DNA of 64,000 nt from an uncultured bacterium (GTDB taxonomy: Bacteria > Bacillota > Clostridia > Oscillospirales > Oscillospiraceae). Shown one piece after another: positions 1-64,000 of this stretch. Every line of letters starts with the position of its first letter. The stretch's first letter is position 1. Position numbers and translations under genes: made by a program. A model generated the notes under the pieces. The model searched no databases and was not told where the DNA came from. It saw only the letters and a list, made by a program, of their open reading frames with translations. Where the stretch lies: NCBI GenBank assembly GCA_949840775.1, contig CATKXO010000012.1:1-64000 (forward strand), read 5' to 3'.

Positions 1-1
1 T

Positions 2-223
2 TTCATAGGTGCTGTGGTATATGTCCGGGCCGGAATACTTTTATTCGCCCTGCAGTCCAAAACGATGCCGATTGGAGGACTGCCTTTTTCCAGGGCTTAT
101 TACAGCGCGCTCCCCATTACAATAATGGGGGTTGCCATTGTCCTGCTGGAGATTGTCCGATTCCTGCGCTTCCTGCTGGATCGGGAAGATTATGAGAGCC
201 GGGAGAGAAAGGGGGATAATTAA
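2..223 (+). CDS. TRAP transporter small permease (DctQ family), C-terminal part
   Basis: C-terminal part of a small TRAP-transporter membrane subunit. The frame is open to the left edge, so the start lies outside the window. About 73 residues are visible, with one clear membrane helix (ITIMGVAIVLLEIVRFL) and a charged cytoplasmic tail (REDYESRERKG). DctQ proteins are four-helix subunits that pair with the large permease and a periplasmic or lipid-anchored binding protein to import organic acids using an ion gradient. The stop codon lies 4 bases before the next start, so the genes are probably translationally coupled. The family call rests on position directly before DctM and DctP and on the membrane pattern; the fragment alone would be weak evidence. 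Confidence 0.75.
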   Translation, partial: FIGAVVYVRAGILLFALQSKTMPIGGLPFSRAYYSALPITIMGVAIVLLEIVRFLRFLLDREDYESRERKGDN

Positions 224-227
224 CGTT

Positions 228-1517
228 ATGGTCGATCCATTAGTCCTGTTTTGCCTGTTTATCTTTATGGTGATGATCCTGCTGGAAGTTCCTATGCCTT
301 TCGCAATGGTTGCCTCCACGCTAATCTACAGCCTTTGGAACGGACAAAGTCTGATTATGTACGCACAGCGCACAGCTTCCTCCTTCTCGGATTATACCCT
401 TCTGGCAATTCCGGCATTTCTGTTCGTCGGATGCTTTATGAACGAAATTGGACTGACTGCCCTCATATTCAAGTTCTGCGGCGATATGATTGGTCATATT
501 CCCGGTGGGCTGGGCCATGCAAATATTCTGGCCAGCATGGTGTTTGCCGGCATGTCCGGTTCCGCACTGGCAGATGCGGGAGGTTTAGGTAACATTGAAG
601 TGAAGGCGATGCGGGACGCCGGATACGACGAGGAATTTTCGGTAGCAGTCACAGCGGCTTCCTCCGCAATTGGTCCCATTATTCCTCCCAGCATTAACTT
701 TGTCGTCTATGGATTTATGACCCAGACCTCCTCTGTGGCTTTGTTCATTGGTGGGCTGATCCCAGGGGTGATTATGGGAATTACAATGATGATCTGGGTC
801 TATATCGCAGTGAAATACTTCCATGTCAAAGCCCCCATGACCCCAAAAGCCAGCGCAAAGGAGCGGCTGCAGTCTTTATGGAAAGCTCTCCCGGCACTCA
901 GTGCGCCGATTCTGTTAATTATCGGCATTTTAACCGGGGTTTTTACAACTACGGAGTGCGGTGTGGTAGCTGGTATTTACTGTCTGGCTCTGGGTTTTTA
1001 TTACCGGAAAGTCAATGTGAAGCTGTTAGTTGAAGCGTTGAAGCAGACATTGACAACCACCTGCATGACAACCTTCCTGATTGCCACAGGAGCGGTGTTT
1101 AATTGGATGCTGATTACAGGCGGCGTTGTGGACTTTCTAACGACCTTGCTGCTCAGCATGGATAGCGTTGCTATGACCCTGCTGGTCCTAAACGTAATCT
1201 TGCTGATTCTGGGTTGCTTTATGGGAAGTATGTCCATTTTGATTATGATGGCCCCTCTCCTGGTTTCCCTGGCAACTGGCCTGAACCTGAATCTGGTCCA
1301 TTTGGGCGTTTTGTCGGTGCTGAACATGACCCTGAGCCTGATTACTCCCCCGATGGCGCCCTCCCTGTTTACCACCTGCCGGATTGCGAACGTCAAGTTT
1401 GAGGGAGCGTTAAAGCACGCCCTTCCCTTTATGATTCCTCTGGTTGGTACGTTGCTGCTGATTACCTATGTGCCGGAATGTGTTTTGTGGCTCCCCCGTG
1501 TGTTCGGTTTCCTTTAA
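228..1517 (+). CDS. TRAP transporter large permease (DctM family)
   Basis: 429-residue polytopic membrane protein, the ion-coupled translocation subunit of a TRAP transporter. The ATG at 228 follows GAGAGAAAGGGGG at a good distance; the frame is open further upstream but that part overlaps dctQ. Family features include an early helix after MVDPLVLFCLFIFMVMILL, the glycine/serine stretch AGMSGSALADAGGLGNIEVKAM, and SSAIGPIIPPSINFVVYG, characteristic of the DctM/UIT superfamily (GPIIPPS motif). Length matches the usual 425-430 residues. It lies between the small permease and the binding protein. Substrate cannot be read from the sequence; C4-dicarboxylates or sugar acids are typical. Confidence 0.93.
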   Translation: MVDPLVLFCLFIFMVMILLEVPMPFAMVASTLIYSLWNGQSLIMYAQRTASSFSDYTLLAIPAFLFVGCFMNEIGLTALIFKFCGDMIGHIPGGLGHANILASMVFAGMSGSALADAGGLGNIEVKAMRDAGYDEEFSVAVTAASSAIGPIIPPSINFVVYGFMTQTSSVALFIGGLIPGVIMGITMMIWVYIAVKYFHVKAPMTPKASAKERLQSLWKALPALSAPILLIIGILTGVFTTTECGVVAGIYCLALGFYYRKVNVKLLVEALKQTLTTTCMTTFLIATGAVFNWMLITGGVVDFLTTLLLSMDSVAMTLLVLNVILLILGCFMGSMSILIMMAPLLVSLATGLNLNLVHLGVLSVLNMTLSLITPPMAPSLFTTCRIANVKFEGALKHALPFMIPLVGTLLLITYVPECVLWLPRVFGFL

Positions 1518-1551
1518 ACAAACTGAAAATTTATTTAGGAGGGTTTAACAG

Positions 1552-2625
1552 ATGAAAAAAACGTTATCCATGCTCTTGGCTGCGGCGCTCATGCTTTGCG
1601 TATGCGCCGGCTGCAACGGCCAGCAGAAACCTCAGGGCGGGCAAAGTGCGGCATCTTCCAATCCTGACGGCAGCACGCCGCAGACCGGGACGCCCGCCCC
1701 CTCGGGAAAGGTCTATACCCTGAAGATCGGAACCATTACCGCCCCTACTCATCCTACCAGTATTGCAGCGACAAAGCTGGTCGAACTGCTCTCGGAGCGC
1801 TCCAACGGGCGGATCAAAGCGGAGCTTTATTTGGCGGAACAGCTGGGCAATGAGGTCACGCAGCTGGAAAATATTCAGTCAGGACTTCAGGAGTGCATGA
1901 TTTCGTCGGTGGAAAAGTTCGGAAATTACAATGCAGACTTCAATATCCTGGGCATGGCCTTTGCCTTTGAGAGCAAAGCGCATGTAGAGGCGTTTTTAAA
2001 CTCCGAATTGGGCGAGGCTATGAACCAGGACCTAATTGATAACTTCGGGCTCCGAAACCTGGACTCCTATTTCTGGAAACTTCCTCGAGCGTTGCTGGCC
2101 AAAACGCCAATTCTCACTCCGGAGGATTTAGCTGGAAAAAAGATTCGTATCCCCAACATCCCAATCTGGGAAAAGAACTTTACCGCACTGGGTGCTTCGC
2201 CGGTTATTATCAACTATGCGGATTTTCCCATGTCCCTTCTGACTGGTGTTGTAGACGTTGGCGAGACGACCTATGAGACCATCTATGGCATGAAGCTTCA
2301 CGAGGGCGGTCCCTGCATCTCTATGGTTGATTATGCTTACCCGTTGGAAATCTGCACCGTTTCGGAATCCTGGTGGCAGAGTTTGGAGCCAGAAATTCAG
2401 CAAATCTTTGAAGAGTGCGTCGCGGAATCCGCCTCCTACTACTATGATTTGAATCTGGAAAATTGGGAAGTGGAAAAGGTAAAGATCGAGGAAGAGGGCG
2501 GAACCTTCTACGAAGTGGACCGCCAAGCTTGGATGGATGCCGTGAAGCCGCTGGCTGAACAGCTTGAGGCTGAACATTATTGGAAAACGCCCGGATTATA
2601 TGAAAAGGTTCAGGCGCTGCGCTGA
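1552..2625 (+). CDS. TRAP transporter substrate-binding lipoprotein (DctP family)
   Basis: 357-residue extracytoplasmic solute receptor. The start follows AGGAGGGTTTAACAG. The N-terminus MKKTLSMLLAAALMLCVCAGC is a lipoprotein signal with a lipobox ending at Cys21, so the protein should be membrane-anchored in this Gram-positive background. A low-complexity linker rich in Ser, Pro and Gly precedes the folded domain. DctP hallmarks follow: FAFESKAHVEAFLNSELGE, LAGKKIRIPNIPIWEKNFTALGASPV, and MSLLTGVVDVGETTYE, the region that contacts the ligand carboxylate in the family. Third gene of the TRAP operon. The usual Arg that binds the carboxylate may be the Arg of KIRIPN; this was not verified structurally. 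Confidence 0.93.
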   Translation: MKKTLSMLLAAALMLCVCAGCNGQQKPQGGQSAASSNPDGSTPQTGTPAPSGKVYTLKIGTITAPTHPTSIAATKLVELLSERSNGRIKAELYLAEQLGNEVTQLENIQSGLQECMISSVEKFGNYNADFNILGMAFAFESKAHVEAFLNSELGEAMNQDLIDNFGLRNLDSYFWKLPRALLAKTPILTPEDLAGKKIRIPNIPIWEKNFTALGASPVIINYADFPMSLLTGVVDVGETTYETIYGMKLHEGGPCISMVDYAYPLEICTVSESWWQSLEPEIQQIFEECVAESASYYYDLNLENWEVEKVKIEEEGGTFYEVDRQAWMDAVKPLAEQLEAEHYWKTPGLYEKVQALR

Positions 2626-2650
2626 AACATAGATGCTATCCGCATACAAC

Positions 2651-2683
2651 GGTTTCCCTGCCTTGCCTCAGGGCAGGGAGACC
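2651..2683 (+). terminator. Intergenic hairpin after dctP
   Basis: Inverted repeat GGTTTCCCTGCC / GGCAGGGAGACC (one G-T pair) around a 9-base loop. No T tract follows, so it may be a mRNA-stabilising hairpin or weak attenuator that separates the abundant binding-protein mRNA from the downstream gene. Confidence 0.4.
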
Positions 2684-2750
2684 AGACCGCCACCTCTGTA
2701 TATTAAGATAGGATACAAATTACGGCAAAATATGAAAGAAGGTTTTTTCC

Positions 2751-3437
2751 TTGGATACAAAACCCAAACCCAATTTAATTGTTATGCTTACATATGACGA
2801 CGTTACCGTTCCCAATGCACTGGAGGTCTTTCAAGCCTGCGCAGATCTCCCTGTCCAACACTGGGGGTTTAAAAATGTCGGCCTCCCGGTGGAAGAAATG
2901 ACCGCTCTTGTGAACCGGATGAAAGCCGCTGGTAAGACGACATATCTGGAAGTTGTTACCTATGACGAAGCATCCTGCCTGGAGGCTGCTAAGGTTGCCG
3001 TTGACTGCAAATTTGATGTTCTGATGGGCACCCTGTACTATGATTCGGTTCATCGTTTTCTGAAAGGACATGGCATTACATACAGTCCCTTTGTCGGCAG
3101 GGTCTCTGGCAGCCCCAGCATTCTGGAAGGCACTAACCAGGAAATTATTGACGATGCAAATGCCATGATCGAGAAGGGAATTACTGCCTTTGATATCCTG
3201 GCCTACCGCCATGTGGCGGACGGGGAAAAACTGGCCTATGACTTTTGTAAGGCTGTAAAGGCAAAAGTATGTATTGCAGGCAGCATTGCCAGCTATCAAC
3301 GAATTGATACTATGTTTACAATCAGACCTTGGGCATTTACTATGGGTAGTGCCTTATTTGACCACAAATTTGTTCCCAATGCAGGGGTTCGCGAAAACTT
3401 GGCGGCAGTTGTGCAGTATATGCAGGATCATACATGA
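2751..3437 (+). CDS. TIM-barrel protein of ribulose-phosphate-binding type, function unknown
   Basis: 228-residue protein starting at TTG, with GAAAGAAGG upstream. Alternating strand motifs suggest a (beta/alpha)8 barrel: LIVMLTYDD, TTYLEVVTYDE, FDVLMGTLYYD, ITAFDILAYRH, VCIAGSIAS and WAFTMGSALFD. The last two have the glycine pattern of the phosphate-binding end of HisA/TrpF-like barrels, so a phosphorylated sugar or sugar-acid substrate is plausible. It lies directly after a TRAP transporter and 7 bases before a flavin reductase, which suggests catabolism of the imported acid. I do not recognise the exact family. Codon use is AT-richer than the genome core, like the transporter genes. Confidence 0.6.
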   Translation: MDTKPKPNLIVMLTYDDVTVPNALEVFQACADLPVQHWGFKNVGLPVEEMTALVNRMKAAGKTTYLEVVTYDEASCLEAAKVAVDCKFDVLMGTLYYDSVHRFLKGHGITYSPFVGRVSGSPSILEGTNQEIIDDANAMIEKGITAFDILAYRHVADGEKLAYDFCKAVKAKVCIAGSIASYQRIDTMFTIRPWAFTMGSALFDHKFVPNAGVRENLAAVVQYMQDHT

Positions 3438-3444
3438 CACTGCC

Positions 3445-3969
3445 ATGAGTGAAACATTAGTCACACGAGAGGCCCAGGCTCAGGCCCAGGTTTTGACCTC
3501 TCCTGCTCCTTTTGGATTGATTGCCTGCACCACAGCTTCTGGCTGTGACAATCTGACCGCTGTATCATGGTGGACCTATCTGTCGAATCGCCCCCCTATG
3601 CTCGCGGTTAGCCTTAGCCAACACTCTTTCTCCCGCGACTGCATAAAACAAAATCGGGAGTTTACCCTGTCCGTTGTGGACCAGTCCCTTGCACAGGCGG
3701 CATTGCAGTGCGGAAAATATAGTGGGAGAACCGTGGATAAAGTGAAAAAATTTCAGATTGAAATGACACAATCCATGCTGGTGAAGCCTGGATTTGTCTC
3801 AAAAAGCCGGGTGTCCTTTGAGTGCCGGGTGATCAAGGACATGCAGACGGGGGACCATACCTTGTTTGTGGCAGAAATTCTTCAGATCCATACGGACCTA
3901 TCCTGCTGTGCGCTTTACGCTGTAAATGGGTATCGTTCCCTTGCTCCGGTAGAGTTTCCGGACGTATAA
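3445..3969 (+). CDS. Flavin reductase family protein
   Basis: 174-residue FMN-binding split-barrel protein. I take the ATG at 3445 because the homologous core (SPAPFGLIACTT, then NLTAVSWWTYLSNRPPMLAVSL) begins shortly after it; the longer frame runs back into the upstream gene. The motif of a small residue-rich strand followed by SNRPPMLAVSLSQHSFSRDCI is typical of flavoredoxin/flavin reductase-like proteins that bind FMN and reduce it or pass electrons to partner enzymes. No strong ribosome site is present between the stop at 3437 and this start, so translation may depend on coupling to the upstream gene. Probably the last gene of the transporter operon, although the palindrome at 4061-4093 is some 90 bases away. 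Confidence 0.8.
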   Translation: MSETLVTREAQAQAQVLTSPAPFGLIACTTASGCDNLTAVSWWTYLSNRPPMLAVSLSQHSFSRDCIKQNREFTLSVVDQSLAQAALQCGKYSGRTVDKVKKFQIEMTQSMLVKPGFVSKSRVSFECRVIKDMQTGDHTLFVAEILQIHTDLSCCALYAVNGYRSLAPVEFPDV

Positions 3970-4060
3970 GCATATCCCCTTGATGCAGGATTGATATGAC
4001 CTCCTAAAGCAGAACAAGAGAAAAAAGCGAATTTGCAGCAGCGGGTGCTCGTGGAATAGA

Positions 4061-4093
4061 AAAAGCCTTGTACCATTGCGGTACAAGGCTTTT
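4061..4093. terminator. Bidirectional rho-independent terminator
   Basis: Perfect 14-bp inverted repeat AAAAGCCTTGTACC / GGTACAAGGCTTTT with a 5-base loop, between the convergent flavin reductase and glycosyltransferase genes. A/T runs on both ends allow termination in both directions. Confidence 0.85.
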
Positions 4094-4243
4094 GTGTGCC
4101 ATGTGCGTCCCAAAGGAGACACCTTCGAAACAGTTGTGTTGTAATAGTCATCTTGTTTCAGACCGTGACTTCTGTCGACTGGGTGTACTGAAAGCGCAGC
4201 GCTGTTGTTCCCGTACAGTGGTGGCAAGGGCGTTCCAATTAGA

Positions 4244-5326
4244 TTACGCCGTCTGATCCGGCAGGGCCTGAAAGATTGCCCGGTTATGGCGGACCGCCGG
4301 GGAATCCGGTTTGTAGGCAGCGGCCAGCTCGTTGAAGGTCTCCGCCCTCTTCCGGTCACCCAGGCAGCTGTAGCAGACGCACAGCTGGATACAGGGGAGG
4401 TAGCCGTAGCAGTCCGGGGAGACGAAGCCGCCCCTGCGGTCGTCCCGGACGCAGGTCAGGGCCAAAGCGTACCAGTAGGCGGCCTGACGGTACTGCTCCC
4501 GCCGGAAAAACCAGCGGCCGATGTCGCAGCAGACCTCCGCCCGGGGCCGGTCGTAGGCAAAGGTGCGCAGCAGTGCCTCCAGCGCCGCCTGGTCGTGGCC
4601 CAGCTCCTTATGGCAGTAGGCGCAGTGGCAGCAGGCGTCGATGTTGTTCTCTACCCACCCCCGGCCCTCCTCCAAAAACCGCTCAAAGACGGCCAGCGCC
4701 TCCTCCCAGCGGCGGTGGTAGTAGAGCTCCCGGCCGTAGTAGAACTGCTGGCGGGGCTCCAGCTCCTTTCCCGCGTCCAGCTGTGCCTGATAGATGCGCA
4801 GGTTCCGGTCCGGGTCGGAGGGGCGGGTCTTGCGGTGGGTGACGGCAAAATCCCCGTACAAAACCTTCCCAACCGGCGTGACCACCTCGTGGACGGCCCC
4901 CGTCCAGCGCATCCCGGCCCGGTTTTTGATGAGCCGCTCCCGGTAGTAGGAGAAGGTCACCCGGCCGTTTTCGTCAAACCCGGTGTGGTAGGGGGCCATG
5001 ACCACCGAGACGGTGGGGGCCAGGTCCTCCTTCAGGTCCAGAAAGGCCCTCTGGTCCTCCTCCAGAATCACGTCGTCGGCGTCCAGCCACATGCAGTAGT
5101 CCATGGACGCGTGGGAAAAGGACTCGTTCCGGGCGGCGGCAAAGTCGTCACGCCAGGGGAAGTCAAAGACCTTATCGGTAAAGCGGGCGGCGATCTCCTT
5201 TGTCCGGTCGGTGGAGCCGGTGTCCACGATGATGATCTCGTCCACCAGCTCCGCCGCGCTGTTCAGACAGCGCTCCAGCACATCCTCCTCATTTTTTACA
5301 ATCATGCACAAGCTGACGCTGGCCAT
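4244..5326 (-). CDS. Family 2 glycosyltransferase with C-terminal TPR-like helices
   Basis: 360-residue protein. The start MASVSLCMIVKNEED follows AAAGGAGG on the minus strand; the 23 residues of open frame before it overlap the upstream terminator and are not counted. The GT-A domain spans about residues 1-200: SLCMIVKNEEDVLERCL at the nucleotide-sugar end, IIIVDTGSTDRT, and the metal-binding motif LDADDVI (DxD-like). Helical repeats follow (QFYYGRELYYHRRWEEALAVFERFLEEG, then HCAYCHKELGHDQAALEALL), as in TPR glycosyltransferases that modify surface proteins. It lies just downstream of two collagen-like genes on the same strand, separated by a terminator. Modification of Thr/Ser in those proteins is an attractive inference, known for BclA-type proteins, but not shown here. 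Confidence 0.88.
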   Translation of the reverse strand: MASVSLCMIVKNEEDVLERCLNSAAELVDEIIIVDTGSTDRTKEIAARFTDKVFDFPWRDDFAAARNESFSHASMDYCMWLDADDVILEEDQRAFLDLKEDLAPTVSVVMAPYHTGFDENGRVTFSYYRERLIKNRAGMRWTGAVHEVVTPVGKVLYGDFAVTHRKTRPSDPDRNLRIYQAQLDAGKELEPRQQFYYGRELYYHRRWEEALAVFERFLEEGRGWVENNIDACCHCAYCHKELGHDQAALEALLRTFAYDRPRAEVCCDIGRWFFRREQYRQAAYWYALALTCVRDDRRGGFVSPDCYGYLPCIQLCVCYSCLGDRKRAETFNELAAAYKPDSPAVRHNRAIFQALPDQTA

Positions 5327-5360
5327 ATCGCGGCCTCCTTTGATTGGATTGATTTGCTGA

Positions 5361-5393
5361 GGAACTCCCGCCGGTAAAACCGGCGGGAGTTCC
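5361..5393 (-). terminator. Terminator of the collagen-like gene pair
   Basis: Perfect 14-bp inverted repeat GGAACTCCCGCCGG / CCGGCGGGAGTTCC around TAAAA, 32 bases after the stop of the second collagen-like gene. It separates that pair from the glycosyltransferase, which then needs read-through or its own promoter. Confidence 0.75.
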
Positions 5394-5425
5394 ATTCTGT
5401 TCGGGAAAAAGGGACTGCGGATTTC

Positions 5426-6295
5426 TTAATCGCCCAGCCGGACGACCAGCATGGAAGCGCCCGAGCCGCTGGCCAGCTGGACATTGCCCACGCCGGGGAG
5501 ACCGCCCACGCCGGGGATGCTGGGGGTCGTGGTGTATGCCTGAAGCTCGATCGTGGCGCGCTCCGGAACGGCCAGCGTGATCGTGCATTCAAACTGCCGG
5601 GCGCCCACCGTGGGGGCGATGACGCCCTCATAGTCGTCGGCGCTGGAGATCAACAGCCGGGTCCCCACCGGCTGGACGGAGGGGGCGCTGAGGGTCACAC
5701 GGTAGGAGATCTGATAGGTGCCCACCTCATTCAGGAAGAACACCGATTTTCCACCGAGCATCGAGCTTGAGTCGCCCAGGACGATCTCCGGGCAGGGGAC
5801 CGACACATCCGGAAAGCCGATGAAATCATCGTCGCCGAGGCCGACGCTGCTGCCCCGGGTATTGGCGGCGTAGGCTGCTGCTGCTGTGGGGTTGGGTCCC
5901 GGGGCCCCCTCGGGGCCGTCGGGGCCGTCGGGGCCGGCCTCGCCCTCGGCGGGGCCTTCCGGACCTTCGGGACCCTCGGGGCCCATGGGGCCCTCGGGGC
6001 CGGGGATGGTGGGGGTCTTCAGCACCGCGCCCAGCTTGGAGGTCAGCACCATCTGCTGCTCCGCAATGCCGGCCAGGGTGTCCTTCACGCTCTGGTTGAC
6101 CTGCATCACCTCGTCCAGGGAGGCCGCCTCGTCCAGACCGGGCATGGTGCCCAGGACGTACTGCAGCTTCTCGCCCTCCACGTTGAGAAGGTGGCTCAGG
6201 CTCAGCTCCTCGGCGGCGATGGAGGAGATGATCTCATTGAGGCTGCCCTCTCGGGTCAGCGGGGGATCATTCTTGGGGAATGTGGGCATTGACAT
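5426..6295 (-). CDS. Collagen-like spore-surface protein, acidic Gly-X-Y repeats
   Basis: 289-residue protein in three parts. Residues 1-95 form a helical domain shared with its two neighbours (SIAAEELSLSHLLNVEGEKLQYVLGT). Residues about 100-135 are Gly-X-Y collagen repeats dominated by GPE and GPD (PGPEGPMGPEGPEGPEGP), followed by a beta-rich C-terminal domain (VGTYQISYRVTL, FECTITLAVPERATIELQAY) resembling the BclA/C1q-like trimerising head. Collagen-like BclA proteins form hair-like filaments on exosporia. No signal peptide, consistent with assembly from the mother-cell cytoplasm. It starts 13 bases after the previous gene stops and is followed by a terminator, so the two are probably co-transcribed. 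The acidic Y positions contrast with the Thr-rich repeats of the paralogue. Confidence 0.85.
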   Translation of the reverse strand: MSMPTFPKNDPPLTREGSLNEIISSIAAEELSLSHLLNVEGEKLQYVLGTMPGLDEAASLDEVMQVNQSVKDTLAGIAEQQMVLTSKLGAVLKTPTIPGPEGPMGPEGPEGPEGPAEGEAGPDGPDGPEGAPGPNPTAAAAYAANTRGSSVGLGDDDFIGFPDVSVPCPEIVLGDSSSMLGGKSVFFLNEVGTYQISYRVTLSAPSVQPVGTRLLISSADDYEGVIAPTVGARQFECTITLAVPERATIELQAYTTTPSIPGVGGLPGVGNVQLASGSGASMLVVRLGD

Positions 6296-6308
6296 AAAAT
6301 ACCCCTCC

Positions 6309-7166
6309 TTAGCTCAAGCGTATCATGGACAGGGAAGCACCGACGGAGCTGGGCAGCAGCGTCGCCCCGCCCACTAAGCCATACAGCTGCAAGGTAACCT
6401 CGTCCCCCGCCTTCAGGTCCACCAGGATATCGTTGGCGAAGCGGCTCAGGGGGTTCAGCGGTGCAGGCTTAATATCGGAGGCCTTGTTGGTCTTGCCGCT
6501 GATCATCAGCCGGGAGCCGACGCCCAGGGCCAGGGTGGTGTTGATATTATAGGAAATCCGATAGCGCCCGGCCGTGTTCACAGTGAACGTGTCGTTTTTC
6601 CCGTTGACGGTGATGTCAGGGGACAGAACCTGGTTGTTGGGCAGAGGCACCGAAACGCCGGCCACAATAACCGGGATGGCGTCGCCCTGGGTGTTGGCAG
6701 CAAAGGCGTTGGTGGCGGTGACATTGGGGCCGGTGGGGCCGGTGGGACCGGCAGGGCCAGTGGGGCCGGTGGCGCCCGCGGCGCCGGGGGCTCCGGCGGG
6801 GCCGGCAGGACCGCCGGCAGGACCGGCAGGGCCCTGGGGGCCGGTGGGGCCGGTAGGGCCGGTGGGCCCCTGCATGGGAGAGGCGTCCAGCGCGCCCTGC
6901 ATCTTCCCTTTCAGGAAAATCTGGTTCTGCACAGCGGTCTCCAGCAGGCCGCGGACGCTCTCGTTGGCGGTCAGCACGTCCTTCACTGTGGCGGCGGGGC
7001 CGCTGAGGCCGGGCAGGGTTCCGAGAATATACTGCATCTTCTCGCCCTCGGCGTTGAGGATATGGCTCAGGCCGAGCTCCTCCATGGCGATGGAGGAAAG
7101 AATCTGGTTTACCGCATCTTCCCGCTGGATGGGCGGGTCAACATTGGGAAAACTGGGCAGAGACAT
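6309..7166 (-). CDS. Collagen-like spore-surface protein, GPT repeats
   Basis: 285-residue paralogue of the downstream gene with the same plan. The N-terminal helical domain contains SSIAMEELGLSHILNAEGEKMQYILGT; collagen repeats at about residues 100-150 include GPTGPTGPTGPQGPAGPAGG and further GPT triplets; and the C-terminal beta domain contains AGRYRISYNINTTLALGVGSRLMISG, a BclA/C1q-like pattern. Thr in the Y position is a typical O-glycosylation site in bacterial collagens. The ATG at 7166 has AAAGGAGC upstream. A sigma-K-like promoter lies 91-119 bases upstream on the same strand. First gene of a two-gene unit. A role in the spore outer layer is inferred from architecture and promoter. 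Confidence 0.87.
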   Translation of the reverse strand: MSLPSFPNVDPPIQREDAVNQILSSIAMEELGLSHILNAEGEKMQYILGTLPGLSGPAATVKDVLTANESVRGLLETAVQNQIFLKGKMQGALDASPMQGPTGPTGPTGPQGPAGPAGGPAGPAGAPGAAGATGPTGPAGPTGPTGPNVTATNAFAANTQGDAIPVIVAGVSVPLPNNQVLSPDITVNGKNDTFTVNTAGRYRISYNINTTLALGVGSRLMISGKTNKASDIKPAPLNPLSRFANDILVDLKAGDEVTLQLYGLVGGATLLPSSVGASLSMIRLS

Positions 7167-7256
7167 TCAAGAAGCTCCTTTCAAATATAAGAAGTGCGCT
7201 GTGAAACGCGTTGGGACAGCGGCGGGAGAACGAGCTCTCCAACGCTGCGCCCGAAA

Positions 7257-7285
7257 TACTCTATGCGCCTGCCCGCCGGCAGGTT
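7257..7285 (-). promoter_or_regulatory. Sigma-K-like promoter for the collagen-like genes (minus strand)
   Basis: On the minus strand AACC (7285-7282), a 16-base spacer and CATAGAGTA (7265-7257). This fits the sigma-K pattern of AC at -35 and CATAnnnTA at -10. The same element occurs on the plus strand 29 bases away. Confidence 0.6.
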
Positions 7286-7293
7286 CCGGTTGG

Positions 7294-7322
7294 AACCAAA
7301 CCGCCTCCGCAGTCATAGAGTA
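7294..7322 (+). promoter_or_regulatory. Sigma-K-like promoter for the Pro-Thr repeat paralogue (plus strand)
   Basis: AACC (7294-7297), a 16-base spacer and CATAGAGTA (7314-7322), identical in the conserved parts and spacing to the minus-strand copy. The gene start at 7397 leaves a leader of roughly 65 bases. Confidence 0.6.
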
Positions 7323-7396
7323 GGACGGCGGCAAGGGAATCCTTCCGCACATTTCAGTCCTGGCAGACCCCAGGACGTGCTGTGGAGTTTTTGAAT

Positions 7397-8350
7397 ATGT
7401 CTATGCCTTCCTTTCCATCCGGCGGGGCGGACATGACTCGGGATGAAGCTCTGACCATGATTGTCGCATCTATCGCTATGGAAGAGCTCGCCCTGAGCCA
7501 TATCCTCAACGCCGAGGGCGAGAAATTACAATACGTCCTTGGAACTCTGCCCGGCACAACCTCTCAGGATGTGCTGGCAGTCAACAAAAGCGTCACCGCC
7601 CTTGTGGAGGTGGTGACCCAGAACCAGATGCTGCTGAAAAACAAGCTGGATCACGTACTGGAGCTTTTACCTTCTCCTTCGCTGGGGGAAGACCCGGATT
7701 CGGAGTTTATTGAAACGCCCGGTCCGACTCCTACCCCCACTCCAACACCAACCCCCACACCTACGCCGACTCCGACGCCTACGCCAACCCCAATTCCCCA
7801 CCCCGGCCATCCTCCCTATCCCCCCCAGGGCTGGCAGTACCCCGGCATCTCCCCGTACCCTCCCCAATATCCGGGGACCTATCCCCGACCCGCTCCGCCG
7901 CCCTATCAGGTGCTCCCCTATCAGAAAAGCGCGCTCCGGCTTACAGGCCAGCGGGAGGGAATCCTGTGGAATCCGGACTGCCGCCTGCCCTGGAGGCTGC
8001 GCAGACACACCGGGAATGGCATCTGCTGGGACGGACGCACTCCCACTCGAGTCCAGCTGAATCCGGGAAAGACCTATGTGGTCCAATACACATTGCACGT
8101 CTGTGTTATGCGTCCGGTCGAGGGGACGGGAACGATTTGCCTCAGGCAGTCCCCCTGCGGCGCGTTTACCGACGCGCCTCCCCTGTGTTTTTCCATGGAA
8201 CGCCTGGCTCACGGCCCCCAAGCCCTGCACCACGTTGCTGTACTGCATCCCCGCATGAGCGGAGGGTGCGCGCCGGAGCTGTCCCTGGTGTTGAACGCCC
8301 AAACACCCCTTTGCGTGGAACGGGCGACAATGGATGTAATGGAGCTTTAG
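7397..8350 (+). CDS. Spore-surface paralogue with Pro-Thr stalk replacing collagen
   Basis: 317-residue protein. The start MSMPSFPSGGADM aligns with the starts of the two collagen-like neighbours and has GTGGAG about 10 bases upstream. Residues 1-95 are the same helical domain (ASIAMEELALSHILNAEGEKLQYVLGT). Instead of Gly-X-Y repeats there is a Thr-Pro repeat of about 25 residues and then a Pro/Tyr-rich linker (PPYPPQGWQYPGISPYPPQY). The C-terminal 140 residues are a different domain, rich in Cys, Arg and His, with strands such as NPGKTYVVQYTLHVCVMRP. The N-terminal domain is therefore probably the anchoring module and the stalk and head are exchangeable. Transcribed divergently from the collagen-like genes. 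Confidence 0.78.
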   Translation: MSMPSFPSGGADMTRDEALTMIVASIAMEELALSHILNAEGEKLQYVLGTLPGTTSQDVLAVNKSVTALVEVVTQNQMLLKNKLDHVLELLPSPSLGEDPDSEFIETPGPTPTPTPTPTPTPTPTPTPTPTPIPHPGHPPYPPQGWQYPGISPYPPQYPGTYPRPAPPPYQVLPYQKSALRLTGQREGILWNPDCRLPWRLRRHTGNGICWDGRTPTRVQLNPGKTYVVQYTLHVCVMRPVEGTGTICLRQSPCGAFTDAPPLCFSMERLAHGPQALHHVAVLHPRMSGGCAPELSLVLNAQTPLCVERATMDVMEL

Positions 8351-8356
8351 CCAAAA

Positions 8357-8390
8357 ACCTGAAAGCCTTGATCCGTCAAGGCTTTCAGGT
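8357..8390 (+). terminator. Hairpin terminator after the Pro-Thr repeat gene
   Basis: Perfect 15-bp inverted repeat ACCTGAAAGCCTTGA / TCAAGGCTTTCAGGT with a 4-base loop, 6 bases after the stop. The downstream side is A-rich rather than T-rich, so termination may be partial. Confidence 0.6.
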
Positions 8391-8432
8391 GAAAAATACC
8401 CCCTGTTTGGGCGCTTGAGAGGAGAGCTGAAC

Positions 8433-8720
8433 ATGGAAATGACCATCAATGCGGATACGCTGATGCTGCTGGCGGAAGTTCTGTCCGCACTGGGCGTAAT
8501 TGGGGGTGTGATCCTCTGGTGTTTCAAGTTTGTTCAACGGAGCCGGCATCAGGCGGAGGAGCTGAAAGCAATCCGCAGGGAGCAGACCCTGATCTGCTAT
8601 GGACTGCTGGCCTGCCTGAAGGGGTTGAAGGAACAGGGCTGCAACGGACCGGTCACCGAAGCCATGGACAGGATGGAGCAGCACCTCAATCAGGCCGCGC
8701 ACGATGAAGAACATGAATGA
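8433..8720 (+). CDS. Small single-helix membrane protein, phage-like
   Basis: 95-residue protein starting at the ATG preceded by GAGAGGAGAGCTGAAC; an in-frame TTG 18 bases earlier is less likely. One membrane helix near the N-terminus (VLSALGVIGGVILWCFKFVQ) is followed by a basic and then helical cytoplasmic part (AEELKAIRREQTLICYGLLACLKGLKEQG). This resembles small phage lysis-module or holin-accessory proteins that sit beside a holin. It overlaps or abuts the next gene, a holin-like protein. No other phage gene is nearby, so the pair may be a domesticated remnant. Exact family not recognised. Confidence 0.6.
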   Translation: MEMTINADTLMLLAEVLSALGVIGGVILWCFKFVQRSRHQAEELKAIRREQTLICYGLLACLKGLKEQGCNGPVTEAMDRMEQHLNQAAHDEEHE

Positions 8721-8739
8721 CAGAAAGGAACTGTGGAAT

Positions 8740-9030
8740 ATGGGTAAAATTGACTGGAAACGCAAGCTGAGCTCCCGCAAGCTGTGGGCAGCGGCGGCAG
8801 GTATCGTCACCGGACTGGCCATGGTCTTCGGGCTGGACGAGGGTACCATCAGCTCTGTGGCCGGCGCTGTGGTGTCTTTGGCCTCAGTTGTAACCTACAT
8901 CATGACCGAGGGCAGGGTGGATGCGGAGAGCGCAAAAAAAGCGGTTGATGTTTTCGGCAGTCACAGCCCGTGTCAAAAATCTGACGATCCTGCTTCAAGT
9001 CAAGCGGAAGGTGATTATGAGCAGACGTGA
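8740..9030 (+). CDS. Holin-like small membrane protein
   Basis: 96-residue protein. The pattern MGKIDWKRKLSSRKLWAAAA followed by two hydrophobic stretches (GIVTGLAMVFGL and ISSVAGAVVSLASVVTYIM) and a charged tail with EGRVDAESAKKAVD is typical of small holins in Clostridial phages. I choose the ATG at 8740, with AAAGGAA upstream, because holins of this type start MGKIDWK; an earlier ATG at 8704 would overlap the preceding gene by 17 bases. In a phage it would permeabilise the membrane for endolysin export. Here there is no endolysin beside it, and a spore-related lysis or export role is only a guess. Confidence 0.7.
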   Translation: MGKIDWKRKLSSRKLWAAAAGIVTGLAMVFGLDEGTISSVAGAVVSLASVVTYIMTEGRVDAESAKKAVDVFGSHSPCQKSDDPASSQAEGDYEQT

Positions 9031-9093
9031 AATCAGCGGGGGTATTTAGGACGCTCCCCAAAATATCCTTGCCCGTTCAATTTGCTCCTAAGT

Positions 9094-9128
9094 AGGGCCA
9101 GCGCCGCATAAAGTACGGCACTGGCCCT
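9094..9128. terminator. Terminator between convergent genes
   Basis: 13-bp stem AGGGCCAGCGCCG / CGGCACTGGCCCT (one mismatch) with a 9-base loop, followed by ATTTGCTTTCC. It lies between the holin-like gene and the convergent SLH-protein gene. Confidence 0.75.
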
Positions 9129-9223
9129 ATTTGCTTTCCCTAATCCGGCACAATGGCATGGACCGCTTCAAGCAGGTCAACCACGGCGGTGCGATTTGAT
9201 TTTAATGCTGATGTCAAACTTGG

Positions 9224-11071
9224 TCACCTTGGTTCCGCCACAATGATGCGGATACGATTGCCGGCAGGATAGTTCAGGTTGTCATACCAGCCGGTGAGCG
9301 CATAGTCCCCGCTGTTAATCTGAGACAGGTCAGTCAGGTAGTAGCCCTGGCCGCCGGACCTGTCCCGAAGCAGGACCTGCACATTTTCGGCGATTTTATA
9401 CTCCCTGCCGCCTCCCATGGCGCTGAGGGAGGACAGGCTGTCCAGGTTGACTGAAACCAGCTGGCGCATACTGTTCAGGCTGCCCTTCTCATACACCAGC
9501 ATGACCCCACCGGTTTTAACGGCGTATTTTGCCCCGCCGCTGATCGTTTTGGCCTGGCCGTCCTGGATATAGGTGTAGTTGACGGAGATATTCATTTCGC
9601 TGGAGTGATCCTCAATTCCGCTGACGTAGACGTAGGGCTGGGTATCACCGGTGACGTTTTGCAGCACCATTCGGTCAATCTCCCCGGCGGCGTTCAGGGT
9701 ATAATACCGAACGTTATCCCCAGACAGCTTGACCCCCGCCAGCCGGGAGGGGTAAATTCTGGCATAGCCGCCGTTGTCATCCGTGTCCAAAATCTGCACC
9801 CCGGCGGCAAATTTGTAGTTGCCAAGGCTGTCTCCGTCCTTGCTTACCGTCCCCTCCAGCCGCTTGGCGGACAGGCTTCGTACATTTGTCCCGGACTGAG
9901 TGGTGGAGACAGTGACCAGCTTCCCGGCGGACAGGGCCGTCCCGCCATGGTAGAAGGTGCGTATCACCCCGTCGGTACAGGCGACTTGGGTGGTCACCTG
10001 GGCCGTGGCGGTGGACGAGCTGGTGGTGGACGCAGTGGAGGCGGCCTTGGCGCTGGACACCACGGAGCCGTAGTAGATGGCCTCGTTTTCCTGGGCGCCG
10101 ATGGCCTGGATCGCCTCGCCGTTCATGCCCAGCAGAAGGGTGACCATGTCCCCCTCTTGAAAACTGCCCTGGCTGGAGAGCTGCCAGGCGGCCTCAGAGG
10201 TCCCCAGCTGATAGCTCACTCCGGCCACGGTGGCCGCAGTGGGGGCGGCGGCGCTGGGGGACAGTCCGGTGAGGGTGCCCGTTACCCGGTTGTGGTAGAC
10301 CCATACCGCGGACATATTGGCGTTGTAGTAATAGACATCGTACTTCTGAACCGAGGTCAGGGAGGAGACCGCCCCGTTATAGTAAACAGTGCCGGGGGTA
10401 AAGGGAAGGGACAGAGAAGCGCTGTCCGCCACATAGGGCCCCTTGGTGCCGGCAGTCACCAGAGCGGAGTAGTCCACCTGGCCGTTGGTGACGGAGTAGC
10501 CCAAGGTGGTTCCGTACACGCTTCCGGAGCCGGTTTCGGCGGTGAGCAGGTTGTAGAACAGATTTACGCAGTCCTGCCGGGTCAATTTGGTCCCCTGTTT
10601 TGCGGACACATCATCCAGCAGGCCAAGAGAATTTGCCTTAGACAGCTGGGCGGCAGGGTAGGCCCCTTTCAGGGCACTGGAGTCATAGCCCAGCACCTTC
10701 AGCAGGGCGGCGCAGCCCTCCTCCAGGGTGACGGACTGGTCGGGACGGAAGGAGCCGTCCACATAGCCGGTCATCCAGCCCTGCTCGATGGCAATGCGGA
10801 CGTAGCCGCTGGCCCAGTGGTCCCCCTTCAGGTCCCTGAACAGGGAGCTGCCGTAGCCCTCCGCCGCGTCCTTGTAGGGGGAGGCGGCCGTCAGCATCTG
10901 GGCGAACTGAGCCCGCGTGACCGGGCTGGTCAGGCTGTCACTGCCGGTAATGATGCCCAGGGCCTGCACCGCCTCCTGTTTGGCGCTGGAACCGGTAGCT
11001 CCTGCCCCGGTACACATCAGGGAAAAAGCGAGACAGAAGGTGAGAATCGCTGATACAATACGTTTTTTCAT
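9224..11071 (-). CDS. SLH-domain secreted protein
   Basis: 615-residue exported protein. The ATG at 11071 (MKKRIVSAILTFCLAFSLMC) has AGAAGGAGT 8 bases upstream; an upstream in-frame TTG is too close to the ribosome site. A signal peptide is followed by about three S-layer homology repeats within residues 35-190 (VTRAQFAQML, FRDLKGDHWASGYVRIAIEQGWMTGYVDGSFRPDQS, LTRQDCVNLFYNLL), which bind pyruvylated secondary cell-wall polymer. The remaining 420 residues are beta-rich with Ser/Thr-rich linkers and no recognised enzyme motif. It probably anchors at the cell wall as a surface or S-layer-associated protein. It lies directly downstream of the MacAB-type exporter on the same strand, 17 bases after the permease stop, so it may belong to the same transcript. 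Confidence 0.85.
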   Translation of the reverse strand: MKKRIVSAILTFCLAFSLMCTGAGATGSSAKQEAVQALGIITGSDSLTSPVTRAQFAQMLTAASPYKDAAEGYGSSLFRDLKGDHWASGYVRIAIEQGWMTGYVDGSFRPDQSVTLEEGCAALLKVLGYDSSALKGAYPAAQLSKANSLGLLDDVSAKQGTKLTRQDCVNLFYNLLTAETGSGSVYGTTLGYSVTNGQVDYSALVTAGTKGPYVADSASLSLPFTPGTVYYNGAVSSLTSVQKYDVYYYNANMSAVWVYHNRVTGTLTGLSPSAAAPTAATVAGVSYQLGTSEAAWQLSSQGSFQEGDMVTLLLGMNGEAIQAIGAQENEAIYYGSVVSSAKAASTASTTSSSTATAQVTTQVACTDGVIRTFYHGGTALSAGKLVTVSTTQSGTNVRSLSAKRLEGTVSKDGDSLGNYKFAAGVQILDTDDNGGYARIYPSRLAGVKLSGDNVRYYTLNAAGEIDRMVLQNVTGDTQPYVYVSGIEDHSSEMNISVNYTYIQDGQAKTISGGAKYAVKTGGVMLVYEKGSLNSMRQLVSVNLDSLSSLSAMGGGREYKIAENVQVLLRDRSGGQGYYLTDLSQINSGDYALTGWYDNLNYPAGNRIRIIVAEPR

Positions 11072-11088
11072 CGTCAAAACTCCTTCTA

Positions 11089-12279
11089 TTAGTCGTAATG
11101 CAGCGCGTCAATGGGATTCAACCTTGCCGCTTTTTTAGCGGGGAGGTAGCCGAAGAGTACCCCGATCCCCGCCGAAATGCCGAAGGCCATCACAACGGCG
11201 AACAGGGTGGGGGCCACAGTGAGGGCCTCCCCCATCAACTGGGCCACCACCGCAGTGGCCGCCGCCGACAGGAGGTAGCCCAGGGCGATGCCGATGAGCC
11301 CACCCAGGGCGCTGGTGACCGCCGCCTCAATGACAAACTGCTCCATGATGGTCCGCTCCTTGGCCCCCAGCGACTTGCGCACACCAATCTCTCTTGTGCG
11401 CTCGGTGACGGACACCAGCATGATATTCATAATCCCGATGCCCCCCACCACCAGGGAGATGGCGGCGATGCCCGCCAGCACCCCCACCAGAATGTTAATC
11501 ATCCCGGTCATGGTGTCCACCAGTTCCGACATGGTGATGATGGTGAAGTAGTCGTCGCTGCCGAAGAACCGGGTCAGCGCCTGCTCCAGCACAGCCTTGC
11601 TCTGGTCGATGCGGTCCTCGTCCGTCATAGTGACCACATAGCTGGATACCCGGCTGCCCCCCAATCGGGCGGCGGTGGAGTAGGGGAGATAGAGGCAGTC
11701 GTCGCTGCCCCCCTCGCTCATGGAGTCCTCCCGCTGGTCCAGCACGCCCACAACGGTCAGGGCCTGGCCCCCCACCCGCAGGGTCTGGCCCAGGGCGTTT
11801 CCGCCGAACCAGGCCTGATTCACATAGGCCCCCACCACGCACACCTTGGAGCGGGTGGCGATGTCGCTGTATTGCAGTCCCCGGCCCTGGGAAATGGTAT
11901 AGCTGTAAATGGCGTTGTAGTCCTCGCTTACCCCGGAGACCGAGGTGGAGGTGGTCTCTGTCCCGATCTTCACCCCGCCCATCATGGACACGGTGGGGGA
12001 GCACAGCTCCAGCTCGCCGGGGTGCTCCGCCACGATGGCATACATATCCTCCACCTCCATGGTCCGGGTGGCCCCCCTGGACTGGACGGAGACGGTGAGG
12101 GTATTGGTGCCCATGCTGGAGAAGCTGTCAGCGATGTAGTGCTCCAAACCGCTGCCCAGGCCCACGATGACGATGACCGCCGCCACGCCGATGATGATGC
12201 CCAGCATGGTCAGCAGAGTGCGCACCTTGCTGGAGACGATATTTTTCAGGGCCAGGGAGAGGGATTCGGCAATTCTCAC
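11089..12279 (-). CDS. MacB-type ABC transporter permease
   Basis: 396-residue permease. It starts at the GTG at 12279, which overlaps the ATPase stop by 4 bases (GTGA) and has a GAGAGGGGGCGGGG ribosome site; the longer open frame upstream is an artefact. The N-terminal helix lies at about residues 17-40 (SSKVRTLLTMLGIIIGVAAVIVIVG), followed by a MacB-PCD periplasmic-type domain, and then three C-terminal helices of the FtsX fold with the characteristic VVGGIGIMNIMLVSVTERTREIG and KSLGAKERTI. Works with the ATPase and the HlyD-like adaptor. Known relatives export peptides, antibiotics or lipoproteins, or act in bacitracin-type stress responses. Substrate unknown; the adjacent two-component system suggests induction by an envelope signal. 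Confidence 0.93.
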   Translation of the reverse strand: MRIAESLSLALKNIVSSKVRTLLTMLGIIIGVAAVIVIVGLGSGLEHYIADSFSSMGTNTLTVSVQSRGATRTMEVEDMYAIVAEHPGELELCSPTVSMMGGVKIGTETTSTSVSGVSEDYNAIYSYTISQGRGLQYSDIATRSKVCVVGAYVNQAWFGGNALGQTLRVGGQALTVVGVLDQREDSMSEGGSDDCLYLPYSTAARLGGSRVSSYVVTMTDEDRIDQSKAVLEQALTRFFGSDDYFTIITMSELVDTMTGMINILVGVLAGIAAISLVVGGIGIMNIMLVSVTERTREIGVRKSLGAKERTIMEQFVIEAAVTSALGGLIGIALGYLLSAAATAVVAQLMGEALTVAPTLFAVVMAFGISAGIGVLFGYLPAKKAARLNPIDALHYD

Positions 12280-13019
12280 GTGTCCCCGCCCCCTCTCAAA
12301 CCGGCGGCTCGGGGCGTGACTACCGCCTCCGGTGCGCCGGCGGGGCCGTCGTACACCACCCGGCCGTCCTCCAGGCGGATGATCCGCTGGGCCTGGACGG
12401 CGATGGAGTTGTCGTGGGTGATGAGGACCACCGTGTGCCCCTGGCTGTGGAGGTCCTGGAGCATCCCCAGCACCTCCCGGCCGGTGCGGGAGTCCAATGC
12501 GCCGGTGGGCTCGTCGGCCAGGATTACCGAGGGCCTGCCCACCAGGGCCCGGGCGATGGACACCCGCTGCTGCTGGCCCCCGGACAGCTCCATGGGCCTG
12601 TGCCGCCACTTGTCCCCCAGGCCCACCTGCTCCAGGGCGGCGTGGGCCCGCTCCCGGCGCTCCGTCCGGGAGACGCCGGCGTACATCAGGGGGACCTCCA
12701 CATTTTCCAGCAGATTCAGCTTGGGCAGCAGGTTATACTGCTGGAAGATGAAGCCCAGCAGCTCGTTTCGGACCTCGGCCAGCTGGTTTTTGTTCATTCG
12801 GCCCACGTCCTGGCCGTCCAGGAGGTAGGTCCCCTCCGAGGGCACGTCCAGACAGCCGATGATGTTCATGCAGGTGGACTTGCCCGACCCAGAGGAGCCC
12901 ACGATGGCGGTAAATTCGCCCTTCGCAATTTCAAAGGAGATATGATCTGCGGCTGTAACGGTACTGTCCCCCATATGGTAATACTTGCACACGTCCTGAA
13001 AGGTAATCAGAGCCCCCAT
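12276..13019 (-). CDS. MacB-type ABC transporter ATP-binding protein
   Basis: 247-residue LolD/MacB-class ATPase. The start MGALITFQDVCKYY lies one base after the adaptor stop and uses GGGAGGG inside the end of that gene. Walker A is GSSGSGKST, the Q-loop FQQYNLLP, the signature LSGGQQQR, Walker B VILADEPTG and the switch histidine in LITHDN. This complete set indicates an active ATPase. It powers the permease encoded next, with which it overlaps by 4 bases, so the three exporter genes form a tightly coupled operon read leftwards from 14739. Confidence 0.96.
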   Translation of the reverse strand: MGALITFQDVCKYYHMGDSTVTAADHISFEIAKGEFTAIVGSSGSGKSTCMNIIGCLDVPSEGTYLLDGQDVGRMNKNQLAEVRNELLGFIFQQYNLLPKLNLLENVEVPLMYAGVSRTERRERAHAALEQVGLGDKWRHRPMELSGGQQQRVSIARALVGRPSVILADEPTGALDSRTGREVLGMLQDLHSQGHTVVLITHDNSIAVQAQRIIRLEDGRVVYDGPAGAPEAVVTPRAAGLRGGGDT

Positions 13020-13020
13020 A

Positions 13021-14739
13021 TCAGAACCCTCCCGGCCTGCCGCCCATGCCGCCGCTGGGGCCGCCTGACGGCATCCCGCCTCCGCCGGGCATTCCAACGT
13101 CCATGCCGCCCGGCATCATCATGTCAAAGCCGGCGGAGCCGGTGGTGGGGATATAGGCCACCGTGTCCCCCTCCTGGAGGCCGGAGACGATCTCAATGTA
13201 ATTGCTGTCGCTCGCCCCAATTTCCACCGGGACGGAGTAATATGTCTCCCCGTCTCCGGTGTTTTCCTGGGGCGTACCGTTGGCGGCGCTGGGAGAATCC
13301 GCAGTGACAAGGACGGTGTTCCCCCGGTTCAGGGCTGCCGAGGGGATGGCCAGCACATTGCCGGCACTCTGAAGGGTGATGACGGCGTCCACATTCATGC
13401 CAGGGAGCAGGCCCTCCGTCTCGTCGATGCGGACAGTGACCGGATAGGTGGCGGTTCCCCCGGAAGAGGTCCCCGCCACGCTCACCTTGGTGACCACGCC
13501 GGTGTAGGTTTTGCCCTCCACCGCGTCTGCGGTGACGCTCACCTCCTGGCCCGCCTCTATGTGGGAGATGTCCAGCTCATCCACGCTGAGGGTCATGGTG
13601 AGATAGCTCAAATCGTAGATGGAGCACAGTACCTTGCCCGCCTCGCTGGTCTCGCCGGCCTTGTAGTTCTTGTCAATCACCGTTCCCCGGATGGGGGAGG
13701 TGATGGTGTAGTTGTCCAGCTGGTCGTACCGGCTCTCCAGAGACAATTCCGCATTGCGTAAGGAGTCGGCGGCGCTCTGGAGGCTGTCGTCCACACTGCC
13801 GCTGGTCAGGGTGAGGATGACGCCTCCCTTGTTCACCCAGCTTCCCTCCTGCACCTGGACGGCAGTCACCTCTCCAGCCACCTCTGCCACGATATTCTGC
13901 TCTGCAGCGTATTCGAAAGCGGCGCTCCCGGCGCTGGCACAGCCGTCAACCGTGGCGGAACCGGTCTGATTTGTGGATAGCGCCCCTGGATTGGAGACCG
14001 CAACGGTCACATAGCGGACGATCATGTTGCCCTCCAGCACAGTGTCCGCTTGATTGATTTTGGAGACGGTCCCCTCCAGTGTCTCAAAGGTGCTCTCCAG
14101 GGTGAGGTTGGCACTCTGGCCCACATGGAAGCCCGCCGCCTCGTCGGAGAGGAAGGGGACCTCCAGGGTCATGGTATCTGAGTTGCGCAGGGTGGCGACC
14201 AGCTGCCCGGCAGTTACCTCGTCTCCCACCTCCACCTCCAGGGACAGGACCCGCCCCGCTTTAGGGGCGGTGACGGACAGCTTTTCCAGGTCCTTTAGCC
14301 GGCTGTTATAGCTGCGCTGGGCCTGGTTCAGGGAGATCTGCGCCTGCTCCAGGGTGCTGGACAGGTCGGAGGTATCGATGGTATACAGCACCGTCCCCTC
14401 CTCCACCTGATCCCCCTCCTCAAAGCCGGCGGTGAGGATGTTCCCCTCCACCAAAGAGGTGACCGAGTAGGAGTTGGCCGCCTCCAGAGACCCGCTGCCG
14501 GTAATCTGGGCGGTGATATCCCGGCGCTCCACTGAGGTGGTGGTGTAAGTCAGGCTGGCCGCGGAGGAGGGCTGTCCGCCCCCCAGAAAACGCAGGGCGA
14601 AAGCGATCACCAGAGCACAGGCCAAAACCGGGAGAACCACTTTCTTTCGGAGCAGTTTTGTTGGAAAATTGCCGCTTTTTGTCCCGGATTCTGCTTTCTC
14701 CCGGGCCGGGTCCGCTTCTTTCAATATGGGGAGCTTCAT
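13021..14739 (-). CDS. MacA/HlyD-type periplasmic adaptor of the ABC exporter
   Basis: 572-residue membrane-fusion protein. The start MKLPILKEADP has GGAAAGGA upstream. One membrane helix at about residues 36-52 (VVLPVLACALVIAFALRFL) is followed by biotinyl-lipoyl-like half motifs (VEEGTVLYTID and VTAGQLVATL), a coiled-coil hairpin (LEQAQISLNQAQRSYNSRLKDLEKL), a second such unit, and beta-barrel parts. The C-terminus is a Gly/Met/Pro-rich tail (DMMMPGGMDVGMPGGGGMP), seen in several Gram-positive MacA-like proteins and of unknown role. At 572 residues it is longer than E. coli MacA (about 370), with an apparently duplicated lipoyl/coiled-coil section. First gene of the exporter operon. Confidence 0.9.
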   Translation of the reverse strand: MKLPILKEADPAREKAESGTKSGNFPTKLLRKKVVLPVLACALVIAFALRFLGGGQPSSAASLTYTTTSVERRDITAQITGSGSLEAANSYSVTSLVEGNILTAGFEEGDQVEEGTVLYTIDTSDLSSTLEQAQISLNQAQRSYNSRLKDLEKLSVTAPKAGRVLSLEVEVGDEVTAGQLVATLRNSDTMTLEVPFLSDEAAGFHVGQSANLTLESTFETLEGTVSKINQADTVLEGNMIVRYVTVAVSNPGALSTNQTGSATVDGCASAGSAAFEYAAEQNIVAEVAGEVTAVQVQEGSWVNKGGVILTLTSGSVDDSLQSAADSLRNAELSLESRYDQLDNYTITSPIRGTVIDKNYKAGETSEAGKVLCSIYDLSYLTMTLSVDELDISHIEAGQEVSVTADAVEGKTYTGVVTKVSVAGTSSGGTATYPVTVRIDETEGLLPGMNVDAVITLQSAGNVLAIPSAALNRGNTVLVTADSPSAANGTPQENTGDGETYYSVPVEIGASDSNYIEIVSGLQEGDTVAYIPTTGSAGFDMMMPGGMDVGMPGGGGMPSGGPSGGMGGRPGGF

Positions 14740-14773
14740 AGCTGAGATCGTCCTTTCCACATGGAATGGAGCT

Positions 14774-14806
14774 ATTATAAAGGGCGAACTTAAAACCAAG
14801 TTAAAA
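14774..14806 (-). promoter_or_regulatory. Exporter promoter with phased direct repeats for an OmpR-family regulator
   Basis: Minus-strand -10 TATAAT (14779-14774), with no good -35 but two 11-bp direct repeats, TTTTAACTTGG and TTTTAAGTTCG (14806-14796 and 14795-14785), over the -35 position; a partial third, GTTTAAC, lies upstream. Such phased repeats are typical activator sites for winged-helix regulators like the one encoded at 14929. Confidence 0.6.
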
Positions 14807-14928
14807 GTTAAACGTCTTGTTCATCATTTTGCTCTTGATTTTTCAGCGTATATCTGTACAGTAGAGGACAGAAGCGCCGGCCCGCCGCGCATGGCGGGAT
14901 TTTCAGGGGAAGAAGGGGAGGGTACACT

Positions 14929-15603
14929 GTGCGGATTTTAGTTGCCGATGACGAACCGGAGATGACCATGGTACTGGAGGCCCTGCTCAAGCGGGAGCAT
15001 TACTCCGTGGATGTGGTCTGCGACGGGCAGGATGCGCTGGACTATGGGCTTGCGGAAAATTACGATTGCATTGTTCTGGACATCATGATGCCCAAGCTGG
15101 ACGGCATCCAGGCTTTGCGGGCCCTGCGGGCCAGGAATGTCGCCACGCCGGTGCTGCTGCTGACGGCCAAAAGCCAGGTGGAGGACCGGGTGGCCGGGTT
15201 GGACAGCGGGGCGGACGACTATCTGCCCAAGCCCTTTGACAACCGGGAATTTGTTGCCAGGGTCCGGGCGCTGACCCGCAGGGGCGGTGAGTACACCCCC
15301 AAAGTTCTCTCTGTGGGAAACGTCACCCTGGACTGCTCCGCCTTTGAGCTGAAATGCGGTTCTTCCTGTGTTCGCCTGGGTAACCGGGAGTTCCAAATGC
15401 TGGAGCTGCTCATGCGGCAGGAGGGGCGGCTGATCTCCACAGAGCAGTTTATGGAGCACATCTGGGGCTATAACAGCGAGGCGGAAATCAATGTGGTCTG
15501 GGCCTATATCTCCTACCTGCGGCGAAAGCTGGAGGCAGTGGGGGCCAATGTCCGCATTGCCGCCCGCCGGGGCCAGGGGTATCTGCTGGAGGAAACGATA
15601 TGA
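14929..15603 (+). CDS. OmpR-family response regulator
   Basis: 224-residue DNA-binding response regulator starting at GTG, with AGAAGGGGAGGG upstream. Receiver domain at residues 1-118: acidic pair DDE near residue 7, phosphoacceptor Asp in IVLDIMMPKLDG (about residue 51), and Lys in LPKPFDN. Winged-helix effector at about 128-222: CVRLGNREFQMLELLMRQEG and NVVWAYISYLRRKLEAVG, with RRGQGYLL at the wing. It overlaps the kinase gene by 4 bases (ATGA) and is transcribed away from the exporter operon, whose promoter carries 11-bp phased repeats that it probably binds. Confidence 0.95.
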   Translation: MRILVADDEPEMTMVLEALLKREHYSVDVVCDGQDALDYGLAENYDCIVLDIMMPKLDGIQALRALRARNVATPVLLLTAKSQVEDRVAGLDSGADDYLPKPFDNREFVARVRALTRRGGEYTPKVLSVGNVTLDCSAFELKCGSSCVRLGNREFQMLELLMRQEGRLISTEQFMEHIWGYNSEAEINVVWAYISYLRRKLEAVGANVRIAARRGQGYLLEETI

Positions 15604-16832
15604 TCCGTTCTCTCCGCAGAAAGTTTATTTTAATCGCCATGGCGTCTTTAGTTGGAACGATGGTGGTTCTCTGTACGGCCATTGGAGTCGGGAATTACTG
15701 CATCACCACCAATCGGGTGGATCATGCCATTGCGCTCCTGCATCAAAATGGCGGGAGCTTCCTCCCACCCGGTCCACCATCCGATCCCTCAAACTTCGAC
15801 TTTCAGATTACGCCGGAAACTCCTTTTGAGACACGGTATTTTATCGTTGGGCTTACCGCGCAAAAGGAGATCAAATTCGTTAATTTAGATCATATTGCTG
15901 CGTTGGACCGCCGGACTGTGGTAAACACCATCCGACAGATTATAGATACCGGAGCGAAACAGGGATATGTTGACCATTACCGCTTCGGCGTATTTCCAGA
16001 TGAAAATGGGGGAAACACCATAATCGTTTTGGATTGTTTTCTCCAGCTCCAATCGGCGGAAAATATGCTGCACATTACGGTCTCCGTATTTTTGAGTTGC
16101 GTCGTGATTGTTTTTGTTCTGCTCCTCTTTTTATCCAAGCGGGCAATCCGGCCTTTTACGGATAATCTGGAGCGGCAGAGGCGGTTTATCACCGATGCCT
16201 CCCACGAATTGAAGACGCCGCTGGCCATTTTGTCGGCAGATATAGGGCTGTTGGAAGATACCTATGGAAACGACAAGTGGCTGGAGAGCGCACGCTCACA
16301 GATTGTCCGTTTGGATAAACTCATCAAAAATCTGGTGGAACTGGCCCGCACCGAGGAGACCATCAAGGAGGATGCAGTGGCCCGTTTTTCCATCAGCGAG
16401 GTAGCCCAGGCCAATGCGGACGCATTTCAGCCGCTGGCCGAAACAGATGGAAAGTCGCTGACAGCGGAGATTGGGGATGGGATTTTCATAAAGGGCGTCC
16501 AGGACAATTTCTTTCGCCTGTTCTCTATTCTGCTGGACAATGCGGTCAAATATTGTGACCCGGCGGGAGAAATCCGGCTGTCTGTATCCCAGCGGGGGCG
16601 AAATATCTATATTGCCGTATCCAACCCCTGTGCCGGGGTAGACACGGCGCAGCTTCCCAGGTATTTTGACCGCTTCTACCGGGCGGATTCCTCCCGCGCC
16701 CGCTCCACTGGCGGGTATGGCATTGGGCTGTCCACCGCCAAGGCCATCGTCTCCCGGCACAAGGGCCGCATTTCAAATCGCTATGCGGACGGAGTCATTA
16801 CCTTTACCGCAGTAATCCCGCAGGCAAACTGA
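15600..16832 (+). CDS. Sensor histidine kinase
   Basis: 410-residue membrane kinase and partner of the preceding regulator (4-base overlap). The first helix is at about residues 9-31 (ILIAMASLVGTMVVLCTAIG), followed by an extracytoplasmic sensor of about 125 residues and a second helix near 158-178 (VFLSCVVIVFVLLLFLS). The HisKA box is FITDASHELKTPLAIL, the N box LLDNAVKYC, then RFYRADSSRARSTGGYGIGL for the G boxes. The usual DxG (G1) box is weak: it reads SNPCAGVD, so the ATP lid may be atypical. The sensor domain has no recognised fold. Base composition is noticeably lower in GC than the regulator gene. Confidence 0.93.
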   Translation: MIRSLRRKFILIAMASLVGTMVVLCTAIGVGNYCITTNRVDHAIALLHQNGGSFLPPGPPSDPSNFDFQITPETPFETRYFIVGLTAQKEIKFVNLDHIAALDRRTVVNTIRQIIDTGAKQGYVDHYRFGVFPDENGGNTIIVLDCFLQLQSAENMLHITVSVFLSCVVIVFVLLLFLSKRAIRPFTDNLERQRRFITDASHELKTPLAILSADIGLLEDTYGNDKWLESARSQIVRLDKLIKNLVELARTEETIKEDAVARFSISEVAQANADAFQPLAETDGKSLTAEIGDGIFIKGVQDNFFRLFSILLDNAVKYCDPAGEIRLSVSQRGRNIYIAVSNPCAGVDTAQLPRYFDRFYRADSSRARSTGGYGIGLSTAKAIVSRHKGRISNRYADGVITFTAVIPQAN

Positions 16833-17028
16833 CGCTCCAAATTTTAAATACCTGGTTTTGAATACTCGGGCATAGCTGGGGAGTATATCAACCCGGAAAC
16901 CCTTGCAAATGCTGTATTATGCTTTTTGAGCATGGACATGGATAGCAACAAAGTATTTTACAATAGGGCTTGGGCACAGTAAAATTAGGAGCGTCAAAGA
17001 ACACAACCCCATACAAGGAGTGAAGAAC

Positions 17029-18060
17029 ATGATAAATTTGAAACGGCTTGGAGGCATTTTGCTGGCCCTGGCTCTGACGGCCGCCCTTGCAGTTCCGGTT
17101 TTCTCTGCTGTGGAGGACACCGGCTTTTCCGACGTGGACGCCGGCGCCTGGTACGCGGAGGCGGTGGCCTACTGCCGGGAGAGCGGTCTGATGGCCGGAG
17201 TAGGCGGCGGACGCTTTGCCCCAGACAGCACCCTGACCCGGGCCATGCTGGTTACTGTCCTATGGCGGCAGGCGGGCAGCCCGGCGGTCAACTATCTGAT
17301 GCAGTTTGACGATGTGCCGGAGGGACAGTGGTACAGCGAGGGGATACGCTGGGCGGCCAGCGAGGGTCTGGTCCGGGGCTACGGCGACGGCCGCTACGGC
17401 ACCAACGACCCCATCACCCAGCAGCAGTTGGACATCATCCTGAATAACTACCTGGGCCGCACCCTCACCCAGGGCATCCCCGGCTTTGACGGCTCCGCCG
17501 CCCCCGCCACCCGGGCACAGGTGGCCGCTGTGCTGCTGAATCTCTCCCAGGTTGGGACAGACGCCCCCAGCCAGGAGGGCCGTACCCTGGTGGCCTACTT
17601 CTCCGCCACCAACAACACGGAGCATATCGCCAACCACATCGCCGCGATCCGGAGTGCCGACCTGTATGAGATTGTCCCCGAGACCCCCTACACCTCCTCC
17701 GACTTGAACTACAACGACAACTCCAGCCGGGCCAATCAGGAGCAGAACGACCCCGCCGCCCGGCCTGCCATCTCTGGGGATGTGGAGGATATGGCCCAGT
17801 ATGACGTGATTTTCTTGGGTTACCCCATCTGGCATGGCCAAGCCCCCAGAATCATCAGCACCTTCCTGGAGCGCTACGACCTGACCGGCAAGACCATCGT
17901 GCCCTTCTGCACCTCGGGCAGTAGCCCCATCGGCTCCAGCGCTCGGAATCTCCAGTCTCTGACCTCCGGCGCTGCGTGGCTGGAGGGCCAGCGGTTCAGC
18001 GGCTCCGCCTCCCGTGACACAGTAGCCAGTTGGGTGAACGGGCTGGATTTAAATGCATAG
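17029..18060 (+). CDS. SLH-flavodoxin fusion, cell-surface
   Basis: 343-residue exported protein. The ATG at 17029 has AAGGAG 8 bases upstream. The signal peptide (LGGILLALALTAALAVPVFS) precedes two full SLH repeats and a third partial one at about residues 30-175: FSDVDAGAWYAEAVAYCRESGLM, FDDVPEGQWYSEGIRWAASEGL. Residues about 185-340 form a flavodoxin-like domain: TLVAYFSATNNTEHIANHI (FMN phosphate loop), YDVIFLGYPIWHGQAPRI, and IVPFCTSGSSPIGSS. Flavodoxins are usually cytoplasmic; fusion to wall-binding SLH repeats places an FMN redox domain outside the cell, where it could serve extracellular electron transfer. It is followed by a CMD-cupin protein, often linked to redox stress. Confidence 0.88.
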   Translation: MINLKRLGGILLALALTAALAVPVFSAVEDTGFSDVDAGAWYAEAVAYCRESGLMAGVGGGRFAPDSTLTRAMLVTVLWRQAGSPAVNYLMQFDDVPEGQWYSEGIRWAASEGLVRGYGDGRYGTNDPITQQQLDIILNNYLGRTLTQGIPGFDGSAAPATRAQVAAVLLNLSQVGTDAPSQEGRTLVAYFSATNNTEHIANHIAAIRSADLYEIVPETPYTSSDLNYNDNSSRANQEQNDPAARPAISGDVEDMAQYDVIFLGYPIWHGQAPRIISTFLERYDLTGKTIVPFCTSGSSPIGSSARNLQSLTSGAAWLEGQRFSGSASRDTVASWVNGLDLNA

Positions 18061-18106
18061 AAGGCTTGACCTAAAGTTACCTTTAGGGATTAGGCTAAAA
18101 ACAACC

Positions 18107-18127
18107 GGGGCGGCCAGCGGCCGCCCC
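18107..18127. repeat. GC-rich palindrome
   Basis: GGGGCGGCC / GGCCGCCCC around AGC, 46 bases after the SLH-flavodoxin stop. It could act as a hairpin between that gene and the CMD-cupin gene; it resembles the palindromes of the headed pairs seen elsewhere but lacks a clear GTAGG head. Confidence 0.5.
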
Positions 18128-18152
18128 ATATCTAAAATGGAGGGAATCAATT

Positions 18153-18887
18153 ATGGTAAAACAGACAGCGGGCCGGGATCAGCTGGGGGACTTCGCCCCC
18201 AAGTTTGCGGAGTTAAACGACGATGTACTGTTCGGCGAGGTGTGGAACCGGGAAGGCAAGCTCTCCTTGAAAATGCGCTCGATCCTCACCGTCTCCGCCC
18301 TGGTGAGCAAGGGGCTGGTGGACAGCTCCTTCCAGTTCCACGTGGCCAACGCCAAGAAGAACGGGGTCACCAAGGACGAGATGGCGGAGATTCTCACCCA
18401 CCTGGCCTTTTACGCCGGCTGGCCCAACGCCTGGGCGGCCTTCCGAGTGGCGGTGGAGGTCTACAAGGAAGACGGCGGCACCGACGGCGGGCTGTTCGGC
18501 CTGGGCGAGCCCAATACCGCCTACGCCCAATATTTCATCGGCAACAGCTACCTGAAGCCCCTTACTGACCCTGGCCGGACCATTTTCCTGGCTAACGTCA
18601 CTTTCGAGCCGGGCTGCCGCAACAACTGGCACATCCATCACGCCTCCAAGGGCGGCGGGCAGATCCTGCTCTGCACCAACGGCCGGGGCTGGTATCAGGA
18701 GTGGGGCCAGGAGGCCCGGGCGCTGTTCCCCGGCGATGTGGTGTTCATCTCCGCCGGCGTGAAGCACTGGCATGGCGCGGCTCAGGACAGCTGGTTCTCC
18801 CATGTGGCGTTCGAGGCCCCCGGCGAGGACTGTTCCAACGAGTGGCTGGAGCCGATGGACGAGGAACAGTACGGCAAGCTCCGGTAA
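18153..18887 (+). CDS. Carboxymuconolactone decarboxylase-like domain fused to cupin
   Basis: 244-residue two-domain protein with GGAGGGAATCAATT before its ATG. Residues about 15-105 are a CMD/AhpD-like helical domain (LSLKMRSILTVSALVSKG, then FHVANAKKNGVTKDEMAEILTHLAFYAGWPNAWAA). The canonical AhpD CxxC is absent, with Phe-His at the usual site, so peroxidase-type disulfide chemistry is unlikely. Residues about 130-240 are a cupin with metal ligands in NWHIHHAS and in KHWHG, and FEPGCRNNWH typical of the first cupin motif. Such fusions are often annotated as quinone- or aldehyde-related detoxification proteins. It lies between the SLH-flavodoxin gene and a LysR regulator. Confidence 0.88.
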   Translation: MVKQTAGRDQLGDFAPKFAELNDDVLFGEVWNREGKLSLKMRSILTVSALVSKGLVDSSFQFHVANAKKNGVTKDEMAEILTHLAFYAGWPNAWAAFRVAVEVYKEDGGTDGGLFGLGEPNTAYAQYFIGNSYLKPLTDPGRTIFLANVTFEPGCRNNWHIHHASKGGGQILLCTNGRGWYQEWGQEARALFPGDVVFISAGVKHWHGAAQDSWFSHVAFEAPGEDCSNEWLEPMDEEQYGKLR

Positions 18888-18938
18888 GCATAGTAAAAAG
18901 CGGATATACTGGGAGCAGCAAAAACAAGGGGGATTTTT

Positions 18939-19832
18939 ATGGAACTGCGGGTTTTACGTTACTTTCTGGCCGTAGCCCGGGAGGAGAGCATCTCCGGGGC
19001 GGCGGAATATCTGCACCTGTCCCAGCCCACCATCTCCCGCCAGCTGATGGATCTGGAGGAGGAGCTGGGCAAGAAGCTGTTCATCCGGGGCAACCGGAGC
19101 ATTACGCTGACGGAGGAGGGCAATCTCCTGCGCAAGCGGGCCGGGGAGATCATCGACCTGGTGGAGAAAACTACCAACGAGCTTTCCGCTATGGACAGCG
19201 ATTTGGCTGGGGACATCTATGTGGGCGCAGGGGAGACGGAGGGGGTCCACTTCCTCACCCGGACGGCCCGCAAGCTCCAGGCGCAGTACCCACAGCTTCA
19301 TTTTCACATCTCCAGCGGAGACGCAAGGGATGTGACCGACCAGCTGGACAAAGGCCTCATTGATTTCGGCCTGCTTTTTGAGCCCATCAATCAGAACAAA
19401 TATAACACCTACCGCCTGCCTGTCTACGATACCTGGGGGGTTCTGATGCGCCGGGATAGTCCTCTGGCGGAGAAAACATCAATTTCCCCCAGGGATATTA
19501 CAGACAAGCCGCTGATTGTATCCCGAAATCTCCAGGAGGGCAGTCCCCTGGACGGTTGGCTGGGGAAGAGCCTGCGGGGACTGAATGTCGCAGCTACTTA
19601 CAGCCTGGCCTACAACGCCTCCCTGATGGTGGAGGACGGGATGGGTTATGCGCTGGTCCTGGACCGGATTATCAACACCTCCGGGGACAGCCCCCTGTGC
19701 TTCCGGCCTCTGGCTCCAGCCCTCCACGCCCACATGAGCATCGTCTGGAAAAAGTATCAGGTGTTTTCCAAACCGGCGGAGAAATTTTTGACCATCCTGC
19801 GGATGGAGGACGGTGAGCCGAAAGAAAACTAG
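18939..19832 (+). CDS. LysR-family transcriptional regulator
   Basis: 297-residue regulator with CAAGGGGG before its start. The winged helix-turn-helix occupies residues 1-60: MELRVLRYFLAVAREESISG, then AAEYLHLSQPTISRQLMDLE and GKKLFIRGNRSITLT. The effector-binding domain follows (YVGAGETEGVHFLTRTAR, VTDQLDKGLIDFGLLFEP). Length and layout match the family. The target is unknown; the preceding CMD-cupin and SLH-flavodoxin genes, on the same strand, are plausible because LysR genes often sit beside the redox or detoxification genes they control. Confidence 0.93.
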   Translation: MELRVLRYFLAVAREESISGAAEYLHLSQPTISRQLMDLEEELGKKLFIRGNRSITLTEEGNLLRKRAGEIIDLVEKTTNELSAMDSDLAGDIYVGAGETEGVHFLTRTARKLQAQYPQLHFHISSGDARDVTDQLDKGLIDFGLLFEPINQNKYNTYRLPVYDTWGVLMRRDSPLAEKTSISPRDITDKPLIVSRNLQEGSPLDGWLGKSLRGLNVAATYSLAYNASLMVEDGMGYALVLDRIINTSGDSPLCFRPLAPALHAHMSIVWKKYQVFSKPAEKFLTILRMEDGEPKEN

Positions 19833-19861
19833 TTTTATAGAAATCAGCGGCAGAAAATTGA

Positions 19862-20209
19862 TTTGCTTCCACCTTGCTGAGTACCACCGGGTTTTCCACC
19901 GATTCAAAGTTTGATTATGACAGTGTGATTTGCGGGGCGCTGCTCCATGATATAGGAAAGTACGTGGAAGTAATACCGGATCAGAATGGAGCGCCGCGCT
20001 ATTCCCCGAGAGCGAAGCTGATACGCCACCCCCTTGGGGGTGCGATATTAGCTGCGGAATACGGTTTTCCAGACAAGATTGTGCATATCATTGCCACCCA
20101 CTCTTTTGAGGGGGAACACTCCTTTCAGACGGCGGAATCTCAATTTGTCAAAAAGATTGATGATTTGGTATTTCAAACCAGCGTATATGGGATTCCTTTA
20201 ACAACTTAA
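19862..20209 (+). pseudogene. HD-domain phosphohydrolase fragment
   Basis: About 110 residues with the HD signature ICGALLHDIGKYVEV and HPLGGAILAAEYGFPDKIVHIIATHSFEG, typical of HDIG metal-dependent phosphohydrolases. The family is normally near 180 residues and the N-terminal third, with the first metal-binding His, is missing; a TGA stop lies directly upstream at 19859. The only start is a TTG at 19874 without a clear ribosome site. It probably arose by a deletion that joined the remnant to the end of the LysR gene. Composition is AT-richer than the neighbours. Confidence 0.65.
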
Positions 20210-20420
20210 CGCTGCTGTAGCGCCTCCTTGCATTGACACACCGCCCGTGGGTAATCACCATCTCCAGCTGCCGCCATGAGCGCGTTCAGTTAAAAACTGG
20301 AGTGGCGCCGCTCTCGCTGCGCCACTCCTCGTAACTCTTATTTTTCCTGCTCAGGGGCTCTTTTTTGTGCTGTCCGCGCATACTGGTGCAGTTCAGGCGG
20401 CGGCGGGAGGCTTTTCCGGT
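20210..20420. other. Non-coding stretch after the HD remnant
   Basis: No gene seen. It contains a hairpin GGAGTGGCGC / GCGCCACTCC (20299-20328), likely a terminator for the convergent genes on both sides. Confidence 0.5.
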
Positions 20421-20813
20421 TCAGTCATTCAATTTATCCAGGGCCACCCCATGCTTTGCGGCGTGCTCCTTAATCCGGGTGTAGGTCTCCTCGCTCAGGT
20501 CGTGTTCCATCTTGCAGGCGTCGGCGGCAGCGGTCTCCTCGCTGACCCCCAAAAGGACAAGGAACCGGGTCAGCAGCTTGTGCCGGCCATAGATGCGTTG
20601 GGCAATCTCCTCCCCCGGGGGGAGCAGGGTAATAAAACCGTCCCCGTCCATCTCAATGTAGCCGTTCTCCCGGAACCGCTTCATGGCCACGCTGACGCTG
20701 GGCTTTGTCAGCTCCAGCTGGCGGACCACGTCAATGGAGCGCACCGCGCCCTGGCGCTCCCGCAAAATCAGGATCGCCTCCAGATAATCTTCCGCAGATT
20801 CGTAAATATTCAT
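20421..20813 (-). CDS. DtxR/MntR-family metal-dependent regulator
   Basis: 130-residue regulator. The start MNIYESAEDYLEAILIL has AGAGGAAG upstream. The N-terminal winged helix (AVRSIDVVRQLELTKPSVSVAMKRFRENGYIEM) is followed by a dimerisation and metal-binding domain (CKMEHDLSEETYTRIKEH). The pattern E-D-Y-L-E at the N-terminus and CKMEHDLSEE match the DtxR/MntR metal ligands (Asp/Glu/His/Cys). It should repress iron or manganese uptake genes when metal is bound. No transporter lies nearby; it is divergent from a secreted protein gene at 21071, with a 257-bp shared control region. Confidence 0.88.
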   Translation of the reverse strand: MNIYESAEDYLEAILILRERQGAVRSIDVVRQLELTKPSVSVAMKRFRENGYIEMDGDGFITLLPPGEEIAQRIYGRHKLLTRFLVLLGVSEETAAADACKMEHDLSEETYTRIKEHAAKHGVALDKLND

Positions 20814-20988
20814 TAAAACGCACTTCCTCTGGCTCATCAGCTTATCACAACCTGAACAAAAAAGCAAGAACTTTCCATCCTGGGGAGTGCCCTGACGCGC
20901 ATTTTTTCCGGAGATAAGCTGCCTTTTGGCGGGCCGCAGAGGCGGGCTGCTCTTTTTGTGGAAAAATGACAACAGGTTAAAAAAGTTC

Positions 20989-21017
20989 TTGCATCTTGTC
21001 GGTCAATACGGTACAAT
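20989..21017 (+). promoter_or_regulatory. Vegetative promoter of the secreted stalk protein
   Basis: TTGCAT (20989-20994), 17-bp spacer, TACAAT (21012-21017). The 10-mer AAGTTCTTGC covers the -35 and recurs inverted at about 20864-20873 in front of the DtxR-type gene. Confidence 0.6.
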
Positions 21018-21070
21018 AGAAACCAGCGAAATCCGGACCCAATTGGAATAAACAAGGAGGAAAACAAACC

Positions 21071-22105
21071 ATGAAACTCAGAAAGCTTCTCAGCACCCTG
21101 CTGGCCGCCGCCCTGGTGTGCGGGCTGGCCTGCACCGCCGCCCTGGCCGAGGAGGGCGACACCGCCGCCCCCGATTCCGCCGCCACTGCCACTGAGGGCA
21201 CCGGCCAGAAGATCGTTGTGGGTGAGGAGACCTACGACCGCCTGCTGGCCGCCATCATCAGCGAGAAAGAGGACAAGGCTGTCACTGTCCGCCTGGACAG
21301 CGATGTGCAGCTCACCGGCACCCCTGTGATCCTGGGCACCAGCGACTATGATGGACTGCTCGGCGGCCAGGAGGTCACCGTGGCCTCCCACAACGTCACC
21401 ATCGACCTGAACGGCTTCACCCTGAAGGCCGAGGCTGGCAAGGCCGTCTTTGAGGTCCAGGCCGGCTACACCCTGACCATCGTGGACAACTCCGAGGCCA
21501 AGACCGGCAAGCTGGAGGCCGAGGTTGAGGCCGTTGTGGCCGCCGAGGGCGCTACCTACAACCCCCTGGCCGCTCCCGAAACCCCCACCGAGCCCACCGA
21601 GTCCACTGAGCCTACCGAGCCCACTGAGCCCACTGAGCCCGCCGCTCCTGCCATCCCCGCCGAGGGCACTGCCATTGCCTCCACCCAGAACATCACCATC
21701 GACGGCAAGGCCGTGGAGTTCGCCGCCTACGCCCTGAAGGATGAGAACAACAACCTGACCAACTACGTCAAGCTGCGGGACATCGCCGTGGCCATCAACG
21801 GCACCGACGCCCAGTTTGAGGTGGGCTTCGACGGCTCCATCATCCTCACCACCAAGACCGCCTACACCGGCGCTGCCGACACCGCCACCCCCTTCTCCGG
21901 CGACCAGCCCTACAAGGGCGGCACCCAGACCGTCAAGGTTGACGGCGAGGACGTGAGCATGACCGCCATCACCCTCTATGACGAGAACGGCGGCGGCTAC
22001 AACTACTTCAAGCTCCGCGACCTGGGCGAGGTCCTGGGCTTCGCCGTGGGCTACAGCAACGAGACCGGTATCTCCATCACCACCACCGCTCCCGCCGCTG
22101 AGTAA
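21071..22105 (+). CDS. Secreted protein with copper-amine-oxidase-N-like repeats
   Basis: 344-residue exported protein with AAGGAGG before its start and a clear signal peptide (LLSTLLAAALVCGLACTAALA). Residues about 60-150 form a beta-rich segment (VASHNVTIDLNGFTLKAEAG) like a pectate-lyase-type helix repeat. An acidic linker of Thr-Glu-Pro repeats (EPTEPTEPTEP) separates it from two copies of a motif at the C-terminus: ITIDGKAVEFAAYALKDENNN with NYVKLRDIAVAINGT, and VKVDGEDVSMTAITLYDENGG with NYFKLRDLGEVLGF. These resemble the copper amine oxidase N-terminal-like stalk domain of Clostridial surface proteins. No enzyme motif. Probably a wall-associated or released protein. Confidence 0.8.
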   Translation: MKLRKLLSTLLAAALVCGLACTAALAEEGDTAAPDSAATATEGTGQKIVVGEETYDRLLAAIISEKEDKAVTVRLDSDVQLTGTPVILGTSDYDGLLGGQEVTVASHNVTIDLNGFTLKAEAGKAVFEVQAGYTLTIVDNSEAKTGKLEAEVEAVVAAEGATYNPLAAPETPTEPTESTEPTEPTEPTEPAAPAIPAEGTAIASTQNITIDGKAVEFAAYALKDENNNLTNYVKLRDIAVAINGTDAQFEVGFDGSIILTTKTAYTGAADTATPFSGDQPYKGGTQTVKVDGEDVSMTAITLYDENGGGYNYFKLRDLGEVLGFAVGYSNETGISITTTAPAAE

Positions 22106-22120
22106 ATCAGGCATCAAAAG

Positions 22121-22144
22121 ACCGGCTCCCAGACGGGAGCCGGT
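22121..22144. terminator. Bidirectional terminator
   Basis: ACCGGCTCCC / GGGAGCCGGT with AGAC loop followed by TTTTT on the plus strand. It lies between the convergent secreted-protein and proS genes. Confidence 0.9.
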
Positions 22145-22157
22145 TTTTTCAGCTTTA

Positions 22158-23600
22158 TCAGTATGCCACGCCCCACAAAATGGAGTGCTTGGCGGGTTTG
22201 CCGCAGCAGACGCACACGTCGGCCACATGTTCCTGCTCCAGGGGCATGCATCGGGAGGTGACCCCGGCCTTTTCCTTCATCTGGAGCTCGCAGTCCAGCC
22301 CGCCGCACCACATGGTCTTGGCAAAGCCACCCTCCGTCTCCATAAACTCCTTGACCTCCTCCAGGGTGAAGCAAACCCTGGTGTGGTCCTCCAGGTTCTT
22401 TTTGGCCCGGTTGTACAGGCCCACATGGACCTCGTCCAGCAGCCGCCTGACGGTATCCTCCAGCTCAGCCAGGGGGACAAAGACCTTCTCCCCGGAGTCC
22501 CGGCGGCAGATGCAGCACTGGTCCTTCTCCATATCCTTGGGGCCGATCTCCACCCGGAGGGGCACACCCTTCATCTCATACTCGGCGGCCTTCCAGCCCA
22601 TGGACTGGTCGGAGGCGTCCATCTTCGCCCGGACGCCCGCCTTTTTCAGCCGCTCCAGCAGGGCGGAGGCGGCGTCCAGCACGCCCTCCTTGTGCTGGGC
22701 CACGGGGATGACCATGGCCTGGACGGGGGCGATGCGGGGGGGCAGCACCAGGCCGTTGTTGTCGCCGTGGGTCATGATGATGCCGCCGATGGTGCGGGTG
22801 GACAGGCCCCAGCTGGTCTGGTGGGGGTGGTGGAGCTGGTTATCCTTTCCGGTGAAGGTGATGTCGAAGGCTTTGGCAAAGCCGTCACCGAAGTAGTGGC
22901 TGGTGCCGCTCTGAAGGGCCTTCCGGTCGTGCATCATGCACTCCACGGTGTAGGTCTCCTCGGCGCCGTTGAACTTCTCTTTGTCGGTCTTCCGGCCCTT
23001 CACCACCGGCATGGCCAGCACGTTCTCCAAAAAATCGGCGTAGACGTTGAGCATCTGCTCGGTCTCCTGGCGGGCCTCCTCCTCGGTTGCGTGCATGGTG
23101 TGGCCCTCCTGCCACAGAAACTCCCGGTGGCGGAGGAAGGGGCGGGAGGTCTTCTCCCACCGCAGGACGGAGCACCACTGGTTGTACAGCTTGGGCAGGT
23201 CCCGGTGGGAGTGGATCACATTCTTGTAGTGCTCGCAGAACAGGGTCTCAGAGGTGGGGCGGATGCAGTACTTCTCCTCCAGCTTCTCGCTGCCCCCCAT
23301 GGTCACCCAGGCGCACTCGGGGGCAAAGCCCTCCACGTGGTCCTTCTCCTTTTGCAGAAGGGACTCGGGGATAAGGACGGGCAGATACACATTCTCGTGG
23401 CCCAGCTCCTTAAAGCGCCTGTCCAGCTCCGCCTGGATGTTCTCCCAGATGGCGTATCCGTAGGGCCGGTAGATGAACATGCCCTTGATGGAGGAGTAGT
23501 CGATGAGCTCCGCCTTTTTGCACACGTCGGTGTACCACTGGGCAAAGTCCACCTCCATGCTGGTGATCTGTTCCACCTGTTTTTTGTTTTCCTTGGCCAT
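22158..23600 (-). CDS. proS: Prolyl-tRNA synthetase, eukaryote/archaeon-like type
   Basis: 480-residue class II synthetase that charges tRNA-Pro. Class II motif 2 is around [33 protein letters not shown], and motif 3 contains [30 protein letters not shown]. The anticodon-binding domain and a C-terminal zinc-type region ([14 protein letters not shown], and [18 protein letters not shown] at the end) follow. It lacks the inserted editing domain of the bacterial type, consistent with its short length, and belongs to the short ProS class (type 3) common in Clostridia. No T-box leader was seen upstream. It is monocistronic, with terminators on both sides. Confidence 0.96.
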
Positions 23601-23691
23601 ATCGTCTCAGTCCTTTATCTTGAAATGGGATATTACTTCTATAAGCCCCTCTATTCTATAAATTTACAGGGAGAAAGTCAAGAGAAAACAG

Positions 23692-23722
23692 CGCGTTCCC
23701 GCCGGAAAGGGGCGGGAACGCG
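23692..23722 (-). terminator. Terminator of the lipoprotein gene
   Basis: 12-bp perfect stem CGCGTTCCCGCC / GGCGGGAACGCG with a 7-base loop, just after the lipoprotein gene in its direction of transcription and before proS. Confidence 0.8.
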
Positions 23723-23729
23723 GTATGTA

Positions 23730-24413
23730 TCATTCGGTGTAGTAGCCGCCGTAGTCCAGGATCACCTGGTCCACGTTCTGCATCCCGGTATCCACCAGGG
23801 AATAGTAGCCCTCGCTGTCCTTTTTCAGCTGGAGCATGATAATCTGATCCTTGCCATAGGTGACGCTGTCCAGCCGTTCCTCCAGCAGGTCCAGAATCAG
23901 CGGCCCGTAGATGGCATCCACCGCCTCATACTCCTCCTCGGTCTCCGCCTCGTCAAAGCCGGCCTGGTCCAGGGCGTCGAAATAGTCGTCGTCGGTCAGA
24001 AGGTTGTACAGGTCCAGGGGAGAGACGGTCACCTCCACCACAAAATCCCCGTCCTTGGTCTTGCTGCCGGTGCCCACTGTGTATTTGGACTTGGCGTAGA
24101 TCTTCTCCATCACTTCCTCTGCCCGCTCCACGATCTCGTCGGTGGGGTAGTCGATCTCCAAAAAGTCCAGCAGATAGTACTCGGTTTCGTCGGCCACGTT
24201 GTTCTCATGCAGCTCTCTGGCATCGTCCTCGGTCATGTCCTCCACCAGGTCGATGTAGGCCTTGTCGTACACCCCCAGATAGGCGGCGTCCAGGTGGCCC
24301 TTCACATAGGTCTCCGCGTCCTTTTCGGTCAGCCCCCCGCCGCCGCAGGCGGTCAGGCCGGCCAGCAGGCAGCCGGCCAGCCCCGCCGCCAATACCCGTT
24401 TCCATTTCTCCAT
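23730..24413 (-). CDS. Acidic lipoprotein of unknown function
   Basis: 227-residue lipoprotein. The start MEKWKRVLAAGLAGCLLAGL has AGAGGAG upstream; a longer frame starts before it but lacks a ribosome site. The lipobox is LTAC at about residue 26, followed by GGGG and an acidic helical domain (LTEKDAETYVKGHLDAAYLG, LDQAGFDEAETEEEYEAVD). It resembles Clostridial lipoproteins with a repeated DUF-like helical plan (AAYLGVYDKAYIDLVEDMT), often duplicated on the cell surface. No catalytic motif. Monocistronic and divergent from the NiaR-like regulator, with its signal peptide facing the same 150-bp region. Confidence 0.75.
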   Translation of the reverse strand: MEKWKRVLAAGLAGCLLAGLTACGGGGLTEKDAETYVKGHLDAAYLGVYDKAYIDLVEDMTEDDARELHENNVADETEYYLLDFLEIDYPTDEIVERAEEVMEKIYAKSKYTVGTGSKTKDGDFVVEVTVSPLDLYNLLTDDDYFDALDQAGFDEAETEEEYEAVDAIYGPLILDLLEERLDSVTYGKDQIIMLQLKKDSEGYYSLVDTGMQNVDQVILDYGGYYTE

Positions 24414-24564
24414 TTTGCAGCACTCCTCTGTCTTTGACTTTGGCCCGGAATTGCGTTCCGGACTACACCCGTCTATTTTAGGCCCTTTTTTACCGAAAGT
24501 CAACCTTGCTGTTTGCCGCTCTCTGTGCTATACTGCTGTCATGACAGAGAGGGGGAACGCGCCT

Positions 24565-25074
24565 ATGGACGCCCAACAGCGCAGGCAGGTCATCGCCAGA
24601 CGGCTGGAGGAGAGCGCCGGCCCGCTGAGCGCCGCGTCGCTGGCCCGGGAGCTGAATGTGAGCCGGCAGATCATCGTGGGCGACGTGGCCCTCCTCCGGG
24701 CCGGGGGACTGGACATCACCGCCACCCCCCGGGGGTATCTGCTGCCCCGCCCCCCTGCGGGAATCAAGTGCGTCTTTGCCTGCCGGCACCGGGCAGATCA
24801 GATGGCCGAGGAGCTCAACGCCATGGTGGACCAGGGATGCACCGTACTGGATGTCATCGTGGAGCACCCCATCTACGGGCAGCTCACCGGGCCGCTGCGT
24901 CTGTCCAGCCGGTACGACGTGGCCCAGTTCGTGGCCCGATGCAGGGAGCAGGCCGCCGCTCCCCTGTCCCAGCTCACCGAGGGCGTCCATCTGCACACCG
25001 TCCTCTGTCCCGACCGGGGGACAGCCGGCCGGGTGCGCGAGGCCCTGGAGCGGCTGGATTTTTTGTATCAATAA
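24565..25074 (+). CDS. niaR: NiaR-type nicotinate-responsive repressor (HTH-11 plus 3H domain)
   Basis: 169-residue regulator. I use the ATG at 24565, with GAGAGGGGG upstream, rather than the ATG at 24541, because NiaR proteins are about 170 residues long. HTH-11 domain: GPLSAASLARELNVSRQIIVGDVALLRAGG. The 3H domain has its three conserved histidines in CRHRADQM, VEHPIYGQL and LTEGVHLHTV. In Firmicutes NiaR represses niacin uptake and NAD synthesis genes when nicotinate is bound. None of those genes is in the window. The gene ends 13 bases before hemW and they are probably co-transcribed. Confidence 0.88.
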   Translation: MDAQQRRQVIARRLEESAGPLSAASLARELNVSRQIIVGDVALLRAGGLDITATPRGYLLPRPPAGIKCVFACRHRADQMAEELNAMVDQGCTVLDVIVEHPIYGQLTGPLRLSSRYDVAQFVARCREQAAAPLSQLTEGVHLHTVLCPDRGTAGRVREALERLDFLYQ

Positions 25075-25087
25075 GGAGGCCCCCGCC

Positions 25088-26314
25088 ATGCTGGGAAAAC
25101 AAAAGCCCGCCGGCAGCAAGCTGGGCATCTATATCCATATTCCCTTCTGCCGCAGCAAGTGCGACTACTGCGACTTCTACTCCCTGGCCGGCCGGGAGGA
25201 CCGGATGGCCGGCTACCAAAAGGCCCTGCTGGCCCACCTGAAGGAGACCGCCTTCGCCGCCAAGGGCTTTTCAGTGGACACCATCTATTTCGGCGGCGGC
25301 ACCCCCACCTTCTATGGTGAAAAGCGCCTGCGGGAGCTGCTGGCGGCCGTCAAAAAGCACTATGCTGTAGACAAGGACGCGGAGGTCACCCTCGAGGCCA
25401 ACCCGGACAGCGCGGACTTCAAGCCGCTGAAGGCCCTGCGAAAGGCGGGTTTCAACCGGATTTCCCTGGGGATACAGTCGGCCTGCCCGGCGGAGCTGGC
25501 CGCCGTCCACCGTCCCCACACCGTGGAGCAGGGGGACGGGGCCGTGGCCGCCGCGCGAAGGGCCGGCTTTGCCAATCTGTCTCTGGACCTGATTTATGGT
25601 CTGCCTGTTCAGACAGTTTCCAGCTGGCAGAATACAGTGGAACATGTTCTGACGCTGGAGCCGGAACACCTGTCCTGCTACGGCCTGAAGGTGGAGGAGG
25701 GCACCCCCCTGGCCGCCCGGGTGGCCGCGGGAGAGGAGCGCCTGCTCAGCGACGACGCTCAGGCCACGCTCTACCTGTGGACGGTAAGCCGCCTGGCCCA
25801 GGCGGGCTACGAGCAGTACGAAATCTCCAATTTTGCCAGGCCGGGCTATGCCTCCCGGCACAATCTGCGCTACTGGCTCACCCAGCCCTACATCGGCTTT
25901 GGCCCCGGGGCCCACTCCGACTTCGGCGGCCGGCGGTACTCCTGGGTCCGGGACCTGGATGGCTACATCAAGGGCGTGCTGGAGGGGGGGAAGCTGCTGG
26001 ATACCCAGGACCTGATCCCCCAGGAGGAGCGGAGCAGCGAGTATCTGATGCTCCGCCTGCGCACCGCTGCGGGCATTGAGGAGTGGGAGTACCGGGGGAC
26101 CTACTTCATGGACTTCGCCCCCATTGAGGAGCGGCTGCGGGAGTTTGCCGCCCAGGGCTGGGCGGTCAAAACCCCGCAGGGCCGCTGGCGCTTCACCCCC
26201 AAGGGCTTTCTGGTGTCCAACCAGCTCATCGGCGACCTGCTGGAGCGGCAGGAGAAGGTCCGGCTGGACGAGCTGCTGCCCAGGGTTCAGGCCCGGTATC
26301 AGGGGAAGAAGTAG
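25088..26314 (+). CDS. hemW: Radical SAM heme chaperone HemW
   Basis: 408-residue HemW/HemN-like protein. The start follows AAGGAGG. The cluster motif is IPFCRSKCDYCDF, i.e. CxxxCxxC plus the fourth-position Cys/Phe seen in HemW rather than CxxxCxxCxC of true HemN. Further family features: YFGGGTPTF, ISLGIQSACPAEL, LSLDLIYGLPVQT, and the C-terminal HemW domain with LRYWLTQPYIGFGPGAHSD. HemW transfers heme to respiratory proteins and is often misannotated as oxygen-independent coproporphyrinogen oxidase. It follows niaR on the same strand; its stop codon lies inside the first half of a paired palindromic repeat. Confidence 0.93.
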   Translation: MLGKQKPAGSKLGIYIHIPFCRSKCDYCDFYSLAGREDRMAGYQKALLAHLKETAFAAKGFSVDTIYFGGGTPTFYGEKRLRELLAAVKKHYAVDKDAEVTLEANPDSADFKPLKALRKAGFNRISLGIQSACPAELAAVHRPHTVEQGDGAVAAARRAGFANLSLDLIYGLPVQTVSSWQNTVEHVLTLEPEHLSCYGLKVEEGTPLAARVAAGEERLLSDDAQATLYLWTVSRLAQAGYEQYEISNFARPGYASRHNLRYWLTQPYIGFGPGAHSDFGGRRYSWVRDLDGYIKGVLEGGKLLDTQDLIPQEERSSEYLMLRLRTAAGIEEWEYRGTYFMDFAPIEERLREFAAQGWAVKTPQGRWRFTPKGFLVSNQLIGDLLERQEKVRLDELLPRVQARYQGKK

Positions 26315-26381
26315 GGGCCGCTCCCCTGGGCGGCCCGCTAGGTCGGGTTATTTTTCGGGCGGCCACAGGCCGCCCCTACCG
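26311..26381. repeat. Paired headed palindromes, copy 1 (overlaps hemW stop)
   Basis: GTAGGGGCCGC...GGGCGGCCC at 26311-26336 and, inverted, GGGCGGCC...GGCCGCCCCTAC at 26358-26381. The GTAGG heads face outwards. The hemW stop codon TAG is part of the first head. Confidence 0.7.
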
Positions 26382-26430
26382 GAAAACACATCCTATGATT
26401 TACATTAAATAACAGAAAAATTTTGAGTAT

Positions 26431-26466
26431 CGGACAGTGGAGGGATAAATTTCCCTCCGCTGTCCG
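26431..26466 (+). terminator. Terminator upstream of murA
   Basis: 15-bp stem CGGACAGTGGAGGGA / TCCCTCCGCTGTCCG with one G-U pair, followed by TCTTTTTTT. It ends the niaR-hemW transcript. Confidence 0.92.
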
Positions 26467-26504
26467 TCTTTTTTTACAATTTGTTCATGCCTCCGCAATT
26501 TCTG

Positions 26505-26533
26505 TTGCAAGCTGGACATAATAGTGCTATAAT
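26505..26533 (+). promoter_or_regulatory. Vegetative promoter of murA
   Basis: TTGCAA, 17-bp spacer and TATAAT at 26528-26533. It gives murA a leader of roughly 105 bases. Confidence 0.8.
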
Positions 26534-26645
26534 GTATCCGGTTTGGTACGCCCTGCCATTGGCAGAGGCTGGATCGATTTTACATATGGCGTTTCCGCCG
26601 TATATTCTTATAGATTCCAAGACATGGAAAAGAGGGTGCAGGTTT

Positions 26646-27941
26646 TTGACCAAGTATCTGATTCACGGGGGAAATCCCCTCCACGGAACCATCCACATCA
26701 GCGGCGCCAAAAATGCCGCTGTTGCCATCATTCCCGCCGCCCTGCTGGTAGACGGCGTCTGCCGCATTGAAAATGTCCCTCAAATCAGCGACGTGACGCT
26801 GATCCTTCAAATTTTAAGAGAACTGGGCGCCGACGTGCGCATGATTAACCGCACCACCGTAGAGGTGGACTGCTCCCATATCCGCAACCGGCAGGTGCCC
26901 TATGAGCTGGCCCGGAAAATCCGCGCCAGCTACTATCTGGTGGGTGCCCTGCTCAGCCGGTTCGGCTGGGCGGAGGTCCCCCTGCCCGGCGGCTGCGACC
27001 TGGGCGGACGGCCGGTGGACCAGCACATCAAGGGCTTTGTGGCCATGGGGGCCGAGGTGGAGGTGCGCAGCGGCCTTATCGACGCCCACGTCCCCAATGG
27101 GGCCCGGCTGTCCGGGGGACAGGTCTATCTGGATATCGTCTCGGTGGGGGCCACCATGAACATTATGCTGGCCGCCACCCTGGCCCAGGGCAGAACGGTC
27201 ATTGAGAACGCCGCCAAGGAGCCCCACATCGTGGACCTGGCCAACTTCCTCAACTCCATGGGGGCCGACATCCGGGGCGCCGGTACAGACGTGATTAAAA
27301 TTCGCGGGGTATCCCGCCTGAAGGGCGGCTCCTACTCCATCATCCCCGACCAGATTGAGGCGGGCACCTATATGGCCGCCGTGGCCGCCGCCGGGGGGGA
27401 CGTGCTCATCCAGAACGTCATCCCCAAGCATCTGGACTGCATCACCGCCAAGCTGGTGGAGATGGGGGTGGAGGTGGAGGAGCTGGACGACGCCATCCGC
27501 CTCCGCCGCACCGGGGCCATGGGCCGGGTGAACGTGAAAACCATGCCCTACCCCGGCTTTCCCACCGATATGCAGCCCCAGATCGCCGCCGCCCTGTGCG
27601 TGGCCCAGGGCACCAGCGTCCTCACCGAGGGGGTGTGGGACAACCGCTACCGCTATGTGGACGAGTTCCGCCGCATGGGGGCCCGCATCCAAGTGGACGG
27701 CAAGGTGGCCGTCATCGAGGGGGTGGACCACCTGTCGGGAGCGCCCGTCCACGCCTGTGACCTGCGGGCCGGGGCCGCCATGGTTATCGCCGGCCTGGCC
27801 GCCCAGGGGGTCACGGAGATTGACGGCATCCACCACATTGAGCGGGGCTACGAGACCATCGTGGAAAAGCTGGCCGCTGTTGGGGCCGATATTCGCACCG
27901 TCACCGTCCCCGGTGAGGAAGACCAGTCTCAGGTGGGGTAA
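26646..27941 (+). CDS. murA: UDP-N-acetylglucosamine 1-carboxyvinyltransferase
   Basis: 431-residue enolpyruvyl transferase for the first committed step of peptidoglycan synthesis. It starts at TTG 26646 behind AGAGGGTGCAGG, giving the usual length and N-terminus (TKYLIHGGNPLHGTIHISGA). The PEP-binding Cys that fosfomycin alkylates is present as Cys117 in PGGCDLGGRPVD. Other family motifs are SGAKNAAVAIIPAALL, YPGFPTDMQPQ and the RYVDEFRRMGA region. The gene has its own terminator-plus-promoter unit upstream and is followed by an extragenic palindrome pair. Confidence 0.96.
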   Translation: MTKYLIHGGNPLHGTIHISGAKNAAVAIIPAALLVDGVCRIENVPQISDVTLILQILRELGADVRMINRTTVEVDCSHIRNRQVPYELARKIRASYYLVGALLSRFGWAEVPLPGGCDLGGRPVDQHIKGFVAMGAEVEVRSGLIDAHVPNGARLSGGQVYLDIVSVGATMNIMLAATLAQGRTVIENAAKEPHIVDLANFLNSMGADIRGAGTDVIKIRGVSRLKGGSYSIIPDQIEAGTYMAAVAAAGGDVLIQNVIPKHLDCITAKLVEMGVEVEELDDAIRLRRTGAMGRVNVKTMPYPGFPTDMQPQIAAALCVAQGTSVLTEGVWDNRYRYVDEFRRMGARIQVDGKVAVIEGVDHLSGAPVHACDLRAGAAMVIAGLAAQGVTEIDGIHHIERGYETIVEKLAAVGADIRTVTVPGEEDQSQVG

Positions 27942-27961
27942 CCGGCCTGAATATGCTGAGC

Positions 27962-28046
27962 AATGCCCCGCCGAAGGCGGCGGGGCCCACAGTTTTTCCT
28001 GCTTGCAATACAAAATGTGGGACCCGCCCCCTTGGGCGGGTCATCT
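27962..28046. repeat. Paired headed palindromes, copy 2
   Basis: Inverted unit with GCCGCC/GGCGGGGCCCAC at about 27962-27992 and a direct unit GTGGGACCCGCC...GGCGGGTC at 28017-28042. Here the GTGGG heads face each other. It fills the murA-yycJ gap. Confidence 0.65.
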
Positions 28047-28082
28047 TCTATATATCTCAAAAGAGAGCCGGGAGGCGATTTT

Positions 28083-28895
28083 TTGCTCACCTTTACCACC
28101 CTTGCCAGCGGCTCGCTGGGCAACGCCGCTCTGGTGTCCTGCGGGGACACCCACATTCTGCTGGACGCGGGCATCTCCGCCAAGCGCATCACCGCCGGGC
28201 TGGCGGAGCTGGGGGTGAAGCCCCACCAGCTGTCGGCCATCCTCCTCACCCACGAGCACAGCGACCACGTCTCCGGCCTGCGGGTGTTCACCAAAAAGGT
28301 GGGGGTCCCCATCTACGCCACCGGTCCCACCTGCCGGGAGTGGTATCGAAAAAACCGGTGCGACCAGGTAAAGGGCTTGTTCCAGCCCATCGGGGCGGGG
28401 GACGGGATACAGATTGGCTCCCTGTGGGCGGAGTCCTTCTCCACCCCCCACGACGCGGCGGACAGCGTGGGCTGGTCCATCGCCGGGGAGGGGGCCCGCG
28501 TGGTGCTGTGCACCGACCTGGGGTATGTCACAGACGAGGTCCGCCGGGCGGTGGAGGGCTGCGACCTGCTGGTGTGCGAGACCAACCACGACGTGGACTG
28601 GGTCCGCTCCGGGCCCTACCCCTACTACTTAAAGCAGCGCATCCTGGGGGACTGCGGCCACCTGTCCAACGAGGCGGGGGCGGAGCTGGCCGCCTTCGCG
28701 GTGGAAACCGGCACCTGTTCGGTGGTCCTGGCCCATCTGTCCCAGACCAACAACACCCCCCGCCGGGCCTATGAGGCGGTGAGCCGGCGGCTGGCCGCCA
28801 TGGATTGCGACCCGGAGCGGGACGTGTCCCTGCGGGTGGCCCCCAGAGACGCCGTGGGCCCCGTCTGGAGTCCCAAGGGAGTATCGGTATGCTGA
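28083..28895 (+). CDS. YycJ/WalJ-type metallo-beta-lactamase-fold hydrolase
   Basis: 270-residue MBL-fold enzyme. I choose TTG 28083 behind GGGAGGCGATT because it gives the family start LLTFTTLASGSLGN; open frame further upstream runs through the repeat. Metal ligands are in LLTHEHSDHVSGL (HxHxDH), STPHDAADS, LCTDLGY and HLSQTNN. YycJ/WalJ belongs to the WalRK regulon cluster in Bacilli and has 5' exonuclease activity in some species; the walRK genes are not here. It overlaps rlmH by 7 bases, an arrangement common in Clostridia. Confidence 0.9.
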   Translation: MLTFTTLASGSLGNAALVSCGDTHILLDAGISAKRITAGLAELGVKPHQLSAILLTHEHSDHVSGLRVFTKKVGVPIYATGPTCREWYRKNRCDQVKGLFQPIGAGDGIQIGSLWAESFSTPHDAADSVGWSIAGEGARVVLCTDLGYVTDEVRRAVEGCDLLVCETNHDVDWVRSGPYPYYLKQRILGDCGHLSNEAGAELAAFAVETGTCSVVLAHLSQTNNTPRRAYEAVSRRLAAMDCDPERDVSLRVAPRDAVGPVWSPKGVSVC

Positions 28896-29368
28896 GCGTC
28901 TATCTGATCTGTGTGGGCAAACTGAAAGAGAAGTTCTATAAGGACGCCTGTGCCGAGTATATCAAGCGGCTGTCCCCCTACTGCAAGCTGACGGTGGTGG
29001 AAATCCCGGAGGTCAAGCTGTCCCAAAAGCCCACTTTAGGGGAGATTACCGCCGCCCTGGCCAGGGAGGGAGAGGCCATCCGGGCCAAAATTCCCCCCAG
29101 CGCCCGGGTGGCGGCCCTGTGCGTGGAGGGACGGCTGCGCTCCAGCGAGGAGATGGCCCATATGATTCCCGCCCAGGGCAGTGGGGACAAGCACCTGGTC
29201 TTTCTCATCGGCGGCAGCTACGGCCTCCACCCCTCCATCAAGGCGGAGGCCCAGATTCAGCTGTCCATGTCCCCCATGACCTTCCCCCACCACCTGGCCA
29301 GGGTCATGCTCCTGGAACAGGTCTACCGGGCGTTTAAAATCAATGAGGGGTCCAGCTATCACAAATAA
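28889..29368 (+). CDS. rlmH: 23S rRNA (pseudouridine1915-N3)-methyltransferase RlmH
   Basis: 159 residues, exactly the usual length. SPOUT-fold knot motifs: VFLIGGSYGLHPSI (SAM loop) and LSMSPMTFPHHLARVMLLEQ, the C-terminal hallmark ending in VYRAFKINEGSSYHK. It methylates pseudouridine 1915 in helix 69 of 23S rRNA after subunit joining. Translation is probably coupled to the overlapping yycJ-like gene. A hairpin terminator lies 17 bases downstream. Confidence 0.97.
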   Translation: MLSVYLICVGKLKEKFYKDACAEYIKRLSPYCKLTVVEIPEVKLSQKPTLGEITAALAREGEAIRAKIPPSARVAALCVEGRLRSSEEMAHMIPAQGSGDKHLVFLIGGSYGLHPSIKAEAQIQLSMSPMTFPHHLARVMLLEQVYRAFKINEGSSYHK

Positions 29369-29385
29369 AACGGCTCCGTCTCAAA

Positions 29386-29415
29386 GAAACCGTCACCGGC
29401 CAGGGTGGCGGTTTC
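29386..29415 (+). terminator. Terminator after rlmH
   Basis: 12-bp stem GAAACCGTCACC / GGTGGCGGTTTC (one G-U pair) with a 6-base loop, followed by ACTTTACC. Confidence 0.75.
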
Positions 29416-29481
29416 ACTTTACCCTGACTTGAATCGTTACTGTGTATCCACAGACGCGGAAAGTAAACGTCAACGAAGAAG

Positions 29482-29511
29482 CCTGACGGTAATCTGTCAG
29501 GCTCTTTTCAA
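29482..29511. terminator. Terminator for the radical SAM gene
   Basis: AGCCTGAC / GTCAGGCT with an 8-base loop and CTTTT on the plus side. It faces the end of the leftward radical-SAM gene. Confidence 0.6.
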
Positions 29512-30386
29512 ACCCCCGTCAAGTCAAAGGGTGGGGTATACTCCTCCCGAGCGGAGGTCCGCTCCTGGGTGAACCCTTTCAGTCCCAGGTTTTCCATGTA
29601 CTCCTGCGCCGTCCTCATCTCGCCGGGCCGCAGGCGGCGGTCAATCTCCGGGACAGCGGACAGGTCCCCCCAGGGGGTGTACTGGCTCATGAGGGAGAAC
29701 AGCACCGTCCCCGGCTCGAACTCCGCCGCCACCCAGTCCATCACCGACTTGGCCTGGTTTACCTGGCCGGGAAGAATCAGGTGGCGGATCACCGTCCCCC
29801 GCACCAGCATACCCTCCCCGTCAAACCGGCAGGGGCCGGTCTGACGGACCATCTCCCGGATGGCGGCTGTGGCGGTCTCCGGGTAGTCCGGGGCGGCGGA
29901 GTACCGCCGGGCAATCTGCCCGTCCAGATACTTCAGGTCGGGGAGGTAGACATCCACCTTCCCCTCCAGCCCGCTCAGGGTGTCCGCCCGGTCATACCCC
30001 CCGGAGTTCCACACCACCGGCACAGCCGGGCTCCAGTCCTCCAGCAGCCCGGCGATGACATGGACATAGTGGGTGGGGTTGACAAAGTTCAGGTTGTGGG
30101 CCCCCTGGGCGATGAGCTCCCGGCAGATATCCCGCAGGCGCTCCACCGTGACTGCCTTGCCGAAGTCCTGATGGCTGATCTTTTCGTTCTGGCAGAACAC
30201 ACAGCCCAGGGAGCAGCCGGAAAAAAAGATGGTCCCGGAGCCCCGCGTACCGGAAATAGGGGGCTCCTCCCAGTGGTGGAGGGCGGCCCGGGCCAGAACG
30301 GGGACAGCGGGCATACGGCAATAGCCCGTCCCCTGGGTTTCGGTGCGCACAGCCCCGCAGCTTCGGGGACACAGACGGCAGATCAT
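29508..30386 (-). CDS. Radical SAM protein, PflA-like (AmmeMemoRadiSam type)
   Basis: 292-residue radical SAM enzyme. The start MICRLCPRSCGAVRTETQ has GAGAGGAGG upstream. The N-terminal Cys pair (CRLCPRSC) resembles PflA-like proteins that carry an extra metal site. The SAM cluster motif is FFSGCSLGCVFCQN (CxxxCxxC). Further features: NFVNPTHYVHVIAGLL, VWNSGGYD, VDVYLPDLKY and RHLILPGQ. Such proteins are annotated as pyruvate-formate-lyase-activating-like, but no glycyl radical enzyme is adjacent, so the substrate is unknown. It ends near a terminator and follows mutY by 13 bases on the same strand. Confidence 0.88.
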   Translation of the reverse strand: MICRLCPRSCGAVRTETQGTGYCRMPAVPVLARAALHHWEEPPISGTRGSGTIFFSGCSLGCVFCQNEKISHQDFGKAVTVERLRDICRELIAQGAHNLNFVNPTHYVHVIAGLLEDWSPAVPVVWNSGGYDRADTLSGLEGKVDVYLPDLKYLDGQIARRYSAAPDYPETATAAIREMVRQTGPCRFDGEGMLVRGTVIRHLILPGQVNQAKSVMDWVAAEFEPGTVLFSLMSQYTPWGDLSAVPEIDRRLRPGEMRTAQEYMENLGLKGFTQERTSAREEYTPPFDLTGV

Positions 30387-30399
30387 ACCGCGCCTCCTC

Positions 30400-31446
30400 T
30401 CAGAAGTGTCCCAGCCGGCCGGCAACCTGCGGGGCAAAGCTCTGGAACGCGTTGGGCACAGCGTAGACATCCCGCAGGGCCGTCCGGTCCGCCCACACCC
30501 AGCCCTCCGGAAGCTCTGGGCCGTCCAGCTCCCCCGCCAGGGCGGTCATGCGCCACTCAATGTGGGTAAAGATGTGCCTGCCCGTTCCCGCCTTCTCCAG
30601 CCTCGGCGCAGACAGCCCCCACCGGGCCGGCCAGACCGTCCCGTCCGCCAATCCGTTGGGATACTCCCACAGCCCGGCCAGCAGCCCCCGGTCCGGGCGG
30701 CGGCGGAGGGCCACACAATCCCCATAAAAGAGCAGGTAGACAGTACGCTCCTCTACCCGCCGGGCCTTTTTCGCCGCCTTGACAGGCAGCTCCCCGGTGC
30801 GCCCCTCCTGATAGGCCCGGCAGAAGCCCGCCGCCGGACATTTTTCGCACAGCGGCAGGCCGTTGGGCAGGCAGACGGTGGCCCCCAGCTCCATCATGGC
30901 CTGGTTGAAGTCCCCGGGGGCGTCCAGGGGGATGACCCCGGCCAGGGCTTGGGCCACCCGCTTCTTCATGGCGGAGGTGGAGATATCCCCGCCATCCCCA
31001 GTGATCCGGGCAGTCACCCGAAGGACATTCCCGTCCACCGCCGGGACAGGCAGCCCGAAGGCGATGGAGGCAATGGCCCCGGCCGTGTAATCCCCCACCC
31101 CGGCCAGTGCGCGGATGCCCTCATAAGTATTTGGAAATACTCCCTGGTGACCGGCTGTGATTTGTTTTGCTGCTTTTTGAAGGTTTCTGGCCCGGCTGTA
31201 ATAGCCCAGTCCCTGCCAGAGCTTCATCAGCTGGTCCTGGGGCAGAGCGGCCAGCGCCGGCACGTCCGGCGCCGCCTCCAGAAAGCGGCGGTAGTATTCC
31301 AGCACTGCCGCCACCCGCGTCTGCTGGAGCATGATTTCAGATACCCACACGTGGTAGGGGGTGGGGTCGCTGCGCCAGGGGAGCACCCTGGCATTTTCCC
31401 GGTACCAGACCAGCAGCGGGATGGGGAGTTGATGCAGTTCGTCCAA
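30400..31446 (-). CDS. mutY: A/G-specific adenine glycosylase
   Basis: 348-residue base-excision enzyme that removes A opposite 8-oxoG. It starts at TTG 31446 behind GAGAGGGG. Helix-hairpin-helix GIRALAGVGDYTAGAIASIA; the catalytic Asp lies in PAVDGNVLRV; the iron-sulfur loop is CLPNGLPLCEKCPAAGFC. The C-terminal NUDIX-like domain for 8-oxoG recognition starts near residue 230 (ERTVYLLFYGDCVALRRRP). It forms a short operon with the radical SAM gene downstream. Confidence 0.95.
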   Translation of the reverse strand: MDELHQLPIPLLVWYRENARVLPWRSDPTPYHVWVSEIMLQQTRVAAVLEYYRRFLEAAPDVPALAALPQDQLMKLWQGLGYYSRARNLQKAAKQITAGHQGVFPNTYEGIRALAGVGDYTAGAIASIAFGLPVPAVDGNVLRVTARITGDGGDISTSAMKKRVAQALAGVIPLDAPGDFNQAMMELGATVCLPNGLPLCEKCPAAGFCRAYQEGRTGELPVKAAKKARRVEERTVYLLFYGDCVALRRRPDRGLLAGLWEYPNGLADGTVWPARWGLSAPRLEKAGTGRHIFTHIEWRMTALAGELDGPELPEGWVWADRTALRDVYAVPNAFQSFAPQVAGRLGHF

Positions 31447-31829
31447 AGGAGCAGCCCCTCTCTTCGGGTTCTTTATGGGATTCTACAGATGATTGGGAAA
31501 TGTTCAAAATCATAACAGAATATCAATATCATATATAATGGATTTGGGGATGGTAATTCCCCGGACGGAGTGGTAAAGTCATGGACAGAGCAAGGGTTAA
31601 AAATTTAACGAAGCGTCGGCTGCCGCTCTTGCCGGCAAATCCAAATGGTTTTCAGCCTTTGACTCCATCATTCCTTTTTCATCCATCCTTCCAGATCACC
31701 ACACAGGGGCGCCCCGGCGGGGCGCCCCTGTGTGGTTTTGTGCGGGGCTTCAGGGGTATCCCGTCGGGCGGCTTATGTGTGTCTTGCAGGGCTTTAGGGA
31801 CATCCCGCCGGGGGTGCCCCTGTTTGGGT
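31447..31829. other. 383-bp region without a gene: long hairpin and imperfect tandem repeat
   Basis: No convincing gene. A 17-bp perfect hairpin CCACACAGGGGCGCCCC / GGGGCGCCCCTGTGTGG (31699-31735) is followed by TTTTG. From 31719 there are two to three imperfect repeats of about 45 bases, each containing a GGGCTT(C/T)AGGG and a (T/A)CCCG(T/C)C block. An open frame from 31581 has no clear ribosome site and is not called. Confidence 0.5.
31699..31735 (+). terminator. 17-bp hairpin with T tract
   Basis: Perfect 17-bp stem with a GGC loop and TTTTG on the plus side. No plus-strand gene is visible upstream, so its role is unclear. Confidence 0.5.
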
Positions 31830-32201
31830 TTATTCGCTCAGCGCCTGTACCACCTCAAATACCAGTCCGTCGCAGTGCTCCTTCCGGGGGATGCCTGCGT
31901 CATGGGATTTTTTCAGCAGGGCGGCGCAGTTGATATCCCCGTGGTTCTCCCGGAACCTGCGCAGGAAGGAGACGATCTCCTCCTTGGGACAGTTTTTCAG
32001 CCCCAGCACCATCATCCCCCCGGTAAGGGCCCCGCAGACGGAGCCGCACTGCATTCCGCTGCCAAACCCCTCTCCCAGGGCATAGGCCTGCTGTTCCGTC
32101 AGGCCGGTGTCCTCCGCCAAGGCCACCAGAACGGACTGGCAGCAGTTGAAATGTACGTCGGTGCGCGCCCGGAGTTCCCGGGCCTTTTCCATGTGATCCA
32201 T
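31830..32201 (-). CDS. C_GCAxxG_C_C-family redox protein
   Basis: 123-residue small protein, start with AAAAAGGAG upstream. Cysteine pattern: FNCCQSVLVALAEDTGL, GSGMQCGSVCGALTGGMMVLGL, ENHGDINCAALL and KEHCDGLV. This matches the Firmicute C_GCAxxG_C_C family (DUF in Pfam), thought to bind a metal or to take part in thiol redox chemistry. The function is not established. The genes on both sides on this strand, GNAT and recG, are probably an operon with it, read leftwards. Confidence 0.88.
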   Translation of the reverse strand: MDHMEKARELRARTDVHFNCCQSVLVALAEDTGLTEQQAYALGEGFGSGMQCGSVCGALTGGMMVLGLKNCPKEEIVSFLRRFRENHGDINCAALLKKSHDAGIPRKEHCDGLVFEVVQALSE

Positions 32202-32230
32202 ATTTTTTCTCCTTTTTCCGCCTTTGGCGG

Positions 32231-32683
32231 TTACTTTACCTTGTCCAGCACCATCTGATCATAGTGCAGAAATTCATAGCCCGCCGCCCGGTAGAGGCGG
32301 ACGGCTCCCTGGTTGGCCCGGGTGACCTCCAGGCGGAAGCGTCGGGCATGGGGGTGGGTCTGCTCCAGCCAGGCCATGATCCGGGCGCCGATGCCCCGGC
32401 CCCGGAACTCCGGTTTCAGATACACCTCGTCCAGCAGGACGCACCGCCCTCCCACCTCGGCGGCATAGCACTGGGTAAGGTACATATACCCAGCAGGCTG
32501 TCCCTCCCATTGAATCAGCAGGCCCCGGAGAAGGGGCTCGCCGGGGTCGGCGGCATCCTGAAAGGACCGCTCCAGAGTAGCGGCGTCCACCGGGTGGTCC
32601 ACCGCATCGCTGTGGTAAAAATCCAGGACCATGGGAAAAACCAGATCGTGGTCCTCCAACAGGATATCACGAAATGTCAGCAT
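32231..32683 (-). CDS. GNAT-family N-acetyltransferase
   Basis: 150-residue acetyltransferase. The start MLTFRDILLEDHDLVFPMVL has TAGGAGAG upstream; the ORF before it has no ribosome site. Motif A of the GNAT fold is LLDEVYLKPEFRGRGIGARIMAWLE, with acetyl-CoA pyrophosphate-binding RGRGIG; the C-terminal strand pattern RLEVTRANQGAVRLYRAAGYEF is also typical. Substrate unknown. Lies 13 bases downstream of recG on the same strand. Confidence 0.92.
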   Translation of the reverse strand: MLTFRDILLEDHDLVFPMVLDFYHSDAVDHPVDAATLERSFQDAADPGEPLLRGLLIQWEGQPAGYMYLTQCYAAEVGGRCVLLDEVYLKPEFRGRGIGARIMAWLEQTHPHARRFRLEVTRANQGAVRLYRAAGYEFLHYDQMVLDKVK

Positions 32684-32696
32684 CGTCAAAACTCTC

Positions 32697-34787
32697 CTAA
32701 TTAAAAATATCCGGCGTGTCGGCAAAGAGCCGGCGCACCCGCTCCCAGACGGGCCGGTTTTCCGGGGCGGACAGCTGGGGGTCCTGCTCCAGCAGGGATC
32801 GGGCGGCCTCCTGGGCCTCGCTGAACAGGCGCATGTCCCCGGCCAGGTCGGCCAGCTTCATCTGGGGCAGGCCATGCTGCCGGTTTCCGAAGAAATCGCC
32901 GGGCCCCCTGGCCTTCAAATCCTCCTCAGAGATTTTGAAGCCGTCGGTGGTAGAGGCCAGGGTGTGGAGCCGCTCCATGGCCTCCAGGCTGCGGGTGCCG
33001 GTGATGAGGACGCAGTGGGACTGGTGCTTTCCTCTCCCCACCCTTCCCCGGAGCTGGTGGAGCTGGCTCAGGCCGAAGCGGTCGGCGTTTTCGATGATGA
33101 TGATGGAGGCGTTGGGCACGTCCACCCCCACCTCCACCACGGTGGTGGCCACCAGCACCTGGGTCTCTCCCCCGGCAAAGGCGGCCATGGCCGCCTCCTT
33201 CTCCCGGGGCTTCATCTTCCCGTGGAGAATCCCCACCCGCAGGTCCGGAAAGACCTCCTTTTGGAGCGTTTCCGCATAGGTCTTGACGGCCTTCAAATTC
33301 AGGGCGGGACTCTCCTCCCCAGGCAGGGCGGCGTCCGGGTTCTCCTCCACCGCGGGGCAGATGATATAGGCCTGCCGCCCCTCCCGGACCTGCTTGCGGA
33401 CAAAGCCATACATCCGCTGGCGCTTGTCCTCCCGGACCACATAGGTGGAGATGGGGGTGCGGCCCGGCGGGAGCTGGTCAATAACGGAGACATCCAGGTC
33501 CCCGTAGATAATCAGGGCCAGGGTGCGGGGGATGGGAGTGGCGGACATGACCAGCACGTGGGGGACGGTCCCCTCGCCGCTCTTGGCGGCCAGAGCCGCC
33601 CGCTGCGCCACCCCGAAGCGGTGCTGCTCGTCGGCCACGATGAGGGCCAGGCTGCGGAAGGCCACTCCCTCAGAGATGAGGGCGTGGGTGCCCACCACAA
33701 AGTCGATCTCCCCCTCAGCCAGGGCCGTCCGGGTCTTCTTTTTTTCCGCCGCTTTCATGGAACCGGTAAGCAGTCCCACCCGCACCCCCGCAGGGGCCAG
33801 CAGCTGAGACAGGGACCGGTAGTGCTGCTCGGCCAGCACCTCGGTAGGGGCCATCAGGGCCCCCTGATGCCCGCCCCTGGCGCACAGCCAGCCGGCGCAG
33901 GCGGCCACAGCGGTCTTGCCCGAGCCCACATCCCCCTGGACCAGCCGGTTCATGGGCCGGCCCGAGGCCATGTCAGAGGCCACCTCGTCCATCACACGGC
34001 TCTGGGCGCCGGTGGGGACAAAGGGTAGCAGGGAGAGAAATTCCTCCTTGGGCCGGGGCGGGATGGAGACGCCTGTTCCCGCCCTGTCCCGGCGGTCCTT
34101 CAAAAAGCTGAGGCCCACTGCCAGGTAAAACAGCTCCTCAAAGGCCAGCCGCCGCCGGGCCAGGTCCAGGGCCCCCTCGTCCTCCGGAAAGTGGATGTTT
34201 TTCACGGCAAACTCCGCCGCTGCCAGCCGGTGGGCCTGCCGGATGTGCTGGGGCAGGGTTTCAGGCATCCCTTCGGCACAGGGCAGGGCCTGCCGGGCCA
34301 GGGAGGCCAGCAGGTGGTTGGAGATTCCCGCCGTCAGCCGGTAGACGGGCATGATGCAGCCGGTAAAGCTCTGCTTTCCCGCCCGCTCAAAGATGGGGTT
34401 GACCATGGTGCGGCGGCGGCCCTGGACCTCCACCGCGCCATAAAAGATATACTCCTCCCCCGCCCGGATGGCCCGCTCCACATATCCCTGGTTGAAAAAG
34501 GTGAGGTGGAGGGCGGCGGTGTGGTCCACCACCTTCACCTGGACCAGCTCCAGCCCCTTGCGGATGCGGGACAGCCGGGGGTGCTCCGCGGCTACGGCGG
34601 AGACGCACACCCGCCCCTCCGCCGGGGCGTCCTGGATGCTGTACACCTTCCGCCGGTCCTCATAGTCCCGGGGGTACCAGGCCAGCAGGTCGCCGGCCTT
34701 GGACAGGCCCAGCTTCTCCAGCTTTTTGGCCCGGGCCTCTCCCACGCCGGGGAAGTCGGTGAGGGGCGTGTCTCGGGTGACGGCCAT
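32697..34787 (-). CDS. recG: ATP-dependent DNA helicase RecG
   Basis: 696-residue helicase for stalled forks and Holliday junctions. The start follows AAAGGAGG. N-terminal wedge and OB region: DFPGVGEARAKKLEKLGL, LLAWYPRDYEDRR, VQVKVVDHTAALHLTFFNQ. Helicase motifs: Walker A VQGDVGSGKTAVA, motif II ADEQHRFG, motif III VMSATPIPRTLAL, motif V VATTVVEVGVDVPNA, motif VI QLRGRVGRGKHQS. Complete and of normal length. It heads a leftward group recG, GNAT, C_GCAxxG_C_C. Confidence 0.97.
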   Translation of the reverse strand: MAVTRDTPLTDFPGVGEARAKKLEKLGLSKAGDLLAWYPRDYEDRRKVYSIQDAPAEGRVCVSAVAAEHPRLSRIRKGLELVQVKVVDHTAALHLTFFNQGYVERAIRAGEEYIFYGAVEVQGRRRTMVNPIFERAGKQSFTGCIMPVYRLTAGISNHLLASLARQALPCAEGMPETLPQHIRQAHRLAAAEFAVKNIHFPEDEGALDLARRRLAFEELFYLAVGLSFLKDRRDRAGTGVSIPPRPKEEFLSLLPFVPTGAQSRVMDEVASDMASGRPMNRLVQGDVGSGKTAVAACAGWLCARGGHQGALMAPTEVLAEQHYRSLSQLLAPAGVRVGLLTGSMKAAEKKKTRTALAEGEIDFVVGTHALISEGVAFRSLALIVADEQHRFGVAQRAALAAKSGEGTVPHVLVMSATPIPRTLALIIYGDLDVSVIDQLPPGRTPISTYVVREDKRQRMYGFVRKQVREGRQAYIICPAVEENPDAALPGEESPALNLKAVKTYAETLQKEVFPDLRVGILHGKMKPREKEAAMAAFAGGETQVLVATTVVEVGVDVPNASIIIIENADRFGLSQLHQLRGRVGRGKHQSHCVLITGTRSLEAMERLHTLASTTDGFKISEEDLKARGPGDFFGNRQHGLPQMKLADLAGDMRLFSEAQEAARSLLEQDPQLSAPENRPVWERVRRLFADTPDIFN

Positions 34788-34902
34788 GGGGCCGGCCTCC
34801 TTTCCAATGCGGTTTCCCCTATTCTACCACAGCTTGACCGGGGAGTAAAGGCGAAGAATGGGACTTGCCACCAGAGCCAGGGCCCGGTATAATGTAGGAA
34901 AA

Positions 34903-34966
34903 CGGCGTGCCCAGTGGTCACGCCCTACACAGAACGCCAGTAGGGCGCGACGACCCGGCGCGCCGC
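34903..34966. repeat. Paired headed palindromes, copy 3
   Basis: GGCGTG...CACGCCCTAC at 34903-34928 and GTAGGGCGCG...CGCGCCG at 34940-34966. The GTAGG heads face each other, 11 bases apart. It fills the recG-dehydrogenase gap. Confidence 0.7.
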
Positions 34967-35003
34967 TGTAGATCCGCCCGAAATTAAGAAAGGAGCACCG
35001 CCC

Positions 35004-35936
35004 ATGTCCGAGTATATTTTAAACCTCCTTCCCCTCCACGAGGGGGAGCGGGAGAAATTTGAGGCCATCGCCCCCGACGCCGTCCACGTCTACGCCCGCA
35101 GGAGCACCGTCACGGCGGAACAGCTGGCCGCTGCCACCATTATCTTCGGCTGGCCCCGGGAGGAGAGCATGAAGGAGGCCGTCAGCCTGAAGTGGTTCCA
35201 GTCCATGTGGGCGGGCACCGAGGAGTATAACGGCTGTCTCCCCCAGGGGGTCATCTTTACCTCCTCCAGCGGCTCCAACAGCCGCAGCGTGGCCGAGCAC
35301 ATGCTCACCGGCCTGATGGCCGTCTGCCGCCGCCTGCCCACCTATCTGGACAGCCAGCGCGCCCACGTCTGGAAGGATGAGGGCCCCATGAAGACCATCC
35401 TGGGGGGCACCGTTCTGGTAATAGGCGCGGGCCATGTGGGGGCCGATTTCGCCAGGCTGTGCCAGGGCCTGGGGGCCAGAACCATCGGCCTGAAGCGAAG
35501 GATTGCCGGCCCCATCGGCGGCTTCGACGAGGTCCGCACCATGGATGAGCTGGACCGGCTTCTCCCCCAGGCCGACGTGGTGGCCCTCACCCTGCCCCAC
35601 TCCCCTCAAACGGTTGGGCTGATGAATGAAAGCCGCATTGCTCTGATGAAGGACGGCGCCGTCCTCATCAGTGCCGGCCGGGGCTCTGTGCTGGACCAGG
35701 ACGCGCTGGTAAGGGCTATGCAGGCCGGCAAGCTGTGGGGCGCCGCCCTGGATGTCACCGACCCGGAACCCCTTCCCCCGGACAGTCCCCTGTGGGATGT
35801 CCCCAACCTGCTCCTCACCCCCCATGTGGCCGGGGGCATGCGGCTGGAAATCACCCGCCGCAAATGCGTGGAGATGGCTCAGGAGAACCTGCGGCGGTAT
35901 CTGGCTGGGGAACAGCTGGAAAATTTGGTGAAATGA
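35004..35936 (+). CDS. D-2-hydroxyacid dehydrogenase family protein
   Basis: 310-residue NAD(P)-dependent enzyme with AAAGGAGC before the start. Rossmann fingerprint VLVIGAGHVGADFARL (GxGxxG). Catalytic triad elements: Arg in ISAGRGSVLD, Glu in DVTDPEPLPPDSPLW and His in LLTPHVAGG. The N-terminal lid is divergent (WPREESMKEAVSLKWFQSMWAGTEEY), like the GhrA or DdpA-type subgroup. Probably reduces a 2-keto acid. Monocistronic, between repeat copy 3 and a convergent gene pair. Confidence 0.92.
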   Translation: MSEYILNLLPLHEGEREKFEAIAPDAVHVYARRSTVTAEQLAAATIIFGWPREESMKEAVSLKWFQSMWAGTEEYNGCLPQGVIFTSSSGSNSRSVAEHMLTGLMAVCRRLPTYLDSQRAHVWKDEGPMKTILGGTVLVIGAGHVGADFARLCQGLGARTIGLKRRIAGPIGGFDEVRTMDELDRLLPQADVVALTLPHSPQTVGLMNESRIALMKDGAVLISAGRGSVLDQDALVRAMQAGKLWGAALDVTDPEPLPPDSPLWDVPNLLLTPHVAGGMRLEITRRKCVEMAQENLRRYLAGEQLENLVK

Positions 35937-35974
35937 GAAAATGGCCCCGGCGCAACTGCGCGGGGCCACTTCTG

Positions 35975-36229
35975 CTAACCCTTCCAGTCCCACCAATTCT
36001 GCCTGTCCGGGGGACAGCTTCCATGTTCGGCATAGTGGACGGCCAGCCGGTAGACGTACAGCACGCACCGGTCCACCTGACAGCCCTGAGACAGGCAGTC
36101 CCGGCGGTACAGCTCCTCCGGGTCCTGTCCCTTCAGGCTGTCCAGGGTGGCGCAGCCAATCCGCTCCAGGTGCCGGGCCATGTTGGGCCCCACGCCGGGG
36201 ATAGCCTCCAGCTCTGACTTTTTCCTCAT
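35975..36229 (-). CDS. Cdd1-like helix-hairpin-helix protein
   Basis: 84-residue protein, MRKKSELEAIPGVGPNMARHLERIG, matching the Pfam pathogenicity-locus Cdd1 family. The HhH element IPGVGPNMARHL suggests nucleic-acid binding, and CLSQGCQVDRCVLYVYRLAVHYAEH is the conserved Cys region. Its start overlaps the stop of the Uma2-family nuclease gene by 4 bases (ATGA), so the two are co-translated. Biological role undefined. Confidence 0.88.
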   Translation of the reverse strand: MRKKSELEAIPGVGPNMARHLERIGCATLDSLKGQDPEELYRRDCLSQGCQVDRCVLYVYRLAVHYAEHGSCPPDRQNWWDWKG

Positions 36230-36798
36230 GCGGGAAACACCTTGCTCAGCTCGATGAAGCAGCCGTCCAGAACGTTGACCTTGGCCACGTCCTTTGGTCC
36301 ATAGACCTCGTGGAGCTGCAAACTGCTGCCGTTGAGCAAAAAGACCTGGACTGTCTTTTGCTCCGGGGAGACCACCCAGTACTCCCGGACCCCGGCCCGC
36401 TGATACAGATTCAATTTGACCAGCAGGTCGTGCCGGGTGCTGGAGGGGGAGAGTATCTCCAGCGTCAGATCGGGCGCGCCCTTGCAGCCGCGCTCGTCCA
36501 GCTGATCCCGGTCGCAGACAATGGAGATGTCCGGTTGTACCACCGTCTGCACATCCTCCGGCCGGTCGCCCTCCCGCTCAAAAAGGCGGACATCAAAGGG
36601 CGCGGAGATCACACGGCATTTCTTCCCTTCCAGATAATTTGCGATCTGGCGATACAGTTCTCCGCTGACCAACTGATGGATGGTAGACGGAGAGGCCAGC
36701 ATAATCGCTTCTCCGTCGATCAATTCATAGCGTTCCGGACCTTCCCACGACAAATAGTCCGCATAGGTATATTGCTCTTTTTTTGCTGGCAGTGCCAT
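36226..36798 (-). CDS. Uma2-family (PD-(D/E)XK-like) endonuclease
   Basis: 190-residue protein with AAGGAGG upstream. Family hallmarks: YTYADYLSWEGPERYELIDGEAIML, PSTIHQLVSGELYRQIANYL, VQPDISIVCDRDQLDERG and APDLTLEILSPSSTRHDLLVKLNLYQRAGVREYWVV. The acidic PD..ExK-like core is present (PDLTLEILS with Lys downstream). Uma2 proteins are widespread and often associated with mobile DNA, but their substrate is not settled. Overlaps the Cdd1-like gene. Lies 12 bases after the asnS stop on the same strand, so it may be co-transcribed with asnS. Confidence 0.9.
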   Translation of the reverse strand: MALPAKKEQYTYADYLSWEGPERYELIDGEAIMLASPSTIHQLVSGELYRQIANYLEGKKCRVISAPFDVRLFEREGDRPEDVQTVVQPDISIVCDRDQLDERGCKGAPDLTLEILSPSSTRHDLLVKLNLYQRAGVREYWVVSPEQKTVQVFLLNGSSLQLHEVYGPKDVAKVNVLDGCFIELSKVFPA

Positions 36799-36810
36799 GC
36801 CGTTTCCTCC

Positions 36811-38205
36811 TTAAAACTCCGCGTTGCCCACGGTGCGGGGGTGGGGCAGGGTGTCACGGATGTTGTTGATGCCGGTGAGGTACATCACCATCCGCTCAAA
36901 GCCCAGGCCGTAGCCGGCGTGGCGGCAGGAACCGAAACGCCGCAGGTCCAGATACCACCAGTAGTCGTGGGGGTCCATGCCCAGCTCCCGGATGCGGGCC
37001 TCCAGCACCTCATACCGCTCCTCGCGCTGGCTTCCGCCGATGATCTCCCCGATGCCGGGCACCAGGCAGTCGGCGGCGGCCACGGTTTTGCCGTCGTCGT
37101 TGAGGCGCATATAAAAGGCCTTGATCTCCTTGGGGTAGTCGGTGACGAAGACCGGGCGCTTGTACACCTGCTCGGTGAGGTAGCGCTCGTGCTCGGTCTG
37201 GAGGTCACAGCCCCAGTCCACCTTGAAGTCGAACTTGTCGTTGTTCTTCTTGAGGATCTCCACCGCCTCGGTGTAGCTCACCCGGCCGAAGTCGGAGGAG
37301 GCCACGTGCTCCAGCCGCTCCTTCAGGCCCTTGTCCACAAAGGAGTTGAAGAAGGCGATCTCGTCGGGGCACTTGGCCAGTACGGTCTTGATGACGTACT
37401 TAATCATGGCCTCGGCGTTGTCCATATAGTCGCCCAGGTCGGCGAAGGCCATCTCGGGCTCGATCATCCAGAACTCGGCGGCGTGGCGCTGGGTGTTGGA
37501 GTTCTCCGCCCGGAAGGTGGGGCCGAAGGTGTACACGTTGCCGAAGGCCATGGCGAAGTTCTCAGCGTTGAGCTGGCCGGAGACGGTGAGGCTGGTCTGT
37601 TTGCCGAAGAAATCCTTCGTATAGTCCACCTGGCCGTCCCCGGTGCGGGGCAGGTTGTTCAGGTCCAGGGTGGTCACCTGGAACATCTCCCCGGCCCCCT
37701 CGCAGTCGGAGCCGGTGATGATGGGGGTGTGGACATAGACGAAGCCCTGATCCTGGAAGAAGCAGTGGATGGCGTGGGCGGCCACGGAGCGCACCCGGAA
37801 GGCGGCGGAAAACAGGTTGGTCCGGGGGCGCAGGTGCTGGATGGAGCGCAGATACTCCACGCTGTGGCGCTTCTTCTGCAGGGGGTAGTCGGGGGTGGAG
37901 GGGCCCTCCACCGCGATGGAGGAGGCCTTCACCTCCAGGGGCTGCTTGGCCTCCGGCGTGAGCACCACCTCCCCCTTGACGATGAGGGCGGCCCCCACGT
38001 TCTGGCCGGCGATCTCCTTAAAGTTGGCCAGGACGTTGGCGTCCATGACCACCTGGAGGTTTTTGAAGCAGGAGCCGTCGTTGAGCTCGATGAAGCCGAA
38101 GGTCTTCATGTCCCGGATGGTCCGGGCCCAGCCCATCACGGTGACGGTCTGTCCGTCTAACTGCTCCTGGCGGTTAAAAATAGCGGCGATGGTGATGCGT
38201 TCCAT
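36811..38205 (-). CDS. asnS: Asparaginyl-tRNA synthetase
   Basis: 464-residue class IIb synthetase. The start [20 protein letters not shown] follows GGAGAGGA. The N-terminal OB-fold anticodon-binding domain ([21 protein letters not shown]) is followed by class II motif 1 near [20 protein letters not shown], motif 2 [25 protein letters not shown] and motif 3 [15 protein letters not shown]. Length and motifs are complete. A strong promoter lies 78-106 bases upstream; no T-box was seen. Confidence 0.97.
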
Positions 38206-38282
38206 ATTGATCCTCTCCAAATCGTGCAAAAATCGTTGGCCGCCGCCGGAATATCGGGCGGGACCGGTGTTCAGACCTGTCT

Positions 38283-38311
38283 ATTATAATGCTTTTTTTC
38301 CTTCCTGACAA
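38283..38311 (-). promoter_or_regulatory. Vegetative promoter of asnS
   Basis: Minus-strand TTGTCA (38311-38306), 17-bp spacer and TATAAT (38288-38283). Confidence 0.8.
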
Positions 38312-38358
38312 GTATTTGCAGATGGGTTTATTTTAACGGAAAATTACTGCGGTTCGCT

Positions 38359-38387
38359 TTGACAACCTGGGGTTGATGTGGTATACT
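38359..38387 (+). promoter_or_regulatory. Promoter of the hybrid-kinase operon
   Basis: Consensus TTGACA, 17-bp spacer and TATACT (38382-38387), 85 bases before the gene. Confidence 0.85.
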
Positions 38388-38471
38388 ATAGCCTGAGTGA
38401 TTATCTGTCCCGTTGCGGACAGCGGCAGTTTACCGGCGGCAAAGGGCCTGGCAGACGAAGGAGTGAACAAC

Positions 38472-41027
38472 ATGAGACACAATAAGGTCCGCGGCGCTCT
38501 CAGCAAGTGGAGCAGTTGGCGGATCCTCTGGATATTGGGCCTGTTTGTTGCGGTGGCGGCGGTTGGAATGCTGGTCAGCCAGCAGCTGCTGCTGGACAAC
38601 GCCAGAACCATGGGCAAGAATCTGGTCACCAGCTACTCCAATGACGAAAACAATCAGCTCAGCGAATACGACCGCATCCTGACTATGGCCATGTTCTATA
38701 TGGAGGACATGGACAAGCAGGGCGCGGACTCAGAGGAGTTTGAGACGTGGCTGGTGGACTTTTTTGATAAAAGCACCGCCTTAATCAACGCCAACAGCCT
38801 GGATATCTACGCGGTGCTGAACGGACAGGTTATCTCCGTTGACGGGGTCCGGGGCTGGGATTACAGCTACGAAAATCAGTCCTGGTACCGGCAGGCTATG
38901 GAGGCGGAGGGCGAGGTGATTTATACCGACGCCTATGCCAGCGATGTCTATAACGGCCAGATGGTGGTCACCGTTGCCGTCTCCGCCGCCGGGAGCGACA
39001 ACGCCATTGCCTTTGACGTGCCGCTGGAGCATTTCCGGGCCGACCACACGGTTCAGGACCTGCCGGCGGGCGGCGCCTACTATGTGCTGGACCGCCGGGG
39101 CAGCCTGCTGTATTACAATATCCCCTTCGCCGCAGAGGAGGCGGACGTTCAGGTCTATGTGGAGAACCTATTCAACCGGGTAAACCGGGGGGAGCTGGAC
39201 GGCAAAGACAATTCCATCATCGGCATGCAGGGCCTTCAGCGGGGACTGTATTACCAGCGCACCGAAAACGACTGGCTGTGCATCCTCACTGTCCCCTATG
39301 AGACGCTGCTCCAGGGCGTGCAGAATATCCTGGTATACTACGGCATCGGTCTGGTGCTGTTCCTGGTCATCGCCATGGCCATGTGGCTCCGGGACCGGAA
39401 GCTGAGCCGTACGGCCAAGCGCACCACAGAGACGGTACAGGTTATGGGCGATATCTACTATGCCTTTTACCGCGTAAACATCCTGACAGGCACCTTTGAG
39501 ATGACAAAGCCCTCTGACTATGTTCGGGAGAGGATGTCAGGCGACACCGGCGACTATAACGAGCTGCTGAAGGTAATCGCCTCCGCCCTGGATGAGTGGA
39601 CCTCAGAGGACTTTATTCAAAACTTCACCCTGGAGAACATCCGCCAGCTGGTGGAGCAGGGCACCCGGGATTTCGGCGGCGAGTTTCTGCGGAAGTTTGG
39701 GGACGAGGAGCGCTGGATCAGCGTGCGGATGCTCACGGATCCGGAAAAAATCCCCAATGAGGTGGTCATCTGCTTCCGGGATGTGGAGAACGAGAAGGAG
39801 GAGCAGCAGCGTCAGGTCCGCCTGCTGAAGGGGGCCCTGTCCGCCGCCGAGCAGAGCGAGAAGTCCCAGCAGCAGTTTTTCTCCGTGATGAGCCACGATA
39901 TGCGCACCCCCCTGAACATCATCATCGGCATGACCGGCCTGGCCCTCCAGCCCAACTGCAAGCCGGACAAGATCAAGGACTACCTGAACAAGATTGGCGC
40001 CGCCAGCCAGCAGCTGCTGGCCCTCATCAACGACATTTTGGAGATTTCCCGGCTGGAGCAGGGCAATGTGTCCATGGAAATCAAGACCTTTGACCTGCGC
40101 ACCGCCATGGAGACCTGGGCCTCTCCCTTCCAGGCCCAGGCCCAGGCCCGCGACAAAATCTTTGAGCTGTCCATCGACATCAAGGACAGCCTGATTAAGG
40201 GCGACCCCGCCCGGCTGGGCCAGGTTATTAACAATCTGGTGTCCAACGCCATGAAGTTCACCCGGGAGGGGGATCATGTCTCCGTCTCCCTGCGCCAGAT
40301 GGACGAGGGTAAACGGAACAACTACCTTTTCGTCGTGGAGGACACCGGTTCCGGCATGTCAGAGGACTTTCTGCCCAAGCTCTTCGACCCCTATGAGCGT
40401 GAGGTCCGCTTTGGGGCCAAGGAGGTTATGGGGACCGGCCTGGGAATGCCCATTGTAAAGAACCTGGTTACCCGAATGGGGGGGCAGATTGCCGTCACCA
40501 GCACACTGGGCAAGGGCACCACCTTCTCAGTCACACTGCCCTTCGACGTGGGGGAACAGTCCCAGCACATCCCCGAGGCGGAGCCCCATGAGCTGGCTCA
40601 GCTGGACGGGCAGAACATTCTGCTGGCAGAGGACAATTTCCTGAATATGGAGATTGCCACCGAGCTGCTGCAAATGCGGGGTGCCAAGGTGACCCCGGCC
40701 ACTGACGGCCGCAAGGCGCTGGAGGCGTTCCAAGCCTCCCCGCCTGACTTTTTCGACGCCATTCTGATGGATATGCAGATGCCCAACATGGACGGCTGTG
40801 AAGCCACCCAGGCCATCCGGGCCCTGGACCGGCCCGATGCCAAGACCGTCCCGATTATCGCGCTGACGGCCAATGCTTTTGCCGAGGACATCACCCGTAC
40901 CGCTCAGGCGGGCATGAACGCCCATCTGGCCAAGCCTATCAACATCGAACTGCTTTGCGTAACCCTGACCAAGCTGATGTCCGAGCGCGGCAGCGCCCGT
41001 GACCCAAAAACAACAAAATGGGAGTGA
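38472..41027 (+). CDS. Hybrid sensor histidine kinase with C-terminal receiver
   Basis: 851-residue membrane kinase. The ATG at 38472 follows AAGGAG. Helix 1 is at about residues 17-37 (ILWILGLFVAVAAVGMLVSQ), an extracellular dCache-like sensor at 40-285 (YENQSWYRQAMEAEGEVIYTD is typical), helix 2 at about 287-308 and a PAS-like region to 450. The phosphoaccepting His is near 474 in SVMSHDMRTPLNIII; N box VINNLVSNAMKF; G boxes DTGSGM and GTGLGMPIVK. The receiver at about 713-835 has ILLAEDN, phosphoacceptor Asp in ILMDMQMPNMDG and Lys in HLAKPI. Followed by an HD-GYP response regulator and an Hpt protein, together a likely phosphorelay. Expressed from its own consensus promoter. Confidence 0.95.
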   Translation: MRHNKVRGALSKWSSWRILWILGLFVAVAAVGMLVSQQLLLDNARTMGKNLVTSYSNDENNQLSEYDRILTMAMFYMEDMDKQGADSEEFETWLVDFFDKSTALINANSLDIYAVLNGQVISVDGVRGWDYSYENQSWYRQAMEAEGEVIYTDAYASDVYNGQMVVTVAVSAAGSDNAIAFDVPLEHFRADHTVQDLPAGGAYYVLDRRGSLLYYNIPFAAEEADVQVYVENLFNRVNRGELDGKDNSIIGMQGLQRGLYYQRTENDWLCILTVPYETLLQGVQNILVYYGIGLVLFLVIAMAMWLRDRKLSRTAKRTTETVQVMGDIYYAFYRVNILTGTFEMTKPSDYVRERMSGDTGDYNELLKVIASALDEWTSEDFIQNFTLENIRQLVEQGTRDFGGEFLRKFGDEERWISVRMLTDPEKIPNEVVICFRDVENEKEEQQRQVRLLKGALSAAEQSEKSQQQFFSVMSHDMRTPLNIIIGMTGLALQPNCKPDKIKDYLNKIGAASQQLLALINDILEISRLEQGNVSMEIKTFDLRTAMETWASPFQAQAQARDKIFELSIDIKDSLIKGDPARLGQVINNLVSNAMKFTREGDHVSVSLRQMDEGKRNNYLFVVEDTGSGMSEDFLPKLFDPYEREVRFGAKEVMGTGLGMPIVKNLVTRMGGQIAVTSTLGKGTTFSVTLPFDVGEQSQHIPEAEPHELAQLDGQNILLAEDNFLNMEIATELLQMRGAKVTPATDGRKALEAFQASPPDFFDAILMDMQMPNMDGCEATQAIRALDRPDAKTVPIIALTANAFAEDITRTAQAGMNAHLAKPINIELLCVTLTKLMSERGSARDPKTTKWE

Positions 41028-41032
41028 GCTCT

Positions 41033-42571
41033 ATGGCCTCGAAGAGGCAGCAGCGTTGTACCATACTAATCGCGGACGACGTGCCTTATAACCGCGATTT
41101 TCTCCGCGCCATACTGGAGGACATGTATGATATTATTGAGGCGGAGGACGGCGAGGAGGCCGTAAAGATACTCCAACAGCGGGAGCAGGAGATATCTCTG
41201 CTGCTGCTGGACCTCAACATGCCCAACAAAGACGGATTCGGCGTGCTGGAGGACATGAACAAATACGGTTGGATTGACAGAGTGCCGGTGATTGTAATCA
41301 CCGGGGAGGATGACTCCAACTTTTTAAAGCGGGCTTACGACCTAGGCGTTACCGATTACCTCAGCCGCGCCTCTAACGTTGAGGTCATCCGGCGCCGGGC
41401 CAACAACACCATCATGCTCTACGTCAAGCAGCACCGCCTGGCCGCCATGGTGAATGAGCAGATATACCAAAAGGAGAAGGTCAACAACCTGATGATCTCC
41501 ATCCTCAGCCACATTGTAGAGTTCCGCAATGAGGAGAGCGGCCTGCACGTCCTCCACATCCAGACCATGACGGAGATTCTGCTGAAAAACCTGATGCGCA
41601 AAACCGACAAATACAAGCTGGACCGTGAGACCATCAACCTGATCAGCAACGCCTCTACGCTCCATGACGTGGGCAAAATCTGCATCCCCAGCGAGATTTT
41701 GAACAAGCCCGGCCGGTTCACCGATGAGGAATTTGCCATCATGAAGGGCCACTCCCAGATGGGGGCGGACATGATGAAGGGCGTCCCCTTCCAGAATGAG
41801 CCGCTGGTCAAATACGCCTACGAAATCTGCCGCTGGCACCATGAGCGGTACAACGGCAGGGGCTACCCCGACGGACTGGCGGGAGAGGATATCCCTATCT
41901 CCGCCCAGGTGGTCTCGCTGGCCGACGTATATGACGCCCTGACCAGCGAGCGGGTGTATAAGCCGGCCCACTCCCATGAAAAGGCCCTGTCCATGATCCT
42001 CAACGGCGAATGCGGCGCGTTCCAGCCCCTGCTGCTGGAGTGCCTGGTGGAAAGCAGCGACATTATCCAACGGGAAATGGCGGTGGACACCATTATCCGG
42101 GGCGACCAGCGGGCGATGGAAAATACGGCGGCTGAGATGATGCAGTATGAGGACCTGTCCACCACCGACCGGACCATGCGGATGCTGGAGCAGGAGCGGA
42201 CCATTCACCACTTCTTCTCCGCCGTCTCTCAGCAGATTCTGTTTGAATATACCTCGACCCCCTCTATGCTCACCCTATCCCCCTATGGCGCCCACTGCCT
42301 GGGGCTGGAGGAGACTACCATAGACCCCTACCACAACAAACATGTCCAGGACATCGCCAATCTGGACCAGCTTGCAGAGCTGGCGCAGCTGCTCCAGGGC
42401 ACCACTCCGGAGGACCCGCTGGTGGAGTACAACTGTAGTCTCTGCATAAACGGCCGGATCCAGCCGGTACATATTACCAGCCGGGCCATGTGGTCCGTGG
42501 AGGACCCTCCCCAATACACCGGTGCCATCGGTAAAGTGGAAGAATGCAAGAAAAAGGAGGACATCCAATGA
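41033..42571 (+). CDS. Response regulator with HD-GYP domain
   Basis: 512-residue protein. I use the ATG at 41033, directly behind GGGAGTGAG; an ATG at 41018 overlapping the kinase stop is also possible. Receiver at residues 8-130: TILIADDVPYNRDF, phosphoacceptor Asp near 60 in LLLLDLNMPNKDG. HD-GYP domain at about 160-350: HVLHIQTMTEILL, NASTLHDVGKICIP (HD) and HHERYNGRGYPDGLAGEDIP (GYP), with the complete motif expected for c-di-GMP hydrolysis. The C-terminal 160 residues are helical and unrecognised (LLECLVESSDIIQREMAVD). It links the phosphorelay to c-di-GMP turnover, although a receptor role cannot be excluded. Confidence 0.93.
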   Translation: MASKRQQRCTILIADDVPYNRDFLRAILEDMYDIIEAEDGEEAVKILQQREQEISLLLLDLNMPNKDGFGVLEDMNKYGWIDRVPVIVITGEDDSNFLKRAYDLGVTDYLSRASNVEVIRRRANNTIMLYVKQHRLAAMVNEQIYQKEKVNNLMISILSHIVEFRNEESGLHVLHIQTMTEILLKNLMRKTDKYKLDRETINLISNASTLHDVGKICIPSEILNKPGRFTDEEFAIMKGHSQMGADMMKGVPFQNEPLVKYAYEICRWHHERYNGRGYPDGLAGEDIPISAQVVSLADVYDALTSERVYKPAHSHEKALSMILNGECGAFQPLLLECLVESSDIIQREMAVDTIIRGDQRAMENTAAEMMQYEDLSTTDRTMRMLEQERTIHHFFSAVSQQILFEYTSTPSMLTLSPYGAHCLGLEETTIDPYHNKHVQDIANLDQLAELAQLLQGTTPEDPLVEYNCSLCINGRIQPVHITSRAMWSVEDPPQYTGAIGKVEECKKKEDIQ

Positions 42572-42921
42572 CGATTCAGGAATGTTACGCCGCCCTGGAG
42601 GGCGACTATCAGGAGGTACTGGGACGGCTGTACAGTGACGCGTTAGTGGAACGTTTTGTGGGCAAATTTTTGTCCGACCAGTCCTTTCAGCTGCTGCGGG
42701 ATTCCTTGGATGAAAAAAATTTTGAGGAGGCCTTCCGCGCCGCTCATACCCTGAAGGGCGTCACGCAAAATCTCAGCTTTACCAAGCTGTATCAGTCCTG
42801 CCACGAGATTACAGAAGCTCTGCGGACAAAAGACTACGATCTGGCAGTCCGGTTGTTCCCAACGGTGGAAGCGGACTACGCACAGACTGCCTCCGCCATC
42901 CAAAGATATCAGGCCGGCTGA
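42568..42921 (+). CDS. Hpt-domain phosphotransfer protein
   Basis: 117-residue helical protein starting at the ATG that overlaps the preceding stop (ATGA), behind AAAAAGGAGG. The phosphorylatable His lies in FRAAHTLKGVTQNLSF, the canonical Hpt motif (HxLKG). It should carry phosphate between the hybrid kinase's receiver and the HD-GYP regulator's receiver. Third gene of the phosphorelay operon, followed by a perfect terminator. Confidence 0.93.
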   Translation: MTIQECYAALEGDYQEVLGRLYSDALVERFVGKFLSDQSFQLLRDSLDEKNFEEAFRAAHTLKGVTQNLSFTKLYQSCHEITEALRTKDYDLAVRLFPTVEADYAQTASAIQRYQAG

Positions 42922-42942
42922 TACAAATACCGCCGGTACAGA

Positions 42943-42976
42943 TTTCCCCCCTGAGCACCAGTGCTCAGGGGGGAAA
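42943..42976 (+). terminator. Terminator of the phosphorelay operon
   Basis: Perfect 16-bp stem TTTCCCCCCTGAGCAC / GTGCTCAGGGGGGAAA with a 2-base loop, 21 bases after the Hpt stop. Confidence 0.85.
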
Positions 42977-42985
42977 TTATGTCCG

Positions 42986-43084
42986 TCAAATTTTTGCCAG
43001 AGGCGTCTTCTGCTCTCGCAGCGCCATCATCTGGTGCGCCCAGGCCAGCGCCGGCTGGACAAACAGGGAGATGTCTCCCTCCAT
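42986..43084 (-). CDS. Possible 32-residue peptide after the chemoreceptor
   Basis: Minus-strand frame with ATG 10 bases after the chemoreceptor stop: MEGDISLFVQPALAWAHQMM and a basic tail ending KTPLAKI. It lies between that gene and a strong terminator. No clear ribosome site, and the sequence is not recognised; it may be a translated tail peptide or a remnant. Confidence 0.25.
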   Translation of the reverse strand: MEGDISLFVQPALAWAHQMMALREQKTPLAKI

Positions 43085-43094
43085 GTTCTTCGGT

Positions 43095-45119
43095 TCAGAT
43101 GCGGAAGCGGCTGATCAGGCTGTTTAGGGTGTGCGCCTGCTGAGACAGTTCCTTGGAGACCGCCGCACTCTTCTCTGCGGCGGTGGAATTGTCCTGAACC
43201 ACTGCAGAGATTTCTTTGATTCCGCTCTCTACCAGCGAAATCATCTCCGACTGCTGTACGCTGGCTGCGGCGATCTCATCCATCAGCGTTTTAATCGACT
43301 GGATGCAGCTGTTGATGTCCTGCATGGCAGAGACGGCCAGGTCGGTCGATTCCGTTCCGGTTTTGGCGCTCTGGATTGACCTGCTGATAAGCTCGTTGGT
43401 GTTCTGGGCGGCCTGTGCCGATTTGGCGGCCAGATTGCGCACCTCGTCCGCAACCACAGAAAAGCCTTTTCCCGCATTTCCAGCCCGGGCAGCCTCTACC
43501 GCGGCGTTTAGGGCCAGGATATTGGTCTGGAATGCAATGTCCTCTATGGTTTTAATAATCGTGCTGATCTGATTGGAGGACTGGTCAATGTTTCTTGTGG
43601 CAGCGGTCAGCTGCTCCATCTTTGTGTCTGCCTCGGCCGCATAGCCGGTCGCCTGGCCTACCAGCTGGCTGGCGCTGCCGCAGCGCACAGTACTGGTTTG
43701 AATTTGAGTGGTGATGGCCGTCACATTGGTCACAAGCCCATCCACCGAGGCGGCCTGTTCCGCCGTCCCCTGTGCCAGCGCCTGAGCGTCTGTAGATACC
43801 CGGACCGCGCTGGAACCCACCTCGCCAGCCACCTGAGAGATATCCCGGATCACATTCACCAGATTGGTATGGATGGACTGCAGGCTGGCAGACAGCGCCT
43901 TGAAGTCTCCGATATAATAGGACTCGTTCTGGGTGACATCAACGGTCAGGTTTCCGTTGGCAATCTCGCCCAGAATCCGGCCCACGTCGTCAATCGTCTT
44001 TCGCAGGCAGAGGCAGACCCGATGGGTGGTCTGGGCGATCATGCCAATCTCATCCGAACGGCCATAAAACGGTTCCAGCTCCTGATCTGAGGAGAGGTTC
44101 AGGTCCCCCAGCCGTCCGATGGCCCGCTCCACCACCATCAGCTCCCGGCCCTCCCGCCGCAGAAGCAGCAGGGTGAGCAGAATGACGGCGGCGGCTGTGA
44201 TGGCGCACAGCACGCCCACCAGGATGCGCACGTTGGTTACGGTGCCGTAGACCTCTGTGGCGTTGTCCCGGACCATGAAAACCCAGCCCCGGTCTTTCAG
44301 ATATTTGTAGACCACCAGCTGTTTGACTCCATCCCCATCCCGGTAGGAATATGTATTGGCCTGGGTGCTGCCATCCGCCTGAATGCGCCCGATGATCTCC
44401 CGGTATCCGGTGTCGGTGGTCTCCGTGTTCAAAAGCGCTTCGTCCTCGTGATAGAGGTAGACCCCCGTGTCCACATTCAAAAACGCGTACTCACTGTCAG
44501 GCAGGCCCTTGATGCCCAGGTTCAGCAGCGAGTCCGTCAGGTGGCTGGCGTAGACGCCCGCCCCCACATAGCCGATACACCGCCGTCCCTCGAAAATGGG
44601 GTAGTACATGGATAAAATCATGCTGCCGGTACCGGGGGACTTCATAATCCCCAGGTTGGTCAGCTGCTGCTGGGCCAGGATGGTGTCCTGAAAGGTTTTC
44701 AGGGAATCCCCCGACCGGGTGGTCATGCCGATGGCCCCCTGAGAGGTATGAGTCAGCACATGGGTGTCCGGTGTCGCGATGTACAGCCCCTCAAACACCC
44801 CCTTGACAGCGGCAAAGTCCTCGGTATACTTCTGGGCTTGGGCCAGAAGCACAGGGTCCTCCGGGTTCCGGAGCAGATCGTGTACCTCGCTGCCCAGAGC
44901 GAAAGCGGTCATATATTCCTCTGCGGAGAGCACATACTCATCAATGATGGCTGCCCTGGACTCCACAGCATCGGTCATTTGGTTGGTGATGTGATTTTTG
45001 ACCACCGAGGCGGCATTGGTGGATACTACCAGCCAGAGCAGCGTCATGCCGACCAGGGTAATAATGGTGGTAAGGATTCCAATTCGCGTGGCAAGTTTTT
45101 TGTTTCCCATAAATTGCAT
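43095..45119 (-). CDS. Methyl-accepting chemotaxis protein
   Basis: 674-residue chemoreceptor. I use the ATG at 45119 ([14 protein letters not shown]), behind GGAGGGAAG. TM1 at about residues 12-33 ([21 protein letters not shown]), an extracellular Cache-like sensor ([37 protein letters not shown]), TM2 near 295-317 and a HAMP-like region follow. The cytoplasmic signalling tip is [20 protein letters not shown], complete and highly conserved. No cheA, cheW or flagellar gene is in the window, so the receptor must feed a distant pathway, perhaps the adjacent c-di-GMP relay. Convergent with the phosphorelay operon, sharing its terminator region. Confidence 0.95.
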
Positions 45120-45298
45120 AAAAACTTCCCTCCATAGAAATGGTTTCAGGGTCTGAACCGCCCCATATGATGGAAGCCAGGGACCAGAAATCCGGCCCTG
45201 TTCCAACGGGTAGTATAGCCTATTTCCCTCTGTTTTTCAAGAGCATCATGATTGCGGGCGTGTCACAACCGCGCATTTTATCCGGACGGATTTTATAC

Positions 45299-45327
45299 TT
45301 GTACTTCCCGTACAGATTTGATATAAT
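45299..45327 (+). promoter_or_regulatory. Promoter of the gdpP-ftsH operon
   Basis: TTGTAC, 17-bp spacer and TATAAT (45322-45327), 47 bases before the gdpP start. Confidence 0.8.
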
Positions 45328-45373
45328 AAGCTATCTTTTGTTATTTAGATCGACCGAGAGGGGGCCGCCTCGT

Positions 45374-47362
45374 TTGAACCGGAAAATAAACAAGCTGCTC
45401 CAGCCCAGTTTTGGACTGTATTTTGCCTGTCTGCTTCTCTTTGCCCTGCTGTCCGCCGCCTTCTGCTGGCAGCTGGCCCTGGTGGAGCTGGGACTGGTGG
45501 TCCTGCTGGCCATCTACAGCCGCGAAAATGCCCGCCGCAGGCGGAAGGAGATCAGCAAGTACCTGGACAGCTACACCGGCAATGTGGATTCCGCCACCAA
45601 GGACACCATGATCAATTCCCCCCTGCCCATGGTGCTCTTCCGCCCGGAGAGCGACGACATCATCTGGACCAACGACCGCTTTCTCCGCCTGTCCGGCCAG
45701 CGGGAGCACCTGTACGACGCCAAGATGTCCTCCCTCATCCCGGATTTCGACACCCACTGGCTGATGGAGGGCAGGAACCAGTGCCCCGGCGAGGTGGAAT
45801 ACGCCGGGCGGCGTTTTCTGGTCTACGGCCACCTGGTGCGCACCGGAGGCCGGGGGGGCGGGGGCTTTCTGGCCACCACCTACTGGGTGGATGTCACCGA
45901 GCTGGCCCAGACCCGGGACCAGTACCAGGCCAGCCGGCCGGTGGCGGCGGTGCTGCTGCTGGACAACTATGAGGACCTGCTGAAGAACCTGTCAGAAAAC
46001 GACCGCTCCACCATCATGGCTGAAATTGACAGCCGCATTGAGAGCTGGGTGGCCGAGACGGGGGGCATTTTGCGCCGCTATCAGCGGGAACGGTATCTGT
46101 TTGTCTTTGAGGAGCGGTATCTGCCCAAATTTATTGACAGCAAGTTCGATATTCTGGACGCCATTCACCAGGTGGTCAACCCCAGCGGCATGAACGCCTC
46201 CCTGTCCATCGGCGTGGGCATGGACGGCAGCAGCTTCCGGGAGCTGCTGGACTTCGCCAACCTGTCGGTGGACATGGCCCTGTCCCGGGGGGGCGACCAG
46301 GCGGTGATCCGCAACCGGCTTACCTTCGAGTTTTACGGGGGCCGGTCCAAGGAGACGGAGAAGCGCACCAAGGTGAAGAGCCGGGTGATGGCCAACGCCC
46401 TGTCCTCTCTGGTGTCCGACTCCTCCCAGGTGTTCATCATGGGCCACAAGGCCCCGGACAACGACGCGGTGGGGGCCGCCGCCGGTGTGTGCGCCCTGTG
46501 CCGGAAGAACGGCGTGCCCGCCCACATCATCCGGGAGCCGGGCCCCACCCCCTCTCAGGAGCTCATCGACCGGCTCCAGCAGCTGCCCGAGTATCACGAC
46601 TGCTTCCTCTCCGCCCAGGAGGCCCTGATTATCGCCGACAACCGCTCTCTGGTGGTGGTGGTGGACACCAACCGCCCCGAGCAGGTCCAGGCCCTGGAGG
46701 TGCTCCAGAGCTGCAACCGGGTGGCGGTCATCGACCACCACCGCCGGGCAGCCACCTATATCGAGGGGGCGGCCCTGAACTACCACGAGCCCTATGCCTC
46801 CTCCGCCTCTGAGCTGGTCACTGAGCTGCTCCAGTATGTGATGGAGCCCGCCCATCTCCTCCGGGCGGAGGCGGAAGCCCTGCTGGCCGGTATCGTATTG
46901 GACACCAAGAACTTCACCATGCGCACCGGCGGGCGCACCTTTGAGGCCGCCGCCTTCCTCCGCCGCTCCGGGGCGGACACCGCCGAGGTGAAGAAGCTCT
47001 TCCAGAACGACCTGGCAGGCACCATCGCGAAATACGCCATCATCCAGAACGCCAAGCTCTACCGGGACGGCATCGCCGTGGCCGTGGCCGACCACCCGGT
47101 GGGCCGGGTCACCGCCGCCCAGGCCGCCGACGAGCTGTTGAACATCATCGGCATCGACGCCTCCTTCGTCATCTCCCCCGACGGGGAGCGGGTGAACATC
47201 TCCGGCCGCTCCATGGGGGATACCAACGTGCAGCTCATCCTGGAGAAGCTGGGGGGCGGGGGCAACGCCGCCGCCGCCGGAGGCCAAATCACCGGCAAGC
47301 CGGTGGACGAGGTGGCCAGGGATTTGGCCAGGGCCATCGACCAGTATCTGGAGGAAGCGTAG
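45374..47362 (+). CDS. gdpP: c-di-AMP phosphodiesterase GdpP
   Basis: 662-residue membrane enzyme starting at TTG behind GAGAGGGGGCC. Two N-terminal helices at about residues 13-45 (LYFACLLLFALLSAAFCW, LALVELGLVVLLAIYS), a PAS domain to about 150, a degenerate GGDEF at about 165-310 and a DHH/DHHA1 catalytic part. Catalytic motifs: IMGHKAPDNDAVGAAAG, VVVDTNRPEQ and AVIDHHRRA, then GGGGNAAAAGGQI in DHHA1. It hydrolyses c-di-AMP to pApA. The order gdpP-rplI-dnaB is conserved in Firmicutes. Confidence 0.95.
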   Translation: MNRKINKLLQPSFGLYFACLLLFALLSAAFCWQLALVELGLVVLLAIYSRENARRRRKEISKYLDSYTGNVDSATKDTMINSPLPMVLFRPESDDIIWTNDRFLRLSGQREHLYDAKMSSLIPDFDTHWLMEGRNQCPGEVEYAGRRFLVYGHLVRTGGRGGGGFLATTYWVDVTELAQTRDQYQASRPVAAVLLLDNYEDLLKNLSENDRSTIMAEIDSRIESWVAETGGILRRYQRERYLFVFEERYLPKFIDSKFDILDAIHQVVNPSGMNASLSIGVGMDGSSFRELLDFANLSVDMALSRGGDQAVIRNRLTFEFYGGRSKETEKRTKVKSRVMANALSSLVSDSSQVFIMGHKAPDNDAVGAAAGVCALCRKNGVPAHIIREPGPTPSQELIDRLQQLPEYHDCFLSAQEALIIADNRSLVVVVDTNRPEQVQALEVLQSCNRVAVIDHHRRAATYIEGAALNYHEPYASSASELVTELLQYVMEPAHLLRAEAEALLAGIVLDTKNFTMRTGGRTFEAAAFLRRSGADTAEVKKLFQNDLAGTIAKYAIIQNAKLYRDGIAVAVADHPVGRVTAAQAADELLNIIGIDASFVISPDGERVNISGRSMGDTNVQLILEKLGGGGNAAAAGGQITGKPVDEVARDLARAIDQYLEEA

Positions 47363-47372
47363 GAGGCGAATA

Positions 47373-47445
47373 TGTGGGGCCCGCCGCCCTCGGCGGACCA
47401 GTCCATTTTACCAATTATGACCCGCCTAGGGGGGCGGGTCCCACA
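47373..47445. repeat. Paired headed palindromes, copy 4
   Basis: GTGGGGCCCGCC...GGCGGACC at 47373-47399 and, inverted, GACCCGCC...GGCGGGTCCCAC at about 47419-47444. The GTGGG heads face outwards. It occupies most of the gdpP-rplI gap. Confidence 0.7.
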
Positions 47446-47478
47446 AAAAGAATACCATATCAGAAAGGACCGATTGAA

Positions 47479-47925
47479 ATGAAGGTAATTTTGCAGCAGG
47501 ACGTGAAGGGCCAGGGGAAGAAGGGCCAGCTGGTGGAGGTGTCCGACGGCTACGCCCGGAACTTCCTTCTGCCCCGGAAGCTGGCCGTCACCGCCACCGC
47601 TGAGAACCTGAACACCATGAAGCAGCAGGAGAAGGCCAAAAAGGCCCAGGAAGAGGCCGAGAAGGCGGAGGCTGAAGCCCTGTCCAAGAAGCTGGAGGGC
47701 CTGATGGTGAAGATCCCTGCCAAGGCCGGCGAGGGCGGCCGCCTCTTCGGCGCCGTCACCGGAAAAGAGGTGTCTGACGCCCTGTCCGCCCAGCATGGCG
47801 TTACCATTCCCAAGACCAAGCTGGTGCTGGACGAGCCCATCAAATCCTGTGGCAGCTATCAGATTAAGGCCAAGCTGGGCTATGAAATCAGCGGCACAGT
47901 AAATGTGCTGGTGATTGAGGGCTGA
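47479..47925 (+). CDS. rplI: 50S ribosomal protein L9
   Basis: 148 residues, the normal length. Start behind AGAAAGGACC. N-terminal rRNA-binding domain with the L9 signature GKKGQLVEVSDGYARNFLLP, a long charged connecting helix (EKAKKAQEEAEKAEAEALSK) and the C-terminal domain (GGRLFGAVTGKEVSDALSAQ). Between gdpP and dnaB as in most Firmicutes; preceded by a headed-palindrome pair. Confidence 0.97.
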   Translation: MKVILQQDVKGQGKKGQLVEVSDGYARNFLLPRKLAVTATAENLNTMKQQEKAKKAQEEAEKAEAEALSKKLEGLMVKIPAKAGEGGRLFGAVTGKEVSDALSAQHGVTIPKTKLVLDEPIKSCGSYQIKAKLGYEISGTVNVLVIEG

Positions 47926-47959
47926 GCGCCGGCCCACTTTCCCAAGGAGGTGACCCCAT

Positions 47960-49315
47960 ATGCCCAATGAACTGGAGGAGCTGACGCTCCGGCAGATGCC
48001 CTACTCGCCGGTTTCCGAGCAGGCTGTGCTGGGCGCCATCCTGGGAGACCCCCGCTGCGTCGCCGATATCATCGACAAGCTCCGTCCCGAAGATTTCTAC
48101 ATCCAGAAGAACCGGGAAATTTTTGAGACCATCCACACCATGTTCAGCTACTCCCGCACCATCGACCCGGTCACCGTACTGGAGGCCCTGAAGCAGAACG
48201 GCTATGACAAGGACGGTCAGGCCTGGGACTATTTTCTCCAGCTGATGGACAACACCCCCCCAGGCTACAACGTGGATGAATACATCGGGTTTATCAAAGA
48301 CAAGGCCCTCCTCCGCCAAATTGCGGGGACGGCGGGGGAGCTGCTTTCCATGGTCCAGGGGGGGACCGACTCCGGCCAGACCGTTCTGGACGCGGCGGAG
48401 CAGCGCATCTACGCCATCCGCCAGGGCCGCACCTCCCGGGGGCTTACCCCCATCGCCGATGTCATTGTCAGCGTCTACGACCGCCTGGCCGAGCTGGCCG
48501 CCAGCGACCGCTCCATCACCGGCCTGGAGACCGGCCTGCGGGACCTGGACCGGGCCCTCTCCGGTCTGAACAACTCCGACCTGATCCTTCTGGCCGCCCG
48601 CCCCGGTATGGGCAAGACCTCCATGGCCCTGAACATTCTGCTCAACGCGGGCAAGAAGTCGGGCAAGCAGGTGGCCTTTTTCTCCCTGGAAATGAACAAG
48701 GAGCAGCTGGCCCTGCGGCTGATTTCCAGCGAGTGCTTTGTGGACAACAAAAAGCTGACCACGGGCAAGCTCACCGACCAGGACTGGGAAAACGTGGCCG
48801 CCGCCGCTGAGGCGCTCAGCCGCTCCACCATCCTGATTGACGAGGACTCCAACATCACCGTGGCCGACATCCTGGCCAAGTGCCGCCGGGTGGAAAACCT
48901 GGGACTCATCATCATCGACTACCTCCAGCTGATGCAGTCCTCCGGAAACAAGAGCCGGGGCAATGAAAACCGGCAGCAGATCGTGTCGGACATCTCCCGC
49001 TCCCTGAAGCTGATGGCCAAGGAGCTGAACGTGCCTGTACTGTGCCTGAGCCAGCTGTCCCGGGCCAACGAGTCCCGGCAGGACAAGCGGCCCATGCTGT
49101 CCGACCTGCGGGAGTCGGGGGCCATCGAGCAGGACGCGGACATCGTCCTCTTCCTCTACCGGGAGGGGTACTACAACCGGGACTCCGAGAATCCCAACCT
49201 GGCCGAGTGCATCATTGCCAAAAACCGCCACGGCGAGACCGGCAAGATCGACTTGCAGTGGACCCCTGAGTTTACCACCTTCACTGACATGGAGTGGCGG
49301 CGGGAGGAATATTAA
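47960..49315 (+). CDS. dnaB: Replicative DNA helicase DnaB
   Basis: 451-residue RecA-like hexameric helicase, AAGGAGG before the start. N-terminal DnaG-binding domain (SEQAVLGAILGDPRCVADII), then Walker A LAARPGMGKTSMAL near residue 212, H1a FFSLEMNKEQLALRL, Walker B LIIIDYLQLM and H4 motif VLCLSQLSRANESRQDKRP, followed by LRESGAIEQDADIVLFLYR. No intein. Third gene of the operon. Confidence 0.97.
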   Translation: MPNELEELTLRQMPYSPVSEQAVLGAILGDPRCVADIIDKLRPEDFYIQKNREIFETIHTMFSYSRTIDPVTVLEALKQNGYDKDGQAWDYFLQLMDNTPPGYNVDEYIGFIKDKALLRQIAGTAGELLSMVQGGTDSGQTVLDAAEQRIYAIRQGRTSRGLTPIADVIVSVYDRLAELAASDRSITGLETGLRDLDRALSGLNNSDLILLAARPGMGKTSMALNILLNAGKKSGKQVAFFSLEMNKEQLALRLISSECFVDNKKLTTGKLTDQDWENVAAAAEALSRSTILIDEDSNITVADILAKCRRVENLGLIIIDYLQLMQSSGNKSRGNENRQQIVSDISRSLKLMAKELNVPVLCLSQLSRANESRQDKRPMLSDLRESGAIEQDADIVLFLYREGYYNRDSENPNLAECIIAKNRHGETGKIDLQWTPEFTTFTDMEWRREEY

Positions 49316-49335
49316 AAAGAAACGAGGTCCTGCCC

Positions 49336-50727
49336 ATGCTGAAAACCGTTGAAGCCTTCATCCGTGAGCAGGACCTGATCCCCGCCGGGTCTACAGTGCT
49401 GTGCGCCGTGTCCGGCGGGGCGGACTCCATCGCCATGCTGCACGCTTTGTACCGCCTGCGGGACAGGCTGGGCTTTGCCCTTGCCGCCGCCCACTACAAC
49501 CACCGGCTGCGGGGGGCGGAGTCCGACAGGGACCAGCGGTTTGTGGAGCAGTTTGTCCAGCTGTGCTGCGGGGAGCACAGGCGGCAGGACGGGTGCGTCC
49601 TCCCCGCTGTGCCGCTGTACACAGGGAGCGGGGATGTGGCCGGTCAGGCCCGGCTGCGGGGAACCGGCATCGAGGAGACCGCCCGGGAGATGCGTTACTC
49701 CTTTCTCCGGCAGGCGGCGGCGGAGGCGGAAGCTGACCTGATTGCCACCGCCCACACTGCCAGCGACAACGTGGAGACCATCCTCTTCCACCTGGCCCGG
49801 GGCTCCGGACTGCGGGGACTGGGGGGGATTCTCCCCAAACGGGAGGAGATCATCCGCCCCCTGCTCACCGTCACCCGGCGGGAGGTGGAGGACTACCTCT
49901 TCCACCACTCCCTGCCCCACATGGAGGACAGCTCCAACCGGAACGACGGTTACACCCGCAACCGCATTCGCCACCAGGTACTGCCGGTGCTGGAGGATGT
50001 CTCCCCCGGCTTTCTGGCCCGGATGGCGGACACCGCCGCCCTGCTCCGGGCGGACGAGGCCTGCCTCACCGGCCTGGCCAGAGAGCTGGCAGACCGGGCC
50101 GTCCCGGAAGGAGGCGGGCTGGCAGCTGACGCTGCTTCCATCGCCGCCGCCCCTGACCCCATTGCCAGCCGGGCCCTCCGGCTGCTGCTGGGCCGGCTGT
50201 GGGGAGGCGATCAGAACTGTTCCGCCGTCCACCTCAACGCCCTGCTGAAGCTGTGCCGGGGAGAGGACCCCTCCGCCCAGCTGTATCTGCCCCACGGCAC
50301 CAACGCCCGCCGGTCCTATGAAAAGCTGCTGCTGGTCCCCCGTTTGGGCCCCATCCCCCTGGAGGAGGGGGCGCTTCCCCTTCCCGGCGCGCTGGACTGC
50401 GGCCCCTGGCATATCTCCTGCACCCCGGAGGACTACCGGGACCAGCCCCAGGGCCCCTGGGACTTCTGGCTGGACCAGGCGGCCGTCCCCGCGCTGGCGC
50501 TGCGCCCCCGGCGCACCGGCGACCGGCTCACCCCAGCCGGCCGGCTGGGCAAGACCGTAAAAAAATGGATGATCGAAGAAAAGCTGCCCCGGTTCCAGCG
50601 GGATATCCTGCCCGTTTTCCACTGCGGGGGCCGGGTGGCCGCCGTGGCCGGACTGGGTCCCGACCGCTCCTTTGCCGCCCTGCCGGGGCGGCCCGCCTGG
50701 CATATCAAAATCGACTCTTTGGAATGA
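49336..50727 (+). CDS. tilS: tRNA(Ile)-lysidine synthetase
   Basis: 463-residue enzyme that converts C34 of the AUA-reading tRNA-Ile to lysidine. ATG behind ACGAGG. The PP-loop ATPase motif is VLCAVSGGADSIAML near residue 27-35; HYNHRLRGAESDRDQ, IATAHTASDNVETILFHLARGSGLRGLGG and NRNDGYTRNRIRHQVLP follow. C-terminal TilS domains: LRPRRTGDRLTPAGRLGKTV. It is linked to hpt and ftsH, the standard Firmicute order. Confidence 0.95.
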   Translation: MLKTVEAFIREQDLIPAGSTVLCAVSGGADSIAMLHALYRLRDRLGFALAAAHYNHRLRGAESDRDQRFVEQFVQLCCGEHRRQDGCVLPAVPLYTGSGDVAGQARLRGTGIEETAREMRYSFLRQAAAEAEADLIATAHTASDNVETILFHLARGSGLRGLGGILPKREEIIRPLLTVTRREVEDYLFHHSLPHMEDSSNRNDGYTRNRIRHQVLPVLEDVSPGFLARMADTAALLRADEACLTGLARELADRAVPEGGGLAADAASIAAAPDPIASRALRLLLGRLWGGDQNCSAVHLNALLKLCRGEDPSAQLYLPHGTNARRSYEKLLLVPRLGPIPLEEGALPLPGALDCGPWHISCTPEDYRDQPQGPWDFWLDQAAVPALALRPRRTGDRLTPAGRLGKTVKKWMIEEKLPRFQRDILPVFHCGGRVAAVAGLGPDRSFAALPGRPAWHIKIDSLE

Positions 50728-50743
50728 AAGGAAGAAAATTTCC

Positions 50744-51286
50744 ATGCTAGAGAAAGATATTCAGGAGATATTATTTACAGAGGAACAGCTGAAAAACCGG
50801 GTAAATGAGCTCGCCCGGCAGATCGAAGCGGACTACGCCGGCAAGGAGATTATGCTCATCAGCGTGCTCCGGGGCTCCTTTGTCTTTATGGCCGACCTGT
50901 GCCGGGCCATTGATCTGCCCTGCACCCTGGACTTCATGTCCGTGTCCTCCTACGGCGGCGGCACCTCCTCCACCGGCCAGGTGCAGATTACTAAGGACCT
51001 GTCGGAGGACATCACCGGCCGCAACCTGATTGTGGTGGAGGATATTCTGGACAGCGGCAACACCCTGAGCTATCTGCTGAACATCCTGGAGCACCGCAAG
51101 CCCGCCTCTGTGCGCCTATGCGCCCTGCTGGACAAGCCGGAGCGCCGCACCAAGCCGGTGGAGCTGCATTACTGCGGCTTTACCATTCCAGACGCCTTTG
51201 TGGTGGGCTACGGTCTGGACTACGCTGAAAAATACCGCAACCTGCCTTACATCGGCATCCTGAAGCCGGAGGTTTACGGCGGGTAA
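50744..51286 (+). CDS. hpt: Hypoxanthine phosphoribosyltransferase
   Basis: 180-residue purine-salvage enzyme. The start lies 16 bases after tilS behind AAAGGAAG. Family motifs: [35 protein letters not shown] and the PRPP-binding loop [38 protein letters not shown] closes the fold. Normal length. Confidence 0.96.
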
Positions 51287-51296
51287 GGAAAGGATC

Positions 51297-53213
51297 ATGC
51301 CTATGAGACGCTTTGGTCCCCGGGACTTCACCCTATACCTGATGCTGGGGCTGCTGGCTCTTTTTACCTTTACCAGCCTCCAGCAGATGGACCGCAAAGA
51401 CGCCCCCACCTACAGCCAGATACGCACGCTTTTCCTCCAGGAGCAGGTGGAATATTTTTCCCTGGAGGACAACACCCTTACCCTGACCCTCCGGGGCCAG
51501 ACGGGGAACGGGGGAGCGCCCGTCCGCGTCACCTACCGGCTGGCCGACCCCGCCATCTTCTACCACGACATGCGGGAACTGGTCAATGAGCAGCTGGAGT
51601 CCGGGGTGCTGAAGGGCTACGACTACCCTCCGGGGATGGAGAGCTCCTGGTGGTACAACCTGATCCCCTATCTGGTGGCGGCGGCGGTGCTGTGCCTGTT
51701 CTGGTATCTGATGATGCGCCAGCGGGGCGGAGCCGGCGGAGGCGGCAGCTCCCCCAGTGCCGCCCGGTTCAGCCACGCCCGCACCCGCACCCTGTCCGAC
51801 CAGGGGAAAAAGGTCACCTTCAACGATGTGGCCGGGGCAGACGAGGAGAAGGAGGAGCTCCAGGAGATTGTGGAGTTCCTCCGGGACCCCCAGAAGTTTA
51901 CCGCCCTGGGCGCCCGCATCCCCAAGGGTGTGCTGCTGGTGGGACCTCCGGGCACCGGCAAGACCCTCATCGCCAAGGCGGTGGCCGGAGAGGCGGGGGT
52001 GCACTTCCTGTCCATCTCGGGCTCTGACTTTGTGGAGCTGTATGTGGGCGTGGGCGCCGGCCGGGTCCGGGACCTGTTCGACCAGGCTAAGAAGGACGCC
52101 CCCGCCATCGTGTTCATCGACGAGATTGACGCTGTGGGCCGTCAGCGGGGGGCTGGCCTGGGGGGCGGCCACGACGAGCGGGAGCAGACCCTGAACCAGC
52201 TGCTGGTGGAGATGGACGGCTTCGCCTCCAACGAGGGGGTCATTGTGCTGGCCGCCACCAACCGCCAGGACATCCTGGACCCAGCCCTCCTGCGGCCCGG
52301 CCGGTTCGACCGGCAGATCTACGTGGGCCTGCCCGACATCAAGGGCCGGGAGGAGATTCTCCGGGTCCACGCCAGGGAAAAGCCCCTGGCCGAGGATGTC
52401 TCTCTGAAGGACGTGGCCAGGGCCACCTCCGGCTTCACCGGGGCCGACCTGGAGAACCTGCTCAACGAGGCGGCCCTGCTGGCCGCCAGGGCGGACCGGC
52501 GGTTTATCCTGATGTCCGACCTCCACGACGCCATGCTCAAGGTCATCGCCGGCCCGGAGAAGCGCAGCCGGGTGGTCACCGACCACACCCGCAGGCTCAC
52601 CGCCTACCACGAGGCGGGCCACGCCGTGGTCATCCACGAGCTGTCCACCGCCGACCCGGTCCATCAGATCACCATCATCCCCCGGGGCCAGGCGGGGGGT
52701 ATGACCATCTCCCTGCCCGATGAGGACAGGGCCTATCAGTCCAAAAAGGAGCTCACCGAGCAGATCGCCCGCTGCCTGGGGGGCCGGGTGGCTGAACAGC
52801 TGGTACTGGGAGATATCTCCACCGGCGCGGGCAGCGATATCCAGCGGGCCTCCGCCATCGCCCGGAATATGGTTATGCGCTACGGTATGAGCGGCAAGCT
52901 GGGGAGCGTCACCTTTGAGAGCGGCCATGACGAGGTATTTATTGGCCGGTCCATGGCCCAGGCCAAGACTTACTCTGAGGAGACGGCTAACCTCATCGAC
53001 GAGGAGGTCCGCACCCTTATTGATGGCGCCTATGCCCAGTGCGAGGAGATTCTCACCCGCTGCCGCCGGGAGCTGGAGATCACCGCCCGCTACCTCCTGG
53101 ACCACGAAACGATGGAGGGTGAGGTGTTTGCCAAGGTCTTTGCCGACCCTCAGGCAGAGGAATTTGCCCCCTATCAGAAGGATATCCCTGAAATTTTCCG
53201 GAGCCTTTCTTAA
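51297..53213 (+). CDS. ftsH: ATP-dependent zinc metalloprotease FtsH
   Basis: 638-residue membrane AAA protease. Two helices at about residues 10-28 ([18 protein letters not shown]) and 119-139 ([19 protein letters not shown]) flank a small extracytoplasmic domain. Walker [12 protein letters not shown] near 217, Walker [13 protein letters not shown], second region of homology [20 protein letters not shown], and zinc site [11 protein letters not shown] near 435. An acidic third zinc ligand lies further on. Start at 51297; an ATG two codons later is also possible. Last gene of the operon, followed by a strong terminator. Confidence 0.97.
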
Positions 53214-53273
53214 AAAACTGGCAAAATGTCAAGACTAAATTACAAAAAATTATAAAAAGTTTTTAATAGCCTT

Positions 53274-53312
53274 AAAAACGGGGGTCCCGCTCCAGGTTGG
53301 ATCCCCGTTTTT
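53274..53312 (+). terminator. Terminator of the gdpP-ftsH operon
   Basis: 14-bp stem AAAAACGGGGGTCC / GGATCCCCGTTTTT with one G-T pair. Confidence 0.9.
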
Positions 53313-53408
53313 CATGCCTCCACGGCGCTGGCGGTGCAAAAATGGCGCAAAGAATTGGCCGGCGTCCCTGGGCGGTTCCGGCCTGGTCCTTTTCCCGTGT
53401 TCAGCTGG

Positions 53409-54461
53409 TCAGGCCGCCACGGTCATGTATTCGTCATAAAGCATTTGCGGCGTTTTCCATCCCAGGATCCGGCGGGGATAGTTGGCCAGCCACTCCTCCA
53501 CCGCTGCCACCTCCGCCGCGCTTATATCGTCGAAGTTTGTCCCCTTTGGAAAAAACCGTCTTATGATCCGGTTCATGTTCTCATTGGATCCCCGTTCATA
53601 AGCAGAATATGGGTGACAATAAAAAATCTTTGTGCGCGGTTTCCTGGCCCGCTTGGATCGCTCCATCCCCGCGCAGTCCTGGAACTCGCAGCCGTTGTCC
53701 ACGGTGATGGAGCGGAAAACCTCCCGGAATTTTGCCCCCATGCGGCGCTCCATGCGGTCCAGCGCCCTGACCACGCTTTCCATGGTGTGATCAGGCACCC
53801 ACACAATGACGGGGTAACGGGTCAGCCGCTCGGTCAGCACCACCAGGGCGGCCTTGCTGCCCTTGCAACCCATAACGCTGTCCATTTCCCAGTGTCCTAT
53901 GGTTTCCCGGCTGTTGATCTCCTCCGGGCGGTGTTCGATGGTTTCCCCCTTTGGCGGTCTTGCCCATCCCTCGGTGTCCCGCTCTTTTTTGCCCTCGTTC
54001 CGGCGCTCCCCCTTATACAGCAGATCCCGCTCGGTCAGGTTTAGGAAAATATCCCCCCGATAGATCCAGTTGTAAAGGGTGGTTTCGCAGATTTCTGTAT
54101 CAAACTTTTTCCCGTCGATTTTGATTTGTGCCAGGGCCGCGCCTGGGGACCGCTTTTTATTTATGATCTGGTCCTCGATGTACTCCGCAAAAGCAAAATC
54201 TTTCCCCAGCTTAATGTCCGGCCCCTTGGCTCTCAAATTTTCCTGGTATTTCCGATCCGCCACGTCCGCGCAGTATCTTTCCACAAATTCGTATTCGCTG
54301 GTTTGCTGGACACAGAGGCCCCGCGCAATTTCATTATAAATCGTCTTTCTGCACTTCCCCAGGGCCTCCGCAATTTTGGCTACCGGGGTTTTTATTTTCA
54401 GCATTTTTTCAATGGTCCGCCGATCCTCCAGTTTTATGTGCTTTGTTCCTTCGTAATTCAT
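53409..54461 (-). CDS. IS30-family transposase
   Basis: 350-residue DDE transposase. The ATG at 54461 follows GGGGAGGC. N-terminal HTH: LEDRRTIEKMLKIKTPVAKIAEAL and GKCRKTIYNEIARG, as in IS30. Catalytic residues: Asp in HWEMDSVMGCKGSKA, Asp in ITVDNGCEF and Glu in SAYERGSNENMNRIIRRFFPKG, all with the IS30 spacing. Intact. It marks the boundary between the ftsH operon and the prophage-like block. I could not find convincing terminal inverted repeats by eye. Confidence 0.93.
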   Translation of the reverse strand: MNYEGTKHIKLEDRRTIEKMLKIKTPVAKIAEALGKCRKTIYNEIARGLCVQQTSEYEFVERYCADVADRKYQENLRAKGPDIKLGKDFAFAEYIEDQIINKKRSPGAALAQIKIDGKKFDTEICETTLYNWIYRGDIFLNLTERDLLYKGERRNEGKKERDTEGWARPPKGETIEHRPEEINSRETIGHWEMDSVMGCKGSKAALVVLTERLTRYPVIVWVPDHTMESVVRALDRMERRMGAKFREVFRSITVDNGCEFQDCAGMERSKRARKPRTKIFYCHPYSAYERGSNENMNRIIRRFFPKGTNFDDISAAEVAAVEEWLANYPRRILGWKTPQMLYDEYMTVAA

Positions 54462-54485
54462 AGCAGCCTCCCCATGGCATGACAA

Positions 54486-54515
54486 AACCGGCGCGGTGAA
54501 ATACCACGCCGGTTT
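54486..54515 (-). terminator. Terminator of the XRE regulator
   Basis: AACCGGCG.GG / CC.CGCCGGTT stem in the 50 bases between the XRE gene end and the transposase start. Confidence 0.55.
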
Positions 54516-54757
54516 CACTCTCTCCCCAGCAGCCACAACACGGAAACGTCCAGAATGTCCGCTATTGTGGTAACTTCATAATCCGCCACATACCTGCTGC
54601 CGCCCTCAATCCTGCTTATGCTGTCCCGCTCCATGGGGATCCCGATCAGTTGTAATTCTCTGCATAGGTCAGACTGTGAAAAGCGTTTCGCCAGGCGGGC
54701 CAGCCTTATGCGATCACCACAAATATTTCTTTTTCCGTGATATGTGTATGCCCTCAT
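54515..54757 (-). CDS. XRE-type helix-turn-helix regulator
   Basis: 80-residue single-domain repressor-like protein with GGAGGAAACC upstream. HTH: ICGDRIRLARLAKRFSQSDL, then LIGIPMERDSISRIEGGSR and ITTIADILDVSVLWLLG-like end. Resembles phage and mobile-element Cro/CI regulators. Probably controls the element's early genes. Confidence 0.85.
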   Translation of the reverse strand: MRAYTYHGKRNICGDRIRLARLAKRFSQSDLCRELQLIGIPMERDSISRIEGGSRYVADYEVTTIADILDVSVLWLLGRE

Positions 54758-54901
54758 GGTTTCCTCCAGCCGCCGAAATAACCAACACTTTTCTTAATAT
54801 TACCACGGGAATTTTCAAAAACCCGTTGGAATATCCAGCATTAAAAAATTTAGTTATCCCGATTGATGGAGGAGGGCCGAAAGCGTCCCGGCCCCTCCGG
54901 T

Positions 54902-55123
54902 TTATTCCTCTGCCATTTCTTCCCCCAGTACCTCCGCCGCCAGCTTGTCCATGGCCTGCTCCATAAATCTGTTTAAGCTGCACCCCATGGCGTCCGCCGC
55001 CGCCTTGTACCGGCTTTTTTTCCCTTGCTTTACATATCCGTTTATCCGATCATAGGCTTTTTCGTTAAATTCGCGCTTGTAGTCCGTGGCGCTCATGCCG
55101 TTTTCCTTTTTGGGTCTACCCAT
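54902..55123 (-). CDS. Ribbon-helix-helix-type small DNA-binding protein
   Basis: 73-residue protein (MGRPKKENGMSATDYKREFN) with GGTGAGGTG upstream. The start GRPKKEN and the helix pair KAYDRINGYVKQGKKSRYKAAADAMGCSLNRFMEQAMDKLAAE are typical of Arc/CopG-like regulators on mobile elements. It is divergent from the gene at 55389, and three ATCTAACGTTAGAT-like operators lie in the gap, so it is the best candidate for the protein that binds them. Likely autoregulated. Confidence 0.75.
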   Translation of the reverse strand: MGRPKKENGMSATDYKREFNEKAYDRINGYVKQGKKSRYKAAADAMGCSLNRFMEQAMDKLAAEVLGEEMAEE

Positions 55124-55165
55124 TTTTATCACCTCACCGTCATTTTAGCACATTCCCGCGTTTTT

Positions 55166-55248
55166 ATCTACTGTTAGATTTTAATAAAAATCTAACGTTA
55201 GATTTGTTTACTTTGCCACTTGTTTTTATCTAACGTTAGATGTATAAT
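55166..55248 (+). promoter_or_regulatory. Promoter with three palindromic operators, copy A
   Basis: Operators at 55166-55179 (ATCTACTGTTAGAT), 55190-55203 and 55228-55241 (both ATCTAACGTTAGAT). The last lies exactly inside the 17-bp spacer between TTGTTT (55220-55225) and TATAAT (55243-55248), so a bound protein blocks polymerase. Confidence 0.8.
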
Positions 55249-55388
55249 GTAGACAGTTCAAGGGAAACACAGCCGCCCGGCTGCCGGGGCGTAGAGTTCA
55301 GCAGCGGTCAACCTCCCGAACCAATACGGAAAGGGCACCGACACGGACCACACCACACACCACCCGTCATTTTATGGAGGTTTTGAAT

Positions 55389-55916
55389 ATGTTTACTTTT
55401 GAAATTGGCAAAAAATATTTTGACACCAGCGCCTGTGATCATAATTGTGTTTTCGTTATCGAAATCACGAAACGCACGGCCAAAACCGTGACTTTCCTGC
55501 GGAACGGGAAAGAGCGCCGGGCGAAGATCCACACGGACGATCAGGGGGAATATATCATCCCGGATCGGTACAGCATGGCCCCCGTGTTCCGGGCCAGCCG
55601 GGAGTATGAGGAGGCCCCCGCCACCCCGGACCCGCTGGCCTCTTATATGCCCCAGGTCCTCCAGGCCGCGCCCCAGCCCGCCATGGTCATGGTTGGCCAG
55701 CCCGTCCTCTGTGACTGCGGGGCCATGTTCCCCCAGGTGGGCGGTGTCATTATCGGCTTTGTGGACAAAGAGGCCACGCGCTGGACCCCCGCTGCCACCA
55801 TGGCGGTGATCCGGTGGGAGGACGGGCGCCAGGACCTCCACAAACTTTCTGATATTCACCCCCAGGGGTGGCGCAGTCAGAACGGCAGCGGTTTGGGCGT
55901 GTTCTTTGCCCGCTGA
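55389..55916 (+). CDS. Phage-type protein of unknown function
   Basis: 175-residue protein, ATG behind ATGGAGG. The N-terminal 55 residues (MFTFEIGKKYFDTSACDHNC, then VIEITKRTAKTVTF) look like a small beta barrel, of the kind seen in restriction-alleviation or regulatory proteins. A Pro-rich linker follows, then a C-terminal part with AMFPQVGGVIIGFVDKEATRW and a WEDGRQDLHKLSDIHPQGW segment. Under the operator-controlled promoter A. Function unknown. Confidence 0.65.
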   Translation: MFTFEIGKKYFDTSACDHNCVFVIEITKRTAKTVTFLRNGKERRAKIHTDDQGEYIIPDRYSMAPVFRASREYEEAPATPDPLASYMPQVLQAAPQPAMVMVGQPVLCDCGAMFPQVGGVIIGFVDKEATRWTPAATMAVIRWEDGRQDLHKLSDIHPQGWRSQNGSGLGVFFAR

Positions 55917-55969
55917 AATTATACAGCCGGGCCGGGCGGCTACTTCCCGGCGGAAAGGATTGGTACAAT

Positions 55970-56131
55970 ATGAAAAAGCGTTATTATAAAGCCATGGCCA
56001 CAGTCACAGACGGGGCGCGGGTGTGGGACGTTTTGATTTATTCCATGTATGAAAGCATGGAGGAGGCCCAGGCCGGAATTGACAGGTTTGCCTCCCACGG
56101 CTACAACATTTTGAAAACCTGGATTGAATAA
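55970..56131 (+). CDS. Small phage protein
   Basis: 53 residues, ATG behind GGAAAGGATT. Sequence MKKRYYKAMATVTDGARVWD and YESMEEAQAGIDRFASHGYN. A short alpha/beta protein common in mobile elements of gut Clostridia. Function unknown. Followed by a clear terminator, so this is the last gene of unit A. Confidence 0.65.
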   Translation: MKKRYYKAMATVTDGARVWDVLIYSMYESMEEAQAGIDRFASHGYNILKTWIE

Positions 56132-56135
56132 ACGT

Positions 56136-56161
56136 ACCCCGGCCAGCTGTCTGGCCGGGGT
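56136..56161 (+). terminator. Terminator of unit A
   Basis: 11-bp stem ACCCCGGCCAG / CTGGCCGGGGT with CTGT loop and TTTAT. Confidence 0.85.
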
Positions 56162-56165
56162 TTAT

Positions 56166-56247
56166 ATCTAACATCAGATTGTATAAAATTCTAACGTTAG
56201 ATTTGTCTATTTTACTACTTGTTTTCATCTAACGTTAGATGTATAAT
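56166..56247 (+). promoter_or_regulatory. Promoter with three palindromic operators, copy B
   Basis: Operators at 56166-56179 (ATCTAACATCAGAT), 56189-56202 (TTCTAACGTTAGAT) and 56227-56240 (ATCTAACGTTAGAT), with TTGTTT (56219-56224), 17 bases and TATAAT (56242-56247). Spacing of the last two operators is 38 bases, the same as in copy A. Confidence 0.8.
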
Positions 56248-56280
56248 GTAGACAGTTCAAGAGAAAAGGGGGTGGTTAAG

Positions 56281-56415
56281 ATGGCCAATAAAAAGCGCCG
56301 CAGGCGCAAGCCCACGGCGCAGCCCAAAAGAATGGAAAGTCTGGCGGACAACATTCTGGCGGGCGTGATCTCCGGCCTGGTGGTTCTGGCAATTCAAAAA
56401 TTGCTGAACTGGTAA
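56281..56415 (+). CDS. Small basic, single-helix protein
   Basis: 44 residues: an N-terminal basic stretch MANKKRRRRKPTAQPKRM, then a hydrophobic helix ILAGVISGLVVLAIQKLL. AAAGGGGG ribosome site. It looks like a small membrane protein of phage or conjugative elements. First gene under promoter copy B. Too short for the usual gene-length cut. Confidence 0.7.
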   Translation: MANKKRRRRKPTAQPKRMESLADNILAGVISGLVVLAIQKLLNW

Positions 56416-56425
56416 AAGGCCAGGG

Positions 56426-56453
56426 GGGTGTGGGGTCCCGAAACCCCACACCC
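56426..56453 (+). terminator. Hairpin inside unit B
   Basis: 11-bp stem GGGTGTGGGGT / ACCCCACACCC with a 6-base loop between the first and second small genes; no T tract, so probably partial. Confidence 0.5.
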
Positions 56454-56499
56454 TCACTATAAAGCAATCAACATTCATTGTCAATAGGAGGGCGCAAGA

Positions 56500-56607
56500 A
56501 TGAAATTTTTAATTTCTCTGGTCATTTTCGTGGCCGTGTTCGTTCCGGTCAAATACGGGATCCAGGCGGTCCGCCGGTATCTTAAAGGGAGGAGGGGGCA
56601 AAAGTGA
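56500..56607 (+). CDS. Small single-helix membrane protein
   Basis: 35 residues, MKFLISLVIFVAVFVPVKYG with a basic tail (RRYLKGRRGQK). TAGGAGGGC ribosome site. Its stop overlaps the next start by 4 bases (GTGA). Function unknown. Confidence 0.65.
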   Translation: MKFLISLVIFVAVFVPVKYGIQAVRRYLKGRRGQK

Positions 56608-56828
56608 AAACGCCGGAATTGATGGCGCGGGAAACGCTGAAAAACTCCAGCCTGGAAAAGCTGCTTGATTTGTGGGAACTCACCGACACAATGAACGGCC
56701 TGCAGGTCCCCACTGTGCGCGGGTGGTTGATGGACGAAATAGAGCGGCGAAACCCGGACGGGTTCGACGCATGGCTGGACCAGGAAAGCCCGGAAGATCA
56801 GGACCTCCGCCGCTATGTCCTGGCCTGA
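56604..56828 (+). CDS. Small phage protein
   Basis: 74 residues starting at GTG behind GGGAGGAGGGGG. Helical, with KNSSLEKLLDLWELTDTMNG, VRGWLMDEIERRNPDGFDAWL. Resembles small acidic proteins that occur repeatedly in gut phage elements. Last gene of unit B. Confidence 0.65.
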   Translation: MKTPELMARETLKNSSLEKLLDLWELTDTMNGLQVPTVRGWLMDEIERRNPDGFDAWLDQESPEDQDLRRYVLA

Positions 56829-56832
56829 TACA

Positions 56833-56863
56833 AAGGACCCCCGGCGCGGTGCCGGGGGTCCTT
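56833..56863. terminator. Terminator between early and late blocks
   Basis: 13-bp stem AAGGACCCCCGGC / GCCGGGGGTCCTT with a 5-base loop, 4 bases after the last rightward small gene and 4 before the end of the leftward late block. Confidence 0.92.
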
Positions 56864-56866
56864 GCT

Positions 56867-57202
56867 TTATTCTTTCCGGTTCTCCAGGCGGGTGATCTGC
56901 TCCAGCGTTTGCCGGAATTTATCCCACCCGAACATGGCCGCAAAGGCCACGAAAAAGCCCAAGCCAATGGCGGCGGCCACCATGTACCAGACAATGGGGA
57001 CGGCCAGGATCCGGCACATGGCGAAGAACGCCAGCAGGGTCACGGCCATGGCCACGATAAAGGCCAGCAGGTTGGTGGGCACCTTGTCCCAGGTCAGTTT
57101 CTTGACCACCTCCACAATGATGTTGGTGATCACCATAAGGATCAGCACCGCCAGCAGGATGGCCGAAAGAACGGCGGGAATGTACTGCAGAATGGTTTCC
57201 AT
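56867..57202 (-). CDS. Phage membrane protein, possible holin
   Basis: 111 residues with three hydrophobic stretches: LQYIPAVLSAILLAVLILMVI, LLAFIVAMAVTLLAFFAM and VPIVWYMVAAAIGLGFFVAF. The short basic tail RQTLEQITRLENRKE is holin-like. GGGAGGACAT ribosome site. Last gene of the leftward late block, immediately after the endolysin, where a holin is expected. Confidence 0.7.
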   Translation of the reverse strand: METILQYIPAVLSAILLAVLILMVITNIIVEVVKKLTWDKVPTNLLAFIVAMAVTLLAFFAMCRILAVPIVWYMVAAAIGLGFFVAFAAMFGWDKFRQTLEQITRLENRKE

Positions 57203-57223
57203 GGTTATGTCCTCCCTAAATTT

Positions 57224-58225
57224 TTATTTCACAGCCCCGCCCAGGGCGCACAGCAGCGCGTCCAGGCTGGGGAATGTGCTGTAATTGGCCAGCCAATAGT
57301 CCGACGTGTCGATCACGCCAGCGGCCACCAGGGTGCCCACGGCGTTGGCCACGGTGCTGGAGCGCGGCCCGGCCTTGGTGATCTTCTCCGCCGCCTTGAC
57401 CAGCAGGCGGTCCAAATACTTGACCTTGCCGGACGCGGCGGCCTGCTGCCAGTAGTCCGGGGAGTTGATCACGCCCAGCCGGGCCAGCTTGGCCACAGCT
57501 GCCGCCGCCTCGGTTAAATAGATCACCTGCCCCACCCGGATCAGGTTCTTGTTTTTGATCCCGTTGATGGCCGCCAGGGCGTCCACAGTGGTGCCATATC
57601 GGGCCGCGATCTTGCCCAGGGTATCACCCGCCACAACGGTGTGGGCGGTGCCCTTGGCCGTGCTGGAGGCCCCCGTGGTGCCCGGCGTGGTGCTGGTGGT
57701 GGTCCCGCCCATTTTCTTGGCAATCGCCGCAAAGTCAGGGCAGATAAACCCGCGAATATACCGGCCATTTATGGCCATGGTCCGCTTGCCCACCTTGCCG
57801 CCGCTCATGTTGCCCTCTGTCACCACAAAGGACCCGGCGGAAACCTTGGTCACGATCCCGATATGGTCCCCGGCTCCGGTGCAATCGCCCACGCCGTTGT
57901 CCTGCCAGTCATACACGCAGGCGTCCCCGATCTTGGGCGTGTGGGCGTCGTTCTCCACCCAAATGCCCAGCTTTTTGGCCACAATGGTGTATTTCTCCAC
58001 GCCGCACTCTGTCCCGGTGTAGGCGGCGATCCCGGCCCGGATATAGGCCGCGCTCACCGTGGTGGCGCAGTATGCGTCTTTCACCTGGACCTTGTACCCC
58101 CGCGCCAGGGGGCGGTAATTGTTGTATACCTCCAAAATGTCCAGGTGCTTGGCGCTGCCCTTGGTGGCCCCCACCCATGCGTTGATGGTGTCCGCCACTT
58201 TCTGGCGCAGTTGGTTCTCTGTCAT
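57224..58225 (-). CDS. Endolysin: CHAP-like amidase/peptidase with LysM
   Basis: 333-residue lytic enzyme. I take MTENQLRQKVADTINAWVGA, with AAGGGAGGC upstream. N-terminal CHAP/NlpC-like domain at about residues 15-165, catalytic Cys in VKDAYCATTVSAAY and His in GAGDHIGIVTKVSAG. A Thr/Ser-rich linker precedes a LysM domain at about 205-250 (HTVVAGDTLGKIAARYGTTV, INGIKNKNLIRVGQVIYL). The C-terminal 75 residues contain two repeats with a DYW motif (INSPDYWQQAA, IDTSDYWLANY), likely cell-wall binding. It cleaves host peptidoglycan at lysis. Confidence 0.92.
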   Translation of the reverse strand: MTENQLRQKVADTINAWVGATKGSAKHLDILEVYNNYRPLARGYKVQVKDAYCATTVSAAYIRAGIAAYTGTECGVEKYTIVAKKLGIWVENDAHTPKIGDACVYDWQDNGVGDCTGAGDHIGIVTKVSAGSFVVTEGNMSGGKVGKRTMAINGRYIRGFICPDFAAIAKKMGGTTTSTTPGTTGASSTAKGTAHTVVAGDTLGKIAARYGTTVDALAAINGIKNKNLIRVGQVIYLTEAAAAVAKLARLGVINSPDYWQQAAASGKVKYLDRLLVKAAEKITKAGPRSSTVANAVGTLVAAGVIDTSDYWLANYSTFPSLDALLCALGGAVK

Positions 58226-58241
58226 TTGTATGCTGCCTCCC

Positions 58242-58655
58242 TTACAGGCCCACGTCCGGGGGTTCCTCCCGCTCGGTGGGCGGGTCCATGGGCGCGGCCT
58301 GGTGGCCGCTCCCGCTTGTTTTGGCGGCCTCCGCCGCCTTGTCCTTGTTGGTCTTGATCCAGCCCATGACGCCGTTTTCAAACCCGCATACGCCGAACAC
58401 GCAGGCGGTCAGGGTGGACGGCTCCGCGCCGGTGTGCCAAAACACGGCCATGTCCGCCGCTGTGTAGGCCACCAGAATCACCGCCTCCAGGATCAGCACC
58501 TTGTCCATGGTTCCCATTTTCCCCTTGCCCCCGCCGCCGTCCGGCTGGAGGCGGCGGGGACGATACAGGCGCGGCCCCACGATCCGGCACAGTAGAAAAC
58601 CGGAAATGGTCCCCACGGCCATGGCCAGCGCGGCCACCACCACGGTGCCGGTCAT
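58242..58655 (-). CDS. Phage membrane protein, likely holin component
   Basis: 137 residues. The start MTGTVVVAALAMAVGTISGFLLCRIVG overlaps the preceding stop by 4 bases. Two hydrophobic segments: VVVAALAMAVGTISGFLLC and DKVLILEAVILVAYTAADMAVFW. The C-terminal part is charged and Pro-rich (PMDPPTEREEPPDVGL). Lies between the XhlA-like protein and the endolysin. Confidence 0.7.
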   Translation of the reverse strand: MTGTVVVAALAMAVGTISGFLLCRIVGPRLYRPRRLQPDGGGGKGKMGTMDKVLILEAVILVAYTAADMAVFWHTGAEPSTLTACVFGVCGFENGVMGWIKTNKDKAAEAAKTSGSGHQAAPMDPPTEREEPPDVGL

Positions 58656-58987
58656 GCCGCCACCGTCAGCAGGTAGATTAGGCCGGCACCCAGGGCGGTG
58701 ACAATCGCCCCCACCAGGCCATACAGCACCTTGTCCACCATGCCGTCCCACCGCTTGCCCGGTTTCTTTTCGATGGCGTCCACCTTTGTCCCCAGGGCGG
58801 TCACGTCGTTTTTGATCTCCCCCATGGTTTCGGTCTGGTGCCGCTGCTCCGTCGCCATGACCTCCACGGCGGTGGCCAGCCGGTTCAGGGTGTCCACCTT
58901 TTCGTCCATATCGTCCAGGCGGTGGGTGTTGGATTTACTCCGGGCGTCCACCTCCGCCAGCTTGACCGCCATTTCCTGCTCATTCAT
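58652..58987 (-). CDS. XhlA-like coiled-coil membrane protein
   Basis: 111 residues, GGAGGTGTG ribosome site. A heptad-rich coiled coil (NEQEMAVKLAEVDARSKSNT, RLDDMDEKVDTLNRLATAVE, VTALGTKVDAIEKKPGKRW) ends in one hydrophobic helix (VLYGLVGAIVTALGAGLIYLL). This is the layout of XhlA/hemolysin-type phage lysis proteins, which work with a small holin. Overlaps its neighbour at both ends by the ATGA pattern or a few bases. Confidence 0.85.
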   Translation of the reverse strand: MNEQEMAVKLAEVDARSKSNTHRLDDMDEKVDTLNRLATAVEVMATEQRHQTETMGEIKNDVTALGTKVDAIEKKPGKRWDGMVDKVLYGLVGAIVTALGAGLIYLLTVAA

Positions 58988-58990
58988 GCC

Positions 58991-59173
58991 TCACACCTCC
59001 AATTTTTCAACGGGGCCGCCGGTGGCCTCCGCGTATTTTTGCCGCAGGGCGGTGATCTCCCCCGCATGGGTCAGGGCGTCATACTGGGCCAGCTGTGTGG
59101 CCTGGTCCTGTATGATCACATTCTGCTGGTCAATGATGGCGCACAGGGCCGCGATCACTTCCACCTGGTTCAC
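58991..59173 (-). CDS. Small phage protein
   Basis: 60 residues starting at GTG that overlaps the upstream stop (GTGA). VEVIAALCAIIDQQNVIIQD forms a hydrophobic-amphipathic helix, then QLAQYDALTHAGEITALRQK. XkdX-like position between a tail-type protein and lysis genes. Function unknown. Confidence 0.6.
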   Translation of the reverse strand: MNQVEVIAALCAIIDQQNVIIQDQATQLAQYDALTHAGEITALRQKYAEATGGPVEKLEV

Positions 59174-59592
59174 CGCCGCCGCGCCCCCTTTGCGCCCACG
59201 CCGATCAGCGCGGCAATATGCCGCAGGTCCTCCACGGGGGCCTCGAAAAAGTCATGGGACCACACCCAAAAATCCGCGTGATCCGCCCGTCTGTACCGGC
59301 AGGCCATGGGATCCGCCCACAGCTTTGCCCACCGCTCCCCGTGGCCCTTGTCCCGCTTGGACACAGCGGCGATAATGGCGGCGGTCAGTTGGCCGCGCTC
59401 CAGCCCGTGGCCGTCGCCGTCCCTGGCGAAATATTTATGGGCGCTTTCGCTGGTGGCGGCGCACAGGCGCAGGCCGTCCCGCTCCAGGAAACCGTCCACG
59501 GCCTCCACGGTGGTGCCATAGGGGATATTTACCGGGCCGCAGATGGCATTAAACCGCGCCCGCCGGGCCGCTATGTATTGCACCCGCTCCAT
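59170..59592 (-). CDS. Phage protein of unknown function
   Basis: 140 residues, MERVQYIAARRARFNAICGP. Conserved-looking VNIPYGTTVEAVDGFLERDG, then GHGERWAKLWADPMACRYRR and HADFWVWSHDFFEAPVEDLRH. Starts 4 bases after the chitin-binding-like gene stop. Possibly a tail-associated or lysis-associated protein; the family is not recognised. Confidence 0.6.
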   Translation of the reverse strand: MERVQYIAARRARFNAICGPVNIPYGTTVEAVDGFLERDGLRLCAATSESAHKYFARDGDGHGLERGQLTAAIIAAVSKRDKGHGERWAKLWADPMACRYRRADHADFWVWSHDFFEAPVEDLRHIAALIGVGAKGARRR

Positions 59593-59595
59593 GGC

Positions 59596-60219
59596 CTACA
59601 CCTCCGCCACCACTTCCGTCCAGCCGTACACGCCCGGCTCCCACACGTTCCCGTCCTGGTCGCTGGTCCAGTGTTTCCCGCCGTGGCTCACCTTGTCCCC
59701 GGCGTTGTAGGCGTCATGTGCGCCCACCGGCGCGGACCACTCCGGCCACTCCTCCGCCGGGTCCGCCACCCGTTTCCACAGGCTGGGGGAGGCGTCCGGG
59801 GTCCAGTCCGCTTGTGAAGTGTGATCCTGCAGGCATTGGTACAGCTGGCCGTCCGTATACCGGCGGATATTCCCGGCCTTATAGGCCACCGGCACCGCCC
59901 AGGGGGCGAACAGGTCCGCGTGTTCCGCCGCCGTTGTGGCGTCAATGCTCCCGGCCTCCGCCAGCGTTACAAACATGATCCCGCCGGTTTCCGCCGCCCT
60001 GGTGATCTCGCTGCCCGCGTCGGTTTCCTCCAGCATGACAGTGGCCACCGCGCCCTCCATGTCCGGGCGGCCCAGCAGGTGGAAAACCTGGCCATTGTGG
60101 ACGATCCCCGCCGCCTCCGCCTCCTGGCACAAGGTAAAGCACCCGTTTTCAGCCCTGCGGACATAGCTGGGGGCCTCGGTCATGGCCACGGTTTCCCCGT
60201 CCCTGGTGATCTTATACAT
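59596..60219 (-). CDS. Phage tail-associated protein with two CBM5/12-like chitin-binding repeats
   Basis: 207 residues, AAAGGAGGAG upstream. The C-terminal half has two copies of the ChiC-type carbohydrate-binding motif: AYKAGNIRRYTDGQLYQCLQ with ADWTPDASPSLWKRV, and DAYNAGDKVSHGGKHWTS with GNVWEPGVYGWTEV. These aromatic-rich folds bind chitin or related glycans, and phage tail proteins use them to hold cell-surface sugars. The start overlaps the RT stop by 8 bases, so it is co-translated with the RT gene. Confidence 0.85.
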   Translation of the reverse strand: MYKITRDGETVAMTEAPSYVRRAENGCFTLCQEAEAAGIVHNGQVFHLLGRPDMEGAVATVMLEETDAGSEITRAAETGGIMFVTLAEAGSIDATTAAEHADLFAPWAVPVAYKAGNIRRYTDGQLYQCLQDHTSQADWTPDASPSLWKRVADPAEEWPEWSAPVGAHDAYNAGDKVSHGGKHWTSDQDGNVWEPGVYGWTEVVAEV

Positions 60220-61345
60220 GGTTTTCTCCTCCTTTGAATGTGGCATGAATGATCCGGCGCAGGTGCATGACCCGCCCGTGGTCGTCGAAATTTTCATAAT
60301 AGGCGATATGCCCCTGCAGCTGGTCCTCCGCCTGCTGGACGGTCATTTCCCCGGTGTCCACCCGCTTTTTATAAAGCCTGATTTTCCGCCGGGCCGCTTT
60401 CATTCCGTCCCTGGCCCCGTGGGTGATCACCCGTCCGGTTTCGGTCAGGTAAAACTTGCATTTGCAAAATCGGAAAGGCTTGTCCAGCGGCACAATATGG
60501 CATTTGTTCCGGTTGACCTGCAGGCCCATGGCCTCCGCCCGGCGGATCGTTTCCTCCATGATCTCCTCCGCCTGGGCGGGGCTGTCCAGCACCGTGGCAT
60601 AGTCGTCCATGTAATGCCCCGCGCCGTGGATGGACTTTTGACATTTCAGCCAGTTGTCCAGGCTGGAGGGCAGGGCCACCATTTCCTGCTGGGACGGTTC
60701 CACGCCCAGGGGCATACCCACGCCGCCCGGTACAGACGCCACCACGGTGTCCGCTATGGCCCGGATCTGTTCATTCAGGATCAGGTCCTGGTGGCGCTGG
60801 TAGATCAGGGCATGGGGCGCGGACGGGAAAAAGTGGTGAAAATCCATCAAGAACACGGCGCCCTCCCGCCCGTTCTTTCGGAACTGTTCCCGCAGCTGGT
60901 CCTCCAGCAGCTTGTAATGGAAATGCAGGCCCTTTCCCCTTTGGCTGGCCCCGTTTGCATAGATCATGCTGGGACCGTACAGCGGGATCAGGACATTATT
61001 GCAAAGGGTCTTGTGGATCTGGCGGTCATTGATGTGCGGCGCGTCAATGGGGCGTACTTTGCCACGCTCCCGCAGGGTAAAGTGGACATATTTGCCCGGT
61101 TTCCATTGGCCGGAAAGAACTTCCCGCCGCCGGCGGGCGGTGCCCGAAAACAGGTGGCGCTCAAAGTTTTGGGTGGACTGTTTCCACCTCACACCGTTGC
61201 AGCATTTCAGCCCATACCGGAACATATCCCGAAAACTGAAAACCTCCGCCAGTGTGCCCAGTCTGTCATTTCTGGCCTGTTTCCTGGCCTGCCGGGCCGC
61301 TTTCCGGCGTTGGTATCGCGCCTCCCGGCGCTCCTCGCTTGTCAT
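60212..61345 (-). CDS. Diversity-generating retroelement reverse transcriptase
   Basis: 377 residues, ATG at 61345 with GGGGAGCG some 12 bases upstream. Finger-palm motifs: KVRPIDAPHINDRQIHKTL, LMDFHHFFPS (first catalytic Asp) and GHYMDDYATV (YMDD). The DGR hallmark is LGVEPSQQEM, i.e. LGxxxSQ, where retrons and group II introns have QGxxxSP. RT motif 7 follows with NRNKCHIV and KFYLTETGRVITH. A basic N-terminus (RRKAARQARKQARN) suits RNA binding. No maturase, endonuclease or RNase H domain. With Avd it copies TR RNA into adenine-mutated cDNA. Confidence 0.96.
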   Translation of the reverse strand: MTSEERREARYQRRKAARQARKQARNDRLGTLAEVFSFRDMFRYGLKCCNGVRWKQSTQNFERHLFSGTARRRREVLSGQWKPGKYVHFTLRERGKVRPIDAPHINDRQIHKTLCNNVLIPLYGPSMIYANGASQRGKGLHFHYKLLEDQLREQFRKNGREGAVFLMDFHHFFPSAPHALIYQRHQDLILNEQIRAIADTVVASVPGGVGMPLGVEPSQQEMVALPSSLDNWLKCQKSIHGAGHYMDDYATVLDSPAQAEEIMEETIRRAEAMGLQVNRNKCHIVPLDKPFRFCKCKFYLTETGRVITHGARDGMKAARRKIRLYKKRVDTGEMTVQQAEDQLQGHIAYYENFDDHGRVMHLRRIIHATFKGGENHV

Positions 61346-61561
61346 ATATTTTTATTCGCTCCCCAGATAGTTGTCTTGTAGGTGTGCGTCTAAACTACTT
61401 TGACCCGGCACATGAAACGGGGTAAAGCACAATCCCCCGCCATGCAAGCAGCGTCCGTGCAAGGCCGCCAGGGGCAGTTTTAGGCTTTCGCCAGGGAAGT
61501 ATTTCTCCTTTTATACGGGTCCGGTTCACCTCATTGGTTACTGCATTTGACCCATGGTATA
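61346..61561 (-). ncRNA. Non-coding spacer between TR and RT: 3' part of the DGR template RNA
   Basis: 216 bases without a convincing gene, between the TR and the RT start. In BPP-1 the sequence downstream of TR is part of the template RNA and is needed for cDNA priming by RT-Avd. Here it contains GC-rich blocks and inverted CCTGGCGAAAG/CCCTGGCGG elements that could fold. Inferred role; no structure was computed. Confidence 0.55.
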
Positions 61562-61691
61562 AAATCCGGGCGCCTCGCCCCAGGAATTGTTCGCGTTGTT
61601 GTTGTTGGCGCTGCCGTTGGTGTTGACAAGGCAGAAATTGTTCGTGTTGCCGGAATTGACGGAACGGGTCCAGTGATTGGCAGCAGTCCCG
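61562..61691 (-). repeat. DGR template repeat (TR)
   Basis: 130-bp repeat that aligns without gaps to VR (62321-62450). On the coding (minus) strand it is rich in AAC/AAT codons, e.g. four in a row. TR and VR differ at 12 positions, all adenine in TR. Located between avd and RT, as in BPP-1. Confidence 0.97.
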
Positions 61692-61743
61692 TCAAAGGCC
61701 GCCCTGCCACACGGCACGTTTTCAGAAATACACCCATGACAAG

Positions 61744-62223
61744 CTATTTATTTTTTCTTCTCCTCCGCCGCAGTTCCGCGTCGCTTTGCATAGTCCCTTT
61801 TATCAGGTCGTCCTCCGTGTCGATCAGTTCCCCCAGGGTTTGGGCCATGGTTTCCAGGCGCTCCTCCGCCTCCTTTTTGGGGACCTTGTTTCCTTTGGCG
61901 TCCGTAAAGCACCCCTGCGGGTTCTTCATCATAACCATGTAACAATGGCACAGCTGCACGTCCAGGGCCATTAAAGCGCCCCGCGCTTGCAAAAGGTCCC
62001 TTTCCCGCAGGTCCAGGCGTATGTCGTTAGATGTAAAATAACTCTGCGCCTTTTCGGTGTAACTCACCAATTCCGCCGCCATTTTTATGGTTGGCTCCGC
62101 CAGCAGGCGGGAATACCTCGCGGAAAGACGGCTTAAAAAATTTATCGTTTCCGTGTAAATCTCATTGGCCGTATTCACAAATTCCGCCTTGCTGGTGGTT
62201 CGCTTATTTTTCAGGACGGACAC
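61744..62223 (-). CDS. avd: DGR accessory variability determinant (Avd), four-helix bundle
   Basis: 159 residues, AAAGGAGGAG upstream. Predicted helices with few breaks: FVNTANEIYTETINFLSRLS, YSRLLAEPTIKMAAELVSYT, LDLRERDLLQARGALMALDV, LETMAQTLGELIDTEDDLIK, and a basic tail RRRRRKNK. Helix content, charge and position between the VR-bearing target and TR are those of Avd proteins, which form a pentameric barrel that binds the RT and template RNA. It is longer than BPP-1 Avd (about 128 residues). The family call rests on context and helical pattern, since Avd proteins diverge strongly. Confidence 0.85.
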   Translation of the reverse strand: MSVLKNKRTTSKAEFVNTANEIYTETINFLSRLSARYSRLLAEPTIKMAAELVSYTEKAQSYFTSNDIRLDLRERDLLQARGALMALDVQLCHCYMVMMKNPQGCFTDAKGNKVPKKEAEERLETMAQTLGELIDTEDDLIKGTMQSDAELRRRRRKNK

Positions 62224-62264
62224 GGTTTTCTCCTCCTTTGGGCCTCTGCTCCATGCCCCCCTCT

Positions 62265-62284
62265 CCGCCCATTTTCATGGGCGG
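62265..62284 (-). promoter_or_regulatory. Hairpin with GAAA loop downstream of VR
   Basis: Coding-strand CCGCCCAT-GAAA-ATGGGCGG: 8-bp stem and 4-base loop, 28 bases beyond the target stop. BPP-1 and other phage DGRs need an inverted repeat with an 8-bp-range stem and a GRNA tetraloop downstream of VR for homing. Confidence 0.7.
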
Positions 62285-62311
62285 GATGGGGGCGGGATTC
62301 GCTGCGGCGGA

Positions 62312-63436
62312 TTAGACGGCAAAGCCGGGCGCCTCGCCCCAGGAATTGTACGCGAGGTAGTGGTCGGCGCTGCCGTAGGTGTTGACAAGGCAGAAACGGT
62401 TCGTGATGCCGGAATTGACGGAACGGGTCCAGTGATAGGCAGCAGTCCCGGTTTCCCCGTGCTTATACTTCACCTTGCTATTGCCTGCCTTATAGTAGGC
62501 ATATTGCAGTTGGAAATTCTTTTCCGCGCTGTTGGCGTATGTCCTGGCCCCGTGGTATTCAAACTCCGCCAGGTTGAAAAGATAGTCCGTGGTAGCCGTT
62601 ACATAGCTGGCATTATCGGACCCGCCGCCGGTGTTGTCGCTGTACTTGGTAACGGGTTTCATAACGGCCCGCAGGTCGGACGGCAGGGCAGCCAGCAGGG
62701 AGTTGGCCGGGGGGCTGGAGGGGGTCCCGCTGTTGCCCAGCAGGGTCTTTCTCATATAGCTGCCATTCCACCCGCCGCTGTTGCTGTTGTTGGGGTTCAT
62801 GTTGAAATAGCCGTTGCTGCTCTGGCCGGTGCCATACTGGTTATCACACAGGCAAACGTCTTTCCCGCCGATCTTTCCGATCTGGAAGTGGATCCGGTTG
62901 GTGCCCTCCCGGCTGCTGTTGTGGTTAAAGCCAATAATAAAGGCGTCAATGGCCAGGTTGGAAAAAGTGAAATTCCCCACCTTGCCGTTGATGGTGATCC
63001 GCTTGGTGTCGCCCAGGCTCCAGTAATTTTCACCCTGTCCAGCGTCGGAAACTTCCTTTATGGTGGCCCATGTATTATCACTCAGGGAGGTGGTTGGCAG
63101 GGTCACGGACACGCTGCAGGTCTTGTCCGCCGGGGCGGTGTGGTTGGTTCCCGCCGCCACCTTGACGGTAATGGTAGCGGTTCCCTTGGCCTTGGCGGTC
63201 ACAGTCACGATGGTTCCGGACACGCTCACCGTGGCCACGTTGGTGTTGCTGGAGGAGGCGGACACGGCCCCGTCCCCGTCCCTGGTCACGGAAATGGTGC
63301 CGGACATGGTGCCCGTACTCAACGCCAGGCTGGACTTGTTCAGGCTGGAGGATCCCGCCGCCTTGCCGATGGACCAGGCCACCGTCTTGGCCGCCGTGGT
63401 CCCGTCGCTCCACTGGTAATTGGAAACCGGGGTAGG
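62312..63436 (-). CDS. DGR target: Ig-like, DUF6273-like and C-type-lectin-like variable domain (frameshifted from tail sheath)
   Basis: 374 residues in this frame. It begins TPVSNYQWSDGTTAAKTVAW, then an Ig-like Big_2-type domain (SASSSNTNVATVSVSGTIVT), a DUF6273-like domain (GENYWSLGDTKRITING, IDAFIIGFNHNSSREGTNRI) and the variable CLec-type end HWTRSVNSGITNRFCLVNTY with SWGEAPGFAV at the C-terminus. VR covers the last 43 codons except the final three. There is no proper start in this frame (only an internal GTG without ribosome site), and it continues the sheath after removal of one base from the C5 run at 63435-63439. It is therefore the C-terminal part of a sheath fusion, read through a frameshift, phase-variable, or broken. 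Confidence 0.88.
   Translation of the reverse strand, partial: PTPVSNYQWSDGTTAAKTVAWSIGKAAGSSSLNKSSLALSTGTMSGTISVTRDGDGAVSASSSNTNVATVSVSGTIVTVTAKAKGTATITVKVAAGTNHTAPADKTCSVSVTLPTTSLSDNTWATIKEVSDAGQGENYWSLGDTKRITINGKVGNFTFSNLAIDAFIIGFNHNSSREGTNRIHFQIGKIGGKDVCLCDNQYGTGQSSNGYFNMNPNNSNSGGWNGSYMRKTLLGNSGTPSSPPANSLLAALPSDLRAVMKPVTKYSDNTGGGSDNASYVTATTDYLFNLAEFEYHGARTYANSAEKNFQLQYAYYKAGNSKVKYKHGETGTAAYHWTRSVNSGITNRFCLVNTYGSADHYLAYNSWGEAPGFAV
62321..62450 (-). repeat. DGR variable repeat (VR)
   Basis: 130 bp at the 3' end of the target gene. Relative to TR, coding-strand changes are 6 A-to-T, 4 A-to-C and 2 A-to-G, and none at G, C or T. Nine codons change amino acid (template Asn to Tyr x4, Ile, Arg, Asp, His, Leu) and one Gly codon is silent. 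The 3' end is the GC-rich block GGGGCGAGGCGCCCGG expected at the cDNA initiation side. Confidence 0.97.
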
Positions 63437-64000
63437 GGGCCATAAACGTGTGGGTGGAAAGGTGGCCGTTGATCAGGTTGGTGGCCGGGTTCTCGCTCTC
63501 CAGGAACTCCAGCCGGTAGCCGGCGCAGTAGTCGCGGGCCACATAGCCGTTGCCCACAATGTTCTGGCTGTCCACGATGGACCGGATCAGCCGCTTGTTG
63601 CCCGGCTTGTCCACTTTCTGGAAATATGTGCGGATAAAGTTGTTTCCGTCCCAGTCGAAGAAACGCCGCACGGCAAACCACATATCCTTGGGATCCGTGG
63701 TGGAGGGATAGGCCGCCGTCTTGTTCCCCCAGGACTTGAAACCGTTCACATTGATGGCGGTGGTGATCCCGTTGGCGTTCAACATATCGTTGGCCTGCTG
63801 CTGGTCCAGGACCACCTCGGTGCCGTCCGCCAGCACCGTGGCGGTGATCCGCAGGTCCTTATTGGACGGGCTTTCATAGGGCACGTCCGCATTGGTGGCG
63901 TCCGTGTAGGCGGTCAGGGCGCCGAACATTGCGGAATAGTGGTAAATCTTATCCCCCACCGCCACCATGGGCCACAGGGCCATGGCGTGGTTGGAACTTG
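63435..64000 (-). CDS. Phage tail sheath protein, C-terminal part (partial)
   Basis: Open to the right edge; about 188 residues visible before the frame goes astray. Sheath C-terminal domain features: DMWFAVRRFFDWDGNNFIRT, VDKPGNKRLIRSIVDSQNIV and THTFMAP, followed by a family-typical end that here runs into noncoding-like sequence. Contractile-tail sheaths polymerise around the tail tube, so the element is myovirus-like or a contractile tailocin. The frame stays open to 63078 but its translation after 63435 is Gly/Arg/His/Gln-rich and out of frame with the Ig-like domain. Confidence 0.88.

Follow-up and report, generated by a model that had tools for sequence, protein, structure and literature searches.

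A diversity-generating retroelement with a structured spacer RNA and a target gene truncated as assembled in an uncultured Oscillospiraceae bacterium

The end of contig CATKXO010000012.1 of an uncultured Oscillospiraceae bacterium carries a genuine diversity-generating retroelement (DGR). The source genome comprises 2.61 Mb in 64 contigs and is 97% complete; we use "the window" for the analysed stretch, i.e., the first 64,000 nucleotides of this contig, which ends at 64238. Very probably, the DGR belongs to a contractile-tailed prophage and diversifies the 3' end of a gene that presumably encodes a tail fibre, likely by mutagenic retrohoming as in BPP-1. In this mechanism, the reverse transcriptase (RT) and the accessory protein Avd would copy the RNA of a template repeat (TR) while misreading adenines, after which the cDNA would replace the variable repeat (VR), located 3'-terminally in this gene. 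A spacer RNA of the Rfam family RT-2 would recruit RT-Avd and prime the cDNA, by analogy with what is reported for BPP-1. The initial annotation had proposed a DGR that diversifies a surface-binding protein by mutagenic retrohoming. Strong support for such a DGR, with adenine-specific mutagenesis of a likely binding domain, comes from the TR/VR pattern, the strain comparison, the RT clade, the predicted Avd fold, the hairpin and the spacer RNA.

Architecture of the element

The target with its VR, avd, TR and RT follow each other on the minus strand (Table 1), which confirms the BPP-1-like order described previously and matches the annotation of BPP-1. The TR/VR pair is the biggest direct repeat within positions 58000-64000, with an offset of 759 and 118 of 130 positions identical (91%). 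The probability that all 12 mismatches coincide by chance with one of the 34 adenines is 1.9e-8. They comprise six A>T, four A>C and two A>G changes, 11 of which (n = 12) are situated at codon positions 1 or 2. A search of the genome with the TR returned the VR as sole other match and no second VR. Promoters and terminators were predicted at the locus in numbers similar to those in shuffled sequences.

Table 1. Features of the DGR and its surroundings in the window.
Feature	Position	Strand	Evidence or remarks
Transposase at prophage end, possible integrase	53409..54536	-	phrog_4646 6.3e-118
Endolysin, CHAP and LysM domains	57224..58381	-	profile matches
Gene with carbohydrate-binding module 5/12	59596..60219	-	PF02839 1.8e-16; start overlaps RT end
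DGR reverse transcriptase, 377 aa	60212..61345	-	YMDD and LGVEPSQ; RVT_1 1.1e-12; phrog_1423 1.4e-69
Structured TR-RT spacer RNA, Rfam RF03077 RT-2	61338..61555	-	158.6 bits, E 1.3e-38
Template repeat (TR)	61562..61691	-	130 bp, 34 adenines
avd-like gene, 159 aa	61744..62223	-	AGGAGG upstream
Hairpin behind VR, CCGCCCAT-GAAA-ATGGGCGG	62265..62284	-	8 bp stem, GNNA loop
5'-truncated target: Big_2-like Ig domain, DUF6273 and predicted C-type-lectin-like VR domain	62312..63382	-	PF19789 2.2e-5; Big_2 0.0015 (below its cut-off)
Variable repeat (VR), 3' end of target	62321..62450	-	12 mismatches vs TR, all at TR adenines
Sheath/target junction, out of frame	63433..63434		~2 bp common at join (by eye)
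Tail sheath fragment without C-terminal end	63434..64000, on to contig end 64238	-	phrog_23 2.5e-40

Variation at TR adenines in relatives and strains

Related RTs were detected at 46 viral loci and at 24 loci of named genomes; 13 of 60 genomes, the source genome among them, had a match. From 93 loci with an RT match, 49 distinct TRs were kept (pairs of at least 80 nt, the window included), the remainder being truncated at contig ends, too short or redundant. Across these 49 loci, 715 of 747 TR/VR mismatches coincide with a TR adenine, a base that makes up 25% of the TRs, and in 28 loci the mismatches occur there exclusively. At non-adenine sites that differ between TRs, the VR carries the base of its own TR in 157 of 162 cases (16 disjoint pairs from a comparison of 38 TRs with a length ≥110 nt and an RT identity ≥48%). 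Particularly close are the IMG/VR contigs L004-L007, which carry the same element at 96-98% DNA identity. L004 differs from the window by its upstream Ig repeats and N-terminal region, which the window lacks, and by its TR, which differs at eight sites; the VR carries its own TR's base at all five non-adenine sites that differ between the two TRs.

The initial annotation suggested mapping deep reads to the VR in search of variation at TR adenines alone. For this comparison, natural strains took the place of reads. The TR is the same in L004 and L006, and eight of their 51 common VR bases differ, all eight at TR adenines, as would fit active adenine mutagenesis in a population. Outside the VR, 52 of 3154 sites differ, or 43 of 3064 without the 90 bases directly behind the VR. 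These 90 bases hold nine differences that are not confined to A, and divergence is thus raised there as well.

In reference phages, the mismatches at A under neutral pairing amount to 16/16 for Roos, 13/13 for Dulem 34, 17/18 for Shimadzu, 18/22 for BPP-1 and 17/31 for Pioen. The DGRs of the Faecalibacterium phages Roos, Pioen and FP_Taranis have an RT that is 57% identical to the present one and a VR upstream of TR and RT; the RT-2 spacer RNA was looked for and found in Roos and Pioen, and orf27 of Roos, which holds its VR, has a DUF6273. They differ from the present DGR in phage and host and in their VR offset (~1040 vs 759 here), and orf27 is a 546-aa ORF that is not joined to a sheath piece. 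The Roos and Pioen DGRs are reported to be active (PMC11792537). Dulem virus 34 (PP511788) is closer in its RT (67% identical) and likewise has an Ig-like target, an avd-size ORF, TR, RT-2 and RT, with TR and VR differing at 13 sites, all A. Its sequence, in contrast, is that of a complete, circular phage; the Ig-like target gene is long, and avd and RT are annotated as hypothetical proteins. BPP-1 (mtd-avd-TR-brt) is more distant, with an RT that is 22% identical over 71% and a spacer RNA of another family (RF03022, Phage_DGR). Its target Mtd is a different protein from the present target. Common to both are the gene order, a mainly A-specific TR/VR pair, a GxxxSQ RT, the Avd fold (predicted here), a structured RNA in the TR-RT spacer and, as described in PMC3240598, a hairpin behind the VR.

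Target gene truncated as assembled, and prophage context

The initial annotation considered the DGR complete. While RT, avd, TR and VR are indeed present, the target lacks its 5' part as assembled, and the 5' boundary given for it was not confirmed. The first in-frame start is a GTG at 63382 without visible ribosome-binding site, in-frame homology extends to 63434, and the target aligns only to residues 276-633 of the 633 residues of phrog_37900. The adjoining sheath fragment, which is in a different frame, covers residues 190-451 of 496 of phrog_23. Its DNA is 96-97% identical over 806 bp to L079-L084, all six of which continue to the sheath end with a TAA. On the other side of the junction, the alignment of the window to L004 and L019 extends as far as 63434, beyond which these contigs carry Ig repeats and, farther upstream, another N-terminal region (in L004, this region and the Ig part sit in two frames). 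In G034 and G022, the sheath stop is separated from the beginning of the target ORF by 9.5 and 9.2 kb of tail genes, respectively; in G034, these include genes for an assembly chaperone, the tape measure and the baseplate, and the target ORF has 924 aa. As assembled, the present copy has neither the target front nor ~9 kb of tail genes, and a sheath fragment is joined instead. Since target and fragment are in different frames at the junction and the N-terminal part of the target is missing, the present copy, as assembled, would no longer yield a usable fibre.

A DNA search of the other contigs found neither the 5' part of the target nor the tail module (scoring 40 out of 126 and 40 out of 137 candidate places), with only short weak matches on C8 and C11, and a profile search of the genome showed one sheath place only. 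The phage tail module in which the DGR was initially placed is therefore not borne out in this assembly, as the tape-measure and baseplate genes of relatives belong to the parts that this DNA search did not find.

Two explanations of the join are to be weighed. There is about an even chance that it is an assembly or binning chimera near the contig end, in which case neither the target nor the tail module would be incomplete in the actual prophage. The join is indeed only 804 bp away from the contig end, its exact 26-base sequence occurs in none of the viral contigs, and head or tail-module DNA of the phage type was not found on other contigs (40 of 137 candidate places scored). Moreover, near-identical Ig repeats in the target family could break assemblies (the second copy in L019 spans 55 bp at 94.5%), and seven of the 120 homologues listed are exactly 356 aa, like the window ORF, as if contigs end there; P0121, the 356-aa homologue inspected, starts as the window ORF does. 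It is difficult to reconcile with a chimera that the ~2 bp in common is less than an assembler overlap and that sheath and lysis arm both fit one phage lineage (96% and 91% to G065). The chance that the join represents a true deletion of ~10 kb, in a decaying prophage with the DGR as an orphaned cassette, falls a little short of even. The tail genes that G034 and G022 carry at this place and the outcome of the DNA search, which recovered neither these nor the target 5' part elsewhere in the genome, agree with a deletion, whereas the RT ORF, avd ORF, TR, RNA and hairpin are intact, with DNA that is 96-98% identical to phage contigs. Any decay would hence be recent.

At the other end, similarity to phage contigs ceases at 53220, beside the stop codon (53213) of an ftsH-like ORF, as judged from its translation. 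At ~53220, L006 and L146 continue into other phage DNA and the window into the ftsH-like ORF; judged by this similarity, the prophage boundary is at ~53220. The nearby transposase, which we take to be IS30-like, matches a phrog filed under 'integration and excision' and HTH_38, with rve just below cut-off. G065 shares the sheath (96%) and the lysis arm (91%), yet has another DGR with an RT that is only ~30% identical. Within a single phage lineage, DGR cassettes thus appear to be swapped.

Reverse transcriptase, Avd and variable domain

Both RT motifs claimed in the initial annotation, YMDD and LGxxxSQ, were retrieved. The best PDB sequence match of the RT is 8ub7_A (9e-12), from an entry titled 'DGR ribonucleoprotein reverse transcriptase', and in a tree without DRT RTs it groups with the DGR RTs, outside five group II and two retron entries. 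Profiles and tree, the check suggested against DGR and retron families, thus agree on a DGR-clade RT carrying GxxxSQ, and neither a curated score nor a clade assigns it to group II introns or retrons. That the RT is part of a retron, group II intron or DRT defence system is so improbable as to be negligible. Weak profile matches point in this direction (group_II_RT_mat at 58.8 bits vs a cut-off of 300; PADLOC RT and DRT models); the A-specific TR/VR pair, the GxxxSQ motif, Avd, the hairpin and the tree (DRT RTs left out) argue against it. For a retron or group II origin, the score below cut-off, the motif and the tree rule it out.

The avd-like protein has no sequence match in Pfam or PDB, and its fold was therefore used for identification. 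It is predicted to adopt the fold of BPP-1 Avd, a four-helix bundle, though a Foldseek search by itself returned no Avd at E <= 0.001. The VR domain at the C-terminus of the target is predicted to be C-type-lectin-like (target model pLDDT 93); the structure matches listed are filled by the Ig domain, and the C-type lectin chain among them is 9qa6. Structure prediction, as proposed for Avd and the target C-terminus, hence points to both expected folds, and the VR lies at the 3' end of a gene that encodes a domain of the C-type-lectin fold or a similar one. From the place of the target behind the baseplate genes in relatives and from the annotation of its Shimadzu counterpart, we infer that it would be a tail fibre. 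The VR domain would bind the host surface.

Hairpin and spacer RNA

The spacer RNA and the hairpin (Table 1) are parts beyond those listed in the initial annotation. The sequence behind the VR reads CCGCCCATGAAAATGGGCGG. Phage DGRs are described in PMC3240598 to have a GC-rich hairpin with a GRNA loop 4-34 bp behind the VR; here, such a GC-rich hairpin with a GAAA loop and 8 bp stem is located 36 nt behind it. A stem of at least 6 bp with a 4-nt loop is present in 52 of 63 loci (a plain count, as loci are not independent). All 52 loops conform to GNNA and 34 of them to the published GRNA.

The spacer RNA matches RF03077 (RT-2) over positions 1-222 of 222, far above the gathering cut-off of 40 bits. 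RT-2 is the only family listed for 56000-64000 at E <= 1, and RF03022 (Phage_DGR RNA) was not among the matches. The spacer RNA starts 6 nt behind the TR, compared to 4-7 nt in Roos, Pioen, Shimadzu and Dulem 34. RT-2 exceeds its cut-off in 14 of 19 and 12 of 12 sources in two sets (L044 in both), and in 4 of 5 and 2 of 9 in two further sets (the latter two being L136, counted before, and L065). It was missed in BPP-1, VHML, crAss LMMB, ARM81mr, Toutatis, L060, L067, L068, L073 and L135, all with an RT that is <30% identical to the window RT; L068 and Toutatis show weak matches below cut-off (22.7 and 21.9), situated immediately ahead of the RT. In 64 same-genus genomes, RT-2 passes the cut-off at 10 places in nine genomes. 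In the spacer alignment (35 of 45 loci at hand), 98.0% of the cells pair and 18 of 32 pairs show compensatory change. The observed covariation is reached by none of 500 shuffles and abolished by sliding, two controls in which the structure is favoured, as it was derived from the same sequences.

The BPP-1 spacer matches RF03022, 'Bacteriophage Diversity-Generating Retroelement RNA', with 104.7 bits. Directly before the RT, VHML has an RT-14 match (37.6 vs 48.1, E 0.088) and crAss LMMB an RT-17 match (30.5 vs 40.4, E 0.044), both below cut-off. The RT-n motifs are said to originate from Weinberg et al. in 2017. In BPP-1, the spacer folds, recruits bRT-Avd and primes the cDNA, according to PMC12875486. 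Transferred from BPP-1 on the basis of position, RT-2 is most likely the scaffold/priming RNA of the present DGR clade. Rfam merely names RT-2 after reverse transcriptases; we also consider it probable that it fulfils this scaffold and cDNA-priming role in a large gut-phage DGR clade, with other RT-n orphans as its counterparts elsewhere (RT-14 in VHML-like and RT-17 in crAss-like DGRs, beside Phage_DGR for BPP-1). The literature searched, including parts of PMC8143477, did not reveal a link between RT-2 and DGRs, which may nevertheless already be in print.

Implications

DGRs are well known and the class itself is no surprise. The locus does serve as a warning, as the target of a seemingly 'complete' DGR turns out to lack its front in the assembly. 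Its relatives provide a case of VR differences solely at TR adenines between two natural phage contigs, as well as evidence that phages with a common sheath and lysis arm bear different DGR cassettes. For RT-2, whose Rfam description is silent on function, a likely role emerges that is testable in the phages Roos and Pioen with their DGRs reported as active. If other RT-n families are indeed its counterparts, each DGR clade would combine the common RT-Avd machinery with an RNA architecture of its own.

Spacer RNAs and a Second DGR Type

Six loci (L060, L067, L068, L069, L073 and L135) carry a second DGR type, in which the VR lies approximately 2 kb downstream of the TR, past the RT. An Rfam scan of L060, L067, L068, L073 and L135 (all but L069) yielded no match above the cut-off in any of the five. 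Sub-threshold matches in two other DGRs are listed in the table.

Features located in the window and in two other DGR loci
Locus	Coordinates	Feature	Position
VHML (L189)	1378-1498	Sub-threshold match to Rfam family RT-14	Immediately before the RT
crAss LMMB (L190)	1260-1352	Sub-threshold match to Rfam family RT-17	Immediately before the RT
Window	53220-54536	Prophage-host junction and terminal phage gene (IS30-like transposase)	Adjoins ftsH-like gene

Variation in and around the Target Gene

The VR of L119, which mismatches its TR at just one of 33 adenines, is nearly undiversified or freshly reset. Between phage contigs L004 and L006, 9 of 90 bases differ immediately 3' of the VR (L004 2186-2275 versus L006 52-141), with all letters affected, and 43 of 3064 bases differ farther from it. 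The target of L004 is divided over two overlapping frames, an N-terminal region (1-579) and an Ig/VR part (536-2194), perhaps through a frameshift or sequencing error. Seven database homologues (P0121, P0125, P0128, P0131, P0132, P0134 and P0155) measure exactly 356 amino acids, as does the target ORF of the window, and P0121, the only one whose sequence was read, also shares its start; such homologues could mean that, at the Ig repeat, contigs break or truncations arise time and again.

Prophage End and Apparent Cassette Exchange

An IS30-like transposase, also present in phage contigs L006 and L146, is the last phage gene at the prophage-host junction of the window and may serve as the integrase. 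The related phage G065 (L084/L146) has a sheath 96% and a lysis arm 91% identical to those of the window, together with a different DGR cassette (RT identity of about 30%). Judged from these sequence comparisons, DGR cassettes therefore seem to have been swapped between related phages.
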